From: Hoplostethus atlanticus
Lineage: Eukaryota > Chordata > Actinopteri > Trachichthyiformes > Trachichthyidae
Length of the DNA: 64,000 nucleotides
Reading direction: 5' to 3'
Assembly (NCBI GenBank): GCA_034670405.1
Contig: JAXDDX010000165.1
Coordinates: forward strand, 652,001 to 716,000
Shown in pieces: positions 1-64,000 of this stretch. Position 1 is the stretch's first letter. Each line of letters begins with the position of its first letter. The notes beneath the pieces were generated by a model that did not search any database, was not told the origin of the DNA, and saw only the letters and a program-made list of their open reading frames with translations. A program made the position numbers and the translations under genes.

Positions 1-774
1 GGGCAGGAGACAAACAACTCTGGATGGGGTGAGAGACAAGGTGGGGATGTTAAATGTGCTCCTCAATGTCTTCACACATCGCCTGTTAACTAATGCTGAA
101 TAAGGGCATCTGTCCTTCTCAGGGAAATCCTGCGGTGTGTGTGTATGTGTGTGTGTGTGCATGTGAGTGGATCTCAGTCAGTGCGCGTGTGACCTTTGAA
201 GACTTGCTGTGTTTGCAGTCCTTTTCCTGAGCATGTCACACAAACAATCAATTAATTAAGGGGCCAATTACTCTATTTATTACAACAACAAGGCATGTTT
301 GATCTCAGTTAGAACAACAGCGTACACACAGACAGACGAGTAACAACTACAATCTAATGCTCAGACATATAAAGCAAAATGGACGCACAATTATTTCTGC
401 ATTTAGAAGTTTATTGATCATAATATATAAAGAGTGGTAATATAATAATTGTTGGTGATGTCATTGTTGCTGTTATACAGTGGTAGTAGTATTGGTAGTT
501 TTAGTAGTAGTAATAGTTGTATTAGTAGCAGTGGAAGTTGTTCTTGTTGTAGTTTTGTAGTACTGTCGGTTACTCCCAATGCCCTCTATATGACACTGTC
601 TATTTGACTCGGAGGCTGAAAGGAAGAGAAGAGAGAGAGAGAGGTGGAAGGAGGAGGCAGAGGAGGTGAAAAAGGAGTGACAGAGGAGTCAGAGAGAGCA
701 AGAGTGGAAAAGAGATCCGGCGATGCAGAGAGAGAGTTAGGGATGAAGAAGGACAGAGAGAGGGCTCAGGGCTA

Positions 775-780
775 GTGTGT

Positions 781-812
<32 letters not shown>
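775..812. repeat. (GT)n microsatellite
   Basis: About 19 GT units with one AT interruption. It lies at the edge of a purine-rich stretch. Confidence 0.95.
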
Positions 813-1160
813 CTACCTCTGAGTCTGTGTACATTAAAAGAGTGGCTGGATTCAAGGTGACCCCCGTCACACATTTAGAGAGAGAGAGAGAGAAAAAAGA
901 TATAGATGGATGGTTTCATGGCCTTTGCTATACACTTTGCCTGCGGTCATGGCCAAATCATTTCCTGGTGCGATGGGATGAGAAAGATGGGAAGGAGGAC
1001 ATGAACACTGCCCTGCCCCGGGGGGAACAAACAGCACCATGTGTAGGACTGCATCATACCCATACACTATTATCATCTGTGACTGTGCATTGGCCACTTG
1101 TTTCTTGGTCCATTCTTTTACAGCCTTGCACACGTTAGAAGGCATGTGCACACATTATTT

Positions 1161-1163
<3 letters not shown>

Positions 1164-1192
<29 letters not shown>
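1164..1192. repeat. (CA)n microsatellite
   Basis: An uninterrupted AC/CA dinucleotide run of about 14 units. Confidence 0.95.
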
Positions 1193-1196
<4 letters not shown>

Positions 1197-1651
1197 GTAT
1201 GCACACACCTAAGTGTCATGCATTGCTTAAGAGTAACAAAGGCAATGTATTCACCTGAGAGTTCATATTTCTCCCGTCTCCCCACATCTCTCTTTTTATC
1301 TGTCTCTGTATCTATCTTCCTGTCCTCGTATCACCTCTTCTCCCTGGAATCCAACAATGGACGTTCAAAGACTCATCACACTGAAAGCCTCAACCTGCCA
1401 TCCACCCGTTCATCCCCCCCCCCCCCCCCGGTCTGCGAGATAACGGTCCGGCAAGGAGAACACTTTCCAGATTTCACGTCAGACACGGGTCAATTTTGCA
1501 GCGTCCTATCCTCTCACTCTGTTCCCTATCTCTCTCTATCTGTTTCTTGCATTCCTTCTTCTTTTTAAATTCAAAGAAACCCATTCGACACTGTGAATTT
1601 AGCTCATCATCAGCATCGAACCTTATAAGGGTGTGGCACGAGGAAACAGTA

Positions 1652-1659
1652 TGCCACGG
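1652..1659. repeat. Left 8-bp target site duplication of the hAT-type element
   Basis: The octamer TGCCACGG sits directly before the CAGTGGCGGCTGG terminus and recurs exactly at 4853-4860, directly after the opposite terminus. An 8-bp duplication is diagnostic of hAT-superfamily insertion. The perfect match suggests that the two ends were mobilised together and that the insertion is not very old. Confidence 0.93.
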
Positions 1660-1672
1660 CAGTGGCGGCTGG
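1660..1672 (+). repeat. hAT-type left terminal inverted repeat
   Basis: CAGTGGCGGCTGG, identical over 13 bp to the complement of 4840-4852. The CAGTG start is typical of many vertebrate hAT elements. Confidence 0.92.
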
Positions 1673-2107
1673 TGCATTTTTCTCCAGGGGGGGCTGTACC
1701 AAAAATCAAGCAAACATGTACTAAGGTATCATCAGTGTATTTAAATAAATGAAAAGGCCTTTATTTGTATTTGCTGAGCTGTAAAACATTTAACTGTAAA
1801 GTAACATAACAGGGAATCAGGTGTGGGCTGCTGATGAAAATGCATTCTCATCATCTTGCAGATGCCTCCTTGTTTTTGAAAAGGTCTGCAGTGGAAGCTT
1901 CCCTGCTTTGGTAGCCAATGGAACCAGCCCCAAAACAAGACTCTGTTCTGTAGGCAATATTGAGTTTTGTTCCAAAATGACACTTATAAAACGATTTGAT
2001 GGCACAAAATTAAAACAAAGAATAGTCGATCCCTTGGTTTATACAAATACACTTGTACAGATAGAATCCACAATGTATTTAGTTTAAATGTATTTAGGTT
2101 AAATACA

Positions 2108-2113
2108 TTTATT
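2108..2113 (-). terminator. Polyadenylation signal of the hAT-borne gene
   Basis: The minus strand reads AATAAA 26 nt after the TGA stop of the hAT-borne gene, inside the transposon. A second minus-strand AATAAA lies at about 1760-1765. Either would give a transcript that ends within the element. No downstream GU-rich element was evaluated. Confidence 0.5.
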
Positions 2114-2138
2114 TGAACATGACAATAAGCATAATGAT

Positions 2139-3430
2139 TCAAGTACGATTTGCATTAGAGGATTTGCTGTTCTTCTTTCGCCTGAAGAGACGGAAGAGCC
2201 AAGAGAAGCAGCCAGAATTCTTCCTCTCTTTCTTTGGTTTTGAAGTGGTGATCTCAACGTTGGAGCAGTCAAGTCCTGCAGGGTCGAGTCCTTGGATGAA
2301 GTCTCCCTCCTCCTGTGCAGTGATACTGCTGTCAGGCCCAGCACAGAGCAAAGTAGTGACGTTGTTTTTCTCATCACACTCAGGATTTGCATCTTCATGG
2401 ACACTTGTGGCACTTTCATCAATTGGATCACTGGCAGAAAACCTGACTTTGTCTTCCTTGAGGACCACATGGTCTTGGTCCTCTTCCTCTGGAGGAACTG
2501 CATTGAGGAACTGCATTGAGTCAGAATCTGCTGTGACGACTGGCTCCCATGTAACAAGCTGGTTTATATACGGCCCACAGGGTGAAGAGCAGTCAACCAC
2601 AAATCCAGATACATCAGAAGGAGGAGCATAGAAGTACTTTTCAACAAGTACATTCTTGCAGTATTCATACACGTGGTCTTCTAGGTCACCAATGCAGGAT
2701 TGCTGCAGCAGCCTCCCAATGAGCTCTATGGTCTCACTGGTTTGCGCCATGCTGAATGAAGCCTCAGCATCTCTGAGCAGGTTGGATGGACTCTCGGCGT
2801 CCTGGGCTGGATGGTTGCATGGTTCAGCATTTCCTGAAGTCTCGTCCTTAGGTACGAGAGGTATGTCTTCCTCTGCGCTGACTACTGGTTCCCAGGTGAC
2901 TCTCAGACTCTCAAGTCCACAGGTAGATCTAGAGCCTACGGTCAGCTGAGAAAATGGGGACAGGGAACAGTTGAGCTCAACCGCATATTCAGAGATAGAG
3001 GCTGGAGCATAAGCGTATCGTCCCTCCCAAAGGTCTTCAGCTGAGGTGGGCTGAGCAAATGGAGACAGGGCAGAGTTGAGCTCAACAGCGTATCCAGAGA
3101 TAGAGGCTGGAGCGTCAGCATATCGTCTCTCTCCATGGTCGTTGGCTGGGATGTAAGCCATGAATTCGTCATCATCACCTTTGAGGGCGTTGAGGCGAAT
3201 GACTTGATCCATCCACGCTGAAAGAAGTGAGACAAGGCATGTCAGCATGTTAGCAAAAACATGACAGAGAGTTTCAGTTCTAAAACATTTAGCTTCATCT
3301 TTTATCACACAGAGACAATTAACCAGACAGTAAAGGAACTGGCTGGCAAGAATGTTTTAGGATAGTAGATCTGTTTAAAAAATAAAAATACAAGTAGATT
3401 TGTCTTACCTGGACAGAAATTCTCCTCCAT
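2139..3430 (-). CDS. Two-exon gene of unknown family inside the hAT element (366 aa)
   Basis: I do not recognise the family. Exon 1 codes from ATG at 3430-3428 to 3409 and exon 2 from 3217 to the stop at 2139. The 191-bp intron has donor CCAG/GTAAG and acceptor CTTTCAG. The 22-nt and 1,079-nt coding parts join in frame to exactly 367 codons, which is why this start is preferred over an ATG inside the intron. The protein begins MEENFCPAWMDQ. A 35-residue unit starting YADAP (about residue 40) repeats as YAYAP (about 75), with a diverged third copy starting YFYAPP (about 202). The motif VTWEPVV occurs at about 114 and 229. Residues about 164-201 look helical. The rest is acidic until a basic tail at about 334-357 with the core GCFSWLFRLFRRKK, which could be a membrane-binding or nucleic-acid-binding patch (inference). 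The intron argues against a processed retrocopy. It could be a captured host gene or an element-specific accessory gene. There are no internal stops, so the reading frame is intact. Confidence 0.78.
3218..3408 (-). other. Intron of the hAT-borne gene
   Basis: The minus strand begins GTAAGACAAA at 3408 and ends CACTTCTTTCAG at 3218, a canonical GT-AG intron of 191 bp with a pyrimidine tract. It splits an alanine codon (G/CG). An in-frame ATG at 3308 within the intron would give a longer frame with no splice, but it would bypass exon 1 and translate intron sequence. Confidence 0.75.
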
Positions 3431-3491
3431 ACTTGCTTTTGTTAAATGAATGAAATTGTAACGGTTTGCTAACTAAGACAATGAAATCGCT

Positions 3492-3558
3492 GTTTCTTTC
3501 AGGTTGGTAGAGTGAAGTCTGACCCACAAGTGTTCTGTGTGCTCTGAGTTTCTTTCAG
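3492..3558 (-). promoter_or_regulatory. Candidate promoter-proximal direct repeat upstream of the hAT-borne gene
   Basis: The 11-mer GTTTCTTTCAG occurs at 3492-3502 and 3548-3558 (CTGAAAGAAAC on the coding strand), 62 and 118 bp upstream of the start codon. Just beyond, the coding strand has an ATTGG (inverted CCAAT) box and TGACATCATGACA, which resembles CRE/AP-1 half sites. GAAAGAAAC is reminiscent of interferon-response elements but lacks their usual 2-nt spacer. The function is inference. Confidence 0.35.
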
Positions 3559-3599
3559 AATGTCATGATGTCACAGCCAATCTGAGCTCTGTGGCCTCG

Positions 3600-4839
3600 G
3601 CACACATTTCATCACACCCAGAGTCAAATGGTCACTAATGAATAAATAAAAATACTAATAGATACAAATAATCCCTAATAGAAAATGAGGGAAGCAAATA
3701 TCAACAAAAAAGAAACTAACAATACTAGCTGCTTTATTTTCTGTAGAACTCACCACCATGTCCATGACTGCTCATCCATGAGCATTAAGAATCTCTTGCT
3801 CCATTCAAGTGCTTTTTGTCTGTAAAAGGTGATCACACACTGCCCATCCAAAGCCCCCCAGGCTGCTGCAATTATGCTAGACCTTCCTTGGAGTCACACA
3901 GTCTCATACTCCAAACACAAGAGACAACATAGACAACAGAACAGACTAGTTATAGTGCATACATACAACATGGGTCTGGTCGGAGAGGCTGACTTTCAGA
4001 TTTCACAATCACAATTCTGCAATCCAAATTTCAGTCAGAAGTAAAATTAAAGAGATTAAAAATGTTGTATTCATATTGCATCATAAACTTGTGCAACGCT
4101 GAGAGCTGTTTACTCCGTCTGGCTCTCAGACAACCACCCACCAACTTGTATAATGAATGAACATTTGTTGTAATGAAACGTGCTTAAGGTAAGTTAAGGT
4201 ACTTCAATTAGTGCAAATTATTTATAGTAATTATCTTTTATACTACAATATGTAATGGTGAAAGACTAAAGTAAGCAAAAAGTGCCTCGATAAGTGCAAA
4301 AGAAATCTGACAACACAAAACCCTGAGACAATGGCAGAAAATTATGAACACAGAAAGATCTAATAGAAAAAAACATTTAAGAAAAAAATAAATGAATATG
4401 GTATTACATTTGAAATACCCAGTGCCATCAAAACGCTGAGTGAACTGGCTCAAAGCCATATGACTTTGTCACCTTGTGGCTTAAACTTTTTGTACATAAA
4501 TTTTGCCCTTCTCTCCTTGAGAGATGCAGATTTCTCAATGACTCTATGGCACCACAGAACTTGACACAGTTTATTATTTTAGACAGGATGTGCCCTGTTT
4601 TTGTCAACCTCTTCATTATGCTCACGGATCCCTGTCCTCTAGCCTTCATCAAGCTGAGCAGCTATGTTTACTTTCCCAAACATTTGCTTTTGATTTTTCT
4701 GATATGTGGTTTAAATCATTCAAACCTGTCTGAATCCATGCTGGGTCTGAGACCTGTCGTTTGAAAAAGGGTGCAGGGAAAGCAAAATAAAGCATTGGTG
4801 TCACTACATACAGTTAGCCAAGCCTTCCTACTCTACTTG
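3600..4839. other. Right-hand non-coding half of the hAT-type element
   Basis: AT-rich sequence with several short open frames (for example at 4474-4764 and 4238-4459). None shows a transposase motif, a zinc finger or a convincing splice structure. It may hold the 5' regulatory region of the cargo gene plus subterminal sequence needed for transposition. Confidence 0.5.
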
Positions 4840-4852
4840 CCAGCCGCCACTG
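4840..4852 (-). repeat. hAT-type right terminal inverted repeat
   Basis: CCAGCCGCCACTG is the exact complement of the left terminus at 1660-1672. Beyond 13 bp the two ends diverge (GGTGC against GGCAA). Confidence 0.92.
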
Positions 4853-4860
4853 TGCCACGG
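4853..4860. repeat. Right 8-bp target site duplication
   Basis: TGCCACGG, identical to 1652-1659. Before insertion the site would have read a single TGCCACGG followed by the sequence at 4861. Confidence 0.93.
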
Positions 4861-5122
4861 CCTTAAACATAGGTGAACGTAGGCCTCAGAACGCGACAGG
4901 ATGTTGACGGACCACAAATCCAAACACGAACGAATGGCTGAGAGGGAATGAAAGGGCTCGTGGCAACCAAAGTGATTGCACAGTCTTGTTCCCTCTTCCT
5001 TCTCCCTTCCCCTCCTTCTGATAACTCACTCTTTTTGTACCATGCATTATTCAACCAAACTCCAAACCTTGCTCTCTGAAGACCCAGGGAGAAGAAAAGT
5101 GGAAGAGAAAATGAAGAGGATT

Positions 5123-5170
<48 letters not shown>

Positions 5171-5321
5171 GCAGAGGTGGGGAGCGATTGACTCCTTTTT
5201 CATTTTTTAAGTGTTTTGGATTCTTTGAGACTTGAATGGCATTAAAAGAGGGTTTTAGTCTGATGCTCTGACACATCGTCTCACATGACTGATAGCTGAT
5301 AGACTGCAGAAAGCAGACGTA
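4861..5321. other. Spacer between the two transposons, with a (GA)n array
   Basis: 461 bp of host-like DNA without a gene. It contains an (AG)n run at 5125-5168. The open frames reading through it are repetitive by-products. Confidence 0.7.
5125..5168. repeat. (AG)n microsatellite
   Basis: An uninterrupted run of about 22 AG units. Confidence 0.95.
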
Positions 5322-5343
5322 CACTGAAAAAAATAAAACCTTG
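5322..5343 (+). repeat. CACTA-type left terminal inverted repeat
   Basis: It starts CACTGAAAAAAATAAAACC and pairs with 8874-8895 at 20 of 22 positions. Confidence 0.75.
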
Positions 5344-5393
5344 AATCTACTTAAAAAAATTGAAGTAATCGATCACACGAAATATTTGACGTT

Positions 5394-5617
5394 GACTCAG
5401 TGTAAATAATTTATTCAGTTTAGTCTGTATTTTTTAACTCCATGCAAACTATTTTCTGAAGGTGGAGCAAATTGATTATTTTAAGTTGTCCTAAATTAAA
5501 ATAAATATGTTGTCTTTATTGACTTAATGTAAATAATCCATTCAGTTTAACCTGAAATGTTTAACTCCATGCAAACCATTTTTGAAGGTTGGAGCAAACT
5601 GATTATTTTAAGTTGTC
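5394..5617. repeat. Subterminal tandem repeat of the CACTA-type element (2 x about 97 bp)
   Basis: Two copies, 5394-5490 and 5521-5617, share blocks such as TTTAACTCCATGCAAAC and GATTATTTTAAGTTGTC with scattered differences. The repeat offset is 127 bp. Repeated subterminal motifs are the known binding sites of CACTA transposition proteins in plants; the same role here is inferred. Confidence 0.7.
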
Positions 5618-5856
5618 TCAAATAAAAAAATATCAGTTGTCATTCAAAATCAAATTCAAAATCAAAATTTAAAATTGCTTTAAATACATTTTGATCAATA
5701 CTCAGAACACATTCCTTGAGAACACACTCATTTATTATATAATAAATCAGTACAGAATCAGTACATCAGAGCAGAGCCAAATAAATCTAAACACATGTAG
5801 ACTTAAAGTGTCACTTGATGAAATGAAAAATTAGGAACACTGAAAATAGAACAAAA

Positions 5857-7624
5857 TCAGAAAATGTTCCTATCAGGGAAAATCTCTTTGTTCAAAGTGG
5901 CCAAAGTAAAATACTTTTTGGAAATTAATACAGTCAGACAGAGAGCTATTTCAACAGGAACTATTCCCTCAAATAAATCATGGACAATGTCTGGAGGAAA
6001 ACCAGCAGTAACATTGAAATGGGAAAGTTTTTCTGACAGTACACATTTTCTCTTAACACCGAAACAGTTGCTCAAAGAATTTTCCTCTAGGGTTTTAAGA
6101 TGACTTGTGTGAATCTCCTCAGTTCTCAGAGAGAAACCTCCAGTTCCAACTTCCTTGGCCTGAAAATCTAACCTATCTACTGTACAAAACCTGCAAACAT
6201 ATCTCCCAGAAAAACTCTACAAAACCGGCAATACTGTGCGCACCAAGGTTGTCGGCAACAACACACTGCAATGTACCCTTCAAAGTTTTACCCAATTTAT
6301 CCACAAAAATCCCTTGTTGTTCTAGTATTATGAGATCAGTAATCAATGGCTCTAACACTTTGTTGTAACCATAAAGCTTGACATCATTGCTATTTATCAA
6401 TGCAGCCAAATGGATAAAAGACAACGAGGAGTGACAACCAGGTGGCAGATTGCCTAAAGTCCAATACAAGGCACAGATTTTGTGTTTTTTACGTGATGTA
6501 CCGATGGGATTACATATCTCAAAATCGTCAACATACAGAATCAAAGAAATAGAACATTCTTTCGAGAGAACAGCATTTCTTTTAAAAAGAAGTCCATCCC
6601 AAAAGGATCTGTATACCTCTTTATCACTCTCCCCTGGTTGATGTTTTTCTTTCAAATTTATAGCCTTATTTAGTATAGTTTCACAATTTAGAAGTTGCTG
6701 CAAGGATTTTAGTAAAGGCACATACTGAAAAGACTTTCTATTCTTTCGGTCTAACACATATTCTACTGGTTCCACAACATTGAAGGTTTTTCTATAGTAT
6801 GTCTTCCGTTTCCAAGCGGTTGACAGTGGACCATGTTTTCCTATTGCAGCTTGAATGGGATTCGAAGTGCAAAGCACAGTGGCTAACTCTTTCACAACTG
6901 ATTCTTCAACTTGGCAATTGTGACCTTGTAAGTAGCGGATTATAGTCTCTTGGGTGACCGGCACAGAAACAGTACCAATTAAATATTGCAGCTCTTCAAG
7001 TAGTTCATTCACAGCTGCACTTGGCACCAGAAAAGCATTTTCTAACTTAAGTAAGACAGAGGCTAATTTTAGTTCAATAACTTTTGTCAAATCTGTTGAT
7101 TCTTCATCAGGAAGTTCTTCAGATGGTAAATCCTCATCCAACTGCTCAGTAGTGCTTCTTTCAAATGATTCTACAACAGCAGGACTATCAACAGGTCCAC
7201 CAACAATTCCAGGCTTTAAATCGTTAATTGTATGGGGGGTATGTTTTCTCCATTTGTGAGTATTGAAAGCTCCATAAATATTTGTTTTGTATGAGCAACC
7301 AGCAAACATACAACTGACAGATTCATGATTTTTCAAATGTTTCCCAATGTGTCGAAAATAGTCCGTCTCAGTAGAAAGTTGATTGTTGTTGCAAATGTGG
7401 CACTTGAATGGTGAAAAGCTATCCTTCTGTGAGGATTGTTGAGCAGGATGGGATTTGCTTAGATGGGTCAGTAGAGCTTTCCATGTCTTGCATGTGCATG
7501 GGCAATTCTCATAAGTACAGGGGTAAGCATGGCCCCGCCCATAATGCCGATGATCAAGTTTATAGTGTTTCAGAAGTTCAGATCTTCTTGAATATGAATT
7601 GTCACAGTCTTTACACTTCCACAT
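5857..7624 (-). pseudogene. Broken CACTA/EnSpm-like transposase with four N-terminal C2H2 zinc fingers
   Basis: The minus strand encodes a Tnp2-like transposase. I start it at the MWKC methionine (7624), because the frame further upstream is low-complexity sequence. Four C2H2-type fingers follow in order: C4/C7/H20/H25, C36/C41/H54/H59, C75/C78/H92/H96 and C105/C110/H123/H128. A variable acidic linker comes next, then a Tnp2-like core with YVDDFEICNPIG (about residue 362) and VVADNLGAHS (about 456). The frame is lost near 6210-6214, at an A-run on the plus strand. The same protein continues in another frame from there to 5857, including PPDIVHDLFEG, a Tnp2-type motif. The usual C-terminal remainder is missing. 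The aspartates in the first two motifs and in HDLFEG are candidate catalytic residues, judged from knowledge of the family. Whether it is best placed in EnSpm or in a related fish family is uncertain. Confidence 0.7.
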
Positions 7625-8640
7625 GCATGGATAACTGAGGAAACATGGGATACAAGCGAGATACAGGAGAAGAGGAGAGGAGAGGAGAGGCGAGGAGAGA
7701 CGAGACAAGACCTACCTTTAGTTTACTGAGAAGACCACACCTTAATTTTCAGACCTGATAGACAGTTGCCCAGCTCAAATTAGGAGAGTGGCCTAATTAT
7801 CACAAATGTCCTCATGATATTATAAACAGAACTTACCACAAGCAATGACCATTAACAGGAGCTTCCAAATAGGTTGCACAGCAGGAACAACTGATTTGGC
7901 AGCTGCTTCCCTTAAGTTGAAAGAGAAAACATTATTTAGTTTTTGTTTAGCCATCAAATGTATTGGCTACTAACATCATGCACAAATTAAGAATACCCAG
8001 CATTTAACATCAATTGATTACTCTTAGGCCTATACTTTCTTTTATGATTTTAGGGCAGCTGGCTAACATTTTGGTACATTTCTATCACATGTAATTGTTG
8101 TCATAGTGTAGCAAACTAACATTACCAGCTAGAATTAGCTGGGCATTGTAACATTATAGCTGATAAATACTGAACACAAAGTAATTAGCAGGGTGAATGA
8201 AAGGTCACAAATGTTCTTATGATATTGACAACAGAAATGACCACAATCAGTAATATTTGGAGCTTTCCAGCGACTGCACTGTAAGAGAAAAAAAAATTCA
8301 TAGTCTTTAGCAAGCAAACTTTAGCCAAAGTTAGGTTTAAACATTAAGGTACAGACATCACGTATCCCCACTTTATTTGGCATATATTGTTAAATAAATA
8401 GGCGTGCAATATGACCGGCCTATGCTCTGCTCTCTCCTACCTACAGGGCAGCAGACGACCGGAGTCGGTGTTGTTAACTCTTTGTGACCTGGGTTAATTA
8501 CACTAGCTAACACAGGCTATCAAGCATGAGTGCTGAAATTACTACCAAATTATTCTTTTTTCCTTACAAGTGTCAACTTCGCTCCTTCTTCCAAGTGTCC
8601 CAAGTGTCGCAGTAGGTTCGCTCGAGGCTGGTTACCGCCA
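7625..8640 (-). other. 5' part of the CACTA-type element, no clear exon
   Basis: A GAGGA-rich low-complexity patch at about 7670-7700 is followed by AT-rich sequence. Minus-strand GTAAG-like donors (for example at about 7833-7838) could belong to an upstream non-coding exon, but no exon can be defined with confidence. Confidence 0.4.
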
Positions 8641-8666
8641 GATTTTTCCGAGAAGTTTTCAAAAAA

Positions 8667-8678
8667 TGCGCATGCGCA
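8667..8678. promoter_or_regulatory. Perfect NRF1-type palindrome in the transposon 5' end
   Basis: TGCGCATGCGCA matches the consensus of nuclear respiratory factor 1, a common core-promoter factor in vertebrates. It lies about 220 bp inside the right terminus and about 1 kb upstream of the minus-strand transposase, where its promoter is expected. Confidence 0.55.
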
Positions 8679-8873
8679 AATCATGCTTAATCTAATAAAA
8701 GTCCCTTGATCAAATGAATAATTTCAGTTTGATGACCCGCTGCCAGTTTATATTGTATCCATATAAAAAAAATAGATTAAACCGTAATCATAAATTAGAA
8801 AGTTTAGTTTAAATGAGCAAACTAATAATTTTCAGCTATTGGAGTGAGAAAAAAAACATTGAACGAACGACAG

Positions 8874-8895
8874 CAATGTTTTACTTTTTTCAGTG
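8874..8895 (-). repeat. CACTA-type right terminal inverted repeat
   Basis: It ends TTACTTTTTTCAGTG and is the complement of the left terminus with two mismatches. It is followed by TA and a short TAGG/TAGA tetranucleotide run (8896-8920). Confidence 0.75.
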
Positions 8896-9322
8896 TAGGT
8901 AGGTAGATAGATAGATAGATGAGAGCATCAAAGGGGAACAGGGAGAAATGGAGTTAATTTGTGAACTGAAGTTCTGGAGCTGGACAACACCAGAATGCGT
9001 AATCCCGCTCCGCCTCACCTGTCCTCACCCCCCGTCATTCTCCACCCTCCATCTAGCCCATTACCTTTTCATTCAGCTCACCTGCGCTCCGCAGCTGTGC
9101 CCAACCACCTTGATTACTCACCGTAGTATGAAGCCCGACTCTGATTGCTCAGCCTGCTCAACATATTTTCATTAAAAGTTACCTTAGCCCGGTCGTACGA
9201 CGTGCTGCGACGCGTTGAGTATACTTCAGGGTAAATGGCCCGCCGATAAAAGTATACTCCTTCGCCACCTGCCTCTTCTATGCATTTTGTCCAGCTTGTG
9301 AAATGGGAGGATGAGTGTAAAG

Positions 9323-9323
<1 letters not shown>

Positions 9324-9364
<41 letters not shown>
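9324..9364. repeat. (TG)n microsatellite
   Basis: About 20 uninterrupted TG units. Confidence 0.95.
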
Positions 9365-9365
<1 letters not shown>

Positions 9366-9974
9366 ACCGTCCCTCGGCTTATGGTTTACACAGGCTTTTG
9401 GAACGCATCAGTGGCTACAGTCTGTCATAGCTTAGTAACATGCCTGCCCTCACATGTATGAAAGTCTGCTCACTTCAAGCGTACAAATCAGCATTTACAG
9501 AGCGCACACACACACACACTTTGAAATTCACATTGTGATGGCTTGAACTGCCTTTTTATGTAAAGTGAGTACAAGCCCTCAGCCCATCAGAATCGAGCCT
9601 TGAATTTGATTTGCGACTGAAGGGAGCGGTGCCAGTCCAACTGGGCAGGAGTGCAGCTGCCACTTCAGCTAACGTTAGACAACCACTTGACTTTCACTCC
9701 TGTCTCAGCATGTTGGTAACTCCACATGGACCTCACGTGTGTGTGTGTGTATGTGTGTGTGTATAAAATATATTTGTATTCACAGAAAACATTCACAAAA
9801 CCCAAGCCAATGATTTAATCTTTTCCAATCTACTGTATGATAACTGCTTCGCCCACTCTTATCTTATATTAGTATTGGAAAATGTATATAATTTTGAAAA
9901 TAAGTGGTAAATTGTGTGTGTGTTTGCACAGCTTTGCGAAATGGTTTGCTATAGGCAATTGGCAACAAGTGTGT

Positions 9975-10110
9975 TTCAGAATTCAAATGTAGAAGTTGCC
10001 CTGTGATGACTGGCAACCTGTCCAGGGTGTTTCTCCACCCAATGTATATTGGGATAGGCTCCTGCCTCCCGTGACCCTGTATAGGAATAAAAGGGTAAAG
10101 ACAATAAATC
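9975..10110. repeat. Retroelement-tail-like interspersed repeat
   Basis: The text GGCAACCTGTCCAGGGTGT, then GGGATAGGCTCCTGCC and GTGACCCTGTA resembles a very common teleost LINE/SINE 3' consensus. It is diverged and short. The family name cannot be fixed from sequence alone. Confidence 0.55.
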
Positions 10111-11289
10111 ATGAATCCAAGAAGTTTTTTTTAAATACTTCATGAACATTTAATTATATATAAATAAAAATAAAAATAAAAATCAAGCTCGCATCAGTTG
10201 TAAGGGTTCTCAGATGTTTTGCTACTGATTTAACATCACAGAGTTGTGTTTGTGTGTGTGCATGTTTGTGTGTTTGTGTGTGTGTGTGTGGGTGCGCATC
10301 ATGTATGTTTGTGTGTTCATCATGTACAGGAAATCAACAATCACCGTGATATATAACGGGTGAAATAGGTGGCAAGAGGAGTCAGGCAGATAACCTGGGA
10401 GAAGAATGAGAGACGTATTGCTTCCCAGATTAGGTTTGTTTTCCAATCATCTTCTGGCCATATACCATATTGATTAAAACCTAATAACCTCATATGGCAC
10501 CCGAAGCTCTCCTCCGCCTTTCTCATCCTCCCCCCTATCCCTCCAGCCTTTCCCCTCCTTCCTCCTCCTCCTCCTCCTCTTCCTCTGACTGACTGTCCCC
10601 CAAAGAGGAACGACTCGCCAGCTCCCCCTCTCACTTTTAAAGAAACGCTGACAGTGAATCACTCTTCCTGACCTCAACGTTGAGCCTTTAATTTTTATGA
10701 TATCTATCAATCATGACAAGGATATCGGGGGAAAGAGAAAAAAAAAGAGGCTCCACGCTGGGTTATATTTCCGACCCACGATTAAAAGATATTACCTTGC
10801 GACGCACATCAATCTGGGGAAAGGTGTCAACCAGAAAAGGAGGCTTAGGGGGAAAGAACCTGGCAACCTGAGCTTTGATTGTGTTTATTTAGGGGGCAAA
10901 CGCTCACTATAAACCTCATATTGATACACTGGTGCCTCCTTAAACTTTCATGAAGGTGAAGCTAACCTTGTGGTACCATGCTCGTTTGCTAGTGTTACTC
11001 TACGGGGCCCCCAGTCATGCAGCGTTTGCCCCGTCGCCACACTATTTCACAGGCCCCATTCAGCTGACACTTGCACTCGTCATATTTCTTTCATCAAACA
11101 GTCCTTAATGGGTCTCGACAATCACTATCTCCTCTCTACCCATGTATAGGCCTCCTCCGTCTGCACCAAAACATCTTAACTTATCTTAATATGACATCTA
11201 TGGCACTTAGTTCCAGGACAAAATACCAACAGTAGAAGGAGTGTTACAGCATACTCACACACACACACATGCACACAGACATACGTACA

Positions 11290-11760
11290 AACACACCGAG
11301 TGCAACCTTCCTGCGGGCTATATTTTAGCGCTGATTGGCCAGGATTGTTTTTTATTGCCGCTAATCATGACTGATGATCAAAGAAGATCGCTCCTTCCTC
11401 CTCCCCCTTTTCTCGCTCACGCTCCTGAACGCAGCAGACTGCAGACAACAACCCGCTAAGAGAGGGAGAGGCTGTAACGCTCTCCGTGACATTTTTTTGA
11501 ACCTCGGCTTAATTTCTGGGGATCATTTAACTTCCGTCCCATTCGCAGGGAAACACGTCTTGGTATATTAACCTTATTAGTGGTATTTGCATTCTAATTA
11601 AAGGGGAATTTACTAGCCCGGCGGCGGATTAAGGAGCATGAAGACTACTAAGGCATGTGGCAGATGGCAACCTTTAACAAGCCCCTCGCTTTCATGTCGT
11701 AATGATACGGGGGCTGGTAAAATCCTTTCCCCTGCAACTAGTCAACATTCCTGCCGCATA
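11290..11760. promoter_or_regulatory. Candidate conserved non-coding block
   Basis: A complex non-repetitive block unlike the microsatellite-rich surroundings. It contains GCCGCTAATCATGACTGATG, TTTGCATTCTAATTAAA and CGGCGGATTAAGG, which are homeodomain-like and octamer-like words. There is no coding potential. Conservation cannot be tested here. Confidence 0.3.
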
Positions 11761-12336
11761 ACTGTCCAAACCATTCCTTCCTGTTTGCCAGTTTAGAACA
11801 AGGGTGTCAATTCACTAAACCCTACGTTATTTGGGTCAATGTGATGAAGTATATCACTATGGAAACCATGAGCGTAGAGGAAACAGTGGTCCTGAGTGCT
11901 ACCCTGGTGTGATTTTGTTTTTCGATATGGCTTCCTAATACATTTCATCTTTAATCATTGTTATCTGTAATAATGATACAAGATCAAATTTGGACTCACT
12001 TGCCGTATCCAATGGTTGCCCATGGTTTAGCAGGGTGGCAAGCATGTAAAAAGATGGAATGTCCTCGCTGCTAGAATCTGTGTTTCCGGTTTTATTTATT
12101 TATGGGGGCATGGATTCCCAAGACAGCTTCTCTCTTTCTCTCTCGCTCTCTCTCCCTCCTTTTCAGGCCAGAGACATCCCTTCTAAATGCAGCCGACTGT
12201 TGCCATTTTGATGTATTACTGTAGTGAATCGGTGTATCGGGTTGAAAACATCGCCGAATGTTACAGGAACCCGTTAGCTTCCGTTTTATTCTTTGTTAGC
12301 GGCCCGATAAATACTTGTACCTTACCTTTAGTTAAG

Positions 12337-12436
<100 letters not shown>

Positions 12437-12576
12437 AACCTGCCAGATCAGCATTAATTATATTTGATGCTGACGCGTTGCTAGTAGATATCCGCTAGAT
12501 ATAGCAACTAATTAACTGTTTATATAAATAAAGCCGGATGTCTAGACGGGGGAAGGCTGATCCCTCACTGTGGTGA

Positions 12577-12580
<4 letters not shown>

Positions 12581-12665
<85 letters not shown>
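12581..12665. repeat. (CT)n microsatellite, second array
   Basis: 85 bp of perfect CT repeat, only 144 bp from the previous array and in the same orientation. Confidence 0.97.
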
Positions 12666-12667
<2 letters not shown>

Positions 12668-15531
12668 CTGAGTGTAAGTCATACATTTAGACCCATATAG
12701 AGACCTAGCTATCTTATTTCACTGGTTCTGGCAGGCCTGTCTTGCTGGTCATTTTCAGGCTGAGCGGATCACTGTGTCTGTCTCTCTGATGTCCCTCGCT
12801 GTGAAAGTTATCTGGCTTTTTTTTTTTTTTTTTTACACAGAGAGAAGACAGAGGGGAGATCTGAATTGATTCGGTCTCCCGGACAGGGTCTCTGCTCTCT
12901 CTCTCGTTCTCTCAATTTCTGCACTGCTCTTCTCTCTTGTCTTCTCTCGTCGTCTCTTGCTGGAGTGTTTGGTCCGGACTCTCCTCTCATCTCTTCTTTC
13001 TTGCATCTTTTATTTTCCTCTTCTCTCGTTAATTGGGAGTAGAAACAGAAGATGAGAGGCGGCTGCCCCAACGCGGTTACACTGCAGGTTTCCCATGGCT
13101 ACCGGTGTAGTCAGAAACTCTGCCAGTGTCAGAAACTCTACAAGTGTTAAAAGGCTGCAGATGGCTTGCTGCCTTTTCCTGGCACAGAGGCGGTTATAGA
13201 AACGGAGAATAAACTCTCACGGGGTCATCAGAGGTGAACTCCAGATCGATATGATCAATTTAAGCCAATGATTGCTCGGAATCAGTCGGCCTCAGTTGGT
13301 AAGTCAAGGACAAAATGCATGCACTTCATTGCAGCTAATCTGAGTGCACTGTGTAAACGGTTGATTCAAGATAGCCATGTGTAGCGCTGCAGAACTCAGG
13401 GTTGAAAACATCCATATCCCATTTTGTCTGACTGTGCATTTCCCATTGGCTTTGAATGCTCAAGAACAACATGAAGACATTTCAATGAGACATTCAAGAC
13501 CGGGGCTCATACATTCCTCTCCCCTCATTTGCAAGGTCCTGATTGGATTATGCAGTAGCCTATTTGTTTTTAGTTGACGTATTTGACACATCTCCTTTGT
13601 CTTCTGTTTTCAGTCCTTTATTCTTACGCTTGCTCTAACTGTATTCTGCTCCTGCTTCTGGAGATTGGTGGAAAAAATAAACATCCTCTTTTCCAAGAAA
13701 GAGCCATTCACAGCCATTTGACTGCTGATATTTCATGTATATCTTTGGTCCATATGTGCTCATGCATGCACTCAGACACAAATACACACACACGCACACA
13801 CAGCTACAAACATGCAAGCGCACACTTCTGCACCTCTGAAAAACATAATTGACAGAGAGGTGCCTAGCATACAGTATCCTGCCTCGGGGCAAACCCTCTC
13901 CTCAGAATAAGCTTCAACATGGTAAAAGACACTGCCTTTTCTAACTCTCAAGCACTTTTTCACGCAATTTACCGCATTAAAATTCTTCACACCCGATCAT
14001 TCTCCAGCCTTACATCTGAAATCCAATATTTTCGCTGACTGTTACTCCCCCTGCCCAAGAAACCATCCAGTCTCCCACTTGTTCCTTGTTCTCTTGTTCT
14101 CTTTCTCTTTCTCTGGCCATTCTGCTGTCAACCGACTTGTGACTTGTTATGGCGACCTGTCATTTTGCATGCTCTCTCTACTTTCCGCTCTAATGACACA
14201 CAGCCACGGCTTTTAACAACAATGTGTCCTTTCAAAAAAACCAAAAAAAAAGACATGAATGATGTGCGCTCCCTCAACAGTGCGGCGTGGAGCGTATAAT
14301 AGCATCAAAATCGCTTGCACTCAGAGCTATTCAGATACCGAAAATATAGTAAGAGTCATTTTTTCTCTGTTTTGAAGAAAGCGCTTTGTATGCTTTGGAA
14401 AGGCATAATTGGACAGTACAGTTACTGACCTTTTGGAGAGAGGAACATATAAGGTGCAGCACTAGATTTGCGGACCGTTACAAAGGCCCACACTGCGGCT
14501 GAGTGTTGGAGTGAGAGAATGAGAGTGAGGGAAAGAGAGAGAGAGAAAGGGGGGGAGGGAAAAAAAATGGTACCAAACCTTTTCCTCACAAAGAACATGA
14601 TTATTTTTTGGGGGTTGGGGGGGTGGGGACATACTCGAAATGGAAGAGCTAACACAAGCCGCCGTGATTTTCATTTTCTCCCAAAGTTTTTTTTTTTTCT
14701 CCAAGGTTTCATCATGCAGAATGTAGGCTCAAGGCTCCGCATCACAATAACACCAACATCCCCATTTGCCCCCGCTTCTTCTTCACAAACTCCCCGCAGA
14801 GCTCCTAGAAGGCTATAGCTACGTCCTTACATAACCTGAGAGAAACTAATGCACTGTGGCTGACACAAGCCGATGTGGATTTCAGTCACTCTCTTCTCCA
14901 TGGTCGTTTCTCAATCCTTTTTTTTTTTTTCTTCCCCCCTCTCTATCTTTCCTGTCAATGAAAAAGGTGCAGCAGTCGAGTTTTCCAGCTCACCAGCCTT
15001 GCTCTATTGAACAAGACTCCTTTTTTTTTTTTCTCCTTTCAACATGGATGACACATCGATTCTTCTCCCTGCTTTTTACCATTCACTGCCCCCTCCATTT
15101 TCCGCTAGTTCAAATTGTACGGAGGCCCGGCTCAACCCGTTCCACCAGAGGTTTTGCCCTTAAAAAGTGAGCCCTGGTGCAATTTTACAAAATGTTTCAC
15201 TCTCACGTCAAGGCTACTTAGGTGAGAAGACAAAAAAGCTAGTCTGAATTAGGAAAAGAGACGTTCGGAAAAGGTTTGTTCGGCTGTGCTGCGTTCCTCT
15301 GCACTTCTCTTTCATCTTGTGTTCATGTGTGGAGGTGCGGTTGGCCTTGGCGATGACTCCATGTTGACTAGATGGTGTGCAGTAATTACATCAGTGATAA
15401 TTACACTGTATTCTACGACTGCACTTTCCTCAAGTAAACGCTTCGATACAGAACGCAGCAGAATGGACAATGAGGAAATAGTGCGTGCATGTGTGTGTAC
15501 GTCTGTGCGTGTGTGCGAAATTGAATATCTA

Positions 15532-15533
<2 letters not shown>

Positions 15534-15572
<39 letters not shown>
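15534..15572. repeat. (TG)n microsatellite
   Basis: About 19 uninterrupted units. Confidence 0.95.
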
Positions 15573-15574
<2 letters not shown>

Positions 15575-15731
15575 ATATGGGACGGCAAGAAAAAAAAATA
15601 GTTCTGTAACGTGAGTATCAGTCAAAACACTTTGATGAATCTGTCTGAGGCTAATACTACTAATACTGCTAATACTACAATGGCTAGGTGCACTCCTCCT
15701 CATCACCAACATGTTTTCATTACCCTCCTCT

Positions 15732-15759
15732 CTTCTCTCTCTCTCTCTCTCTCTCTCTC
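15732..15759. repeat. (TC)n microsatellite
   Basis: A CT/TC run of about 13 units. Confidence 0.9.
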
Positions 15760-16130
15760 CTGATGTCTCTTTCTCTTCTCATGCAAAGGCCAAGCTGGAG
15801 AATTAGTAAGGTAATAGATGTGATCTGCTTGCTAACTTTAGCCGGTGTTTCGCGGGCAGAATATCAAAGAGGGTCTTACACAGGATTTAAGCGCATACTG
15901 CTGCGTAAGCCTTGTCATCACGCAGGCAACGTGCACGCACGTGCGCGCGCAAGTGTGTGTGTGTGTGTGTGTGTACTGGTGCGAGTGTGCTGTGCTTGCG
16001 TCGCATATGTCGTCAACATCTGTTGCCGTGGGACAAAATTTAGAGGACAGCGTGTAGCGAGTCTCATCTCTCGCTAGGACATAAACACATCTAGACACAT
16101 GTAGGCACGTCCCCGTACCCCCACACAAGG

Positions 16131-16153
16131 ACACACACACACACACACACACA
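16131..16153. repeat. (AC)n microsatellite
   Basis: About 11 units, just before a GTGAGGACC-containing repeat segment. Confidence 0.9.
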
Positions 16154-16167
16154 TTTTAATTGCTATA

Positions 16168-16260
16168 TTTGTGAGGACCTTAATCCACTACATCCATTCC
16201 CTTACCTTAACCTTAACCCTCACCACTACATGCCTAACCTTAACCCTTACCCTAACCTAC
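16168..16260. repeat. Interspersed repeat with degenerate telomere-like CCTAAC/CCTTAAC units
   Basis: TTGTGAGGACC is followed by a run of CCTTAACC, CCTAACCTTAACCC and CCCTAACC words. This combination recurs in fish genomes as an interspersed repeat. The vertebrate telomere unit on this strand would be CCCTAA, and the copies here are degenerate, so it is more likely a dispersed repeat than a fused chromosome end. Confidence 0.55.
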
Positions 16261-16457
16261 CCCCCCTCCCCACCACCACACACACACACACACACATATG
16301 TCACACACACACACGCATGTCCTCTCTCCCTCTTCACTGTAAATCTGTAAATTCAGGGCCAATTATGCACTTTATGATCTGTGGTCAAAGGCGCTTCCCG
16401 GACAATCACCCTAATGAGTTGGGTCTCCTCCAAATACAGAGAGCTCCATCACTTACT

Positions 16458-16458
<1 letters not shown>

Positions 16459-16494
<36 letters not shown>
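16459..16494. repeat. (GT)n microsatellite
   Basis: 18 uninterrupted GT units. Confidence 0.95.
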
Positions 16495-16495
<1 letters not shown>

Positions 16496-17559
16496 CCTGT
16501 TGCTCAATAGACAGAACACTAGCAGAAACAGAGTTAGGGGTTCGATTGCCACTGGGGCCACCCATGCTATTACTATGAAGTATCAGCCAGAAGCTGTGAC
16601 TGTCCCAATCTACAAAGGTCACAGGTTTGAGACTAAAGGCATTTTCTCCTATTTCTCAAATTCAACTCAAGAGAAAACAACCATGTAAGATCATGTTGAT
16701 CTCAGTCTGATCGAAACAAGAGATCTCCAAATGATCTCATATAAGTCTGAATATGTCTCCATGCATGAAACCATGAGATTAGAGAAAGATCTCAAAGAAA
16801 ACTCGATGTGATGTTTTTCTGACTCCTACGATTTGGCTGCTTCTTCTCAAACATGCACAGTTTTCACATCCTGCTGCATTTTCCTTTTTAAGCCCTGGGG
16901 GCAGCAGCCGTATAGTAGGAGCTTATCACCATTATATATATGTCTCATGTTAGCATCTTCACATTTATCTCCTGAAGTCTCAAGAATATATTTCCTCTGT
17001 TCTCTCCTTGTTGCCCTTAAGGGCGTTTTAAGAGAAACATTTCAGATCTAGGGTGAGTGCAAAAATGATACGAAATTGAGATCGTCCCTTAATCTCTTCA
17101 GAGACGAAGAAACGACGACGCCGAGCAAAAGATTGTTCCTCTGGGAACAGCCGTGTGTTGAAGTGTGCTTGTGCAAGACACTGAAGCCCTACCTGCTCAC
17201 CCACTCACTCCAGATAAGAGCATCAGTTAAATGCCACATCATTATAAGGCTGCATTCAGCCGTGGTTGAGATTTAAACCAATTTGATCATTAAGTTTATC
17301 TTTTTCAAGCCACGGTATATATATCCCCTCAACAATCTAGCAATTCAACACCATGAGCTAATTGAACATCCAGTCTTGGCATTATTCACATTAGCACCAC
17401 CAAAGAGGAGAGCAAAAGGACATTACATGATTTAGTATTGTCTCAACAGCAACGGGGAATAAACAACCATTATTGTGTTCCGCAGTTTTCCTCCTTAAGG
17501 ACTAAGCGGGGGGAAAAAAAACAAGCGTTCAACGTGATGCTAAATCACTGCTCTATCTT

Positions 17560-17800
17560 CCTAACACACTCCCTCTCTCTCCACACACTCATTAGCCGGG
17601 GGTTTTGAAAAGAAATAAAAGAGGCAATGTGTTTGTTTAATGAATATTTCATTTTTTCGGTTAAATGGAGAGGCCATCAAGAAGGCATTGACAAAGTCCT
17701 GGCCATCTGCTGTGATGAAATATTTAGCTGCGCTCCGTTGTAGTATCCCTCTCCTGGGCTCCATTACGACCTGGAGAGATCAAGGGATGGTGTGACTGCG
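17560..17800. promoter_or_regulatory. Candidate conserved non-coding block
   Basis: Complex sequence with words such as TTAATGAATATTTCATTTT, GAAGGCATTGACAAAG and GATGAAATATTTAGCTGC. It has no repeats and no splice-bounded open frame. It is proposed only because of composition and contrast with its flanks. Confidence 0.28.
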
Positions 17801-17887
17801 AGGCACGGCGCATTGTCTCATCCGCCGTGCTGTACTACGAGTCAATTACATCCCATGTACACACAGGTAGACACATGCATGCATGCT

Positions 17888-18025
17888 CGAGGTGCCCTTG
17901 AGCAAGGCACTTAACCTCCAATTGCTCCAGTGAATGTGTGGGACTGTATGAATTTGAAGCAGGGCGTTGCTAGGAAAAAGAGCTTTCATGCTCAGCTGAC
18001 CTTTCCTGGGTAAATAAAGGTTAAA
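17888..18025 (+). repeat. Retroelement-tail-like repeat fragment
   Basis: GGTGCCCTTGAGCAAGGCAC, then CCAATTGCTCC, and an end at TAAATAAAGGTTAAA: a frequent teleost SINE/LINE tail. The TAAA-type tail runs directly into the 35-bp minisatellite. Confidence 0.6.
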
Positions 18026-18030
18026 ATATG

Positions 18031-18645
18031 AAAACCATTGCATAGATACAGTATATACGTATAGCTAAACCAATCCATATATACAGTATATACGTATATC
18101 TAAACCAATGCATATATACAGTATATACGTATATCTAAACCAATCCATATATACAGTATATACGTATAGCTAAACCAATGCATATATACAGTATATACGT
18201 ATATCTAAACTAATCCATATATACAGTATATACGTATAGCTAAACCAATCCATATATACAGTATATACGTATATCTAAACCAATCCATATATACAGTATA
18301 TACGTATATCTAAACCAATGCATATATACAGTATATACGTATATCTAAACCAATCCATATATACAGTATATACGTATAGCTAAACCAATGCATATATTCA
18401 GTATATACGTATATCTAAACCAATCCATATATACAGTATAAACGTATATCTAAACCAATGCATATATTCAGTATATACGTATATCTAAACCAATGCATAT
18501 ATACAGTATAAACATATATCTAAACCAATGCATATATTCAGTATATACGTATATCTAAACCAATGCATATATACAGTATATACGTATAGCTAAACCAATG
18601 CATATATACAGTATATACGTATATCTAAACCAATGCATATATGCA
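18031..18645. repeat. 35-bp minisatellite, about 17.5 copies
   Basis: The unit reads approximately CTAAACCAATGCATATATAC followed by AGTATATACGTATAT. Units differ at two diagnostic sites (AATCC or AATGC; GTATAT or GTATAG). These partly alternate, as expected if 70-bp dimers also expanded. The inner ATATACAGTATATACGTATA section is nearly self-complementary. Confidence 0.95.
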
Positions 18646-21600
18646 CTGATTAACCAAAATGTTTCAATGTGTATACCCTTAAACCATGTAGTTTATCAGT
18701 AAACCAGTAGATATTTGCACAGTTGGAATAGTTTTTTTTTCCTAAACAGCACCCCATACACCAGAGTACAATATAAACACACACACACACACACCTCACC
18801 TCAGATGTTTGTGACCAGCTGTGCATTATGCATTCAACAAATCCCCCCCATGTTATGTACAACGTGATATCGTTTCAAGCTGTGTAGAAATACATCTTGT
18901 TTGATCTACAGGAATGTTGATGAAAAGATGGCGGGAGCAAAACCGATTTGATCTGCAAGCGGCAGTGCCTGCTGCGTTTAGGCATGAGTGAGTGCAGACG
19001 CGCAGGCGTGTGTGTAGGTGTGTGTGCATCTGTCTGCCTGTCTTTACTGTATGTTTGTTTGTCTGTCTTTCTGAGTATATAGGAGATGAAATGGGGTTAG
19101 AATAGTGCTTGGAAGAAGGATCTATATGTTAGTGTGGTTTGTAGCCATGAGGCAAAACTACAGTCCCATACTTACAAAGATTGTAGCATTCCGAGTGTGG
19201 ATGTGAAATTTTTAGTTTTGGGTACCTTTTTATTGTTAGTGTGTAGATCAGCATCTCTACTCTGAGATGTTTGATACCAAGTTTGTCACCATTTTACATT
19301 TTAGTTACGTAACAACTAATTCCATCAGGAGGAGGAGGGAGGCATTTTCCAGCTACTCACATTCTACATATTACCGGCAAAAAATGCTTTTTTTCAGTTT
19401 AAGTGGACTCTGATGATTCAAATCCAAATTCAATATCGCAGCCAGGAACAAATTGGAAACACTTCTTTGTATGACGTCAAAATTAATAACGCAGTCTCCT
19501 CATTGGCGGATGATGCATTAGAGCTAGGCCGGGTGTCAGAGAATCATAAATAACACTTTGGGGATCAGCATCAGCAAAGAGGGATATATCTGTTTACCAC
19601 GGTTTCTATCTCTCTCTGCACTCACACACACACACACACAGCTCTATTTTCCTCCTCTTTAAAGGAAGAGGAGAGAGGGAACGAAGGAGGATAGTTGACT
19701 GAGGAAAGAGCAAGGCACAGAGATGGAGAGAGAGGGGGGGGGGGAGTTAATCAAACTATATTAAGACCGCCGTAACGCTACACTACACCTGAGTGGGTGT
19801 CTCTGCCTTAATACATTTATGTTCCAATTATCTGCATCATTGAGGTTGATTAATTGATTGTGCTAATATGACACACATGGCACCAATTTAGCAAAGAAAC
19901 CAATCTGCTGCTGCTTTAAACCGACTCCTTCCCTCACATTGTTCCTGGGCCCTGTTTACTCGTTCAATGTCACAGTTTGGCGCAAGTCGACCCCGCCGTG
20001 TTTACCACCGCTGACGAGTAAGTGTCATTTTCATTCGGAGAGCAATGCCACGTCATAAATATCTCTCCCAAGAGCTTGTTTTTTGTTTGTTTGTTTTTTT
20101 CCAGGGTGAGCAATGATAAGATTTGTAACAGTAATTATGGCAACAGGAGTATTCATTAGAGGAGAAAGGAATTTAGTGGTGTTTAGTCATGTGCATGAAG
20201 TGCTCTCCACACTACTGCGCTTTGACAAGCAACAGGTGGCAAGAATCAAATGGTGGGTGTTATTAAATGAGAGCATGTCGGTGGGAACTCGCTGCAAAAA
20301 CCTCCTCAGGAATACATATATATACAGTATATGTAAGTATTTTATTTTTGTGGAGGGCAATGTGGAGCTGGTAATTAGCTGTCAAGGGTAATACCAGAAA
20401 TAGTGCGAAGGGAAGACAACAGTCTAGCCACACATTAATAAAAAATATACTTTAATAGGTTTGCTTCCCAGAGCTTTATCAGCCTCAATTTAGTATCTTC
20501 TACATGTCGACAAAATGTCTAATCATAAAAACCTAACGTCTTCACGTGAACAAATGTTATGATTTACTCACCACAAAGTAGCAGTTTGGTAGCAAAACCA
20601 AAATTTGAACTAAAAACCATGCTGATTGTTCCAGGAAAACCCAGCCAGAGAGAGAGAGGGTTAGGACCAAACCAGAGTTTAACTAATTAATTCAAGGCAA
20701 ACTAATACTTTTCTCAATGACATGTCTGACCGGGGGCACAGGAGAAGATGTATTCTGTATTTTTTTCCAACGTCCCCCTCTATACATTCTCAGCACATAC
20801 AGTAAGAGCAAGGTTACATCCTGCATACTGCAAGCGCTAACTGCAAATCATTAGCATTAGATTTACCACATAGCTGGGTTCGAGCCAAAGTGACCTTGGC
20901 CGGATAGAAATATAGGAAACACGTACACACATGGATGCAAACAGAAACACACACACACAGACACACACACACATAGTTTTCTACTAAAGTAGCAGCTCTA
21001 TCTGACCGAGCCGCAGTCACCTGTGGAGAATGGACCACTTTGTGGGCAATCAACAGCACCATAAAACACAGCTTAGCACATGTACTGTAACACACTCCCA
21101 ACCTTTACAGTGACTGAGCGTTGAGGGCAAAGTGGCGAAGGGCAAACGGGTCACCGATCACCACCGGCGGCAAACGAAACGTGTTACAACAAGGGGAACC
21201 TAACCGGTCTCTTCGCCGGGCACCTTCGCCGCCGAGCCTTCGACCCGCTACCGCTACACAGATAAGATTGACGAGGAACATGAAAAATATATTCGCAGTG
21301 ATTCTGCGGCTAATAAAAATGTGTTGTGAAAGTGAAGCAAAATGCTTGTGCAGCAGTTCTTCGGTCGGGCGAGAACGACCGCTGGACGGAGAGACGTAGT
21401 GAACATGTGGTCATGCATGGAGGAGGGCCAATCTTGAAAGGGCTCGACATGAGAGAGTAAATCATTTAACCTGCACAGACACACAGACCAGCACAGAAGG
21501 GGAAAGAAAGAGAATGGGAGAGGGGAGGAGAGGAGAGAGGATAGAAAAGTACAGCAAGCGGGTTTTTCAAGTGTTGAAAATAAAAGCCGGGACGTGTAAA

Positions 21601-22521
21601 AATAACCACATTTCATGAAGCATCCAAACTCAGCATCATAGGGAAGGCTTATTCAAAGAGTTTCATCCAATATAATTAAATATGTGCACACGCAGACACG
21701 CCTGCACGCACACACACACACACACACACTCCACCTGTGCCGCTCTGAGACGTTGACTCGCGTTCCTGTCACTACCCCGGGATGGCCCCGAGACGATAAA
21801 TGGAGTCATTGCTTCGTTCACACCGTCTGACTTTCCATTTCACATATTAATACATCAATCTGCTTGTCGTCCGAGAGAATTAAAACACGGCGGAGAGGAG
21901 GCAACAGCAAGTCTCCCTTTTCACAAACTCAAGTGGGATCATAAAAGATTGATCTAAGAGTTGGTTTGAAGGAACCATCACACCATATTTCAACCCATTA
22001 CAAAAAACCCATTGAGATCTCTGCTATTGCTCCCTTAGTAATTTCTTCTAAAGGATGTAGCGCTATACTTTAGAGGCTGGTTTACTGTTTTTACCAGTGG
22101 ATGGGGTTTGGTGTATTGTGGCAATTGTTCAGCTCTTAAAAGCCTAGAAAATATGCCTAAGCAACATTGTGACTTTGCAGCTTTTTTTTGTGTTGTTTGT
22201 GTCCAAAAATATCCCCACGGGACTAGAAATCCCTGATGCATCTCTGTTTATCTCCCTCGCTCGTCTAATTCCGTGCAGAGCATGACTAAGGATGTAATCA
22301 GATGAACGCCGCGCCCCAGTCGGCCTGCTGCTGTGTCACCGTGGGTATGGAGCAGTCCTGAAAGTGTCTTCACGTTCACATGGTAAACGTATCAGACCAA
22401 TCAGGTGACACGTGCACGTCTTCAATTCCACTTTTATTTACCTGTGTTACTGCACAAGCTGCCCTGAGTATTGTCATTCACATTGATCATTGCACACAGG
22501 TTAATGCTCATGGACATGCAT

Positions 22522-22523
<2 letters not shown>
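18646..22523. other. Non-coding stretch
   Basis: No gene is seen. There are short CA runs (18777-18794, 19624-19640, 20947-20972, 21708-21729), a G run at about 19734-19745, and complex TAAT-rich blocks at about 19800-19900 and 20110-20400. Confidence 0.6.
20105..20400. promoter_or_regulatory. Candidate conserved non-coding block
   Basis: A complex block with AATGATAAGATTTG, AACAGTAATTATGGC and GAGCTGGTAATTAGCTGTC. GATA and homeodomain-like words cluster without microsatellites. The 92-residue frame across it has no recognisable domain and no splice context. Confidence 0.28.

Positions 22524-22607
<84 letters not shown>
22524..22607. repeat. (CT)n microsatellite
   Basis: 84 bp of perfect CT repeat, flanked by complex sequence. 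The RE/LS-rich open frames on both strands come from it. Confidence 0.97.
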
Positions 22608-22610
<3 letters not shown>

Positions 22611-24839
22611 CAAAGGACTTTGAAATAACAATTACAGTTACAGGCAGGTGAGTCATATTGACTTGAATGCCAAATAACATTACATATCAGCTCGGCGTTA
22701 AGTGAGGTCTGACAATCATGGCTTTTATTTTCAAAGCAGAATGAGGCTGGGATTGATTTTTTAGGGCTGCCAGACATCGCATGTATCCACGGCCAACGCA
22801 TGAAGATGCTTAATATTGTGTAAGGACCACAAAACGTTTCTGTATGGGTTTACCATAGGCGTCATTTACACTGGGGACGCTGGGGACATGTCCCCACCAC
22901 TTTTCGAAATGGCCGATTTTGTCCCCATCACTTTTTAAAAGCATAATTTGTTAAAAATGTTCTGAAAAATAGCTTGCACCAAGAAATGTTAACTAACAAA
23001 CGGAGTGGAGATTGACAGGAGTGGTATTTGAGTTTAAATGTGTGAAATGTATGGATTAATGAGTGGAATTTTAAAAGAATGAATAAAAAATCAAATCAAT
23101 CAATTTGAGTTTATTTTAAAATGAATATGGATAAATAAATAGAAATAATCTAATCCCTGCTCCAGTTTAATTCATGTTCTCACATATCGATATTTAAACC
23201 TTATGCTTAGAGTGAGTCATGATTGGTTGAACTTGACTCATGAACTCTTGTGAACTCTGTTTCTCTACCGTTAAAAGGTATGCAGCATCGAGACAACAAG
23301 GCAGTTTAACTTAACATCTAAAGGTAAGGTTGATTTATTATCTTTAGCCAACGTTGTTAATGTTATTCTTTCAGTTTTGTCATATTTTAGGGCAGTGATA
23401 TTGGATATTGTTATCGCTCGGCTGACTGACATGCACTGGTGCTTTCTACAGTAGATATTGTGATATTGGCACTGTTGGATTGACATGGTGTTGCAGTTAA
23501 CATTAAACGATGGAGAGTGACGCTCAGGTCTCAGGGCACTAAGATGACGGAGAGTCTTTTGAGACGGAGGATTTCTCTCCTCATCTCCAAGATCCGCCCA
23601 TCTCCAGTCGGGGGCGTTCATTTCTGCCCACTCAGCTCATGGTTCCAGGCTTCACCATATAGAAGTGATCCAAATATGTTTACAGCTCCAAAAAACGTGA
23701 TTTAGGGTTGAATATCTCTTTCGTGAACACCAGGATGAAGCCAAACGCCTCCAGATCTAAACATCACTGAACCTTTATGAGAAATTGTGGAGCGTAGAGT
23801 TGATTTCCACCTCCTCCTCCTCCTCCTCCTTATTAGGTACTCGATACTGCTACAGTAGGTGTTTCCGTTATTTTGTCCACCCCCTTGTTTGTAGTGCCTC
23901 TACTTTGATGTGCTTTACCTCACAGCCCCATTCATTCATTCATTCACTAGTGGTTAAAAATCCAGGTCATTAGAGGTAAAAATGCTCTCATTATTATCAA
24001 TTACTTGTAAGTGATCAATTTCTGTCCTCTCACTCGGGATTTTAATGGAAAGAGAGAAGAGAGAGAGAGAGTGAGAGAGAGTAAAGTGCAAAGAAGTGTA
24101 GTTCCCGAAATAGTACAGCAGGAACACACGGGCCGAGCCACGTGTTTATCGAAGACGCTGAGACCTATCAGAATGGCGAATTCGGAAATCTCCCATCTTC
24201 GCACATCAGAATACGCTTCAGGTCGACGCAGAGTGGGCAAGGATGTGATTATTGAGGTAGATAGGAGGGGAATTAGCAGCATTTCCTCTTTTAGATCTCG
24301 GTGTTCACCATTGAAGCTGCGGCAGGGTCTTAGTGAGAGTAAACAATGCGATAAGATTTTAATCCCCAGGAGTTAAAGGTGTTACCAAGAACATGGGGGG
24401 TGTTTGGGATGTTAGGGGGAGAACGTGAAGATAAACTGCATTTCAGAGTATAATAAAGGAGATACACACATAAACAGAGAAGAATTTCCATTTCATATGT
24501 TTGCAAGAATAACATGGGAAAGAAAACACAGCAAGACTCGCTGGTTGCTATGGTTAGGGTTTCAACAGTTTATTTTGTTTTTCTATACACGGGAAGACAG
24601 AAGTGAATCTTTTGCAGCATAGAGGTGTGACATTTGATAACAGCAATTTCCCGGGGTGTCTCTTCCCAAGGTCCATTTTATCTGTGTTTTGTTTTTTCTT
24701 TTCTAGCCGAAAACGATTGCAAAGCTTTATTTTTATTTTCATTTTACTTTGTTTGAATATCCCCCGGGTGGGCAGTTTCACCCGAATAACACCCCACGGA
24801 ACTTCACAGCAATCAAACCTTTGGTAAACATCTTTTTTT
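22608..24839. other. Non-coding stretch with one repeat fragment
   Basis: No gene is seen apart from the repeat fragment at about 22855-22960. There are short (CCT)n at about 23810-23830, (CATT)n at about 23930-23946 and a GA run at about 24055-24082. Confidence 0.55.
22855..22960. repeat. Fragment of a GGGGAC-rich interspersed repeat
   Basis: GGCGTCATTTACACTGGGGA is followed by two GGGGAC words and two GTCCCCA(C/T)CACTTTT words. I recall such sequence as a dispersed fish repeat, probably a DNA-transposon end. The opposite end is not visible nearby, so the family is left open. Confidence 0.4.
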
Positions 24840-26010
24840 TCTTCTCGAAACGCGCTTGCTCGGTAATTTTAGCCTCTCGCGTAGCCGTGAATGACGCGGT
24901 CGAGTAAGAACGACGACCCGTGTGCATACAGATTTCTGCCGGTCAAGTAGACGTGCAAGTTTGTAGCTTTCGGGGCCACATCTACAACACAAAAAGCTCC
25001 ACTCCGGAAGGGGAGGAACTTTTCGTGAATGGCGGTTTTGATAGAGAGACGGTGCAAACGTACATCCAATAATCTTCTGAGATTCAATCCCTTCTAAATC
25101 CCACCCAGCAGAGGTGGGCGGTGGCGGCATTGTTAGTCAGAGGGTCGGCGAGTACAGGTGTACGTCGAAGCAAGTAACTGCTGTAACAGCTTGAGTGTAT
25201 CCATTGACGTCTTTCAATCAATGCGCAAACCAAATTGCATCAGCCGGGGTTTGAAATTTTGCTGTGGTAAATGCCGGAAAACCGTCGGTTGTTCCTATTA
25301 AATTACTGCCACAAGAACGGGTCTCCTCCTCCTTAAACCCTCATCTCACTTGGGGGTACCAACAGGCTGACGTCATTGAAAACAGAATAGTATTAATCTG
25401 TGCTTCCGGAGCCGCGTTGTGTCCAACATGTGTGTGTGTATTGTTGTGTGGTGAGCCGGGGGGGGGCCTCGCCGCAGCCTTAGGGATAGTGGTCGATCAC
25501 CGTTATTAACATCGTCAGGGAGAAAGAAGTGAGAAATCAAGCAATCAAGCCGGAAGACCTGAGAGCAGAAAGAAAAGAAAGAGTGAGAGAGGAAGGTGTT
25601 TCGCCAGAAGGAGAGCGAACCACGGACTCGGAGACACAACCCCTCGAGCTGATTCCCGCTGCTTCTCGCTCCCTCGCCTCTGTGTGTCTCCCCAGGTCCA
25701 CCTGCCGGAGCCCTGACCGCCACAGCCGCTCACGGACGAAGCCCGGCTATCCACCCCCCCCTCCCTCCTCCTAGTAATAAACCGCACTGTTAATTTCACT
25801 TTGAACCTCTCCCGGCTCCTTATTGACAGTGCGCCGAGTGCCGATGCGCTCCAGTCGACCGCAGTGTGCACGCGCAAGCATGCAGATCCCTTAATCATCA
25901 TCATGATTATTATATCCCAAAACGAACGCAATTTTTTTTCTCTCGGCTGCGGCCGTCAATCACGGAGTCGTGTCAGATTGACTGATTGTTCGGCAGATTA
26001 ATACACATTC
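24840..26010. promoter_or_regulatory. CpG-rich, promoter-like segment
   Basis: CpG dinucleotides are much denser here than in the surrounding AT-rich DNA (for example CGCGCTTGCTCGG, ATGACGCGGTCGAG, GTGCGCCGAGTGCCGATGCG, GTGCACGCGCAAGC). The segment lacks microsatellites and ends in a TAATCATCATCATGATTA palindrome-like word at about 25893. It could be a CpG island with a non-coding first exon or a long non-coding RNA start. No start codon or splice pattern supports a protein. Open frames on both strands are compositional. Confidence 0.35.
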
Positions 26011-26199
26011 ACTTGAACCGTCTACAAGGAGCGATGTTGTTTATCTAATTGGAGAAAAAAAATACATCAAACAGATCAGAAAACAGAAAGCCAACCCCCC
26101 CCCCCGGGGGTGGATATGTTTTCCCCTGGGATTCATTCGTTATTATCTCTCTACTCAGGAACTACAAACACAATGTAATTCGAAGCAAACGGCCAATCA

Positions 26200-26420
26200 C
26201 TCACTTCCTTCATCCCCCTTCCAATTGGAAGGCGAGGCGGCTGCCGTCTGCCCACGGATGATAAGATATTGATCAATTTCACACCTCTGTCACTCGCACT
26301 ATTGGACTGGCGATGAAGGTTTTCGAGTAGATAACGCTTAGCTCGGGATTATTATGACGGGCGATAACGTTTTATTAACGTTTAAACTTTGCGTTTGCCA
26401 CTTTAATGGCAAAACTTTAC
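26200..26420. promoter_or_regulatory. Candidate conserved non-coding block
   Basis: Contains ATGATAAGATATTGATCAAT, GGGATTATTATGACGGGCG and AACGTTTTATTAACGTTTAA. It is a dense mix of GATA, homeodomain and near-palindromic words in otherwise complex sequence. There is no coding signal. Confidence 0.3.
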
Positions 26421-27049
26421 AAGGAGAGGGACGGAGCGGCGAGGCAAAGTGTTAAACAGAGAGCGACGGGAAGAGAGAGAGAGAGAGAGAGTTTGTGTTT
26501 GGAACGTATAGGCAGGCCGACGGTGTTTAACGTCCATGACAGCAACAGGGATACGAGCGGTGGGAGTGTTTCTTCTCCCCTCCCTCCACTCCAGCTCGTT
26601 AAAGGCAGCCCCATGTAAGCACCCCGCCGGCCTGTTAGGGGAGGGATAATGAAGTAATCCATAGACTCATTACTCAACCATCACCCTTGGTGTGCACAGG
26701 CCACCACGGACCACTTAGCTGGAGCTGTGTGTGTGTGTGTGTGTGTGCGTGGAGGAAGGCGGCCAGAGAAGGCATCAGTCGTGGGAGGGTTGGGAGAGGT
26801 CAGTATGGGACATGCAGGGTGTGTTTGAGAAAAGGGGTGAGTTGGGGTGAGAACCTGGCTGGGTGAAGGATAACGCCAACAGTTATTGATCCCCCTGCTA
26901 TGGCTAGGAAGGAGGCTTTCTCTCTGCTGTTATAACCTGCTGGCCCCGGGGGGGGGGGGCAGTGGGAAGAGGGGAGGAAAGTTCTGAAGGGTGGTGGAAG
27001 GTGTGTGTGTGGGACGGGGAGGCGCAGGCTTTATGTCGCTATAAAGCTC

Positions 27050-27360
27050 AGTATTATTGCTCCGGCCGCCCGTGCAGGCACTAAACCGGTAAATAAGCAA
27101 GGCAGCACGTGTTACATTCCTAAGGGTGCTGATTTAAGACTATTTGTTTTTGCCCCGTCTCTTTATTTTGCATGATGGGCGCAATTTACAAGAGGCAGCT
27201 CGCGGTGGGGGCGAGGCAACCCGCTACGATACTACACCGTCAAACACAAGCACATGACTCACGCGCCCCCCCCCCCTCGGACCCCGAAGCCAATTCCCAG
27301 GTATTAGACTGCTTTAAGTTTTACGATCCGCTATCACCAAACCTAATATAATTACCCCGC
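27050..27360. promoter_or_regulatory. Candidate conserved non-coding block
   Basis: A complex, moderately GC-rich block with CAGCACGTGTTACATTCC (E-box CACGTG), TTTATTTTGCATGATGGGCG and CAATTTACAAGAGGC. It is interrupted by a C run at about 27267-27276. There is no open frame with a known domain. Confidence 0.28.
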
Positions 27361-30300
27361 AAGGACACTCTGTCTTTCAGCCGCTGGGGGGTGGGGGATG
27401 GAATGGGACGCGGGAAGAAAGGGGGTGGATGGAGCGATGGCAGTGGAGGAGGAGGTGGGTACTTGGGAGCGAGAGAGGGCATATGAAGAGAAAAGATACA
27501 CATAATTCGCTTCACACACACACACACCCAGCCCTTTTCAGACGTTGTTAAGTGGTGGTCCACCGTCGTACGGGTGGTGACCTTACCCGTGTTGTTATTA
27601 ATTGCCTTATTATTTTAATTAAGGAGTTACACCCAGTGCGAAGTGGATTCGACGGAGCTGCCTAAGAGGGTGTGTAATTAATATAGTCCACTCTGAAGGT
27701 CAGTCTTCAGCCTATCTGTAATGATAGTGTGTGTGTGTGTGTGTGTTTGGTGCAGCTCTCCTACGCCTCTCCTCCTCCTCCTTTATCATCCTGCATGCGG
27801 TTGCGTGAGACGCGTATGATTAGCTCCTGTCACGCGGGGGGCGGGCCATAAGTCATACCCTCGCCTGACGCCTCTATCTCTAGCCCCGCCCCGAAGCGCA
27901 CGTGTCACCGTGGCCCGCAAGTTGATGTACGCCGCCGTTATGTACACAGTAACCATCGTTAGGATGTACCAATACTGCGCTATCTCCAGCCCCAGTCTCT
28001 CATGCTTGGAGTTTAAGACTCCTAGCTCCATAACCCCAAGGTCAAGCAACGACCCCCTTTTGGCAAGTCTTCTACTCTGGCCTGGGAGCTCTCTTCATCA
28101 TCTGTGTTCTTCAAGCTTCTTCCAGCCACGTTTATCTTTCCCTTGCCAGCTCGAGGCTGACATGTTAGGGACACATGAAAAATTCATACTGAGGAGAGAC
28201 ACTGAGATAGACAGGTGAGAGGAGGGAGAGGAGCATGAGAGCAATGTCAGACAGAGTGACAGAGGCAGACAGAGAGAGAGAAGGTTAAAGTGGCAGCTGA
28301 AGGAAATCAGGGATGGGGGGAAAATGTGCGAGCGGAGAAACGGTGAGTCAGAGTGCGTGGCGGGGACTGAATGCCATTGGCAATGGTGTAAATAGTTAAT
28401 GGCGGGCCGGCATTCTTCTTTTCAAAAGGTTAATTACGTCTAATCTGTGTACAAGGAGCTGCATCGGAGGAAGTGACATTAATAAGGCACGACAAGGCTG
28501 AGGAGCAGGTAGGGCAGCAGTCTGGGGATTGGAGACACAGGCGGACAGTGCCATCCACTCTGCCTATACCAGCCAACTAATAGGACTAGATAAAAAGACT
28601 TATCAGTCATCAGTGGGAGGAGGAGGAGAGATGGGGAGAGAGAGAGAGAGAGATGAGAGAAGTGGGCCTGAACAGGCTTTAATAAAAAGCTCTCTATTCC
28701 TTACACAATTTATGCTTTTGCTTAATTGTATGAAAATACCATTTCTAATTTGGAGTATATCTGTATCATGATCTCAGAGAGATTCATGTGTAGCATGGGC
28801 ATTTTTGTCTTTGAAACATCTAACCCAATTTGCTGCACTTATTCTGAAAAGACAGCCATCTGATAATGTTTGCGTCCCTTCGGGGTAAAACACAGAAAGG
28901 GAACAAAAGAAATTTGGGCGTTTTTTTTTTAACGTGCATTGATGTTCCTTTCACTGCACATGCCGCAGCTGCTAAACGCACCCGCAGATTCATGCATACC
29001 TACAGCACCAGTATGCACAAGCTGAGACCTGGATCTGTCAGTGTCATTGAGTCAAGTCTTATATCAAAGAAAACAAGATCTGAGTCATCTGTTCGGCGGC
29101 AAAGGGCTTTGTTTCAACTTTTAGACAGAGACTGGAAGTGATGGGCGGGAGACAAAAGCAGCTCTCTGCGGAGACACTAATCCCTGTGATGGCATTATCA
29201 TCCACACATCAGCCCACTATACAGTAGGCAGGCATGGGACCGTAGGACGTGCCGCTCACTGTGACAGCTGGGGTCTTAATGCTCGGGAGGGAGGAACAGC
29301 TCATTACTGGTGATGTTTTCTCAGCGTTTTGATGGGTAAATAGAGAAAAAAAAGAAGAAAAAAAAGCTATCAAAAATCCAACGCTGACAGCCGCCGCTTT
29401 GCCTCCCACTTAATCTGGATACGCATGAATGAGAAAAGGATAATATCAGCACACTGTGATATATTCTTTATAAAGAAAGTAAATATATCAGCTGCCCTTT
29501 TCAATCAGTGATTTGTGTATCAATGGCAGCCCGGGTCTCTCTGGATGGCCGTGCTTTGAAGTGGCAGTTAGGCGATAAGGATTATAATTGGCCCTTTGCC
29601 GCGAGCAGGTGAATGAAGCTGCAGGTGAAGGCTGATGATCTCTCGCCGCTCTCTCTCTCCCTCGAGCTCCTTTTGCCGCCCTCTTCAAAAAGACCGAGAT
29701 GAGAACTCAGCGGGTGTTAAAAGTCAACGGCCTCCGACAAAACTCGCGGTCGCAATCCGACTGCGGCGTCGTGATTGCGTTTTTTTGTTTTTTTTTTAAT
29801 CGTCCGATGACACGCATCGCTGTGTCATCAGCTGGCCAACTCAGCCCCGGTGCCTCTCGCAGATGCTCTGTGCAAATTCATTGCTCATCAATCCGTCACA
29901 CACGGCTTTTTATTTGCCTTTTTTTATTATTTGGAGAGGAATTCAAGAGAGTGGAAGGTATTGTGCTTTTATTCCCTCCCCTACCTCAGAGTGAGTCACT
30001 TGTGAGAATGAAGGAATGCGCCCTGTTCAGCTCGGACATCAGGATGAGAGAATAGGTCTATTATGTTTGGGTGAATGACTCACTTGTCTCTTGTCAGTGT
30101 ATTTCTGGAGAGTAGGGCCAGTGTATTCTGCTTCAACCACACTGTAACAAAAAAACAGGAATATGTTGGGACATTTCTCATGAAAAAGTAAAGCAAGGCA
30201 ATGTAATTTTAAAGGCATCCTGGCTCTATTTTGTCTATTTATTTATTTATTTGTTCGTTTATTTGCTGAACAGCCTCTGTCAGCTTTGACAAATTGTTTC

Positions 30301-31191
30301 AAGTAAATCAATTTTTGTCTTGTACAGCACGTTGATAACATGCTTCTTTTTTTTTAAGAATGATTCAGAGCGCTGCCAGTTTGCGACAAACAGTTTCGCT
30401 ATTGATGTCGATTGGTAATTTAACCTTAAATACATAAAGCCTGACAGAAATACAAAAGAATAAGGAAGTCGGCAGACAAGAGAGGACAAGAACATCAATC
30501 GGTCTGGATTGGAATTCATTTATTAAACGCTTGTCACACTTGGATTAATACAATTTGGTCAGTCGGCGTGTGTGTGTGGGTGTGTGTGCGACACGTTTTG
30601 TGTGTTTTTTTACTTGGCCGAGTTTAGACCAGACCAGGCCCGACACGATGCACTTTGTTCTTGGCTGAATGACAGACACCCCATTTGCTGGATGCAAAAT
30701 AGACACATTTTCCGTGATCCCAACACAGCTCTTGTTCCTTTAAAAAATTGTGGCTTTTCATGAAAGTGTGTTAACCGTTAATAGATGGGCGGTTCTCACA
30801 CATGAAATCTGACCCCATTGCTGAGGAGAAGCGTGAATAATGGCTTTTAGAGTAAGTTCCACTCACTGGATACACATGCACATTAATTACCTCATGCACT
30901 GTAATGGGAACTCATGCAATTGTAACTCATGCTGATAGAGTTGGTTGCCAGCAAATGTGAATGGCCAACACCCCCATACACACTCATATTATAAATTGGC
31001 TTGGTAGAGAGAGACCGCAATTTCAGCGAATGAAAGGAAATAAGCAAAAGGTTTCCAGTCTTTTATGTCGAGTAATCAAACAACGGACTCAAAATAGGAA
31101 TAATGTATGCACAAGTGGGAGGTTTCAGCTCACTTAGAAAAAAAAAGTTAAGCACAGCAGGATTTGGCGGATCTCAAGTGATCTGTTGCAA

Positions 31192-31230
31192 AAATAAGTC
31201 TTAGAGGCGTGCTGCCTCTAAGACTTATTT
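31192..31230. repeat. Perfect 17-bp-arm inverted repeat with a 5-nt loop
   Basis: The left arm AAATAAGTCTTAGAGGC (31192-31208) and right arm GCCTCTAAGACTTATTT (31214-31230) are exact complements separated by GTGCT. This would form a stable cruciform or RNA hairpin. It has no U-tract terminator context relevant to eukaryotes and is shorter than a typical pre-miRNA. Confidence 0.95.
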
Positions 31231-34200
31231 AAGTATGACATTCTTAGAAATAACCCATAGCAATTTGCAAGTCAGATTCCCCCGCCCCCCCCCCCCTAGA
31301 GAAGTAGCCCGATGCAAAGATACTCGACACATTTTTTATTTGTTCAGAGTGAAAAATGAAACACCTACGACTAAGGAGATTTAGGACTTCAGTCTTTGCC
31401 GCGGTGTAGGATCTGGCCAAATGTGCTGCAGCGCAACATTTAAGAGACCCCTGGGACGACCTCCTCACTTGCCCAAGCAACTTTAGCGAGAAGGATGTCA
31501 CTAATGGCTCCTCTGACACCTTTACAAAGTGAGTACAGCACTCTCAAAATTTTGCTCAGGCCTGTCCTGAGCATAACATACAAGTGTTTTCACCTTAGAC
31601 TTTTCTTTTTTTTTGCACATGGGCTTCGTTGATGCATTGGCGGATTTGTTTTCGACTGATTTTCCCCCTGAATTCCATTACCATGTGATGTTCGCGGGGC
31701 ATTTATTAATCAAGCCCATAATATTATCACCGCAGTCACTTACCCAGCCAAGGAAGAACATTCCTCATCCCAAAGGCTTAATGACGATGACTCTGGCTCT
31801 CTTCGCTATTATAGCCACGATCCCCGGGGAACAAGGCCCCGGGGAACAAGGCCCTGACAGGTATCACAATGAATGCGGCTGATTTTTATTTTTATTTTTT
31901 TTCACTTCTGCCTTCCTGTAGTGGAAATACACCTCCACATTAACATTATCACAGTGAGATTCTTTTTGACATGGCAGGTGTGACATATTGTTTATGGCTT
32001 ACATGTGACAAGCAAAGTGCTGCTATTGGATAATCGACCTGCTCACCCCTGCACAACGTGACATTTGCCTGGTGAGATTATTTCATGATGGATAGCTTCC
32101 TCTATACAAAGCATGGTTTTAAGAAAAACAGCTGATGTGGAGTTAAATACGTTTTTTTGTTTTTTTTTAATGGTCCGGTGTACCTAAACCTCTTCATTGA
32201 TCTAGGCTTAGTGTGTGGAAGGCTTTGTTCCATTGCAGACATTTTGGATGCAGCAACTCAAAAGGGGCGGTTTACTGTTTCTGAACTGAACTGTTTAAAG
32301 CTGCACTAGCCAACTTTCCAAGTGGCTGCGAGAGGTGACCTTCAATACCCAGAAATCATGTGACGTGACATTGCACACAGTGTGCTCATGATTAGGAGAC
32401 CCTTTGTGTTTCACTCTTTTGTTTCATTTCGTCACTTTCTGCGGGTGGAGGAGGGTACATCGCCGACAGCAGAATTTCATTTGAGTAAATAGGGCGGATC
32501 TACTGGGTCTCATTAGGGGAGAGATCTCATTGGAGCCCTACTTTGGGATTTAGGCTGAGAAGTCAGGTGTATATTATTATATAAAAATCTTCAAGGGTCA
32601 AATCTACGAAAGAATAAAATCTATGAAGAATCTTAAGTCCGTCATCATCATTTGGACCTTCTACATTTAGCGTTTGTGTTTGCATTGTGCTCTGCCCTCC
32701 TCATCTTGTTCCAACTTAATGCGTTAGTTTACCGCTGACACGTGCACTCATAAGCCTCATAAAGAAAAACGTAAAAATGATCTTGACTGACTGTTTAATA
32801 TTCTGTAAATTAGATTGTTTATCACTTGGCATGAATCTGTTCTAATGTAGGCCTCCTCGGCAAATAATAACATTTTCATAAGCTCCCGTTGTTTCCCACC
32901 CCCCGTTGCTCAGACAGATGTTGTGCATTGCAGAAATCAATCAATCAATCTATTTTCATTTCAGTATAATGCAAAATGTCAAAATATCAAATGCATGCAG
33001 ACACAGAGAGGATAATTGCATTCTGTTTAATACATTCATATTATTCTGCACCAACAACATAATGCATACAGTAAAGCTGTCAAAAGAATCAATCTACCTG
33101 CACATTCTCGTGCATCACGACGAAGCCATGCTTTGGGTGTCACAGACCATTTCACAGCCAGACTAGTGCTTAACATGATTGCGGTTCGATTACAACTACT
33201 GCAGGTCATGGTGTTGAGTGGTGGGATTCCTCAGTATGCACACTCACGAATGCATCAGCCAAGCGGTTTCCCTGTTATTTCTCACTTTAGTGAGAGGGAT
33301 GGGGTGACATGACCAGAACCCCTGCCTCGCTCCCCAATGAAGGCACTTGTCAACCATCTTCTCGGGTCTTGTCAGCAGCCAAAAGGTTTTAATGGAACTG
33401 TGTTTTGGGATTTGCACATGTCGTCGGTCTTGTTCGAGAGACGGAGAGTGGCAAGGGGGTAAGGGGGTGGGTGGAGAGACCTCTTTAAGTGTCAAGTCGC
33501 TGAAAGGAGACATGGTGTCCGCTGAGAGAATAGCTGGTTCAGTCCTCTTATCCTCTTGCAGCCGACGCACACAGATGCAAACTCACATCGTCAGCTACTC
33601 TCCCTAAGGTGTTCTCTCCAAGCATCACAGCTAGAGATAGGCCTAGGTGTTAGACGGTTGAACTGCCGACTGTGTACTCTGCCTTACGTCTTCATTTAGT
33701 GGAGGAGGACAACTTGTTGGACTTGATGCGTTTGGGATGCGATTTTTTTTTTTTTTTAACGCTTGCCTCCATGGTTCCACAATCTGTGTGACAGAGTTTG
33801 GCTGAAAAGTTATTCTTAGGTCACAGATGTGGCATTCAGATCTAAGGTTAAGGTTATTCATCAACATCAATGCTTTCATTGGAAGGGGTTTCCATTGCAC
33901 ATTCACAACTGGTTGACACTTTCATGATGGATTGATGGATGAAAATAACCATATCTAGCATGTTCTTTAAACATTAAGGTCACATTCATCAAATGTTGCA
34001 TGACATGATTAAATAGCATATTTCAAAATAAAAGCCCATCAAGGCATTTTAAACAGCTTTTAGTAATGTCTATCCATTCTACCCTTTGGAAGTTGTGTCA
34101 TTAAATCTGAATTATAAAAAATCTTCAAAATTCCCAATTGAAAAAAAAACAACTGTTTATCACATTTGATGCATTTGGGTGTACATTTTCCTTCAAAAAC

Positions 34201-36575
34201 CTTTTTTCTCTTTTGGGTATTGAAAGCATTTTTATGATTTAAGCTGTCTTTTATGGTTTAAGCTGACCACAAGTATAGAAGTGTTAATGAGCGATTAAAG
34301 ATTTGGAGTTGAATTAACATTTTCAATTAAAATTGTAGTTGTCCTGGTGACTTTTATTGTGAAATCCCATATGCAATCATAGTTATTAATGCATTAATGC
34401 AACATAAATGTTTAAAGAAGCTTTTCTAAATGCTGACTATTGCAGCATGAATGCGGTGCAGATTTTGTCATGAAGATCTTGAAGATGAATATTTCATGCA
34501 AACCCCCTTAAGAAAGAAACTGTTACCTGTCCCTAGTTGATCAAAGTACTGTCAAGGTAGCAGCCTGACACAGAAGAGGATTTAGCAACACATGAAAACA
34601 AAAAGAGGCAGATCTATTTCCCAATCGAATTCAGTCTGTCGCAGATCTTTCTCTCTCTCTTCTTTTCTTTCTCCCTCTCTCTACTATTTCTAACATCCGG
34701 ACAGTTTGGATTGTTGCCTGTTCTTGAAAGTCATGAGAGCAAGCTGAGTAGCCCATTTCCCCCATGTGACCCCATAACAGTTAGCACAAGGTGCTAGAGC
34801 GTGCTGTCCCCAGTGGACGCTAATTGCGAAGCCATTACACTCCAGGTGTGTCCTTTGTTGGCCATCTGACGTTTGCCCAGAATGATTGTCACTACAGAGA
34901 ATGCCCTGTGGGTCCCAATGCAAACAGCCAGCAAATTAGATGATTAGTATTGAAAGATGCTGAAGATCTCTGGGAATATGCCTACACTGGTCTGTCATGA
35001 CTCCTATAGTGGCAGTTGAATGCCTCATTTGGTTGTGCTTATTCCAGGATTACTTAGTATCTGTATAATAGATGGCAAATAGTGTTCAACCAATACAGGT
35101 ATTTGAAGGCTGATACTGATAGTGGAATGCTTTTTGGACTGAAGCTGCTGATAGCTGATATTTTGTGCAGACACTGAATACCTTTAAATTATACCATTGT
35201 CATACTACAAAATTATCACAATTCAGCACTTAGGGTGAAGCCCTGAGGAAAAGCCTCTGAAAAGCCTTTGACCCACCTCACCTATTCAATAGCTGAGAAA
35301 CTCGGGGAACGACTACTACCTTTAAACAAATGATTCATTTACGCAAATATTATAGAAAAAATAAATACATTTGCAAAGAAAATACAATTTCACTACAGTT
35401 TTTATAGTTTTTATGTAGCTCAGGTCAGGGAGGAACCTCCATCATATCTACGATGGATGACACTTAGGCTATATTTAATAAAAGGTCAATATTATCATAT
35501 CAATCAATCATATCAATGGATATTGATCTAACAATAGTGGAAGCATCAAATACGTTTCTCAATAATGAGACATGATCCATTTCTGATGTAAATGTCAAAC
35601 CAGTGCCTTAAAACTTTGCCCATGCATTATTTGTGATAATGCATGGATGGCTGCCTGTCGTTTTGGCAATTTGACTAATCTTTCTCATTGCTGTGTTTTT
35701 TTAATTAATTTGTCACCCATGTGTCACGCTCTGTTCTCTCTTTAACAATACCCTTTCCTGTTTCCTTTCGTATGAGTCTCAGACATTCCTCAATACATTC
35801 CTGCAATCCCGTTTTAACCCAATCCGCCTAATTGCTCTCCCAGAAGATTCCAGTCCTTGGATGAACCGTGGGTTTCTCTGCTTGTTTAACATGCTATTCC
35901 ACATGGGGAATGCTACAGTACTTCGTAGGAGTCAGAGTAAGAGAGAACGTGAATGATCCTGCAAAATCCCATATTGAAAATGAAACACTGTTCCACATAA
36001 ATGTACTCATTAATGCAATAAATAAGCCGCATCGTTCCATCACCTGAACGTATCTCATTGAGCTGTATATCAGAACATGCTAACATCTTATAAAGTTTAT
36101 GTGCTTTTGTGAGACAAAACATCCAGCAACTCATTTACTTTCAGTACGCTGCGTCATTTATGCACTAATACTCTTTATTGCTCTCTTACTCAGTGATGCA
36201 CAAAATATTGTACTATTGTATTCTTATTATTTCTCTATTCAAACATAGCTGAAGTAAACATTTATACATATACATCTGTAAACAGGTCATTGTCTCTCAA
36301 GGCTATGGAAAGCAGTGGGTTTTGATACTCAAAAGGTCACTGAATGGGGGGAACTATAGGAGGCATGGATGAGCTTATATTCAGTGGATATTACTTCAGT
36401 CCATTAGTCACAAACTGCATATAGGCCATTTAGGTAGTGTACTATACATAAAACACCACGGCATGCTTTTATCAGCAAATGAAGGTAATTTCCTGAATGG
36501 GGAAATTGATAAGCCGAGTTGGTGTATGTATTTCTTAAAGGGGCCCTACTTTAGGAATCATACATGCTGTATACA
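31231..36575. other. Non-coding AT-rich stretch
   Basis: No gene or structured repeat was recognised beyond a C run at about 31285-31296, a 15-bp tandem duplication at 31822-31851, an (AATC)4 run at 32936-32951, a T run at about 33742-33757 and a CT-rich patch at about 34650-34685. The block at about 31620-31820 is complex and could be regulatory. Confidence 0.55.
31822..31851. repeat. 15-bp tandem duplication
   Basis: CCCCGGGGAACAAGG occurs twice in direct succession (31822-31836 and 31837-31851). It contains the palindrome CCCCGGGG. Confidence 0.95.
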
Positions 36576-37295
36576 TACAGTGCCTTGCAAAAAGTATTCC
36601 ATCCCCTTGACTTTTTGCACTTTTGCTATGCTAGTTATTTCAAAACACATTGATTTGTGCTTTTTCGTTCTAGCACTTAAGTGCACTCTTGAAGTTTAAA
36701 ATAAAATATAAACCATCCATTTCCAATCATTATGGTTGAAAATACAGAAGGTGCATGTTCAATGTGTTTTTTGAGTCCATTTTTACTACAGAAATCAATG
36801 GCGAAATTGGACAGGAAAAACAGACTATTTCACCTTCTGTATTTTCACAAACAGAGATGGGAGGTTGATGATTTACCTTTTATGTGGACTGTGATGTCAT
36901 CCATAGATGAAGCATATATCCCATACTGTGTTTAAGTATTGTGATGGAGAGTCCACCCTACACCCTAAGATCCCATTAAGTCCCATTAAGGTCTAGTGAA
37001 GGAACTCTTTGTTAGGAAAGAAAGAAAGACAAGTTTAGATGTTCAAAATTGCTAAATACAATCTAAATATGACATCTGAGAAACGGTAATCCCAAATGTT
37101 GACCAAATCTTTGCTAGTGTGGCAATTTACCCTGAATGAAGCAAAGGGGTTGAATACTTAATTTCTCTATTTTAAATTCATCCTTCCAGATAAATTTCAA
37201 CAATTTTGTTTACACTTTAATTGAATAGAGTTCTTTGCATAAAAACCCAGATGAAAAATCCCAAAATAAATGTGTTTTCTGAGGAAATGGGCAAT
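36576..37295. mobile_element. Tc1/mariner-like terminal remnant
   Basis: TACAGTGCCTTGCAAAAAGT at 36576 is the signature start of a common fish Tc1-like inverted terminal repeat. At about 37146, GGGGTTGAATACTTAATTTC resembles the inner part of the opposite end of such elements, but the mirror CAGTGCCTTGC terminus is absent. There is no intact transposase between them. This is a decayed non-autonomous copy. The right boundary is approximate. Confidence 0.6.
36738..36846. repeat. 16-bp perfect inverted repeat inside the Tc1-like remnant
   Basis: GAAAATACAGAAGGTG at 36738-36753 and its exact complement at 36831-36846 are separated by 77 bp. They may be remnant direct/inverted motifs of the element or the ends of a small nested insertion. 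Confidence 0.85.
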
Positions 37296-37299
37296 TTCA

Positions 37300-37990
37300 C
37301 AGTAACATCCAATCAGCTCATTTAATAAATTTCCCTGCCTAAATAATGTGGTGCCTCGCTGTGCCTGGATCTGCAGGCAAAATACAGTCAGAGAAGGGTC
37401 ATACTGCTCTGAACCTACTCCGGCTAATCACCCACCCAGAGACCGAGGGGTTAGAGGGCTGAGGGCAGTGAGGGCACCCAGGTGTGCCAAACTGAACACC
37501 CACTTCACCTTTCCACCTCCATCTTTTTGCGTAACACCCCCCCAACCACCCACCACCCTCCCTTTCCCCCTCCCCTGCTGTTTTTCCTCCTCGCAGACCT
37601 CTCTCTGCAGATGACTAGCTATGCTGCAGCTGCCCTGGATTGCCAAAGCCGTCATCAGGAATTCAGATGACTCTTCCCCCCCATCATGCACCTTACTGAG
37701 GCGCTCCATTGCTGTGACTCTTAGTGTCTCTGCACTGACATCGTACTCGTCTTTTATTCTTCTCACTTCACCGTAACTTTTAATATCTTGGGAATAAACA
37801 TTTTCTTCACTCTCAGTTCCCTTTTTCTACTATGCTCTTGACTCATTCTCATTTTCCTCGCATATGCACACATGAGGATAAACATACACCTAAACCTCAA
37901 ATCTCAATGAAGATATCCAAAATAAAGAATATGCACAAATAAATATGATGCTTTCATTGTTAATTTAACAAAACTGGTGCCAAAATATGT
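37300..37990. other. Non-coding spacer
   Basis: C-rich sequence (CCCCCAACCACCCACC at about 37538) and ordinary AT-rich DNA. No gene is seen. Confidence 0.55.
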
Positions 37991-37994
37991 GAAG

Positions 37995-38510
37995 TCTTTC
38001 AATAAATAACTCAACGCCTCCTTTAGCAGTGATGACTTGGAGTAAACGTCTCCTACAGCCACTGATCAGCCCCTTCTTCATCTTCCTGGAGGGATTTCCT
38101 CCCTCTCCTCCTTACAGAACTCAACTCAGTGAGGTTTGAGGTCTCACATGAACAGACGCTTCAGGTCCTGACAGCATCTCAGTTGGATTTAGGTCAGGAT
38201 TTTGACTTGGCAACTCCAAAACACTAAATTTCTTCCTGACTCATTCTTTAGTTGATGATGATCATCGTCTTGTTGAACAGCCACAGGTTTCCCTCAGAAT
38301 TCATGGTTCCCTGAATGTCCAGAGGAAGGTCCAGAGGAAGAAAAACACCCCTTAGACCACGACACTCCCACCATGCTTGACCATAGGTGGTGGGCATGGT
38401 GTTATTTTGGTGGTGGGCAGTTTTTGATTGCAACCAAACAGTTGAATTTTGGACTCATCTGTCCAGAGAACAGACAGATGGTCTCTGGTCCACCTTCCCT
38501 CAATACTACA
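37995..38510 (-). pseudogene. Broken Tc1-like transposase fragment
   Basis: The minus strand encodes, in different frames, pieces that line up in order with Tc1-family transposases: VLWTDESKIQLFG (about 38430-38475), then MVKHGGSVVVWECR (about 38350-38400), a DLNP-like segment near 38190-38210, and a C-terminal ITAKGG near 38016-38040. Frameshifts and stops break it repeatedly and parts of the core are deleted. The DES aspartate is one of the DDE catalytic residues by family knowledge. It is a dead fossil. Whether it belongs to the same element as the Tc1-like terminus at 36576 is unclear. Confidence 0.72.
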
Positions 38511-38519
38511 ACACTGACA

Positions 38520-39985
38520 TGAATTGTGTAGATAACCAGGAGAGAGATAGCAAGAAAAAAAAGTGCGTGTATTGTACGCGTGCATTTTCTAAAGACTGAC
38601 CGAGTATGCCCTGTGTGTGCATGAGGCTCTTAGTCTTTTCGATGATTCCACTTAACAAAAGACTTTCTACCAAGCTATTACTCTCAATACAACAAAGGTA
38701 GAAAAGCACTTAGACGCATAGTAGAGACCAAAGGCTACCTGTGTGTCAGTCGGGATGTGCCTTTATAAAGTTCTAGTGAATTTAACTAAGATATTATTAT
38801 TCTCAATTGATCAGAATCTTTCATAGAAAGAATAAATTCCCTGCATCTCCAATAAACAATAGTGGGAGGTAAATAAATAATTATTATAGAAGGAGAGAAA
38901 AGTGTTTAATGAGGAGGAAATGCCCCGGCACTGTCCCTCGTAACAGACCTACTTATTGATATTTGTTGAATATTGACCCCAGATTGACTTTTCCACTGTG
39001 GTACAACTAATGGCTACCTGCATGTTTTGCACATTTATTGATCCCAGTAGGGGAAAAAAAAAGAACCAACCATTTGTTCAAATTAAAGACGCTTTGATCT
39101 TCGCATTTTGTAGACTTAGGATGAGAATTGGTTGCTGGCAGAGCTGGTGCGGCCTGACAACATTACCGAACATCAAATGGGCATTATGAGGACAGTAAGC
39201 TACGCAATCCTTTTGAAAGCTTTCACTGATTATGACAAGCACACAAACACGAGCCAAGAAACTTTGAAATTAAATGTACCCCTGAAGAACATCGAACAGC
39301 CCAGTCTCAAATGTGGTGGCTCTCACCGCATGTTTGCCCATATTGGACAAAAACACATTGATCTTAAAAGGCAGATAAGCCTCCTCTGTACACAAGCCTG
39401 TTTTTTCTAACTGTTCTCACATTTACTCATTGTGTACTTCGCTGTGGGCAAGTTCATGGATCATAAAAAGTGTAACGTCTTAATGCACCCTATAGCAGCC
39501 TGAGAGGCTGCCTTGGAGGCATTCATGGGTGGTTGGACCAGGCCCTGAGAGCAGGAACGTGCCTTCACTACAGTAACACTATAACACACTGGAGAAGCAG
39601 TAGCCGGCAGCTGATGGAAGATACCTCTTCACCACAGAAAGAGTGGCAGTGAATTATTAAGAGGTAAATAGGCACTATAGCGCACCGGGCCATTTTGTGA
39701 ATGAAGTCCAAGAAAAGAGAAGAAACATACCTTTTTCCACCTTTCGCAACAAAGAGTGGGTGCATGGGTAGGTCACCAGAATACTCTTGAGGGCTTTAAA
39801 AGCTAGCGTCCCACAGCAATAGACAGGCTCCATGTGAAATAAAAGGGATGCTAAACTAGTCTGCAAAGTGTTGCAGCTGCAACATTACAGCCAAGCATGG
39901 AAGAGATAGACAGCTCTATTCACACAGGGAAGGTAATCAAAGGCAATTGAAAGAAAGTGATGGGGAAAATACATGGGAAAATTTC
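38520..39985. other. Non-coding AT-rich stretch
   Basis: No gene was recognised. It lacks long microsatellites. Short open frames have no known domain. Confidence 0.5.
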
Positions 39986-39989
39986 TCCC

Positions 39990-40430
39990 CCATGCCATGA
40001 AATTTGGTGGAGGTGCTATGGATTGTGTCTGATTTTGACAAAACCAAGGGTTGATTTTGTATTTTGGCACTGTGCTCTCACGTTTAAAAAATACACTGAA
40101 TGGCCTGACGGAAATGGTATAATAAAATTGTAAAACTTTGAAAGTCCCTAACTGCCACAGTACTAGTGCAATTTCGACAAAACTGGAGGGATGATGCATT
40201 GTGGCACTGTATTCCGGTGTGTAAAACATTACACTGGTTGGCCTCATGGGGTGCTATAATTAAAGGTCAAAATTTAAACTCAATCATAGCATCTCAGACA
40301 CCACTTGCGATTTTGATGAAACTTGGAAGGAAAACACATTTTTGCGCCGTTTTCTGGTGTTTAGCAACATTACACTAATTGACCTGATGGAGGTACTATA
40401 ATTTGAAACTTTGAAAGCCAGAAAATCTCG
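39990..40430. repeat. 139-bp tandem repeat, three diverged units
   Basis: The motif GATTTTGACAAAAC (40031), AATTTCGACAAAAC (40170) and GATTTTGATGAAAC (40309) recurs at exactly 139-bp steps. Each copy is followed by a GGCACTGT-like word, then TTACACTG.TTGGCCT-like and GTGCTATAATT-like words. Units are diverged, so this is an old satellite-like array or part of a larger repeat. Confidence 0.8.
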
Positions 40431-40450
40431 TCGAGATTATCGGTGCCCTT

Positions 40451-40769
40451 GCATTGTATGCAGATAATGTACAATATCTTCTGAAATAATGGAATTTGAA
40501 ACAACTTTCGGTCATCACACATTCATCTATCAATTTTCAACAAGCACATGATCAGACAATAAGAATAGTCACAGGTGAGTTGAGTTACACTCCAAATGCA
40601 AATCTATTTATAGGTTGCCAATAATCATGGCCACTTTTCAATTTTGAAGCCATGAAAGATTTTGTTTTAAATTTGTTTTCTTATTGTTTGACCATGTGCT
40701 AATAAAAATCAATAGATTAAAGTTTTCCAATTATTTCAGAAGATACTAGAGATGATCTGCATAACATGC
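40451..40769. mobile_element. Possible MITE with about 40-bp imperfect inverted ends
   Basis: 40451-40490 and 40730-40769 are inverted copies that match at about 33 of 40 positions, with a perfect 16-bp core (TATCTTCTGAAATAAT). Only 239 bp of AT-rich, non-coding DNA lies between them. No clean target duplication was found, so superfamily and exact ends are uncertain. It lies 20 bp after the 139-bp tandem array and may be one composite repeat. Confidence 0.55.
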
Positions 40770-42190
40770 ATTAACCTGCATAACAGTAATACTGAATAAT
40801 CCTGCTCCATGTTTACTGTGTTACAGGAGGTGTGACAACATAGCTGGGGGGGGGGTTCCCTCTGTCTTGCCATTTGAGAAATAAATCCAATTAAGCAGAT
40901 TGATTTGTTGGTAGATATAACCACCTGTACCAACCCGAAACCTTGTGTCGAATGAGGGAATAGTATTTATTGAATGTTTGCTATAAGCAATGTTTCTACC
41001 AATCAATGGTAAACACTCCCCTTGTTTTGAATTGACTCAACAGTACACGTCGAACATTTCAATGTATGTTTCTTCTCTATGTTTTTTCAATGTCATGGCA
41101 AAATATCTAATCTAATCGGTCAATAGAAGTGCATTCTACACTGATAATGGTCCAAGGATAACTATTAAGTCATCATATGGGGCCTGAATATGGGCACAGG
41201 CAAATAGGCAAATGGTTTCATTTGAATTCTTTAATTGATTTTCTGATCTGCTCGAAAATATAGACTGAGATAAAATGTCAGACTTTTCCAATAGCTGACT
41301 GAGGAACCATAGTAGCAGCATTGCTATATCCTCAAATGACTCTCGGGGGCCGAAGATTATTATAATGCGGCTGGGGAAACAAATTGAGCCATGATGTGAG
41401 TTGTCAGTGTAATATTATACAATGCGGGAGGGAATCCTGAACTCGGGAGTCAGGGTGTGAGGCGTTTGACATTTGAAAATTGCCTTGAAGGGCGGAGTCA
41501 TTGCCTCTCATAGCAGGGAGCCTTTTTACATGTCCTCGGCTGCAATTCTGATCCATATTCATCTTTACCCACCTACCTGCACACACACACACACTTTACC
41601 ACACTGCACCTGACATTAGTGCTACATGATACTATTGTACTGTACTACATCTCACTGAGCACATTAGTGTTAGTTGCAGTTCTGCTTGGACTTTATTCTA
41701 TTCTATTCTATCCACACACTAGCACATATGCAGTTTTTCAAACACAAACTATTTCACACACACACATACAAACTACATACTAGTTCTACTTTGCTGGCTT
41801 TGAGAGGAACAGGAAGATAAGTGGAAATGTGCCAGCACTTTATTTCCTTGGCAGGATCCTCTTTTTTTCCACTTGATTAGCCTTACATCACCCAGCATGT
41901 TGCCCAGACAGCGAGGCAACAGGAAGCGGAAGCGAGGAAGGGAACGCATTGGAAAAGAAGATGAAGTGCAGACGTTGGAATGAGGGGAGGAATGAGCCTT
42001 GACTGCTGATGAAACATCTCACAACAAGAGAGAGAGTAAAACGTGACAACTTGAAAAACTCACCCGCATCCACCCACGAACACACTTGCACTGTACACAA
42101 ACATATTCACGCACACAACAACGGCAATAAAACTGAGTGTATCAAACATCTACAATGCCGGCAGCCCACACAAGCAGGAAGAGGGGAAAT

Positions 42191-42226
42191 AGAAGAGAAG
42201 AGAAGAGAAGAGAAGAGAAGAGAAGG
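42191..42226. repeat. (AGAAG)n pentanucleotide array
   Basis: About seven units of AGAAG/AAGAG in a purine-rich context. Confidence 0.9.
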
Positions 42227-43667
42227 GCATTGTTTAGTGGGGTGGGAGAGAAAAAGTCTTGTAGAAACTCATTACCAATTGCCTGTCATCCCTTCCTTTT
42301 CATCTGTTCCCCAGAATGAGCCAAATCAGAAAGCCTTGTAAAATATTTTCTCTCGTTCTCTTTCTTCTCTCTCTCTCTCACTATTTACTCTACCCTGTGA
42401 GGTTTTGGATGGAGACTGTGTCTCTGTGAATATAAATGTCATCTGAACGATGCAGGCAAAATACTAGGTTGTCTGCCTCCTTTTATTCACAATGAGGTTG
42501 ATTTAAGCAACGCAGAGTCAATATCCAGTGATATTATACGTGTTATTACTTCTCTGTTCAAATAACTTGGTTTGAACGGAGCTTCACTCCTACATACCTC
42601 CGCGTGTTGTTCTGCGACAACAGTGTGAGGAGTGAAATAAAGATGCAGAAAGTTGGAAGGGGAGGGCTTATTATGACTCCCACAAGAGGATGTTCAAAAG
42701 GGCTGCGCCTTGGCACCCGATGCGCCTGGTGTGTTGCTTTCTGTTTTAATCTAGCCTAAAGATATATGTTTATCAAAGTGAATTTTCAGTGTCTTGTTTT
42801 CAAGGCGCTGCCAAGGCTTTCAGATATCCCAGAATTCAAAGGCGCGGGCCAGAACACGAAATGATGAGCACATCACCAGCTCCGACTCACCGAGATGCAG
42901 CAACACAACGCAATAGCAAAAAACACACAGCAGCGGTGTGTGATTATGCTGTATTTCTGCTGTGTGTTTGTATGTAAGCCGATGTGCAATAAACAATAGG
43001 AGAATTTTTTTTTAAAGTGAGAGAGCAGTTGCAGAGAGGAAAGAATAAAAGGAAAATAATCATCAGAAGTCAGAAGATCACAGCTCTGGGAAGCTCGATA
43101 TCACACGGTGACACTTACGATACATTTCATCTTTTGCCACTTAAGTCTTTTCTACAATTTATTTAAAAGCTCAGTTTCTGCTTCAGCTGGGATCGCCTTT
43201 CAAGGGAACAAACACTATTTACTTTCCGAAAGTATTTCAGACCGTTATTTTATGTCTCGATAATTAGGCAAATCCTTTCACCAGCGGTTCAACAATACGA
43301 CAGTATATACACGCTATTTGCGGAGTTCCCAGGCGGTTCTCGGCTTTGTTGTGATTACTTCTTTCTTTCTTGGTTTTCTACTTATGATCTCTAATGAGAT
43401 TCAGTGTCTCTCCTGACACTGGAGGGAGTTCAAAGGAGACGAGACCCATGTGAACGTTTTTCTTCACAGTGGTGACGTGAGTCCTTCAAGGTTAAAAAAA
43501 ATCACTTTATGAAAGCATGTGATGAACATACAAAATAATCTTGGACACATACAACCCATTTCTGATCCAGAGAAATAGTATGTTGGGATGAAATAGCATC
43601 ATCACTGACATCCTTGACTAGATAGCCCTGTCGTAGTGTAATTTCTTTCCTATATCAGGATATAGCT

Positions 43668-43770
43668 TCAAGATTCAAGAACTTTATTTGTCACATACAT
43701 ATAGTTCACATAGTGAAATGAAAAGTGGCAATGCTTACGGGATTGTGCAAAAACAACAACAGTACCAAGT
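43668..43770. repeat. Retroelement-tail-like repeat fragment
   Basis: TTCAAGATTCAAGAACTTTA, then TTGTCACATACA and ATAGTGAAATGAAAAGTGGC: a frequent dispersed teleost sequence, probably a LINE 3' end or SINE. The family is not assigned. Confidence 0.5.
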
Positions 43771-46700
43771 GTTTACAATAAAAATCAGCAACAGTATTTA
43801 CAGTAAAAGAAGAAGCAACACTATTTACAATAGAAACTCTCTGTTTTGGCAGCGTGACTGCGTGACTGTCCTTATTTGAACTTTCTTAGTTAGTTTGAAA
43901 TTTCAAAATGTGGTTGCGCCACCAGCTATAGAGCTGAGCTGATCAACACTCAAAGAACTCACATTAGCTTGGTGTAATCGGACTATTTTGCCATAAGAGT
44001 GGTAATCTGCATGATTTATTTTTTTTTATGGCAACATGTTAGCATGCTAAGCGCTCATTGCTGTGGTGTTTCTGCACTACACTTCCCAGAGATCACCTGT
44101 CAATCAAACAGTGTGTCCAGTACTGTGACGTCTTATTCCTTGGATTTCCTGTTGATGAAGTTTGAGTTTCTGTGGCGCTCTTTTCTTTGTCCATTCAGCC
44201 GTGGCATTTACACCCGGTGCTTAGGACAGCAAATGTAAAAGCATTTCATGAACTGGGTATAGGTTGGATCACTATTGTGTTATATTTATACATCTGTGGT
44301 AGAGAGCAGAAAATTGGACATTTATTTCTAATGAAATGCCACGGATTATTACTTTAACATTTCAGATTGGTAATTGAAAGTTCAAGTTGATCATTTTGTT
44401 TAAGTTCCAGGACTCACAGTGGAAAGAGGTCTGATGAAGCTGAGGCCTTCCCGAGGCCCGTGGGTTGACAGAGAGATTGTTTTCAGTCACGCCAACCAGA
44501 CCGACGTTAAACGGGACTTGCTCGAGTGGTCTGGTGAGGGAACCTCTCACTGTGTTGCTCCAGCCTCTTGACCCATGGCTCCGCACATAAAACAGATCAG
44601 TAATGAGCTGCCGTAGCAACAGGAAACCACATCCTCCCCGTGAAGCCCTCAAGAGCAAGAGGGAAAGAAAGGGATGAGGGAGGATTGGGAATTTGAGCGA
44701 GAAAAAAGGGGGGCAAGTCAGAGATGGAGAGAAGATGGAATTTAATGAGGAAGTTTTAATTGCCACATTTGTTTGAGAAAGAGAATTTGAGAGTGCGAGA
44801 GAGAGAGAGAGAGAAGAAACAAAAATAATGTTGCGAGGGAGGATGAGGAGAGAATGGGAGACACGGACAACAAAGAGGAAGTCAGAGAGAAAGAGCGTGA
44901 GAAAGAAAAGGACAGCGCTATTGAAGAGGGGAGCAATGGCAGCCGTGCTTAGCAGCCGTTCCTCACGGGAAATGACAATGGAGCGGGATGCCACCTAATT
45001 ATATTTCGCTTACCAAATCGATCGGAGCCAAAAACAACAGCAAGTGCAACAGGCGAGAAATCTATTCCCAGCACTCTGCAGAGCGTAAAGGAATCACGCA
45101 ACAAAATTGAAATCATCAATGACCGTCAGCGAGAGAGAGAGAGAGAGGGGGGAGATGGCGGCGCGGGTCTACTGGCAGCCCAGTGGTGATCAGAGTCTTA
45201 TCCTCACATCTGCTAAACACCAATCTCACGCGGAAAAAAAACCCCCAAAAAAACAAAAACCTGGATGCACTCCCAGTCCCCCAGACTGAGAGAGAGTGCG
45301 AGAGCAGTAGCAAAAACAAAACCCACAACTAATCCATTTTCTCCCCGGCAACTTTCTGAACAATCTACTTTCTTGGAGAACTCTGAAGAAAATAAGAATC
45401 GAGTGCCTGAATTATATTCGATACTCTGGAACGGCTGAAAGACTCCTTCGCCTTCCTTCTTCCTGTGTTAAGAAACAACTTGGCGCAGGTCGGGAACGCT
45501 GAGGTGCAGATTTACATTTATGACAACAAAAACCACAATACCATGTATATTCATGTTCCCTTTCCTAAACATATGGCATTAACCAACGACGTCGTCACAT
45601 ACATTCCTCTAGGCAAGCATTAAAACTTATTTTTTTTTCATTGTATGACTCAGTGTCTTAGTGGTGAAACATGCAGCCGTTCCAACGACGGATGGATTAG
45701 GAAACTACAGCCTCAAAAAGCCCCAAAGATGTTGTGTTTATGATAATCTACCCGGTTCCATGTAGCAGACATGTATCATGTAACATGTAACATGAAGTGT
45801 GCCCCTCCCCCCCCCCACCCTAAAGATTTACAAAGAAGCCACTGTGAGATGTTGCCGATGCCTGTGTACTTTACTTTGATGTTTTATTCATCTTCTCGGT
45901 GGGCTGTAAATACACGCCTTTCCTAGCGACAGGAACACGGACCCGGAGGTTGGGGCGCACTGACACGTGAAATGGAAATAGGTATAGAGCCGAGCGACGG
46001 CATCGGACCTTTTACATAACGCGCCGGGTGTTTCTATCAACTCCTACCTCGCCTTTTTTTTTTTTTTTCCCCCACAGATTTGCGTCCATCGCGCTCCTCT
46101 TTGGGGCAAGTCGTACACTCTTTGGAGAAAAGACTAGCTAGGGTATGAGCGAAAGTATGTCGTAGCATCTGCCGCTAATTCACCCTGCAAACACACCCTG
46201 ATAGCGTTATTTGTTTTAAACCCCCTTTACAACTGGCATTAATATCATATTGCAACGCATCAAATCCAGGAGTTGAAGCAGCCAAGATGCAATGAGGAAC
46301 CTATCATCCTAATCCTGCTTTGGCAGGTGGTTAGAGATGCATTTGGCCACGTTAACGAGTCTAAATGCTCTTCAATCCACATGTAGCAACTACTTTTGCA
46401 AGTGGATCCATGCCAGGTTTAATGCCAGGTGTAACTGCAATCCAGTCCTTTAGGATTAAAAGCATCCGTATTGACTACTCGGCTCCCGGGGAGAGCGTGG
46501 AGTCAGCAGCCTCCACGTGGATGCTTCACCGAGAGACTTTCTGTCTGCCCACTCAGATAGCATTAAGCAGTAATTAGGACCACATTAACACATCTTAGTA
46601 TTCATAGAAGGATGGCGAGAGCGAGATGGGAGAGGGAGAGCATAGATTGAGGCAAACAAAGAAAAGCAACTCTCTTTGAGGGATGAAAGAGGCGGAGGGT

Positions 46701-47091
46701 CCAAGACAGAAGGAGACGAAGTGATAGATGATGGGGGGGGAAAGTGCGGAAAAGCATTGACTGCAGACTCCTAGATGATGAAAAGCGCTGTTTGGGGGGT
46801 GAGCGCAGACCCGATAATGAAAGGGGGAACAGCAGCATGCGCTAACCATCGTTAGCCCTCATTAGCCCCCTCTCTGGGGGGTCTGCTCTGAACACACTAA
46901 GGAGGCAGCCGGATAGAGGGAGACGCACCACGGACGGAGAGAAGAAGGGGTGGAAAGAAAGGGAAAAACAATAGGAGAGGGAGGTGGTGGGAGGTTATTT
47001 GGTGTTTTCTTGTTGTGAATGTCTGTTTCTTGAAGCAGGACTTGTCAGTTAAGCATGTGTGACTGGCTGCACACATATGTGCTTTGCTTTG

Positions 47092-47094
<3 letters not shown>

Positions 47095-47123
<29 letters not shown>
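47095..47123. repeat. (TG)n microsatellite
   Basis: About 14 uninterrupted TG units. Confidence 0.95.
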
Positions 47124-47125
<2 letters not shown>

Positions 47126-47599
47126 AGGCCTAACCTATATGTGCATGTGTGTATGTGTATGCCTCCCACCGCGCCAAGCCATATAGGAGACATCCTGGTA
47201 CACTAGTGTGACTAATTGTCTGCTGAAACACTGTATTAGTTGCATGATTACCAACCTCCTCTATAGCTAATTACATAGCCTGCTCTCGCCTGACCTCTGC
47301 CAGCATGATCCATTACTCTACTTCTCCATCTCCCGCTCCTTCCTCCCCCTACATCCTCTCACCCTTTTTTTTTTTTTTTTTAAAAGTTCACTCCCAACAC
47401 TCTTTGAAAAGTGTGACCTTTTTACACCTTATACCACGCGTAAAGAAAGCCCATAAAATGTGGAAGGAGCAGTTTACCCTGAAGTCCAAGTCAGCATAAC
47501 TCACTACCTCCAGTGAATTAAATGAATTGTGTAATATGATGTGTGTCTGATTCCTGATGACTTTTCGTTGCTCATGTGCTCCGGCATATAATAATATGT

Positions 47600-47632
47600 G
47601 ACAGCGGCAATAAAGTTGAATTGAATTGACTT
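47600..47632 (+). repeat. AATTG-tailed retroelement fragment
   Basis: GCAATAAAGTTGAATTGAAT followed by TGAC matches the short AATTG-repeat tail seen at the 3' end of common fish LINE copies. Confidence 0.45.
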
Positions 47633-49262
47633 GTAAGCCTGCTTAACGTGAGACCCTCTGTACAATGACGGCATGCTAAGGTCCAGCCAATGTGGTATAT
47701 GATGTTCTTCTGAAGGAGGGTCTAACTCACAAGGAGCTTGGAGGTCTTGCAGTGTATTGAGAGCGTGTAAATGCCATTTTTAATTTATCCCTAACTGTGT
47801 TTAATTCAGACTAAGTCATTGTAACAGCCCGAGATAACAAGACTGGCATTTCCCTTCCCTTTTTAACCATCATCCAAAATTGGCTTTTAAAAGTCTACCC
47901 AATTTTAATTTTATTTGTACAGCATGTTTGCCAATAGCACTTTGTCTTAGAACTTGGCAGGTGGAGCGGATGGGAAAAAAAAAAAGTGTTGGGCTGGAAA
48001 AAAGTTCCTCGGATGGAAATCATGGGTGGAAGAGATGCCAACGGGGGGCAGTCAAAGCATCTGCCAGGGGTGTGTCTCCATGTTTTAAAGAGGCGGCATC
48101 CTCTTTTGTTGTCCCCCCCCCTCGCCAAAACTAATTTGACATTTCTAGATGGGTTTAAGTGCTTCTGTCCTGCCTCGTTTCAGACATATTGATCTCACCT
48201 ATCCAACTTATTTTGGATCAGTCTGCGGAAGAAAAAAAAAAGAAAAGAAGAAACAAAAGTTAAGAAAAGGAGACGTACTCAAGGTTCTGCCAGCAAGGCT
48301 GATGTGAGATTGACCCCGCCTCCCCCTCTCTGCTGTCTGCGTTATACACACTGGTCCATAATACCTGCTTTAATGGTTGGCTAATGTGATTTAGGATGGA
48401 TCAAAGTGCTATGTAGGCTAAAAGTGAAGGGAATTGCCCTTACGTATGGGTAATGGCTGTTTGACCTGGACCTTTTGAGAGCAGGAAAAGGACCTCAATG
48501 ATAAGTGGGCACTTCCGGAGCTGGCGCATCGCCAGGTAGGTATCGCAGCACTCAGTGTGGCACACGCAGAACAGTCTGGCCATCATTAGCCAAGCATGTT
48601 GCCACTCTACATACAGGACAAGCACCACATGCCGTATGCTGTACTGTTGTGATATATTAGAAAACATAAGACTATTTGACCCCACTTCCAGAAGTGTATA
48701 TCACGGTAATTGTTGGTAATGGTTGGTTCTCACAAGTATAAGTACACCCACATGGATAGTGATGAAGTATTATTAGTCATGTGTTTTGTGCAACGCGATC
48801 CAGGGTCTCCGGGGAACGGCGTCCTTCGGAAAGAAAGTACGAGAAGAAAGAATGAAAATAAACACGACGGTTAAAGGAAAGCGCCGGAGAGGAAACGACA
48901 AACGAAAAAGGTAGACTGGGCCAGGAAACAATATTTAAAACCCAAATTAAAACAAGAGGGCGACAGATAAAACAAATGCAATGAGACAAGGGCTTTTTTT
49001 TGGTTTTTTTTGAGAGCTATCGACACGGCGGGTCAAAGAAAAGAGGACGATGCCGTTCAGGAGATAGAGACGCACACAGAAGAGGGGGAAAAGTACAGAA
49101 AGACGAAGCCCGTTTAATGAGATCAGCCATTTTAACCATTGAATCATGACTGCTTTTTTATAGGTGCTAATAAAATTGGCAGCCATTTAGAGGCAAACGC
49201 TTGTGTGAACACTGAGTGGGGAACGGCCATTCCTGAAGTCTACTTCCTGAGCTGCAAATGGA

Positions 49263-49272
49263 TATAAAAGGG
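49263..49272 (+). promoter_or_regulatory. Isolated TATA-box-like word
   Basis: TATAAAAGGG followed by CCGGA is a strong match to a core TATA box, but no transcript structure follows it. It may be chance in AT-rich DNA. Confidence 0.2.
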
Positions 49273-49716
49273 CCGGATCTTTTATGTACCACTTCTCCCT
49301 TTTACTCCTCTCTATTTTTGTCCTTCCCCCCAAAGCTCTCTACACCTTCACAGGCTTAGTGGCTTTTGCTGCAGCCACAGCTCTGTATGATTTTTATCAC
49401 ATAAAGAGAGAGATTTTTCCCCTACTGGGTTTCAACGGTCTCAGGTATAACAAGGTAGGAAGCGAGGGAGAGAAGAATAAAGGGGCCGCATGACAAAGAG
49501 GCAAGAGGCAAGATAGGGATCTGGAGACGAGTCAGGTGGTATGAAATGGAGAGAAAGAAAAAAAAAAAGAAAGACAAGACAGTTTCCCGAGGACAGGTCA
49601 GAAAATTGACTAAGTATACGGGCTACAGTAACTTGAGGAATGCAATTTGCATGTGGTGCACGTGCATCTGAGCTTATAAGAGGGAGAAAGACAGAGAGAG
49701 ACAAGCAGGAGACAGA

Positions 49717-49718
<2 letters not shown>

Positions 49719-49802
<84 letters not shown>
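49719..49802. repeat. (AG)n microsatellite
   Basis: 84 bp of perfect AG repeat. Confidence 0.97.
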
Positions 49803-49806
<4 letters not shown>

Positions 49807-50015
49807 GTAAAATCCCTGCAGGTATGCTAAGCCACCAGGGAGCATTGCCTGGAGGAGAGAGGATAAAAGAGAAGGTGATTGACATTCACTTTAATCCAAA
49901 ACTCACCACATGTCATCCAATTTATACACCTGAAACACGAAAAAGAGCTATACAGGACCAGACAGACAATGAAAGTGGACAGCAGGGAGTAGCGAGAGAA
50001 AGAGAGACAAAAAGG

Positions 50016-50020
<5 letters not shown>

Positions 50021-50055
<35 letters not shown>
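50021..50055. repeat. (AG)n microsatellite
   Basis: About 17 uninterrupted units. Confidence 0.95.
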
Positions 50056-50060
<5 letters not shown>

Positions 50061-50580
50061 TTCCTGAGACTGGATGACATGCAGAGAGAAATTGCAGGAA
50101 ACTGGGTAAACTTGAGACTATTTGAGATTTCAGGCAGCGCGCTGGAGATGAGAGACGTATGAGAAATAGCATGAATTGAGGAAAAAAAAAAAAAAGCTTC
50201 AGACAAATCATGAGACGGGGGAAAGAAGTCGCGCGGGGAGCAGGAAAACAAGAAAAAGGAAAAACAAACTGGTGGTTACAGCGGTGCTAATGTTAGCCCA
50301 GTCAGAAAAGAAAAACCAAAAAAAACAAAACACCACAGCAGTCCATTGTGCACAGTAATTTTCCCGGCGCTAATGGCGCTAACGCTATCCGAGCAACTCC
50401 ATTGTGTTTAATTTAGCACATAAGAGAACAAATAGGAGGCGACCAGCGCGCGGCTGACGGATGCTGGAGATTAGCCGCGAAGCAAAAACAATGGAGTCTG
50501 GCTGTGGCGCGTTAATGGTTCATCCCAAAAGGCCGATGAATGAAAGTCCAGGTCACTATCGAGTGAGCCTATACCGGTCA

Positions 50581-50620
50581 CTCGGGTTCACTCGGGTTCA
50601 CTCGGGTTCACTCGGGTTCA
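50581..50620. repeat. 10-bp tandem repeat, four perfect units
   Basis: CTCGGGTTCA repeated four times without a mismatch, in otherwise complex sequence. The units are CpG-containing. Confidence 0.95.
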
Positions 50621-52814
50621 TCTGTCCAGTGATGGAGCAACAACAACATGCTTATGAATACCATAGAAGCAGTGGAGTGCTGCGGTAGCGAGCAGAGCAC
50701 TATCACTAATGGCAGCCAAGTTTTCTTTGCCCATTAATGTTTTACCATAACCTTTACCTTTATCTACAATTCCACCTATGCCTCCAGCATAAATCTTTCA
50801 TGCAACGCGATGCACTCGATACACTCAGGGAAACTTTTTATTTTTTTCCATTTTGAAACAGTGGGAAGTGCTTACCTGTGGCCCTTTGTGTCAGTGCGAG
50901 AACAATTCAAAAAAGGTAAACACGTTGCGAACGGGGTGTCAATTTGTTCAATTACTACTGTGAAAAGGTCACCGTTTTTTTTATTTTATTTTCGCTTCCT
51001 TACGAAAGATTTCTGTTATTGCCGGATCAGGTGAAATTTAACCTTGAGGGGACCTCGAAAATTGATGTTCTGGGCTACGTCGGTTTACAATGCAAATACT
51101 GCTCTCTCCCTTTTTCTCTCTCTCTCTCTCTCTTCTGACCCTTGTTGCGGATGCTTTTTCTCTAATTAAACAAGGAGAGAAGCTGCCAAGTGACTGTAGC
51201 GAAACTGCAGACCGCGGAGCTTTCCAAAAGTAAACCACACACAACACGCACCACATGCACACTCGTACATTCGCACACGCCAACAGATTGCAAATAGGCA
51301 CCCACAAACTGCGGACCACCGAGTCTGTTTCGAGGGGATGTTGCCCCTGACGAATCCCTTCTCCTGACAGGTCCGCATACCCCTATATGTATAGCTCCTA
51401 GGGGGAAAACAGAAAGGACTCGAACTCCATCGCTGCTGCCTTCTTTGCCTCGGGCGGCATAGCCATGCTGAGTTCTGTGGCGTTTTATCTAGTTAGCAAG
51501 CTAGCCGACTCCAACCTCTCCAACCCATCATTTACAAACTAGACAGCTAACTAAAATGGACCGTAGATATGCTGAAGTGGATTCTGAGTTACGCTAAGAT
51601 GATCCAACTCGCAACAAGAAATGACCCGGCCATATGGAGTCTGGACTGGAAGGATGCTCTATAATGTATATACATAGTTACAAATGAGCTCTATACAGTA
51701 TGATCAATACTCCATTGATCTCCAGAAAACCATCCATCACCGTCAATGGTAACGCTGCCTTTTAGAGACCCTGCAGAGTGCTACATATTTAGCAGCTTGT
51801 TTAACCAGAAACCTTTTGTTTAACCTCTTCCTGCAACAACTCGCCTCATGTTTCAGATTTCCGAGCGAGACTTCTGTTTCTGGTTTAAAAAAAAGGTCTA
51901 TCTCTGTAGGGATCGTTTCCGTAATGTTGTCAGACACTTCCAATAACAATCTGAGCCTGTCAGTGGCAAAAACAAGCACTTTTAGTGGACGTACTTTGAT
52001 CGGGCGCAGTTGCCCCTGCGGATTACATTGCAGCCATTGCAGCCTGTTTCGCAACTGCCGGAGCAATTCCAAAACTTTTTGTACCTATTTTGGGGTATAA
52101 ATGACTAATATGTACAAATAGACCCCAGGTTTAAAAATACCGGAATTCCCCTTTAAGTCCAGATGTAGGTTGATAATAGGACTATAAAGTTGTAGTCCAA
52201 GTCTGCGTGGCTGTTTGGAGAGCATGAAAAACTTGCTCTTTTTTATGTTTTTGGCAAAGAGAAACAAAAAGCCAGACTTGATTTGTACGGACTACACACC
52301 TCTTTTGACTAAATGGAATGTATTATTTTGATTAAACAATGCAAGAAACACATTGATGAAATGGACTTGGCTGTGTACCATTTAATAAAATAATGTACTA
52401 AAATTAACAATCGCGCGCAGCATTTTGTTTGCCATTTGCAGTATCATAACTTATACCCTTACGCACAGCGAGTGTAAAAAGGGTGTTTAGAGAAAGCTTC
52501 ACTAGCCGTATTTACCGTATTTGGTTGAAATGCATAAATCCCCTTAAAAGGTGTATTAAATTATAATGGCTACTACTGCAAATTGTAAGGAACGGTAAAA
52601 CAACTGCCATAAATATATTAGACAACACGTAATAAGTCATTTAGGAGAAAAAAATAAAACGGCAAATAGTTCTAAGAGTGTAGAGGCTTGTGGATCTGAC
52701 GATGTGGATGAATATGATGTGTTGAGCACCTGTCTCAGTGAGGGGAAGTATTGACGTCTGATTAAAGACTGGCCTGGCTATAGGCTGAATTATTCAGGAG
52801 AACACACACTGACA

Positions 52815-52850
<36 letters not shown>

Positions 52851-52955
52851 AGCAGGCAGAAAGTGAGGTAAAGAGAGTAGGAAAGAAAGTTCAGCAACGC
52901 AATATCTGAGTCACTGCAGTGTCATCCAAAGGACAGCAGCATTGCAACTACCCAT

Positions 52956-52987
52956 TGTGTGTCTGTGTGTGTGTGTGTGTGTGTGTG
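52956..52987. repeat. (GT)n microsatellite
   Basis: About 15 GT units with one CT interruption. Confidence 0.92.
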
Positions 52988-53879
52988 GTCCGTTCACACA
53001 TGCATGGACATGCAGCTCCATCCTTTATCATCGTATACATGCCCAGATTGTTGAAAGAAAGACATGCTCACTTCTTCAGTAGCGGCCTATCGTGTCAACG
53101 CTGCAAATGGCTGAGAGATTAAAGGACCCTCCAGACAGCCATTTTTTCACACTCTGACTATTTTGGGTTAGGGGGGGACAAACTAATCCTTAGAAATCTT
53201 ATCAAGGATATGTGAGAAACCCAACCATATCTGGAGGAGATTAGTGTGGAGTTTTGGCCTTTTCTCGATTTTCTCACTCCCAGATAACAGGGGTGTCGGA
53301 CACGCACACACACACACACGCACACACACACAGACAGACATACACACACTTACACGTACGCACAACACATTTTTTGCATTTACAATTGTTTTCTTTGAAA
53401 CCTTAAAGTGCGATAACGCTAAAATCCTTATCTAGCCTCAGCATTGAACTCAGCCTTTTGAGACACACACACACACACACACACATTTACACACACACGA
53501 GCGAAGTTGGTGTGATTTGGCTTTCTCCGCTCACGTTGTGTCGTCCCTCATTACCTCCCTCCGCCAATAAAGAGACTCCCAATCTACAGACGCTTTTTGA
53601 AGTTATAGAAATGGAAATCTGAGCCGTGACAGAAAAGCGACAAAAGCGGAGCGAGAGAATGGGGGGGGAGAGAGATGGAGGAATGCCAGAAGAGTGGTGG
53701 CGAAAGAAAGAGGAAGAGAGCTTTGGGGGAGAGATGTATAGGCTGAGCGGTTTGGAAATGAGAGAGAAGAGGGGGGTCAGCTGACAAGTAGATTATAGGT
53801 GTTCTGATTTGATTTCTCTGGCAGATATAATGATGGTTAGTTTTCTATTCATCTTCCTGGCTCTGCGGGAAGAGAGCAG

Positions 53880-54050
53880 GCAAATTGGGTATTAGGATCT
53901 GGCCAGTGGGCAATGAGGAGGGCTATTAAGGCATCATTACCATTTCCTGCCATTACAGAGCTGTTGCTCTGGAGGAATTACCTTGGTAATGAGACCAACC
54001 TGAAACCGCCTGCTCGCGGCAAGCCTGACGTACTGTACATTACATGGGAA
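53880..54050. promoter_or_regulatory. Candidate conserved non-coding block
   Basis: Complex sequence containing GGCATCATTACCATTTCC, GAGGAATTACCTTGGTAATG (a near-palindrome ATTACC/GGTAAT) and ACTGTACATTACATGG. There is no repeat and no supported open frame. Proposed from sequence character only. Confidence 0.3.
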
Positions 54051-55269
54051 CACGGTGATATGCACGCATGCACACTCAGACGCACACAATTTGGATTGTT
54101 TGCCTTTTGATTCCCACCCACGTGCATTCACAAGGCACACTTGAGCACACACAAGTACCCGTGTGAGAGCGTTACCATACACAAACGCACACACACACTT
54201 ACACAAAAACACACACAAGGTGCATAGGTGTCCAACTAATTGTTTTGACAGTTACTTGTTTGTCTGCTTGACATTTGTCATGATGCCACTGTTTGTTTCC
54301 TGTTATTTCATTTGATCCCGCTCTCTGCTCCGTATCTGTCGATGCGTTTCGCTCCCCTCCACACGGTGAAATGCTCTCTGACACTGTTTGTCTGCGCTCT
54401 CTAGCTGGTGCGCTATGAGCAGTCACTAACATGCATTTATATTTTTGTGACACATACTCTGACACCAGCAACTTTTTTTTTTTTTTTACTTTTCCCCTCT
54501 TGTTCCCTTGTCTTTGAAAAGTGAGGGGGATTCAAGTACGTATCAGGCTAGGACAGCTTATAAAAAAGTAACTATGGTATCAATTTTAAAGTGTTTTCTT
54601 CCAAAATTGAAAAAAATTAAATAAAACCGAATAAAAGATGACTTTCTTTCTTTCATAATTATTTATCTAATCACTTTTTGAGAAGATCAGCATCATCCAA
54701 TCACCCGAGTCTGCACACTCACACACCTTCTCTCACACCTATTCTGGGAACCAATCACAAATCAATATGTTCTATATTTACTCCCTCAGCTGTTTCCGTA
54801 TGTTGTTGTCATTTCAGCTGCTGCTGCTGTCAGTCTGCCCACCACCGCCTCCACCACCACCACCAGCATCTAGACTCCATCAGATAAACCCAGTGGAAGT
54901 ATATCTTCTGCCCCGGGGGGGTTTCTTGTCTGCAGCCTATTCATGGATCCTCACCCCATGAAAGGATATTTTCAAGTCAAGTCTTTTATTGATTTCAGTA
55001 AATCATGTCTGAATTCGTAAACCTCGTCTCTCCGGATTGAAGTTTTCCTTACATCCTTACATCATAGTAACCTTGACCATCCTAGTGTTTGAAATAATAA
55101 TAAGGGGTTGCAGATGTTTAGGGAGGGGGAAGAATCCATTCACACTATATGAAACTACATCACGCAGGCAGTTCTGCAAGTCCAAATTCAAGGATGTAGT
55201 GTTTCTAACCGTAAAGATAGTTGCTGGTCCTTGGACCCTTTTGGTGATCGACTTAGCATGTACAAGTAG

Positions 55270-55270
<1 letters not shown>

Positions 55271-55320
<50 letters not shown>
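55271..55320. repeat. (CA)25 microsatellite
   Basis: 50 bp of perfect CA repeat. Confidence 0.97.
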
Positions 55321-55322
<2 letters not shown>

Positions 55323-56625
55323 TACACACTGTATCTTCCCCAAGGGCAGAGCCCATTCCAGCTTTACGATGGACCTAAAGACACGCTGTGAGCAGCAGGG
55401 GCTTTGGCCAAAAAACTTTATAGCATCATAAACAGAGTTATACCCCATCTCACGGACATAAATACTCTTTGGAGAGTTATCAAGCGAATGGCTTCCAGTC
55501 ATGCCTGGGAGGATAAGGCATCCCCATGAGACAATCAAGATGAGATGCTTGATGATACTGTATGGATTAATTGCAACTTGGATGGATGTGCACTCGATCA
55601 TCTCCCATTAAAATTGAATCTTGCGTCTTTGAAGCTGGATTGTGTGTGGTGATGCTTCTTTGAGATGTGTATATACGTGGTTGTTTATACTCCAATGGCA
55701 TCACGTCTACAGTCCATAAGTATCTCTTTGAATACCTTGGAAGTTTCCAATGAAAAAAAGCCGCCCATCACTTATAGCGGACTTAGTTATGGCTCTTGCT
55801 TCTGCTAAGTAATCTGTATTTGTATGTGCATGCCTCATCATTTTACCGCCACATTAGTAGGTAAACGAAAGCACAACAGGCATATTAATCTAAGTGCATA
55901 AAAACGTACGAAAGATGGATGAGCACTATAGGGGGAGAGCCTGCGTTTTTTTTTCCTCACCTGCTGAAGCGTGGCGCTGCATTTCTAAGTACAGATGAGT
56001 GTTGTGATAAGAGGGTGATGAGCAGAAGTGAGAGACTGTCACGTCGAGGACCCGAAAGGTAAAGGGCAGCGGCTTAGCTGGAGGAAAACACTGATCTTTG
56101 GCAAAAAAAAAAAAATGAGAAAGGATAGCAGCTTTGAAAGGAACCCAAAGAAAAGCACACAATCCAGCCAATCCAACAATGTCCAGCCAATGCAACATTA
56201 CTATTAGGATAGAGTTCTGCTGTCACGCGATATCTGACTAACCCTATAGGATATATTGGTCTTTGGTCTTTTGCTACATAAAATCTGCCATAGAGCTCGT
56301 TTGTGTGTGTGATGTGCATGAAAGGGAAGCCGCGCCTAATGACAAATGTGCAAGTCTGACCTGGATTTGGGTTGTTTTACATAAGCAATACTCGTTTTTC
56401 CTCTCTTCCTCAGACACACTAACACTCAGGCAAGAGATTTACATATACAGAGTGGAGAGGGGAAAAAAAAAAGGGGGGGCGGGATTGGAGACGGAGGAGG
56501 AGCGCGAGACAGCAGAGGCAATGGGAGGTTCCATTGCTTCCCAGGAGCGGACTGAAACTGGAGATCACTTGGGCCGTCAACGCGAAACCAGCCGCTCAGT
56601 CTGAGAAACGGGGCAGAGGGGCTAG

Positions 56626-56628
<3 letters not shown>

Positions 56629-56656
<28 letters not shown>
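56629..56656. repeat. (GT)n microsatellite
   Basis: About 14 units, followed by GCGCGC. Confidence 0.92.
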
Positions 56657-56662
<6 letters not shown>

Positions 56663-57415
56663 ATTTAGTTTGCTGGCAGGCTTTGCTGACTATGTGAGAG
56701 TATGCACATGGTGTGTGTAGGAAAATCATATCAGCAAGTGAGGCATGTGAGTCAAAACATGCGTGCCATGTGTTTTTCGTTTTTCATCTGTGTGTGTGTG
56801 TGTGTGTTTGACAGATTTCACCTCTTAAGCAACGTGTGAGCATGTTTCAATAAGCTGATGAGGTTCCACAGAGGGAGCAGTTAGGTGCAGAATTGACAGT
56901 GCAGCTATGCTTCATGACACAATGTGATTTGTGCTCGTGCTAAAGGTTAATAGATGTTGGCCTGCGCCGAGCCGCCACCACAGTGCAGTAAAAGTAAAAA
57001 CCTCTCACATCAGTTTAATCCACCGACACTTTCCCCCCCAAACTTTTCAAGAAATAATATTTTAAGTTTCTAAGCCCCTCGCTCTGCAAAAGGCCTCTCT
57101 GAAATACTAGCGGTATGGATCTAGGGAGGGGAAATTGGATTTGTGTAGCGCTTACAAATTCAAGCGAACATGACCATCTTACATCTACAAGAGTGTGGCT
57201 GGCCCGAGCCTCGCTGCTCTGTAAAAAAAAAAAAAAAAAAATGGGATTCACCTGTTATTACGAACAGGCTGAGACTCTTTTCTCTCCCTCTCTCGCACTA
57301 TCTGTCGGTGGCGCTAACTCCGTCGCGCCCTGCGGGAGTGGAGCAGGTGAGTTGCGATGCTCAAACATGAGAAAGCATCATGGAGTGCTTGGGTGTGCAG
57401 GTGTTTGCTCTCTCT

Positions 57416-57418
<3 letters not shown>

Positions 57419-57472
<54 letters not shown>
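57419..57472. repeat. (CT)n microsatellite
   Basis: About 27 CT units with one TT interruption at about 57453. Confidence 0.95.
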
Positions 57473-59748
57473 GCCTGTGTGCCTCCCAGCCATGCAGATA
57501 GCGAGCCCCTATGAAGGGAGGCGAAAGCAAAAGGTTGTTTGTAATGTAAGCACTGATCCACACTGTCACCACCCCCATCCTCCCTCTCCCTCTGGCCTCT
57601 CATCTCCCGCCTGTCTAGATTACCATTGTATCAGTGCATAAAGACTACATAACACTAACATGCCATCACTAGAGTGTGTTCACTGTGTACCACCGCTTAG
57701 CTGAATCACAGTAGGGCTTATTGTGGATCGGAGAGTTTGCCACTGCTGAAAAGCAACAGGTTACTACAACGGTTCGCCCCACTTCCGCGAGTCAGAACTT
57801 TGTGTCCTCTCTGTGTTATTATTTTTGACTTGTTGGCTTTATTTTAATGGAAACTGGATAAAACTATTATCTAGACCCACGATGTTAAGCGGGACCTTCG
57901 CCCTGACACAACAAAACGGAATAAAGTGTTTGCAAGTTCACCTATTCACTTTTACCCCTCCTGGCTTTTCAAATTTACATTTGTGGGGATGGTAAAATGC
58001 TGTACAAGATAAGGGGCCCGCCGTTTTAGACTACCGGGATGCTCTCCATTTGCTAGCCCCTCGATTTAGGGAAAGTGGGAACAGTGCCATCTAGTGAGAT
58101 ACAAGTGAGAGCATGTTTTGCCCCTTTTACATTGTCTTGCCAAAGTTCCTTTTAAACTGGATGAATTGCATATGAATAGGTACACACGAGTATTTTATTC
58201 CTTACATAGATCCTATTCAGATCCTCCATGATTGGACAAGGGAAAGGAATGGGGCTTAAATCATTGGAGCACAGCAACATTAAGGCAGTAAAGGCAGCTT
58301 AGTAACAGCTGCCCTGGAGCAAAACCTCCCAGTGTGACTCGATCTGAGCATAATGTTGACAATGTCTGTTGCTTGGTAATCTAATTGCTCCCCTGACCCA
58401 GACGGCCCACTCCTCTACCTCGTTAATACCCCCACCAGCACCCACAAGGGTCGTTCATCCTGCAATTTCCCTTAATCTAATTCACCCCAAATAATTTCAC
58501 CGTGACCCCTGACCCCGTGATTGATTGGCTGAACTATCAGATACCCTATTGAGAGAGGTGGATTCATTAATAACACTTGACAGGGAGCCAATCAGGAAGG
58601 AGCAAGGTAAGAAGGTTTTTTTTATCGGGAATGTCCTGAACCTGAAAAAAACAATAAATAGATTTGTTTGAATGCGGTTTGTCCTTAAGTTAGTGAAAAA
58701 AACAAGAGAGATTCTCTCTTCCATGGTTTGCTGCAAGGCAAACAATGTTCTTCCAAGTGACCGAGTGGAGAATGGTGTGAGGAGGGATGAGAGTAGAGAG
58801 TGATGAGGGTGAGCTACAGGGTCAAGAATGCATATTTGTGGTCTGCCAGCCTGGGTGTGGATAATGGCTAGTGAGAAGTCAAGAACCATTTAACTTGCTC
58901 CCCCATTTGGCTAATTTAAGACCTCCATTTAGATTTTGTCTTTTGGGGCTACTTAAGATAATTCTCTCTTAATTGAAACGGACCGTGTCAAATTGGAAAC
59001 TCATTACGATCTTTAAGAAATTATATCTCCCGCCATACAAATGCATTACTATTGAGTGGCTCCTGAAGAAGGATGTGATTGCTTCATGTATAGTACGAAG
59101 ACAAGCAACATTATGTACAGCTACTGGTGAACATAACATTCTGACAAAAATCTAAAAAAAGATCCTTGATTATTTGGAGTAGACAAGCCGTGCCTGCCAT
59201 GATTCCTCAGTACTAATACAGACATGAGCCCTATAAAAAACTGATATCTACAAAAAGAAGATTATCAGTGAGATAAACTGTGATGCATGGCATCTGTGTA
59301 TCTATCGCTCCAGTATGACTTCAGTGTGGCTTCAATAGATGTCTATCTCAAGAAATATCAAACGGAAAATTACCCTTTTAGGGATTTTTACATCTCCATT
59401 CAAACTGTTCGCGTTTAGTAACCCAAGCTAAATGATTGTAATAAACCAAATCATTCTGAATGGAGTGAAAACACACCATATCAAAGCTTAAAGACCATGG
59501 TAATTATACTGTGATGTACATTTCATACAACATGATTCTTACACATTGAGTGCTCTGCAGCTGTAATTGCATTGAGGTGTTGAGTAGATGCTATTAACTG
59601 CTTCAACTGAGATAGAAGGCCTCGGTTTCCCCATGTAGCACACTGTGGAGGGAACCATAGCCAAGGATTACTGACAGCAGGCGCTAAAACAAGTGTATTA
59701 TTCACTTTGTGCTTGAGTGTGTGTGTATGTTACTGTGTTCGGGTGGAT

Positions 59749-59754
<6 letters not shown>

Positions 59755-59791
<37 letters not shown>
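59755..59791. repeat. (GT)n microsatellite
   Basis: About 18 uninterrupted units. Confidence 0.95.
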
Positions 59792-59792
<1 letters not shown>

Positions 59793-61589
59793 AGCGTATG
59801 TGCATGCCTGATACAACCTCTGCTCTCACCAGACTGGACTCTGCTCGCCACTCTAATATCCAAGTCAAGCTGGCGGCAGTGATATGAGTAATGCCTACTA
59901 TCACAGAGTAGCAGGGAGCGGGACAATTGGCTTGTCAAGTAATAGCCACTTGACAAGTTCTCAAAGGAGATCAACTATAGTCAGTGTTTGGAGCAAAGCG
60001 CTGCCACAAGTGTGTATACATGGGCGCAGAGCAGCCAGATCCACGCTCGCCTGAAAAAAAAAGCCCTCTAATGTTCTTGGTCCGGGTTGTTTTACCCGGT
60101 GACGTCGATGTCCTCAACATTCATCAGTGATTACATGGCAAATTATTTTACAGTTTACATGATGTGCACGGGATATTGGCCCGTGACTGTATGGGCGGCT
60201 AACACACCAGTCACACCCCAGTGCCGCTATTTAGCCATCTGCTGAAAACCACAATTACAACCATAACTCAGCCATATGCTGATGTGGCAGGAGGTGGAGG
60301 CGAGGTGGAGGGAGGGAGGGGACATCATAGAAGGTAAATTAAGAGGTGAGGTGGGGACATTTTGGAGGGAGCAGGTCTCTGTGGTGCAATGGGCTTGAGT
60401 TACAGCCACCGCCAGCTACACTCTCCCCCTACCAGATGAGGCTGGCTGCATCGACACAATGGCACGACAATATTACAGGCAGGGAATGTAATTATCAGAT
60501 CTTAATCGGCCGTAACTCACCCGTCATCCATGTCCTTAATATGCCACTTCTGCAGTTCGGTGAGCCCAGGCACGGAAAAGACTGACGTTTGATCCAGCCC
60601 ATGGACGTTGATGCTTCTTAATTATTGAGACAATGGAGTGGGGAGCGGGCAAGCTAATGGAGAAAATAGTGGCTGTGCCGGGTTAATTTGGGGTCCATTG
60701 AATTACTACTGTGAATTAGCGCGATGTCGTAAATTACAATGGGCCGGTAATGAAGAAATGGAAACTTTGGGAAAAGGAAGCGTTCTGCAGCAACAGCAAA
60801 ATATACCTCCTCCCAGGTAATTAAATAAAAGCACAGCCCACAAATTAGAAAGCCTTTTGTATTCTGAGAGGGGAGGCTATTCTGTGGGCTGTAAAAATCG
60901 GGAATGACCTGCACATGGCCTGGAGGGAGGAGAGGGAAAGGACAGGTCTCTGCTGTATAAACCTATGAACACTTAGAGAAGGAGAAAGAGAGAGAGAGAG
61001 AGAATCACACACTAGAGACAAAGAGTGATATTAAGGGAAGAAAGAGTAGCTAAATGGAGGACAACAGTAGGGCGAATTTTATTGGGCGAATTTGAGACAA
61101 GAGGAAAGAGGTATCATTGGCGGAGGAAGCGATAAGGATAAGCTAAAGAATGCAGAGGGAAGTGTGACAGTGGGTGGGGGGGTTGTGAGCAGGGGTGAGA
61201 CAAATTTCACTGCACCCCATTTCTCTCTGACACCCTTCAGCCCATCTCCCAGACCCATCCATCTTGGATGACAATAGCGTCCTGATTTGCATACCAAAAC
61301 CGCTTTCCGATACTCGCCGTCCAAGTCGTTGCGAGAGATTAGAAAATATTGACAATTATTGACAAAACCCAAAGGGCCCGGGCAACAGTCCATCTGGAAT
61401 ATTGCATCTACCATTTTATTCTCTTATTTGTTCCTTTCTTCCTTCTTATGAGGGCACGTTATTGACTTGAATATCTGATCGCCATGGCGGTGGCTTATGA
61501 GCACAGTTGTGGGATGTGCGTGGCGCCGGGCTCGGTGTGGAAGTGGCTCTTGCATTGGATGAGAAGTTGTGTTTGTTATTGCTTGTTTG

Positions 61590-61740
61590 TGCGCATTTCC
61601 CAATGACACAGACTTTAATTAAGATAATCATCGCTGTGACGTCCCACATGGCGCTAGAGTGGGGCCTATGCAGATTAGGGCCCCGCTCTATCCAATCCCC
61701 TTGTGATCAATCATTCTACTTACAGGCAAACCTAGAGATT
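61590..61740. promoter_or_regulatory. Candidate conserved non-coding block
   Basis: Contains GACTTTAATTAAGATAATCA, CGCTGTGACGTCCCACATGG (a CRE-type TGACGTC word) and CCTTGTGATCAATCATTC. The block is complex and unlike the nearby low-complexity DNA. Confidence 0.3.
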
Positions 61741-63499
61741 ATAAATACATGAAATGCGTGGCATAAAAGAAAGGATAGGGATAGAATAGAAGAGCACGCC
61801 AGAATTAAAGGATTGAGAAACAGTCGCTAAGATATTACGGAGTATCATCAGGGTAGAATTCACGCCGAGAATCAAGGGAAATTAATACTATTAATTGAAT
61901 AAGACAGACACCATAAGGCAAGTAAAAAGTTATTAAAAATCATAAAATATATGAAACCCAGGCCAAAGGCTGGTGTTAGTATATGGAACAAAGTGAGAGA
62001 ATGCATTGCTTTCCTAATGAGGAAAGAGGAACTAGGAGAAAAAACAGATTCAGTTTGGTAAAGGGTTTTGAAGAGGTCGTCCCTATGGATGAGGTTGTGA
62101 CTATAAATAGAAATGTCCGAGACCTGAATCTTAAATACCTAAATATTTTCCTGTCTCCAGTTCCCAAGTTTCTCATGTCCCAGCTATTTGTTGTTGCTTG
62201 TAAATGAGAACGCCGTGCACCTCTGTTCTGTCCCGCTGTAATTAATAGACAGGGAGATGACGAGGAGGTGGAGGATGAAGAGGAGGAGGAAGGCAAAGAG
62301 GAAACTGGTCTTGTCTGGTGGCCTGCCGGTTGACCTCACACAATTTGTTTTCTCTCTCTCTATCCCTCTCTCTCTCTCTTTGTATTCCTCTCTTGACTTC
62401 CTGATCATTTTCCAGTGGGCTGTTTGACAAGCTGCCAGTTCTAATGCCACCAGTGCAGTGTCCCTTGTCAACTCCTATAAACTCTTATATCTATCAGGGC
62501 TGCCTCTTAACAAAAAAAAAAAAAAGCTTTCATTATCAAAGTGATTAAAAATGATCCTTAATTTTAGGGACAACCAAGGGTAGGGTGAGTTTAGACAAAG
62601 GGGTAATAGGAAACGTCAAGACAAAGTCGTACATCTGCATCACTTTATTCTATTCTTTTCTTTTATGTTTCAGGTGATTTCCCTCATCTCGTTCCTGTCT
62701 TCTCCACCTCTTCTTTCTCTCTCTCTCATTCTCTGCATCCACATCGATGAGAAATGTTCCTACAGTAGCGTACACTGATCAATGGCTCATTCTCACCTCG
62801 CCCCCGAAATGTAAATGCTGTTGTTAGATAAGAACCGATATAGGCAAACACTCCATCACATGGATTTGGCAACAGTGACTCAAAAAAACGGTTCAGCACA
62901 TCTACATCAAATATAATAACTTTTAATTTACATACATAATTACATAATGTATGGACTCAGAAATCAATTGTAACTTGTTCATAGCGAGATACTAAATCTA
63001 ATTAAGACGCCAAATCAAATCTAATGAAATTTTATTTGATTCAGTATAGGAACGACGCCATGATGTCATATTTTAAACCTCCAACCAAGGTGAGGTAAAA
63101 TAGCAGGGGAAATAAATGTGATATAGCGCAGTGAATAAAAGTTGTGGTGGTGATGGTGAAATACAGTTTCCTTAAGAGCATAACTCCTATGCATCAAGAG
63201 TGCGTGCTATATAGAACTTGCTAATTTAATCACCTAAGTTGTGTTGAGGATTTTGGACGGCAGAGGAGGCAGTTAGTCTCTCTGCCAGTGGAGGCCACCG
63301 CGGTGTCAGCCGGCTCCTCTCGCTCACTTTCTCACTCCTACACAGATACACTGCCAGGCCTTTCACAGGCACTGCCTCAATTACATTTCCAAGGTGAGGG
63401 GAGAGGGGGGGTGGGGGGTGGGGGGTTGCTAGAGGAAGAGAGAGGGAGTCACGGAGGTAGAGAAAGTGAAGGGGATTCAAAGAAAGAGTGGGTGCCAGC

Positions 63500-63533
<34 letters not shown>
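63500..63533. repeat. (GA)n microsatellite
   Basis: About 16 GA units with one AA interruption. Confidence 0.93.
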
Positions 63534-64000
63534 TGGGTTTTGGATAAGAGTTTTGAGCAGCGTAATAAAACGCGGCGCAGCCTAATATGCCGCGACAAGC
63601 TTAATTAGAACTATTACAGCGCCGCCACTAGGCAACTCATGGGGTTGAGGGGGTCATAACTTAGTCACAGAAACAGCAACTGATTAATGAAAACCCCCAA
63701 AGTGATGAGTGCTTAAGTGTAATGCCAGGATCGGGGGGGAGGGAGGGGCTGTTTAGAGTGTCTATCTGACACAAAGGAGACGTGGCAAGGTGGGAATTGG
63801 GCAATAGACGAGGCAAAAACAAATCACAACTATTAGATGGCTCCTAGGAAATTGATCGGCCAGAATGGATGCAGTAGAGGACTTTTGAAGTATGAGACAG
63901 AGGGAGGGGGGGGAGGGAAAGGAATGAAGGAGGACAGACTGTTGTTGTTTACTTCAAGGGAGAGCTGGAGAGACGAGAGTGCAGGACAGGATGGGGACAG

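Follow-up and report, generated by a model that had tools for sequence, protein, structure and literature searches.

The locus described here lies in a window of 64,000 nucleotides (the whole stretch of DNA that was analysed) from contig JAXDDX010000165.1 of Hoplostethus atlanticus, and it raises the question of how an intact, intron-containing gene has come to lie between the perfect inverted ends of a hAT-like element in which no transposase was seen, and whether that gene has any part in the spread of the element. A sequence-only reading of this DNA had offered two origins for the gene, capture from the host or an accessory gene of the element's own, and had proposed that the element may be spreading it through the genome. 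As detailed below, it is very probable that a non-autonomous hAT-like element captured a host gene once and amplified it, the encoded protein presumably being a passenger.

The element occupies 3,193 bp (window 1660-4852), with perfect 13-bp inverted ends and flanks of TGCCACGG (Table 1). Both the 8-bp duplication and the inverted termini that had been recognised in the sequence were confirmed, at 1652-1672 and 4840-4860, as was an AATAAA inside the element (minus strand, 2113-2108). The carried gene, on the minus strand, is intact and its two exons join in frame as first described; the 367 codons then attributed to it include the stop, so that the protein consists of 366 aa (366 codons plus stop). 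The absence of a transposase was also borne out, the frames of at least 100 aa within the element all overlapping exon 2. The copy in the window has been shortened, other members of its family being about 430 bp longer on the right before an identical end.

Table 1. Features of the element and its flanks, in window coordinates.
Feature	Position	Strand	Description
Target-site duplication, left	1652-1659		8 bp, TGCCACGG
Terminal inverted repeat, left	1660-1672	+	CAGTGGCGGCTGG, 13 bp
Left core	1660-1781		Common to gene-less copies; extends as far as GCTGAGCTG, whether the copy is full or short
Captured host segment	1782-3738	-	About 0.3 kb upstream of ATG, exons, intron and 3' region
Polyadenylation signal AATAAA	2108-2113	-	Just past the stop
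Exon 2	2139-3217	-	1,079 nt including stop
Intron	3218-3408	-	191 bp, GT-AG; these splice sites present in all 29 copies read
Exon 1	3409-3430	-	22 nt, MEENFCP plus 1 nt
Extra segment of gene-bearing copies	3739-4155		Right edge within 4 bp either way
Right core	4156-4852		In the window copy some 430 bp are missing ahead of the final 20 bp or so
Terminal inverted repeat, right	4840-4852	-	Inverted CAGTGGCGGCTGG, perfect 13 bp
Target-site duplication, right	4853-4860		8 bp, TGCCACGG

Neither the window protein nor the consensus of the copies matches a Pfam family above the cut-off, and a search of the PDB with the element protein gave no solved relative. A CLAMP domain (PF14769, flagellar C1a-32) scored 21.0 bits against a cut-off of 22.7 in the window protein, and more weakly (15.9 bits) in the consensus, and was dropped. 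The tail of the protein, rich in Cys, Trp and Arg and common to a distant host paralog (C187, see below) and to diverged relics of the gene, could be a membrane-binding end.

The genome (632.8 Mb in 1,161 contigs) was searched at the DNA level, giving at least 78 matches (40 of 835 candidates scored), and 28 loci, holding 29 copies of the gene, were fetched. Both ends could be placed, with at most two mismatches, in half of these loci, where they delimit elements of 2,784-3,625 bp; the other 14 had no such pair of ends within the stretch read. At the 14 loci with both ends the 8-bp duplication is perfect in 11, matches at 7/8 positions in two and at 6/8 in one, and the 11 perfect duplications of these gene-bearing loci are all different. 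This is the outcome that the sequence-only reading had named as support for an element spreading its gene, and the element family is thus shown to be mobile, with the same gene between the same ends and distinct 8-bp duplications. Furthermore, the exact 13-mer CAGTGGCGGCTGG occurs 544 + 582 = 1,126 times in the genome, against 7 + 3 = 10 for a reversed control; this excess, together with near-full-length copies elsewhere that have duplications of their own, makes the ends more than a chance resemblance. The 366-aa protein gave at least 154 matches in the genome (112 of 215 candidates scored), and the 150 matches listed merge into at least 94 loci, six of them on contigs with diverged relics. 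Besides these six, the gene is present at no fewer than 88 loci on 51 contigs, at least 54 of which span residues 6-7 to at least 357; the gene-locus counts are lower bounds, and the ends were checked at the fetched loci only.

The same ends are also found without the gene. Among seven further elements read, six lack the whole gene segment and have a common junction, at which GCTGAGCTG is followed directly by AATGAACATTTG; two of these, of 1,286 and 1,294 bp, are without additions, and the remaining four have other extra sequence of about 0.85-2.2 kb. The seventh (L067, 1,242 bp) derives from a gene-bearing copy through deletion, so that the three short elements read comprise two gene-less ones and one that retains part of the gene. 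Perfect 8-bp duplications, one of them ACACACAC, flank six of the seven. In the full element about 2.38 kb separates the two core pieces that are joined in the gene-less form, and no duplication flanks this insert. The sequence-only reading had also named a pattern that would tell against it, namely ends occurring without the gene together with a gene that is single-copy outside the element: the first part was found in these gene-less elements, the second was not.

These elements bear on the possibility that the gene has long belonged to the element as an accessory gene required for transposition, the copies outside the ends being decayed relics of older elements of this kind. In fact, elements with these ends but without the gene are also mobile, and when 36 elements were paired by eye among the first 100 listed ends, the commonest pairs were too close to hold the gene segment (25, of 1.0-1.32 kb); three others coincide with known gene-bearing copies and eight are of other lengths. 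Both observations argue against a gene on which transposition depends.

The relation between the two forms was followed in a tree of the core with 26 rows, 20 gene-bearing and 6 gene-less (L047, L048, L051, L053, L054, L060 and L067 were omitted for short cover, L049 and L050 for broken cover). Gene-bearing and gene-less copies are intermixed in it, the gene-less L068 grouping with the gene-bearing L052 at 97/95, and a single gene clade has a p-AU of 0.09; the tree is therefore silent on which form is older. We infer that the gene-less form came first, and prefer this order because the core pieces join in it without loss and because homology to host sequence stops at the same point.

A genome search with the diverged copy L059 exposed paralogs of the gene in the host. 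One of them (C67) has an open frame of 1,044 aa made of tandem repeats and another (C25) an open frame of 630 aa, both with more repeats than the element gene; C77 and C41 hold further paralogs, and C187 a distant one. The copies on C77 and C569/C451 are relics or broken paralogs, and that of L059 is also broken. The Pfam matches given by these repeat-rich frames have the appearance of artefacts of the repeats and were left unused; AP5B1_barrel in C67 is above the cut-off, yet no single stretch of it passes alone.

The structure of the paralogs is informative on the origin of the gene. C25 starts with a 22-nt exon 1 like that of the element, ATGGAGGGAAATTTCTTTCCAG, followed by GTAAGA; its intron is homologous, and the homology reaches about 313 bp upstream of the ATG. 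C187 has a 22-nt first exon as well, with the same intron phase, and a tail of the GCFSWL...FRRK type as in the element gene, but in a second frame. Outside the element exon 1 was seen in these two paralogs only, the start of C67 lying outside the stretch read; at the place of exon 1 L059 has other sequence, and in C77 the match starts at exon 2. Element ends (at most two mismatches) were not present in eight stretches of 1.0-4.0 kb from six host contigs, a span beyond which ends further out are possible. Upstream of about window position 3738 (judged by eye), C25 and L059 share sequence that is absent from the element, which places a capture breakpoint there, and on the left side the homology of L059 stops about 10 bp or less from the core junction. 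These two limits enclose about 1.96 kb of captured host DNA (window 1782-3738). The adjacent segment at window 3739-4155 has no match in the gene-less elements or the host stretches read.

A host derivation of the element gene is thereby supported by sequence comparison, and of the two origins first considered the capture of a host gene is the one that stood, given host paralogs that begin with an exon-intron arrangement like that of the element gene and around which no ends lie within the stretches read. C25, C67, C187, C77 and C569 would represent the parental sequence as paralogs rather than as the exact parent. Were the gene instead an accessory gene of the element, L059 and C77, broken and without ends in the stretches read, could be taken as relics of older elements; long open frames in C25 and C67, richer in repeats than the element gene, and upstream sequence that C25 and L059 have in common beyond the breakpoint, as native loci would, make this very unlikely. 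The existence of copies outside the ends and the sharp boundaries of the insert could also suggest that the gene segment is itself a nested transposon, inserted once into the hAT-like element, the outside copies being other insertions. We regard this as extremely improbable, as the insert has no flanking duplication, the outside copies are not of one extent (L059 covers full-element positions 133-2088 piecewise and C77, in two pieces, about 179-1564) and C25 and L059 continue together past position 2088.

According to the favoured explanation, capture from the host, a gene-less hAT-like element of about 1.29 kb, presumably moved in trans by a hAT transposase, would have acquired about 1.96 kb of genomic DNA belonging to one member of a multigene family of the host, comprising about 0.3 kb of upstream sequence, the 22-nt exon 1, the intron, the whole exon 2 and the poly(A) signal. 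As the intron and the 5' flank came along, the capture took place at the DNA level and not via RNA, and the lack of a duplication flanking the insert points to template switching or end joining as the probable route. The resulting element, of about 3.5 kb, would still have been recognised through its unchanged ends and have transposed many times, leaving 8-bp duplications, with the protein presumably a passenger unneeded for the spread.

The capture appears, from the relationships among the copies, to have occurred once and to have been followed by a recent burst. A tree of exon 2 groups the 29 element genes read into a single clade at 98/95, next to which C77 and L059 stand as sisters, C25 falling outside; this points to one capture preceding the burst. 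The bootstrap of this tree had yet to settle completely, C25 covers a quarter of its columns, and the row for C77 is assembled from two pieces. End branches have a median of 1.2% compared with 3.5% for the stem, which suggests that the spread is recent, and coding-region divergence of the copies from their consensus is 0.5-3.5%. The intact frame at this locus had been attributed to selection or recent movement: the low divergence upholds recent movement, and selection between copies was not detected, as described below.

Selection is of interest also for a further reading, in which the amplified copies would be expressed from the captured upstream sequence and make protein, some of them being selected, so as to constitute a new gene family dispersed by the element. 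When host genes were compared with one another or with the element gene (eight comparisons), dN/dS ranged from 0.24 to 0.53, two of the values being rough owing to a dS above 1 and the use of L059 being confined to its 5' part; a cruder count over aligning codons gave 0.80 and 0.83 for the consensus against L059 and L061, respectively, the 5' part of L061 being poorly aligned. Between element copies the three codon positions are equally variable (0.0286, 0.0307 and 0.0296), at a level close to that of the intron (0.0227), which is also at odds with an accessory gene, and N/S stands at 0.95 of the neutral expectation for singleton variants (interval 0.70-1.35) and, for variants found in several copies, at 0.86 (0.57-1.33), a contrast with the host comparisons that speaks for the capture of a host gene. 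Both intervals include 1, and the comparison between copies that had been proposed as a check for selection thus revealed none, by codon position or by N/S.

Stop codons give a slightly different indication. Stop variants between copies number 5 against 11.1 expected (P 0.035); in a wider list, under an assumed divergence of 1.6%, there are 40 stops against 50.2 (P 0.08), and 32 against 48.8 (P 0.007) once two out-of-register loci are removed. The number of copies with a stop, 4 against 13.8 expected, goes in the same direction but is no test, since it treats shared variants as independent. This shortage counts against a pure passenger, which would not predict fewer stops, and is a point in favour of both the accessory gene and the new gene family. 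The latter would further agree with a frame intact in 13 of the 29 copies read, with splice sites conserved in every one, with the homology of the captured 0.3 kb upstream to that of a host gene and with an indel density that is lower in exon 2 (2.6 per 100 bp) than in the intron and flanks (6.1-11.2), a difference that may reflect base composition. Against it are an N/S near neutral for singletons and shared variants alike, the 28 distinct indels of exon 2, without bias to multiples of three (8/28), and the low divergence, which by itself leaves many frames intact; a new gene family is accordingly unlikely. Judged from these sequence patterns, coding change between copies looks neutral or nearly so, with the marginal stop shortage as a small doubt.

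The nature of the element can now be defined. Short terminal inverted repeats beginning CAGNG are characteristic of hAT transposons; CAGTGGCGGCTGG is of this type, and a perfect duplication of the 8-bp length proper to hAT was observed at 11/14 gene-bearing loci and 6/7 further elements. hAT dimerisation domains were listed at no fewer than 150 places in the genome (150 of 758 candidates scored), none of those listed being on the contig of the window, and the element ends were present in none of the 30 loci with such a domain that were fetched, at about 3.2 kb apiece; as no autonomous partner appeared among these 30, the hAT assignment rests on the ends and the duplication length. The element has host sequence inside its ends and duplication, as Pack-TIRs (Pack-hATs) do, and is present in many copies with distinct duplications: it is a multicopy Pack-hAT, non-autonomous and hAT-like.

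The pick-up of genes by TIR transposons in animals is already known. In 100 animal genomes Tan and colleagues reported 370 Pack-TIRs, 208 of them hAT, and described four multicopy cases (PMC8277862). Pack-hAT-N8_XT of the western clawed frog is described there as a 291-bp piece of 5' UTR on three chromosomes; our element likewise has host sequence within non-autonomous hAT ends at several loci with different duplications, but carries a whole two-exon gene and is found at dozens of loci (PMC8277862). In Drosophila melanogaster, the same survey presents Ssk-FB4 as a nearly whole gene in four copies, with peptides and signs of positive selection, in the FB4 element, which is judged MULE-like and has 9-10-bp duplications and ends of about 700 bp (PMC8277862). 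Both cases involve a near-whole gene with 5' upstream sequence that was transposed in a non-autonomous TIR element; unlike Ssk-FB4 as described, ours has short ends, dozens of copies and a near-neutral pattern, and is known from genome sequence (PMC8277862). The Pack-TYPE transposons of plants (PMC8903248) are alike in being non-autonomous and in capturing and moving coding DNA, and differ in being plant elements, likened here by description and not by sequence. An open-literature search for Pack-hAT and Pack-TIR returned, within the open papers covered, that animal survey and one paper on plants, and one for the end sequence with hAT transposon returned no match.

The element is a striking example of this known process, notable in that a whole gene, intron included, has reached high copy number. 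There is a small chance that one host gene has in this way become dozens of potentially self-contained, intron-bearing copies, each with upstream sequence of its own, some of which may be expressed and selected. Since what appears to be a single capture and a recent burst can be read in one genome, together with the gene-less sisters, the host paralogs and the breakpoint, the family is well suited as a natural experiment on whether genes copied by transposons remain passengers or become new genes.

Copies of the hAT-like element that carry the captured host gene differ in length at the direct repeat within exon 2; one 105-bp unit is missing from the copy in locus L057, and the copy in L056 has an additional 86 bp at this position. 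In four gene-less copies (loci L063, L064, L065 and L068), about 0.85-2.2 kb of additional sequence is found, at a position that differs among the copies. Short overlaps occur at the edges of the inserts in L063 and L064, which suggests that these two inserts are nested transposons. In L047, at about 1207-1240, two copies of the element nearly touch: 8 bp separate the right end of the first from the left end of the second, which is altered. The arrangement looks like an insertion of one copy next to the other.

Features of the element gene, its surroundings and a host paralog
Feature	Location	Strand	Remark
Internal direct repeat, ~105 bp	window 2945-3148		within exon 2 of element gene
Open frame, 511 aa	window 6173-7708	minus	near element
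Host paralog, 1,044-aa open frame	G000:C67:1684681-1687434 (L073 in part)		tandem repeats

The 511-aa frame gave a weak match to a C2H2 zinc finger, below the cut-off (22.6 versus 25.2 bits). The tandem repeats of the host paralog include DVPLVAT-type motifs.

The small contig C451 of the searched genome, G000, holds two copies of a diverged host-gene relic (4188-4580 and 8305-8697; L061 in part), with a spacing of 4,117 bp; in L059 this relic carries a frameshift. It is present again on the small contigs C569, C388 and C1092, as if it were part of a tandem array.
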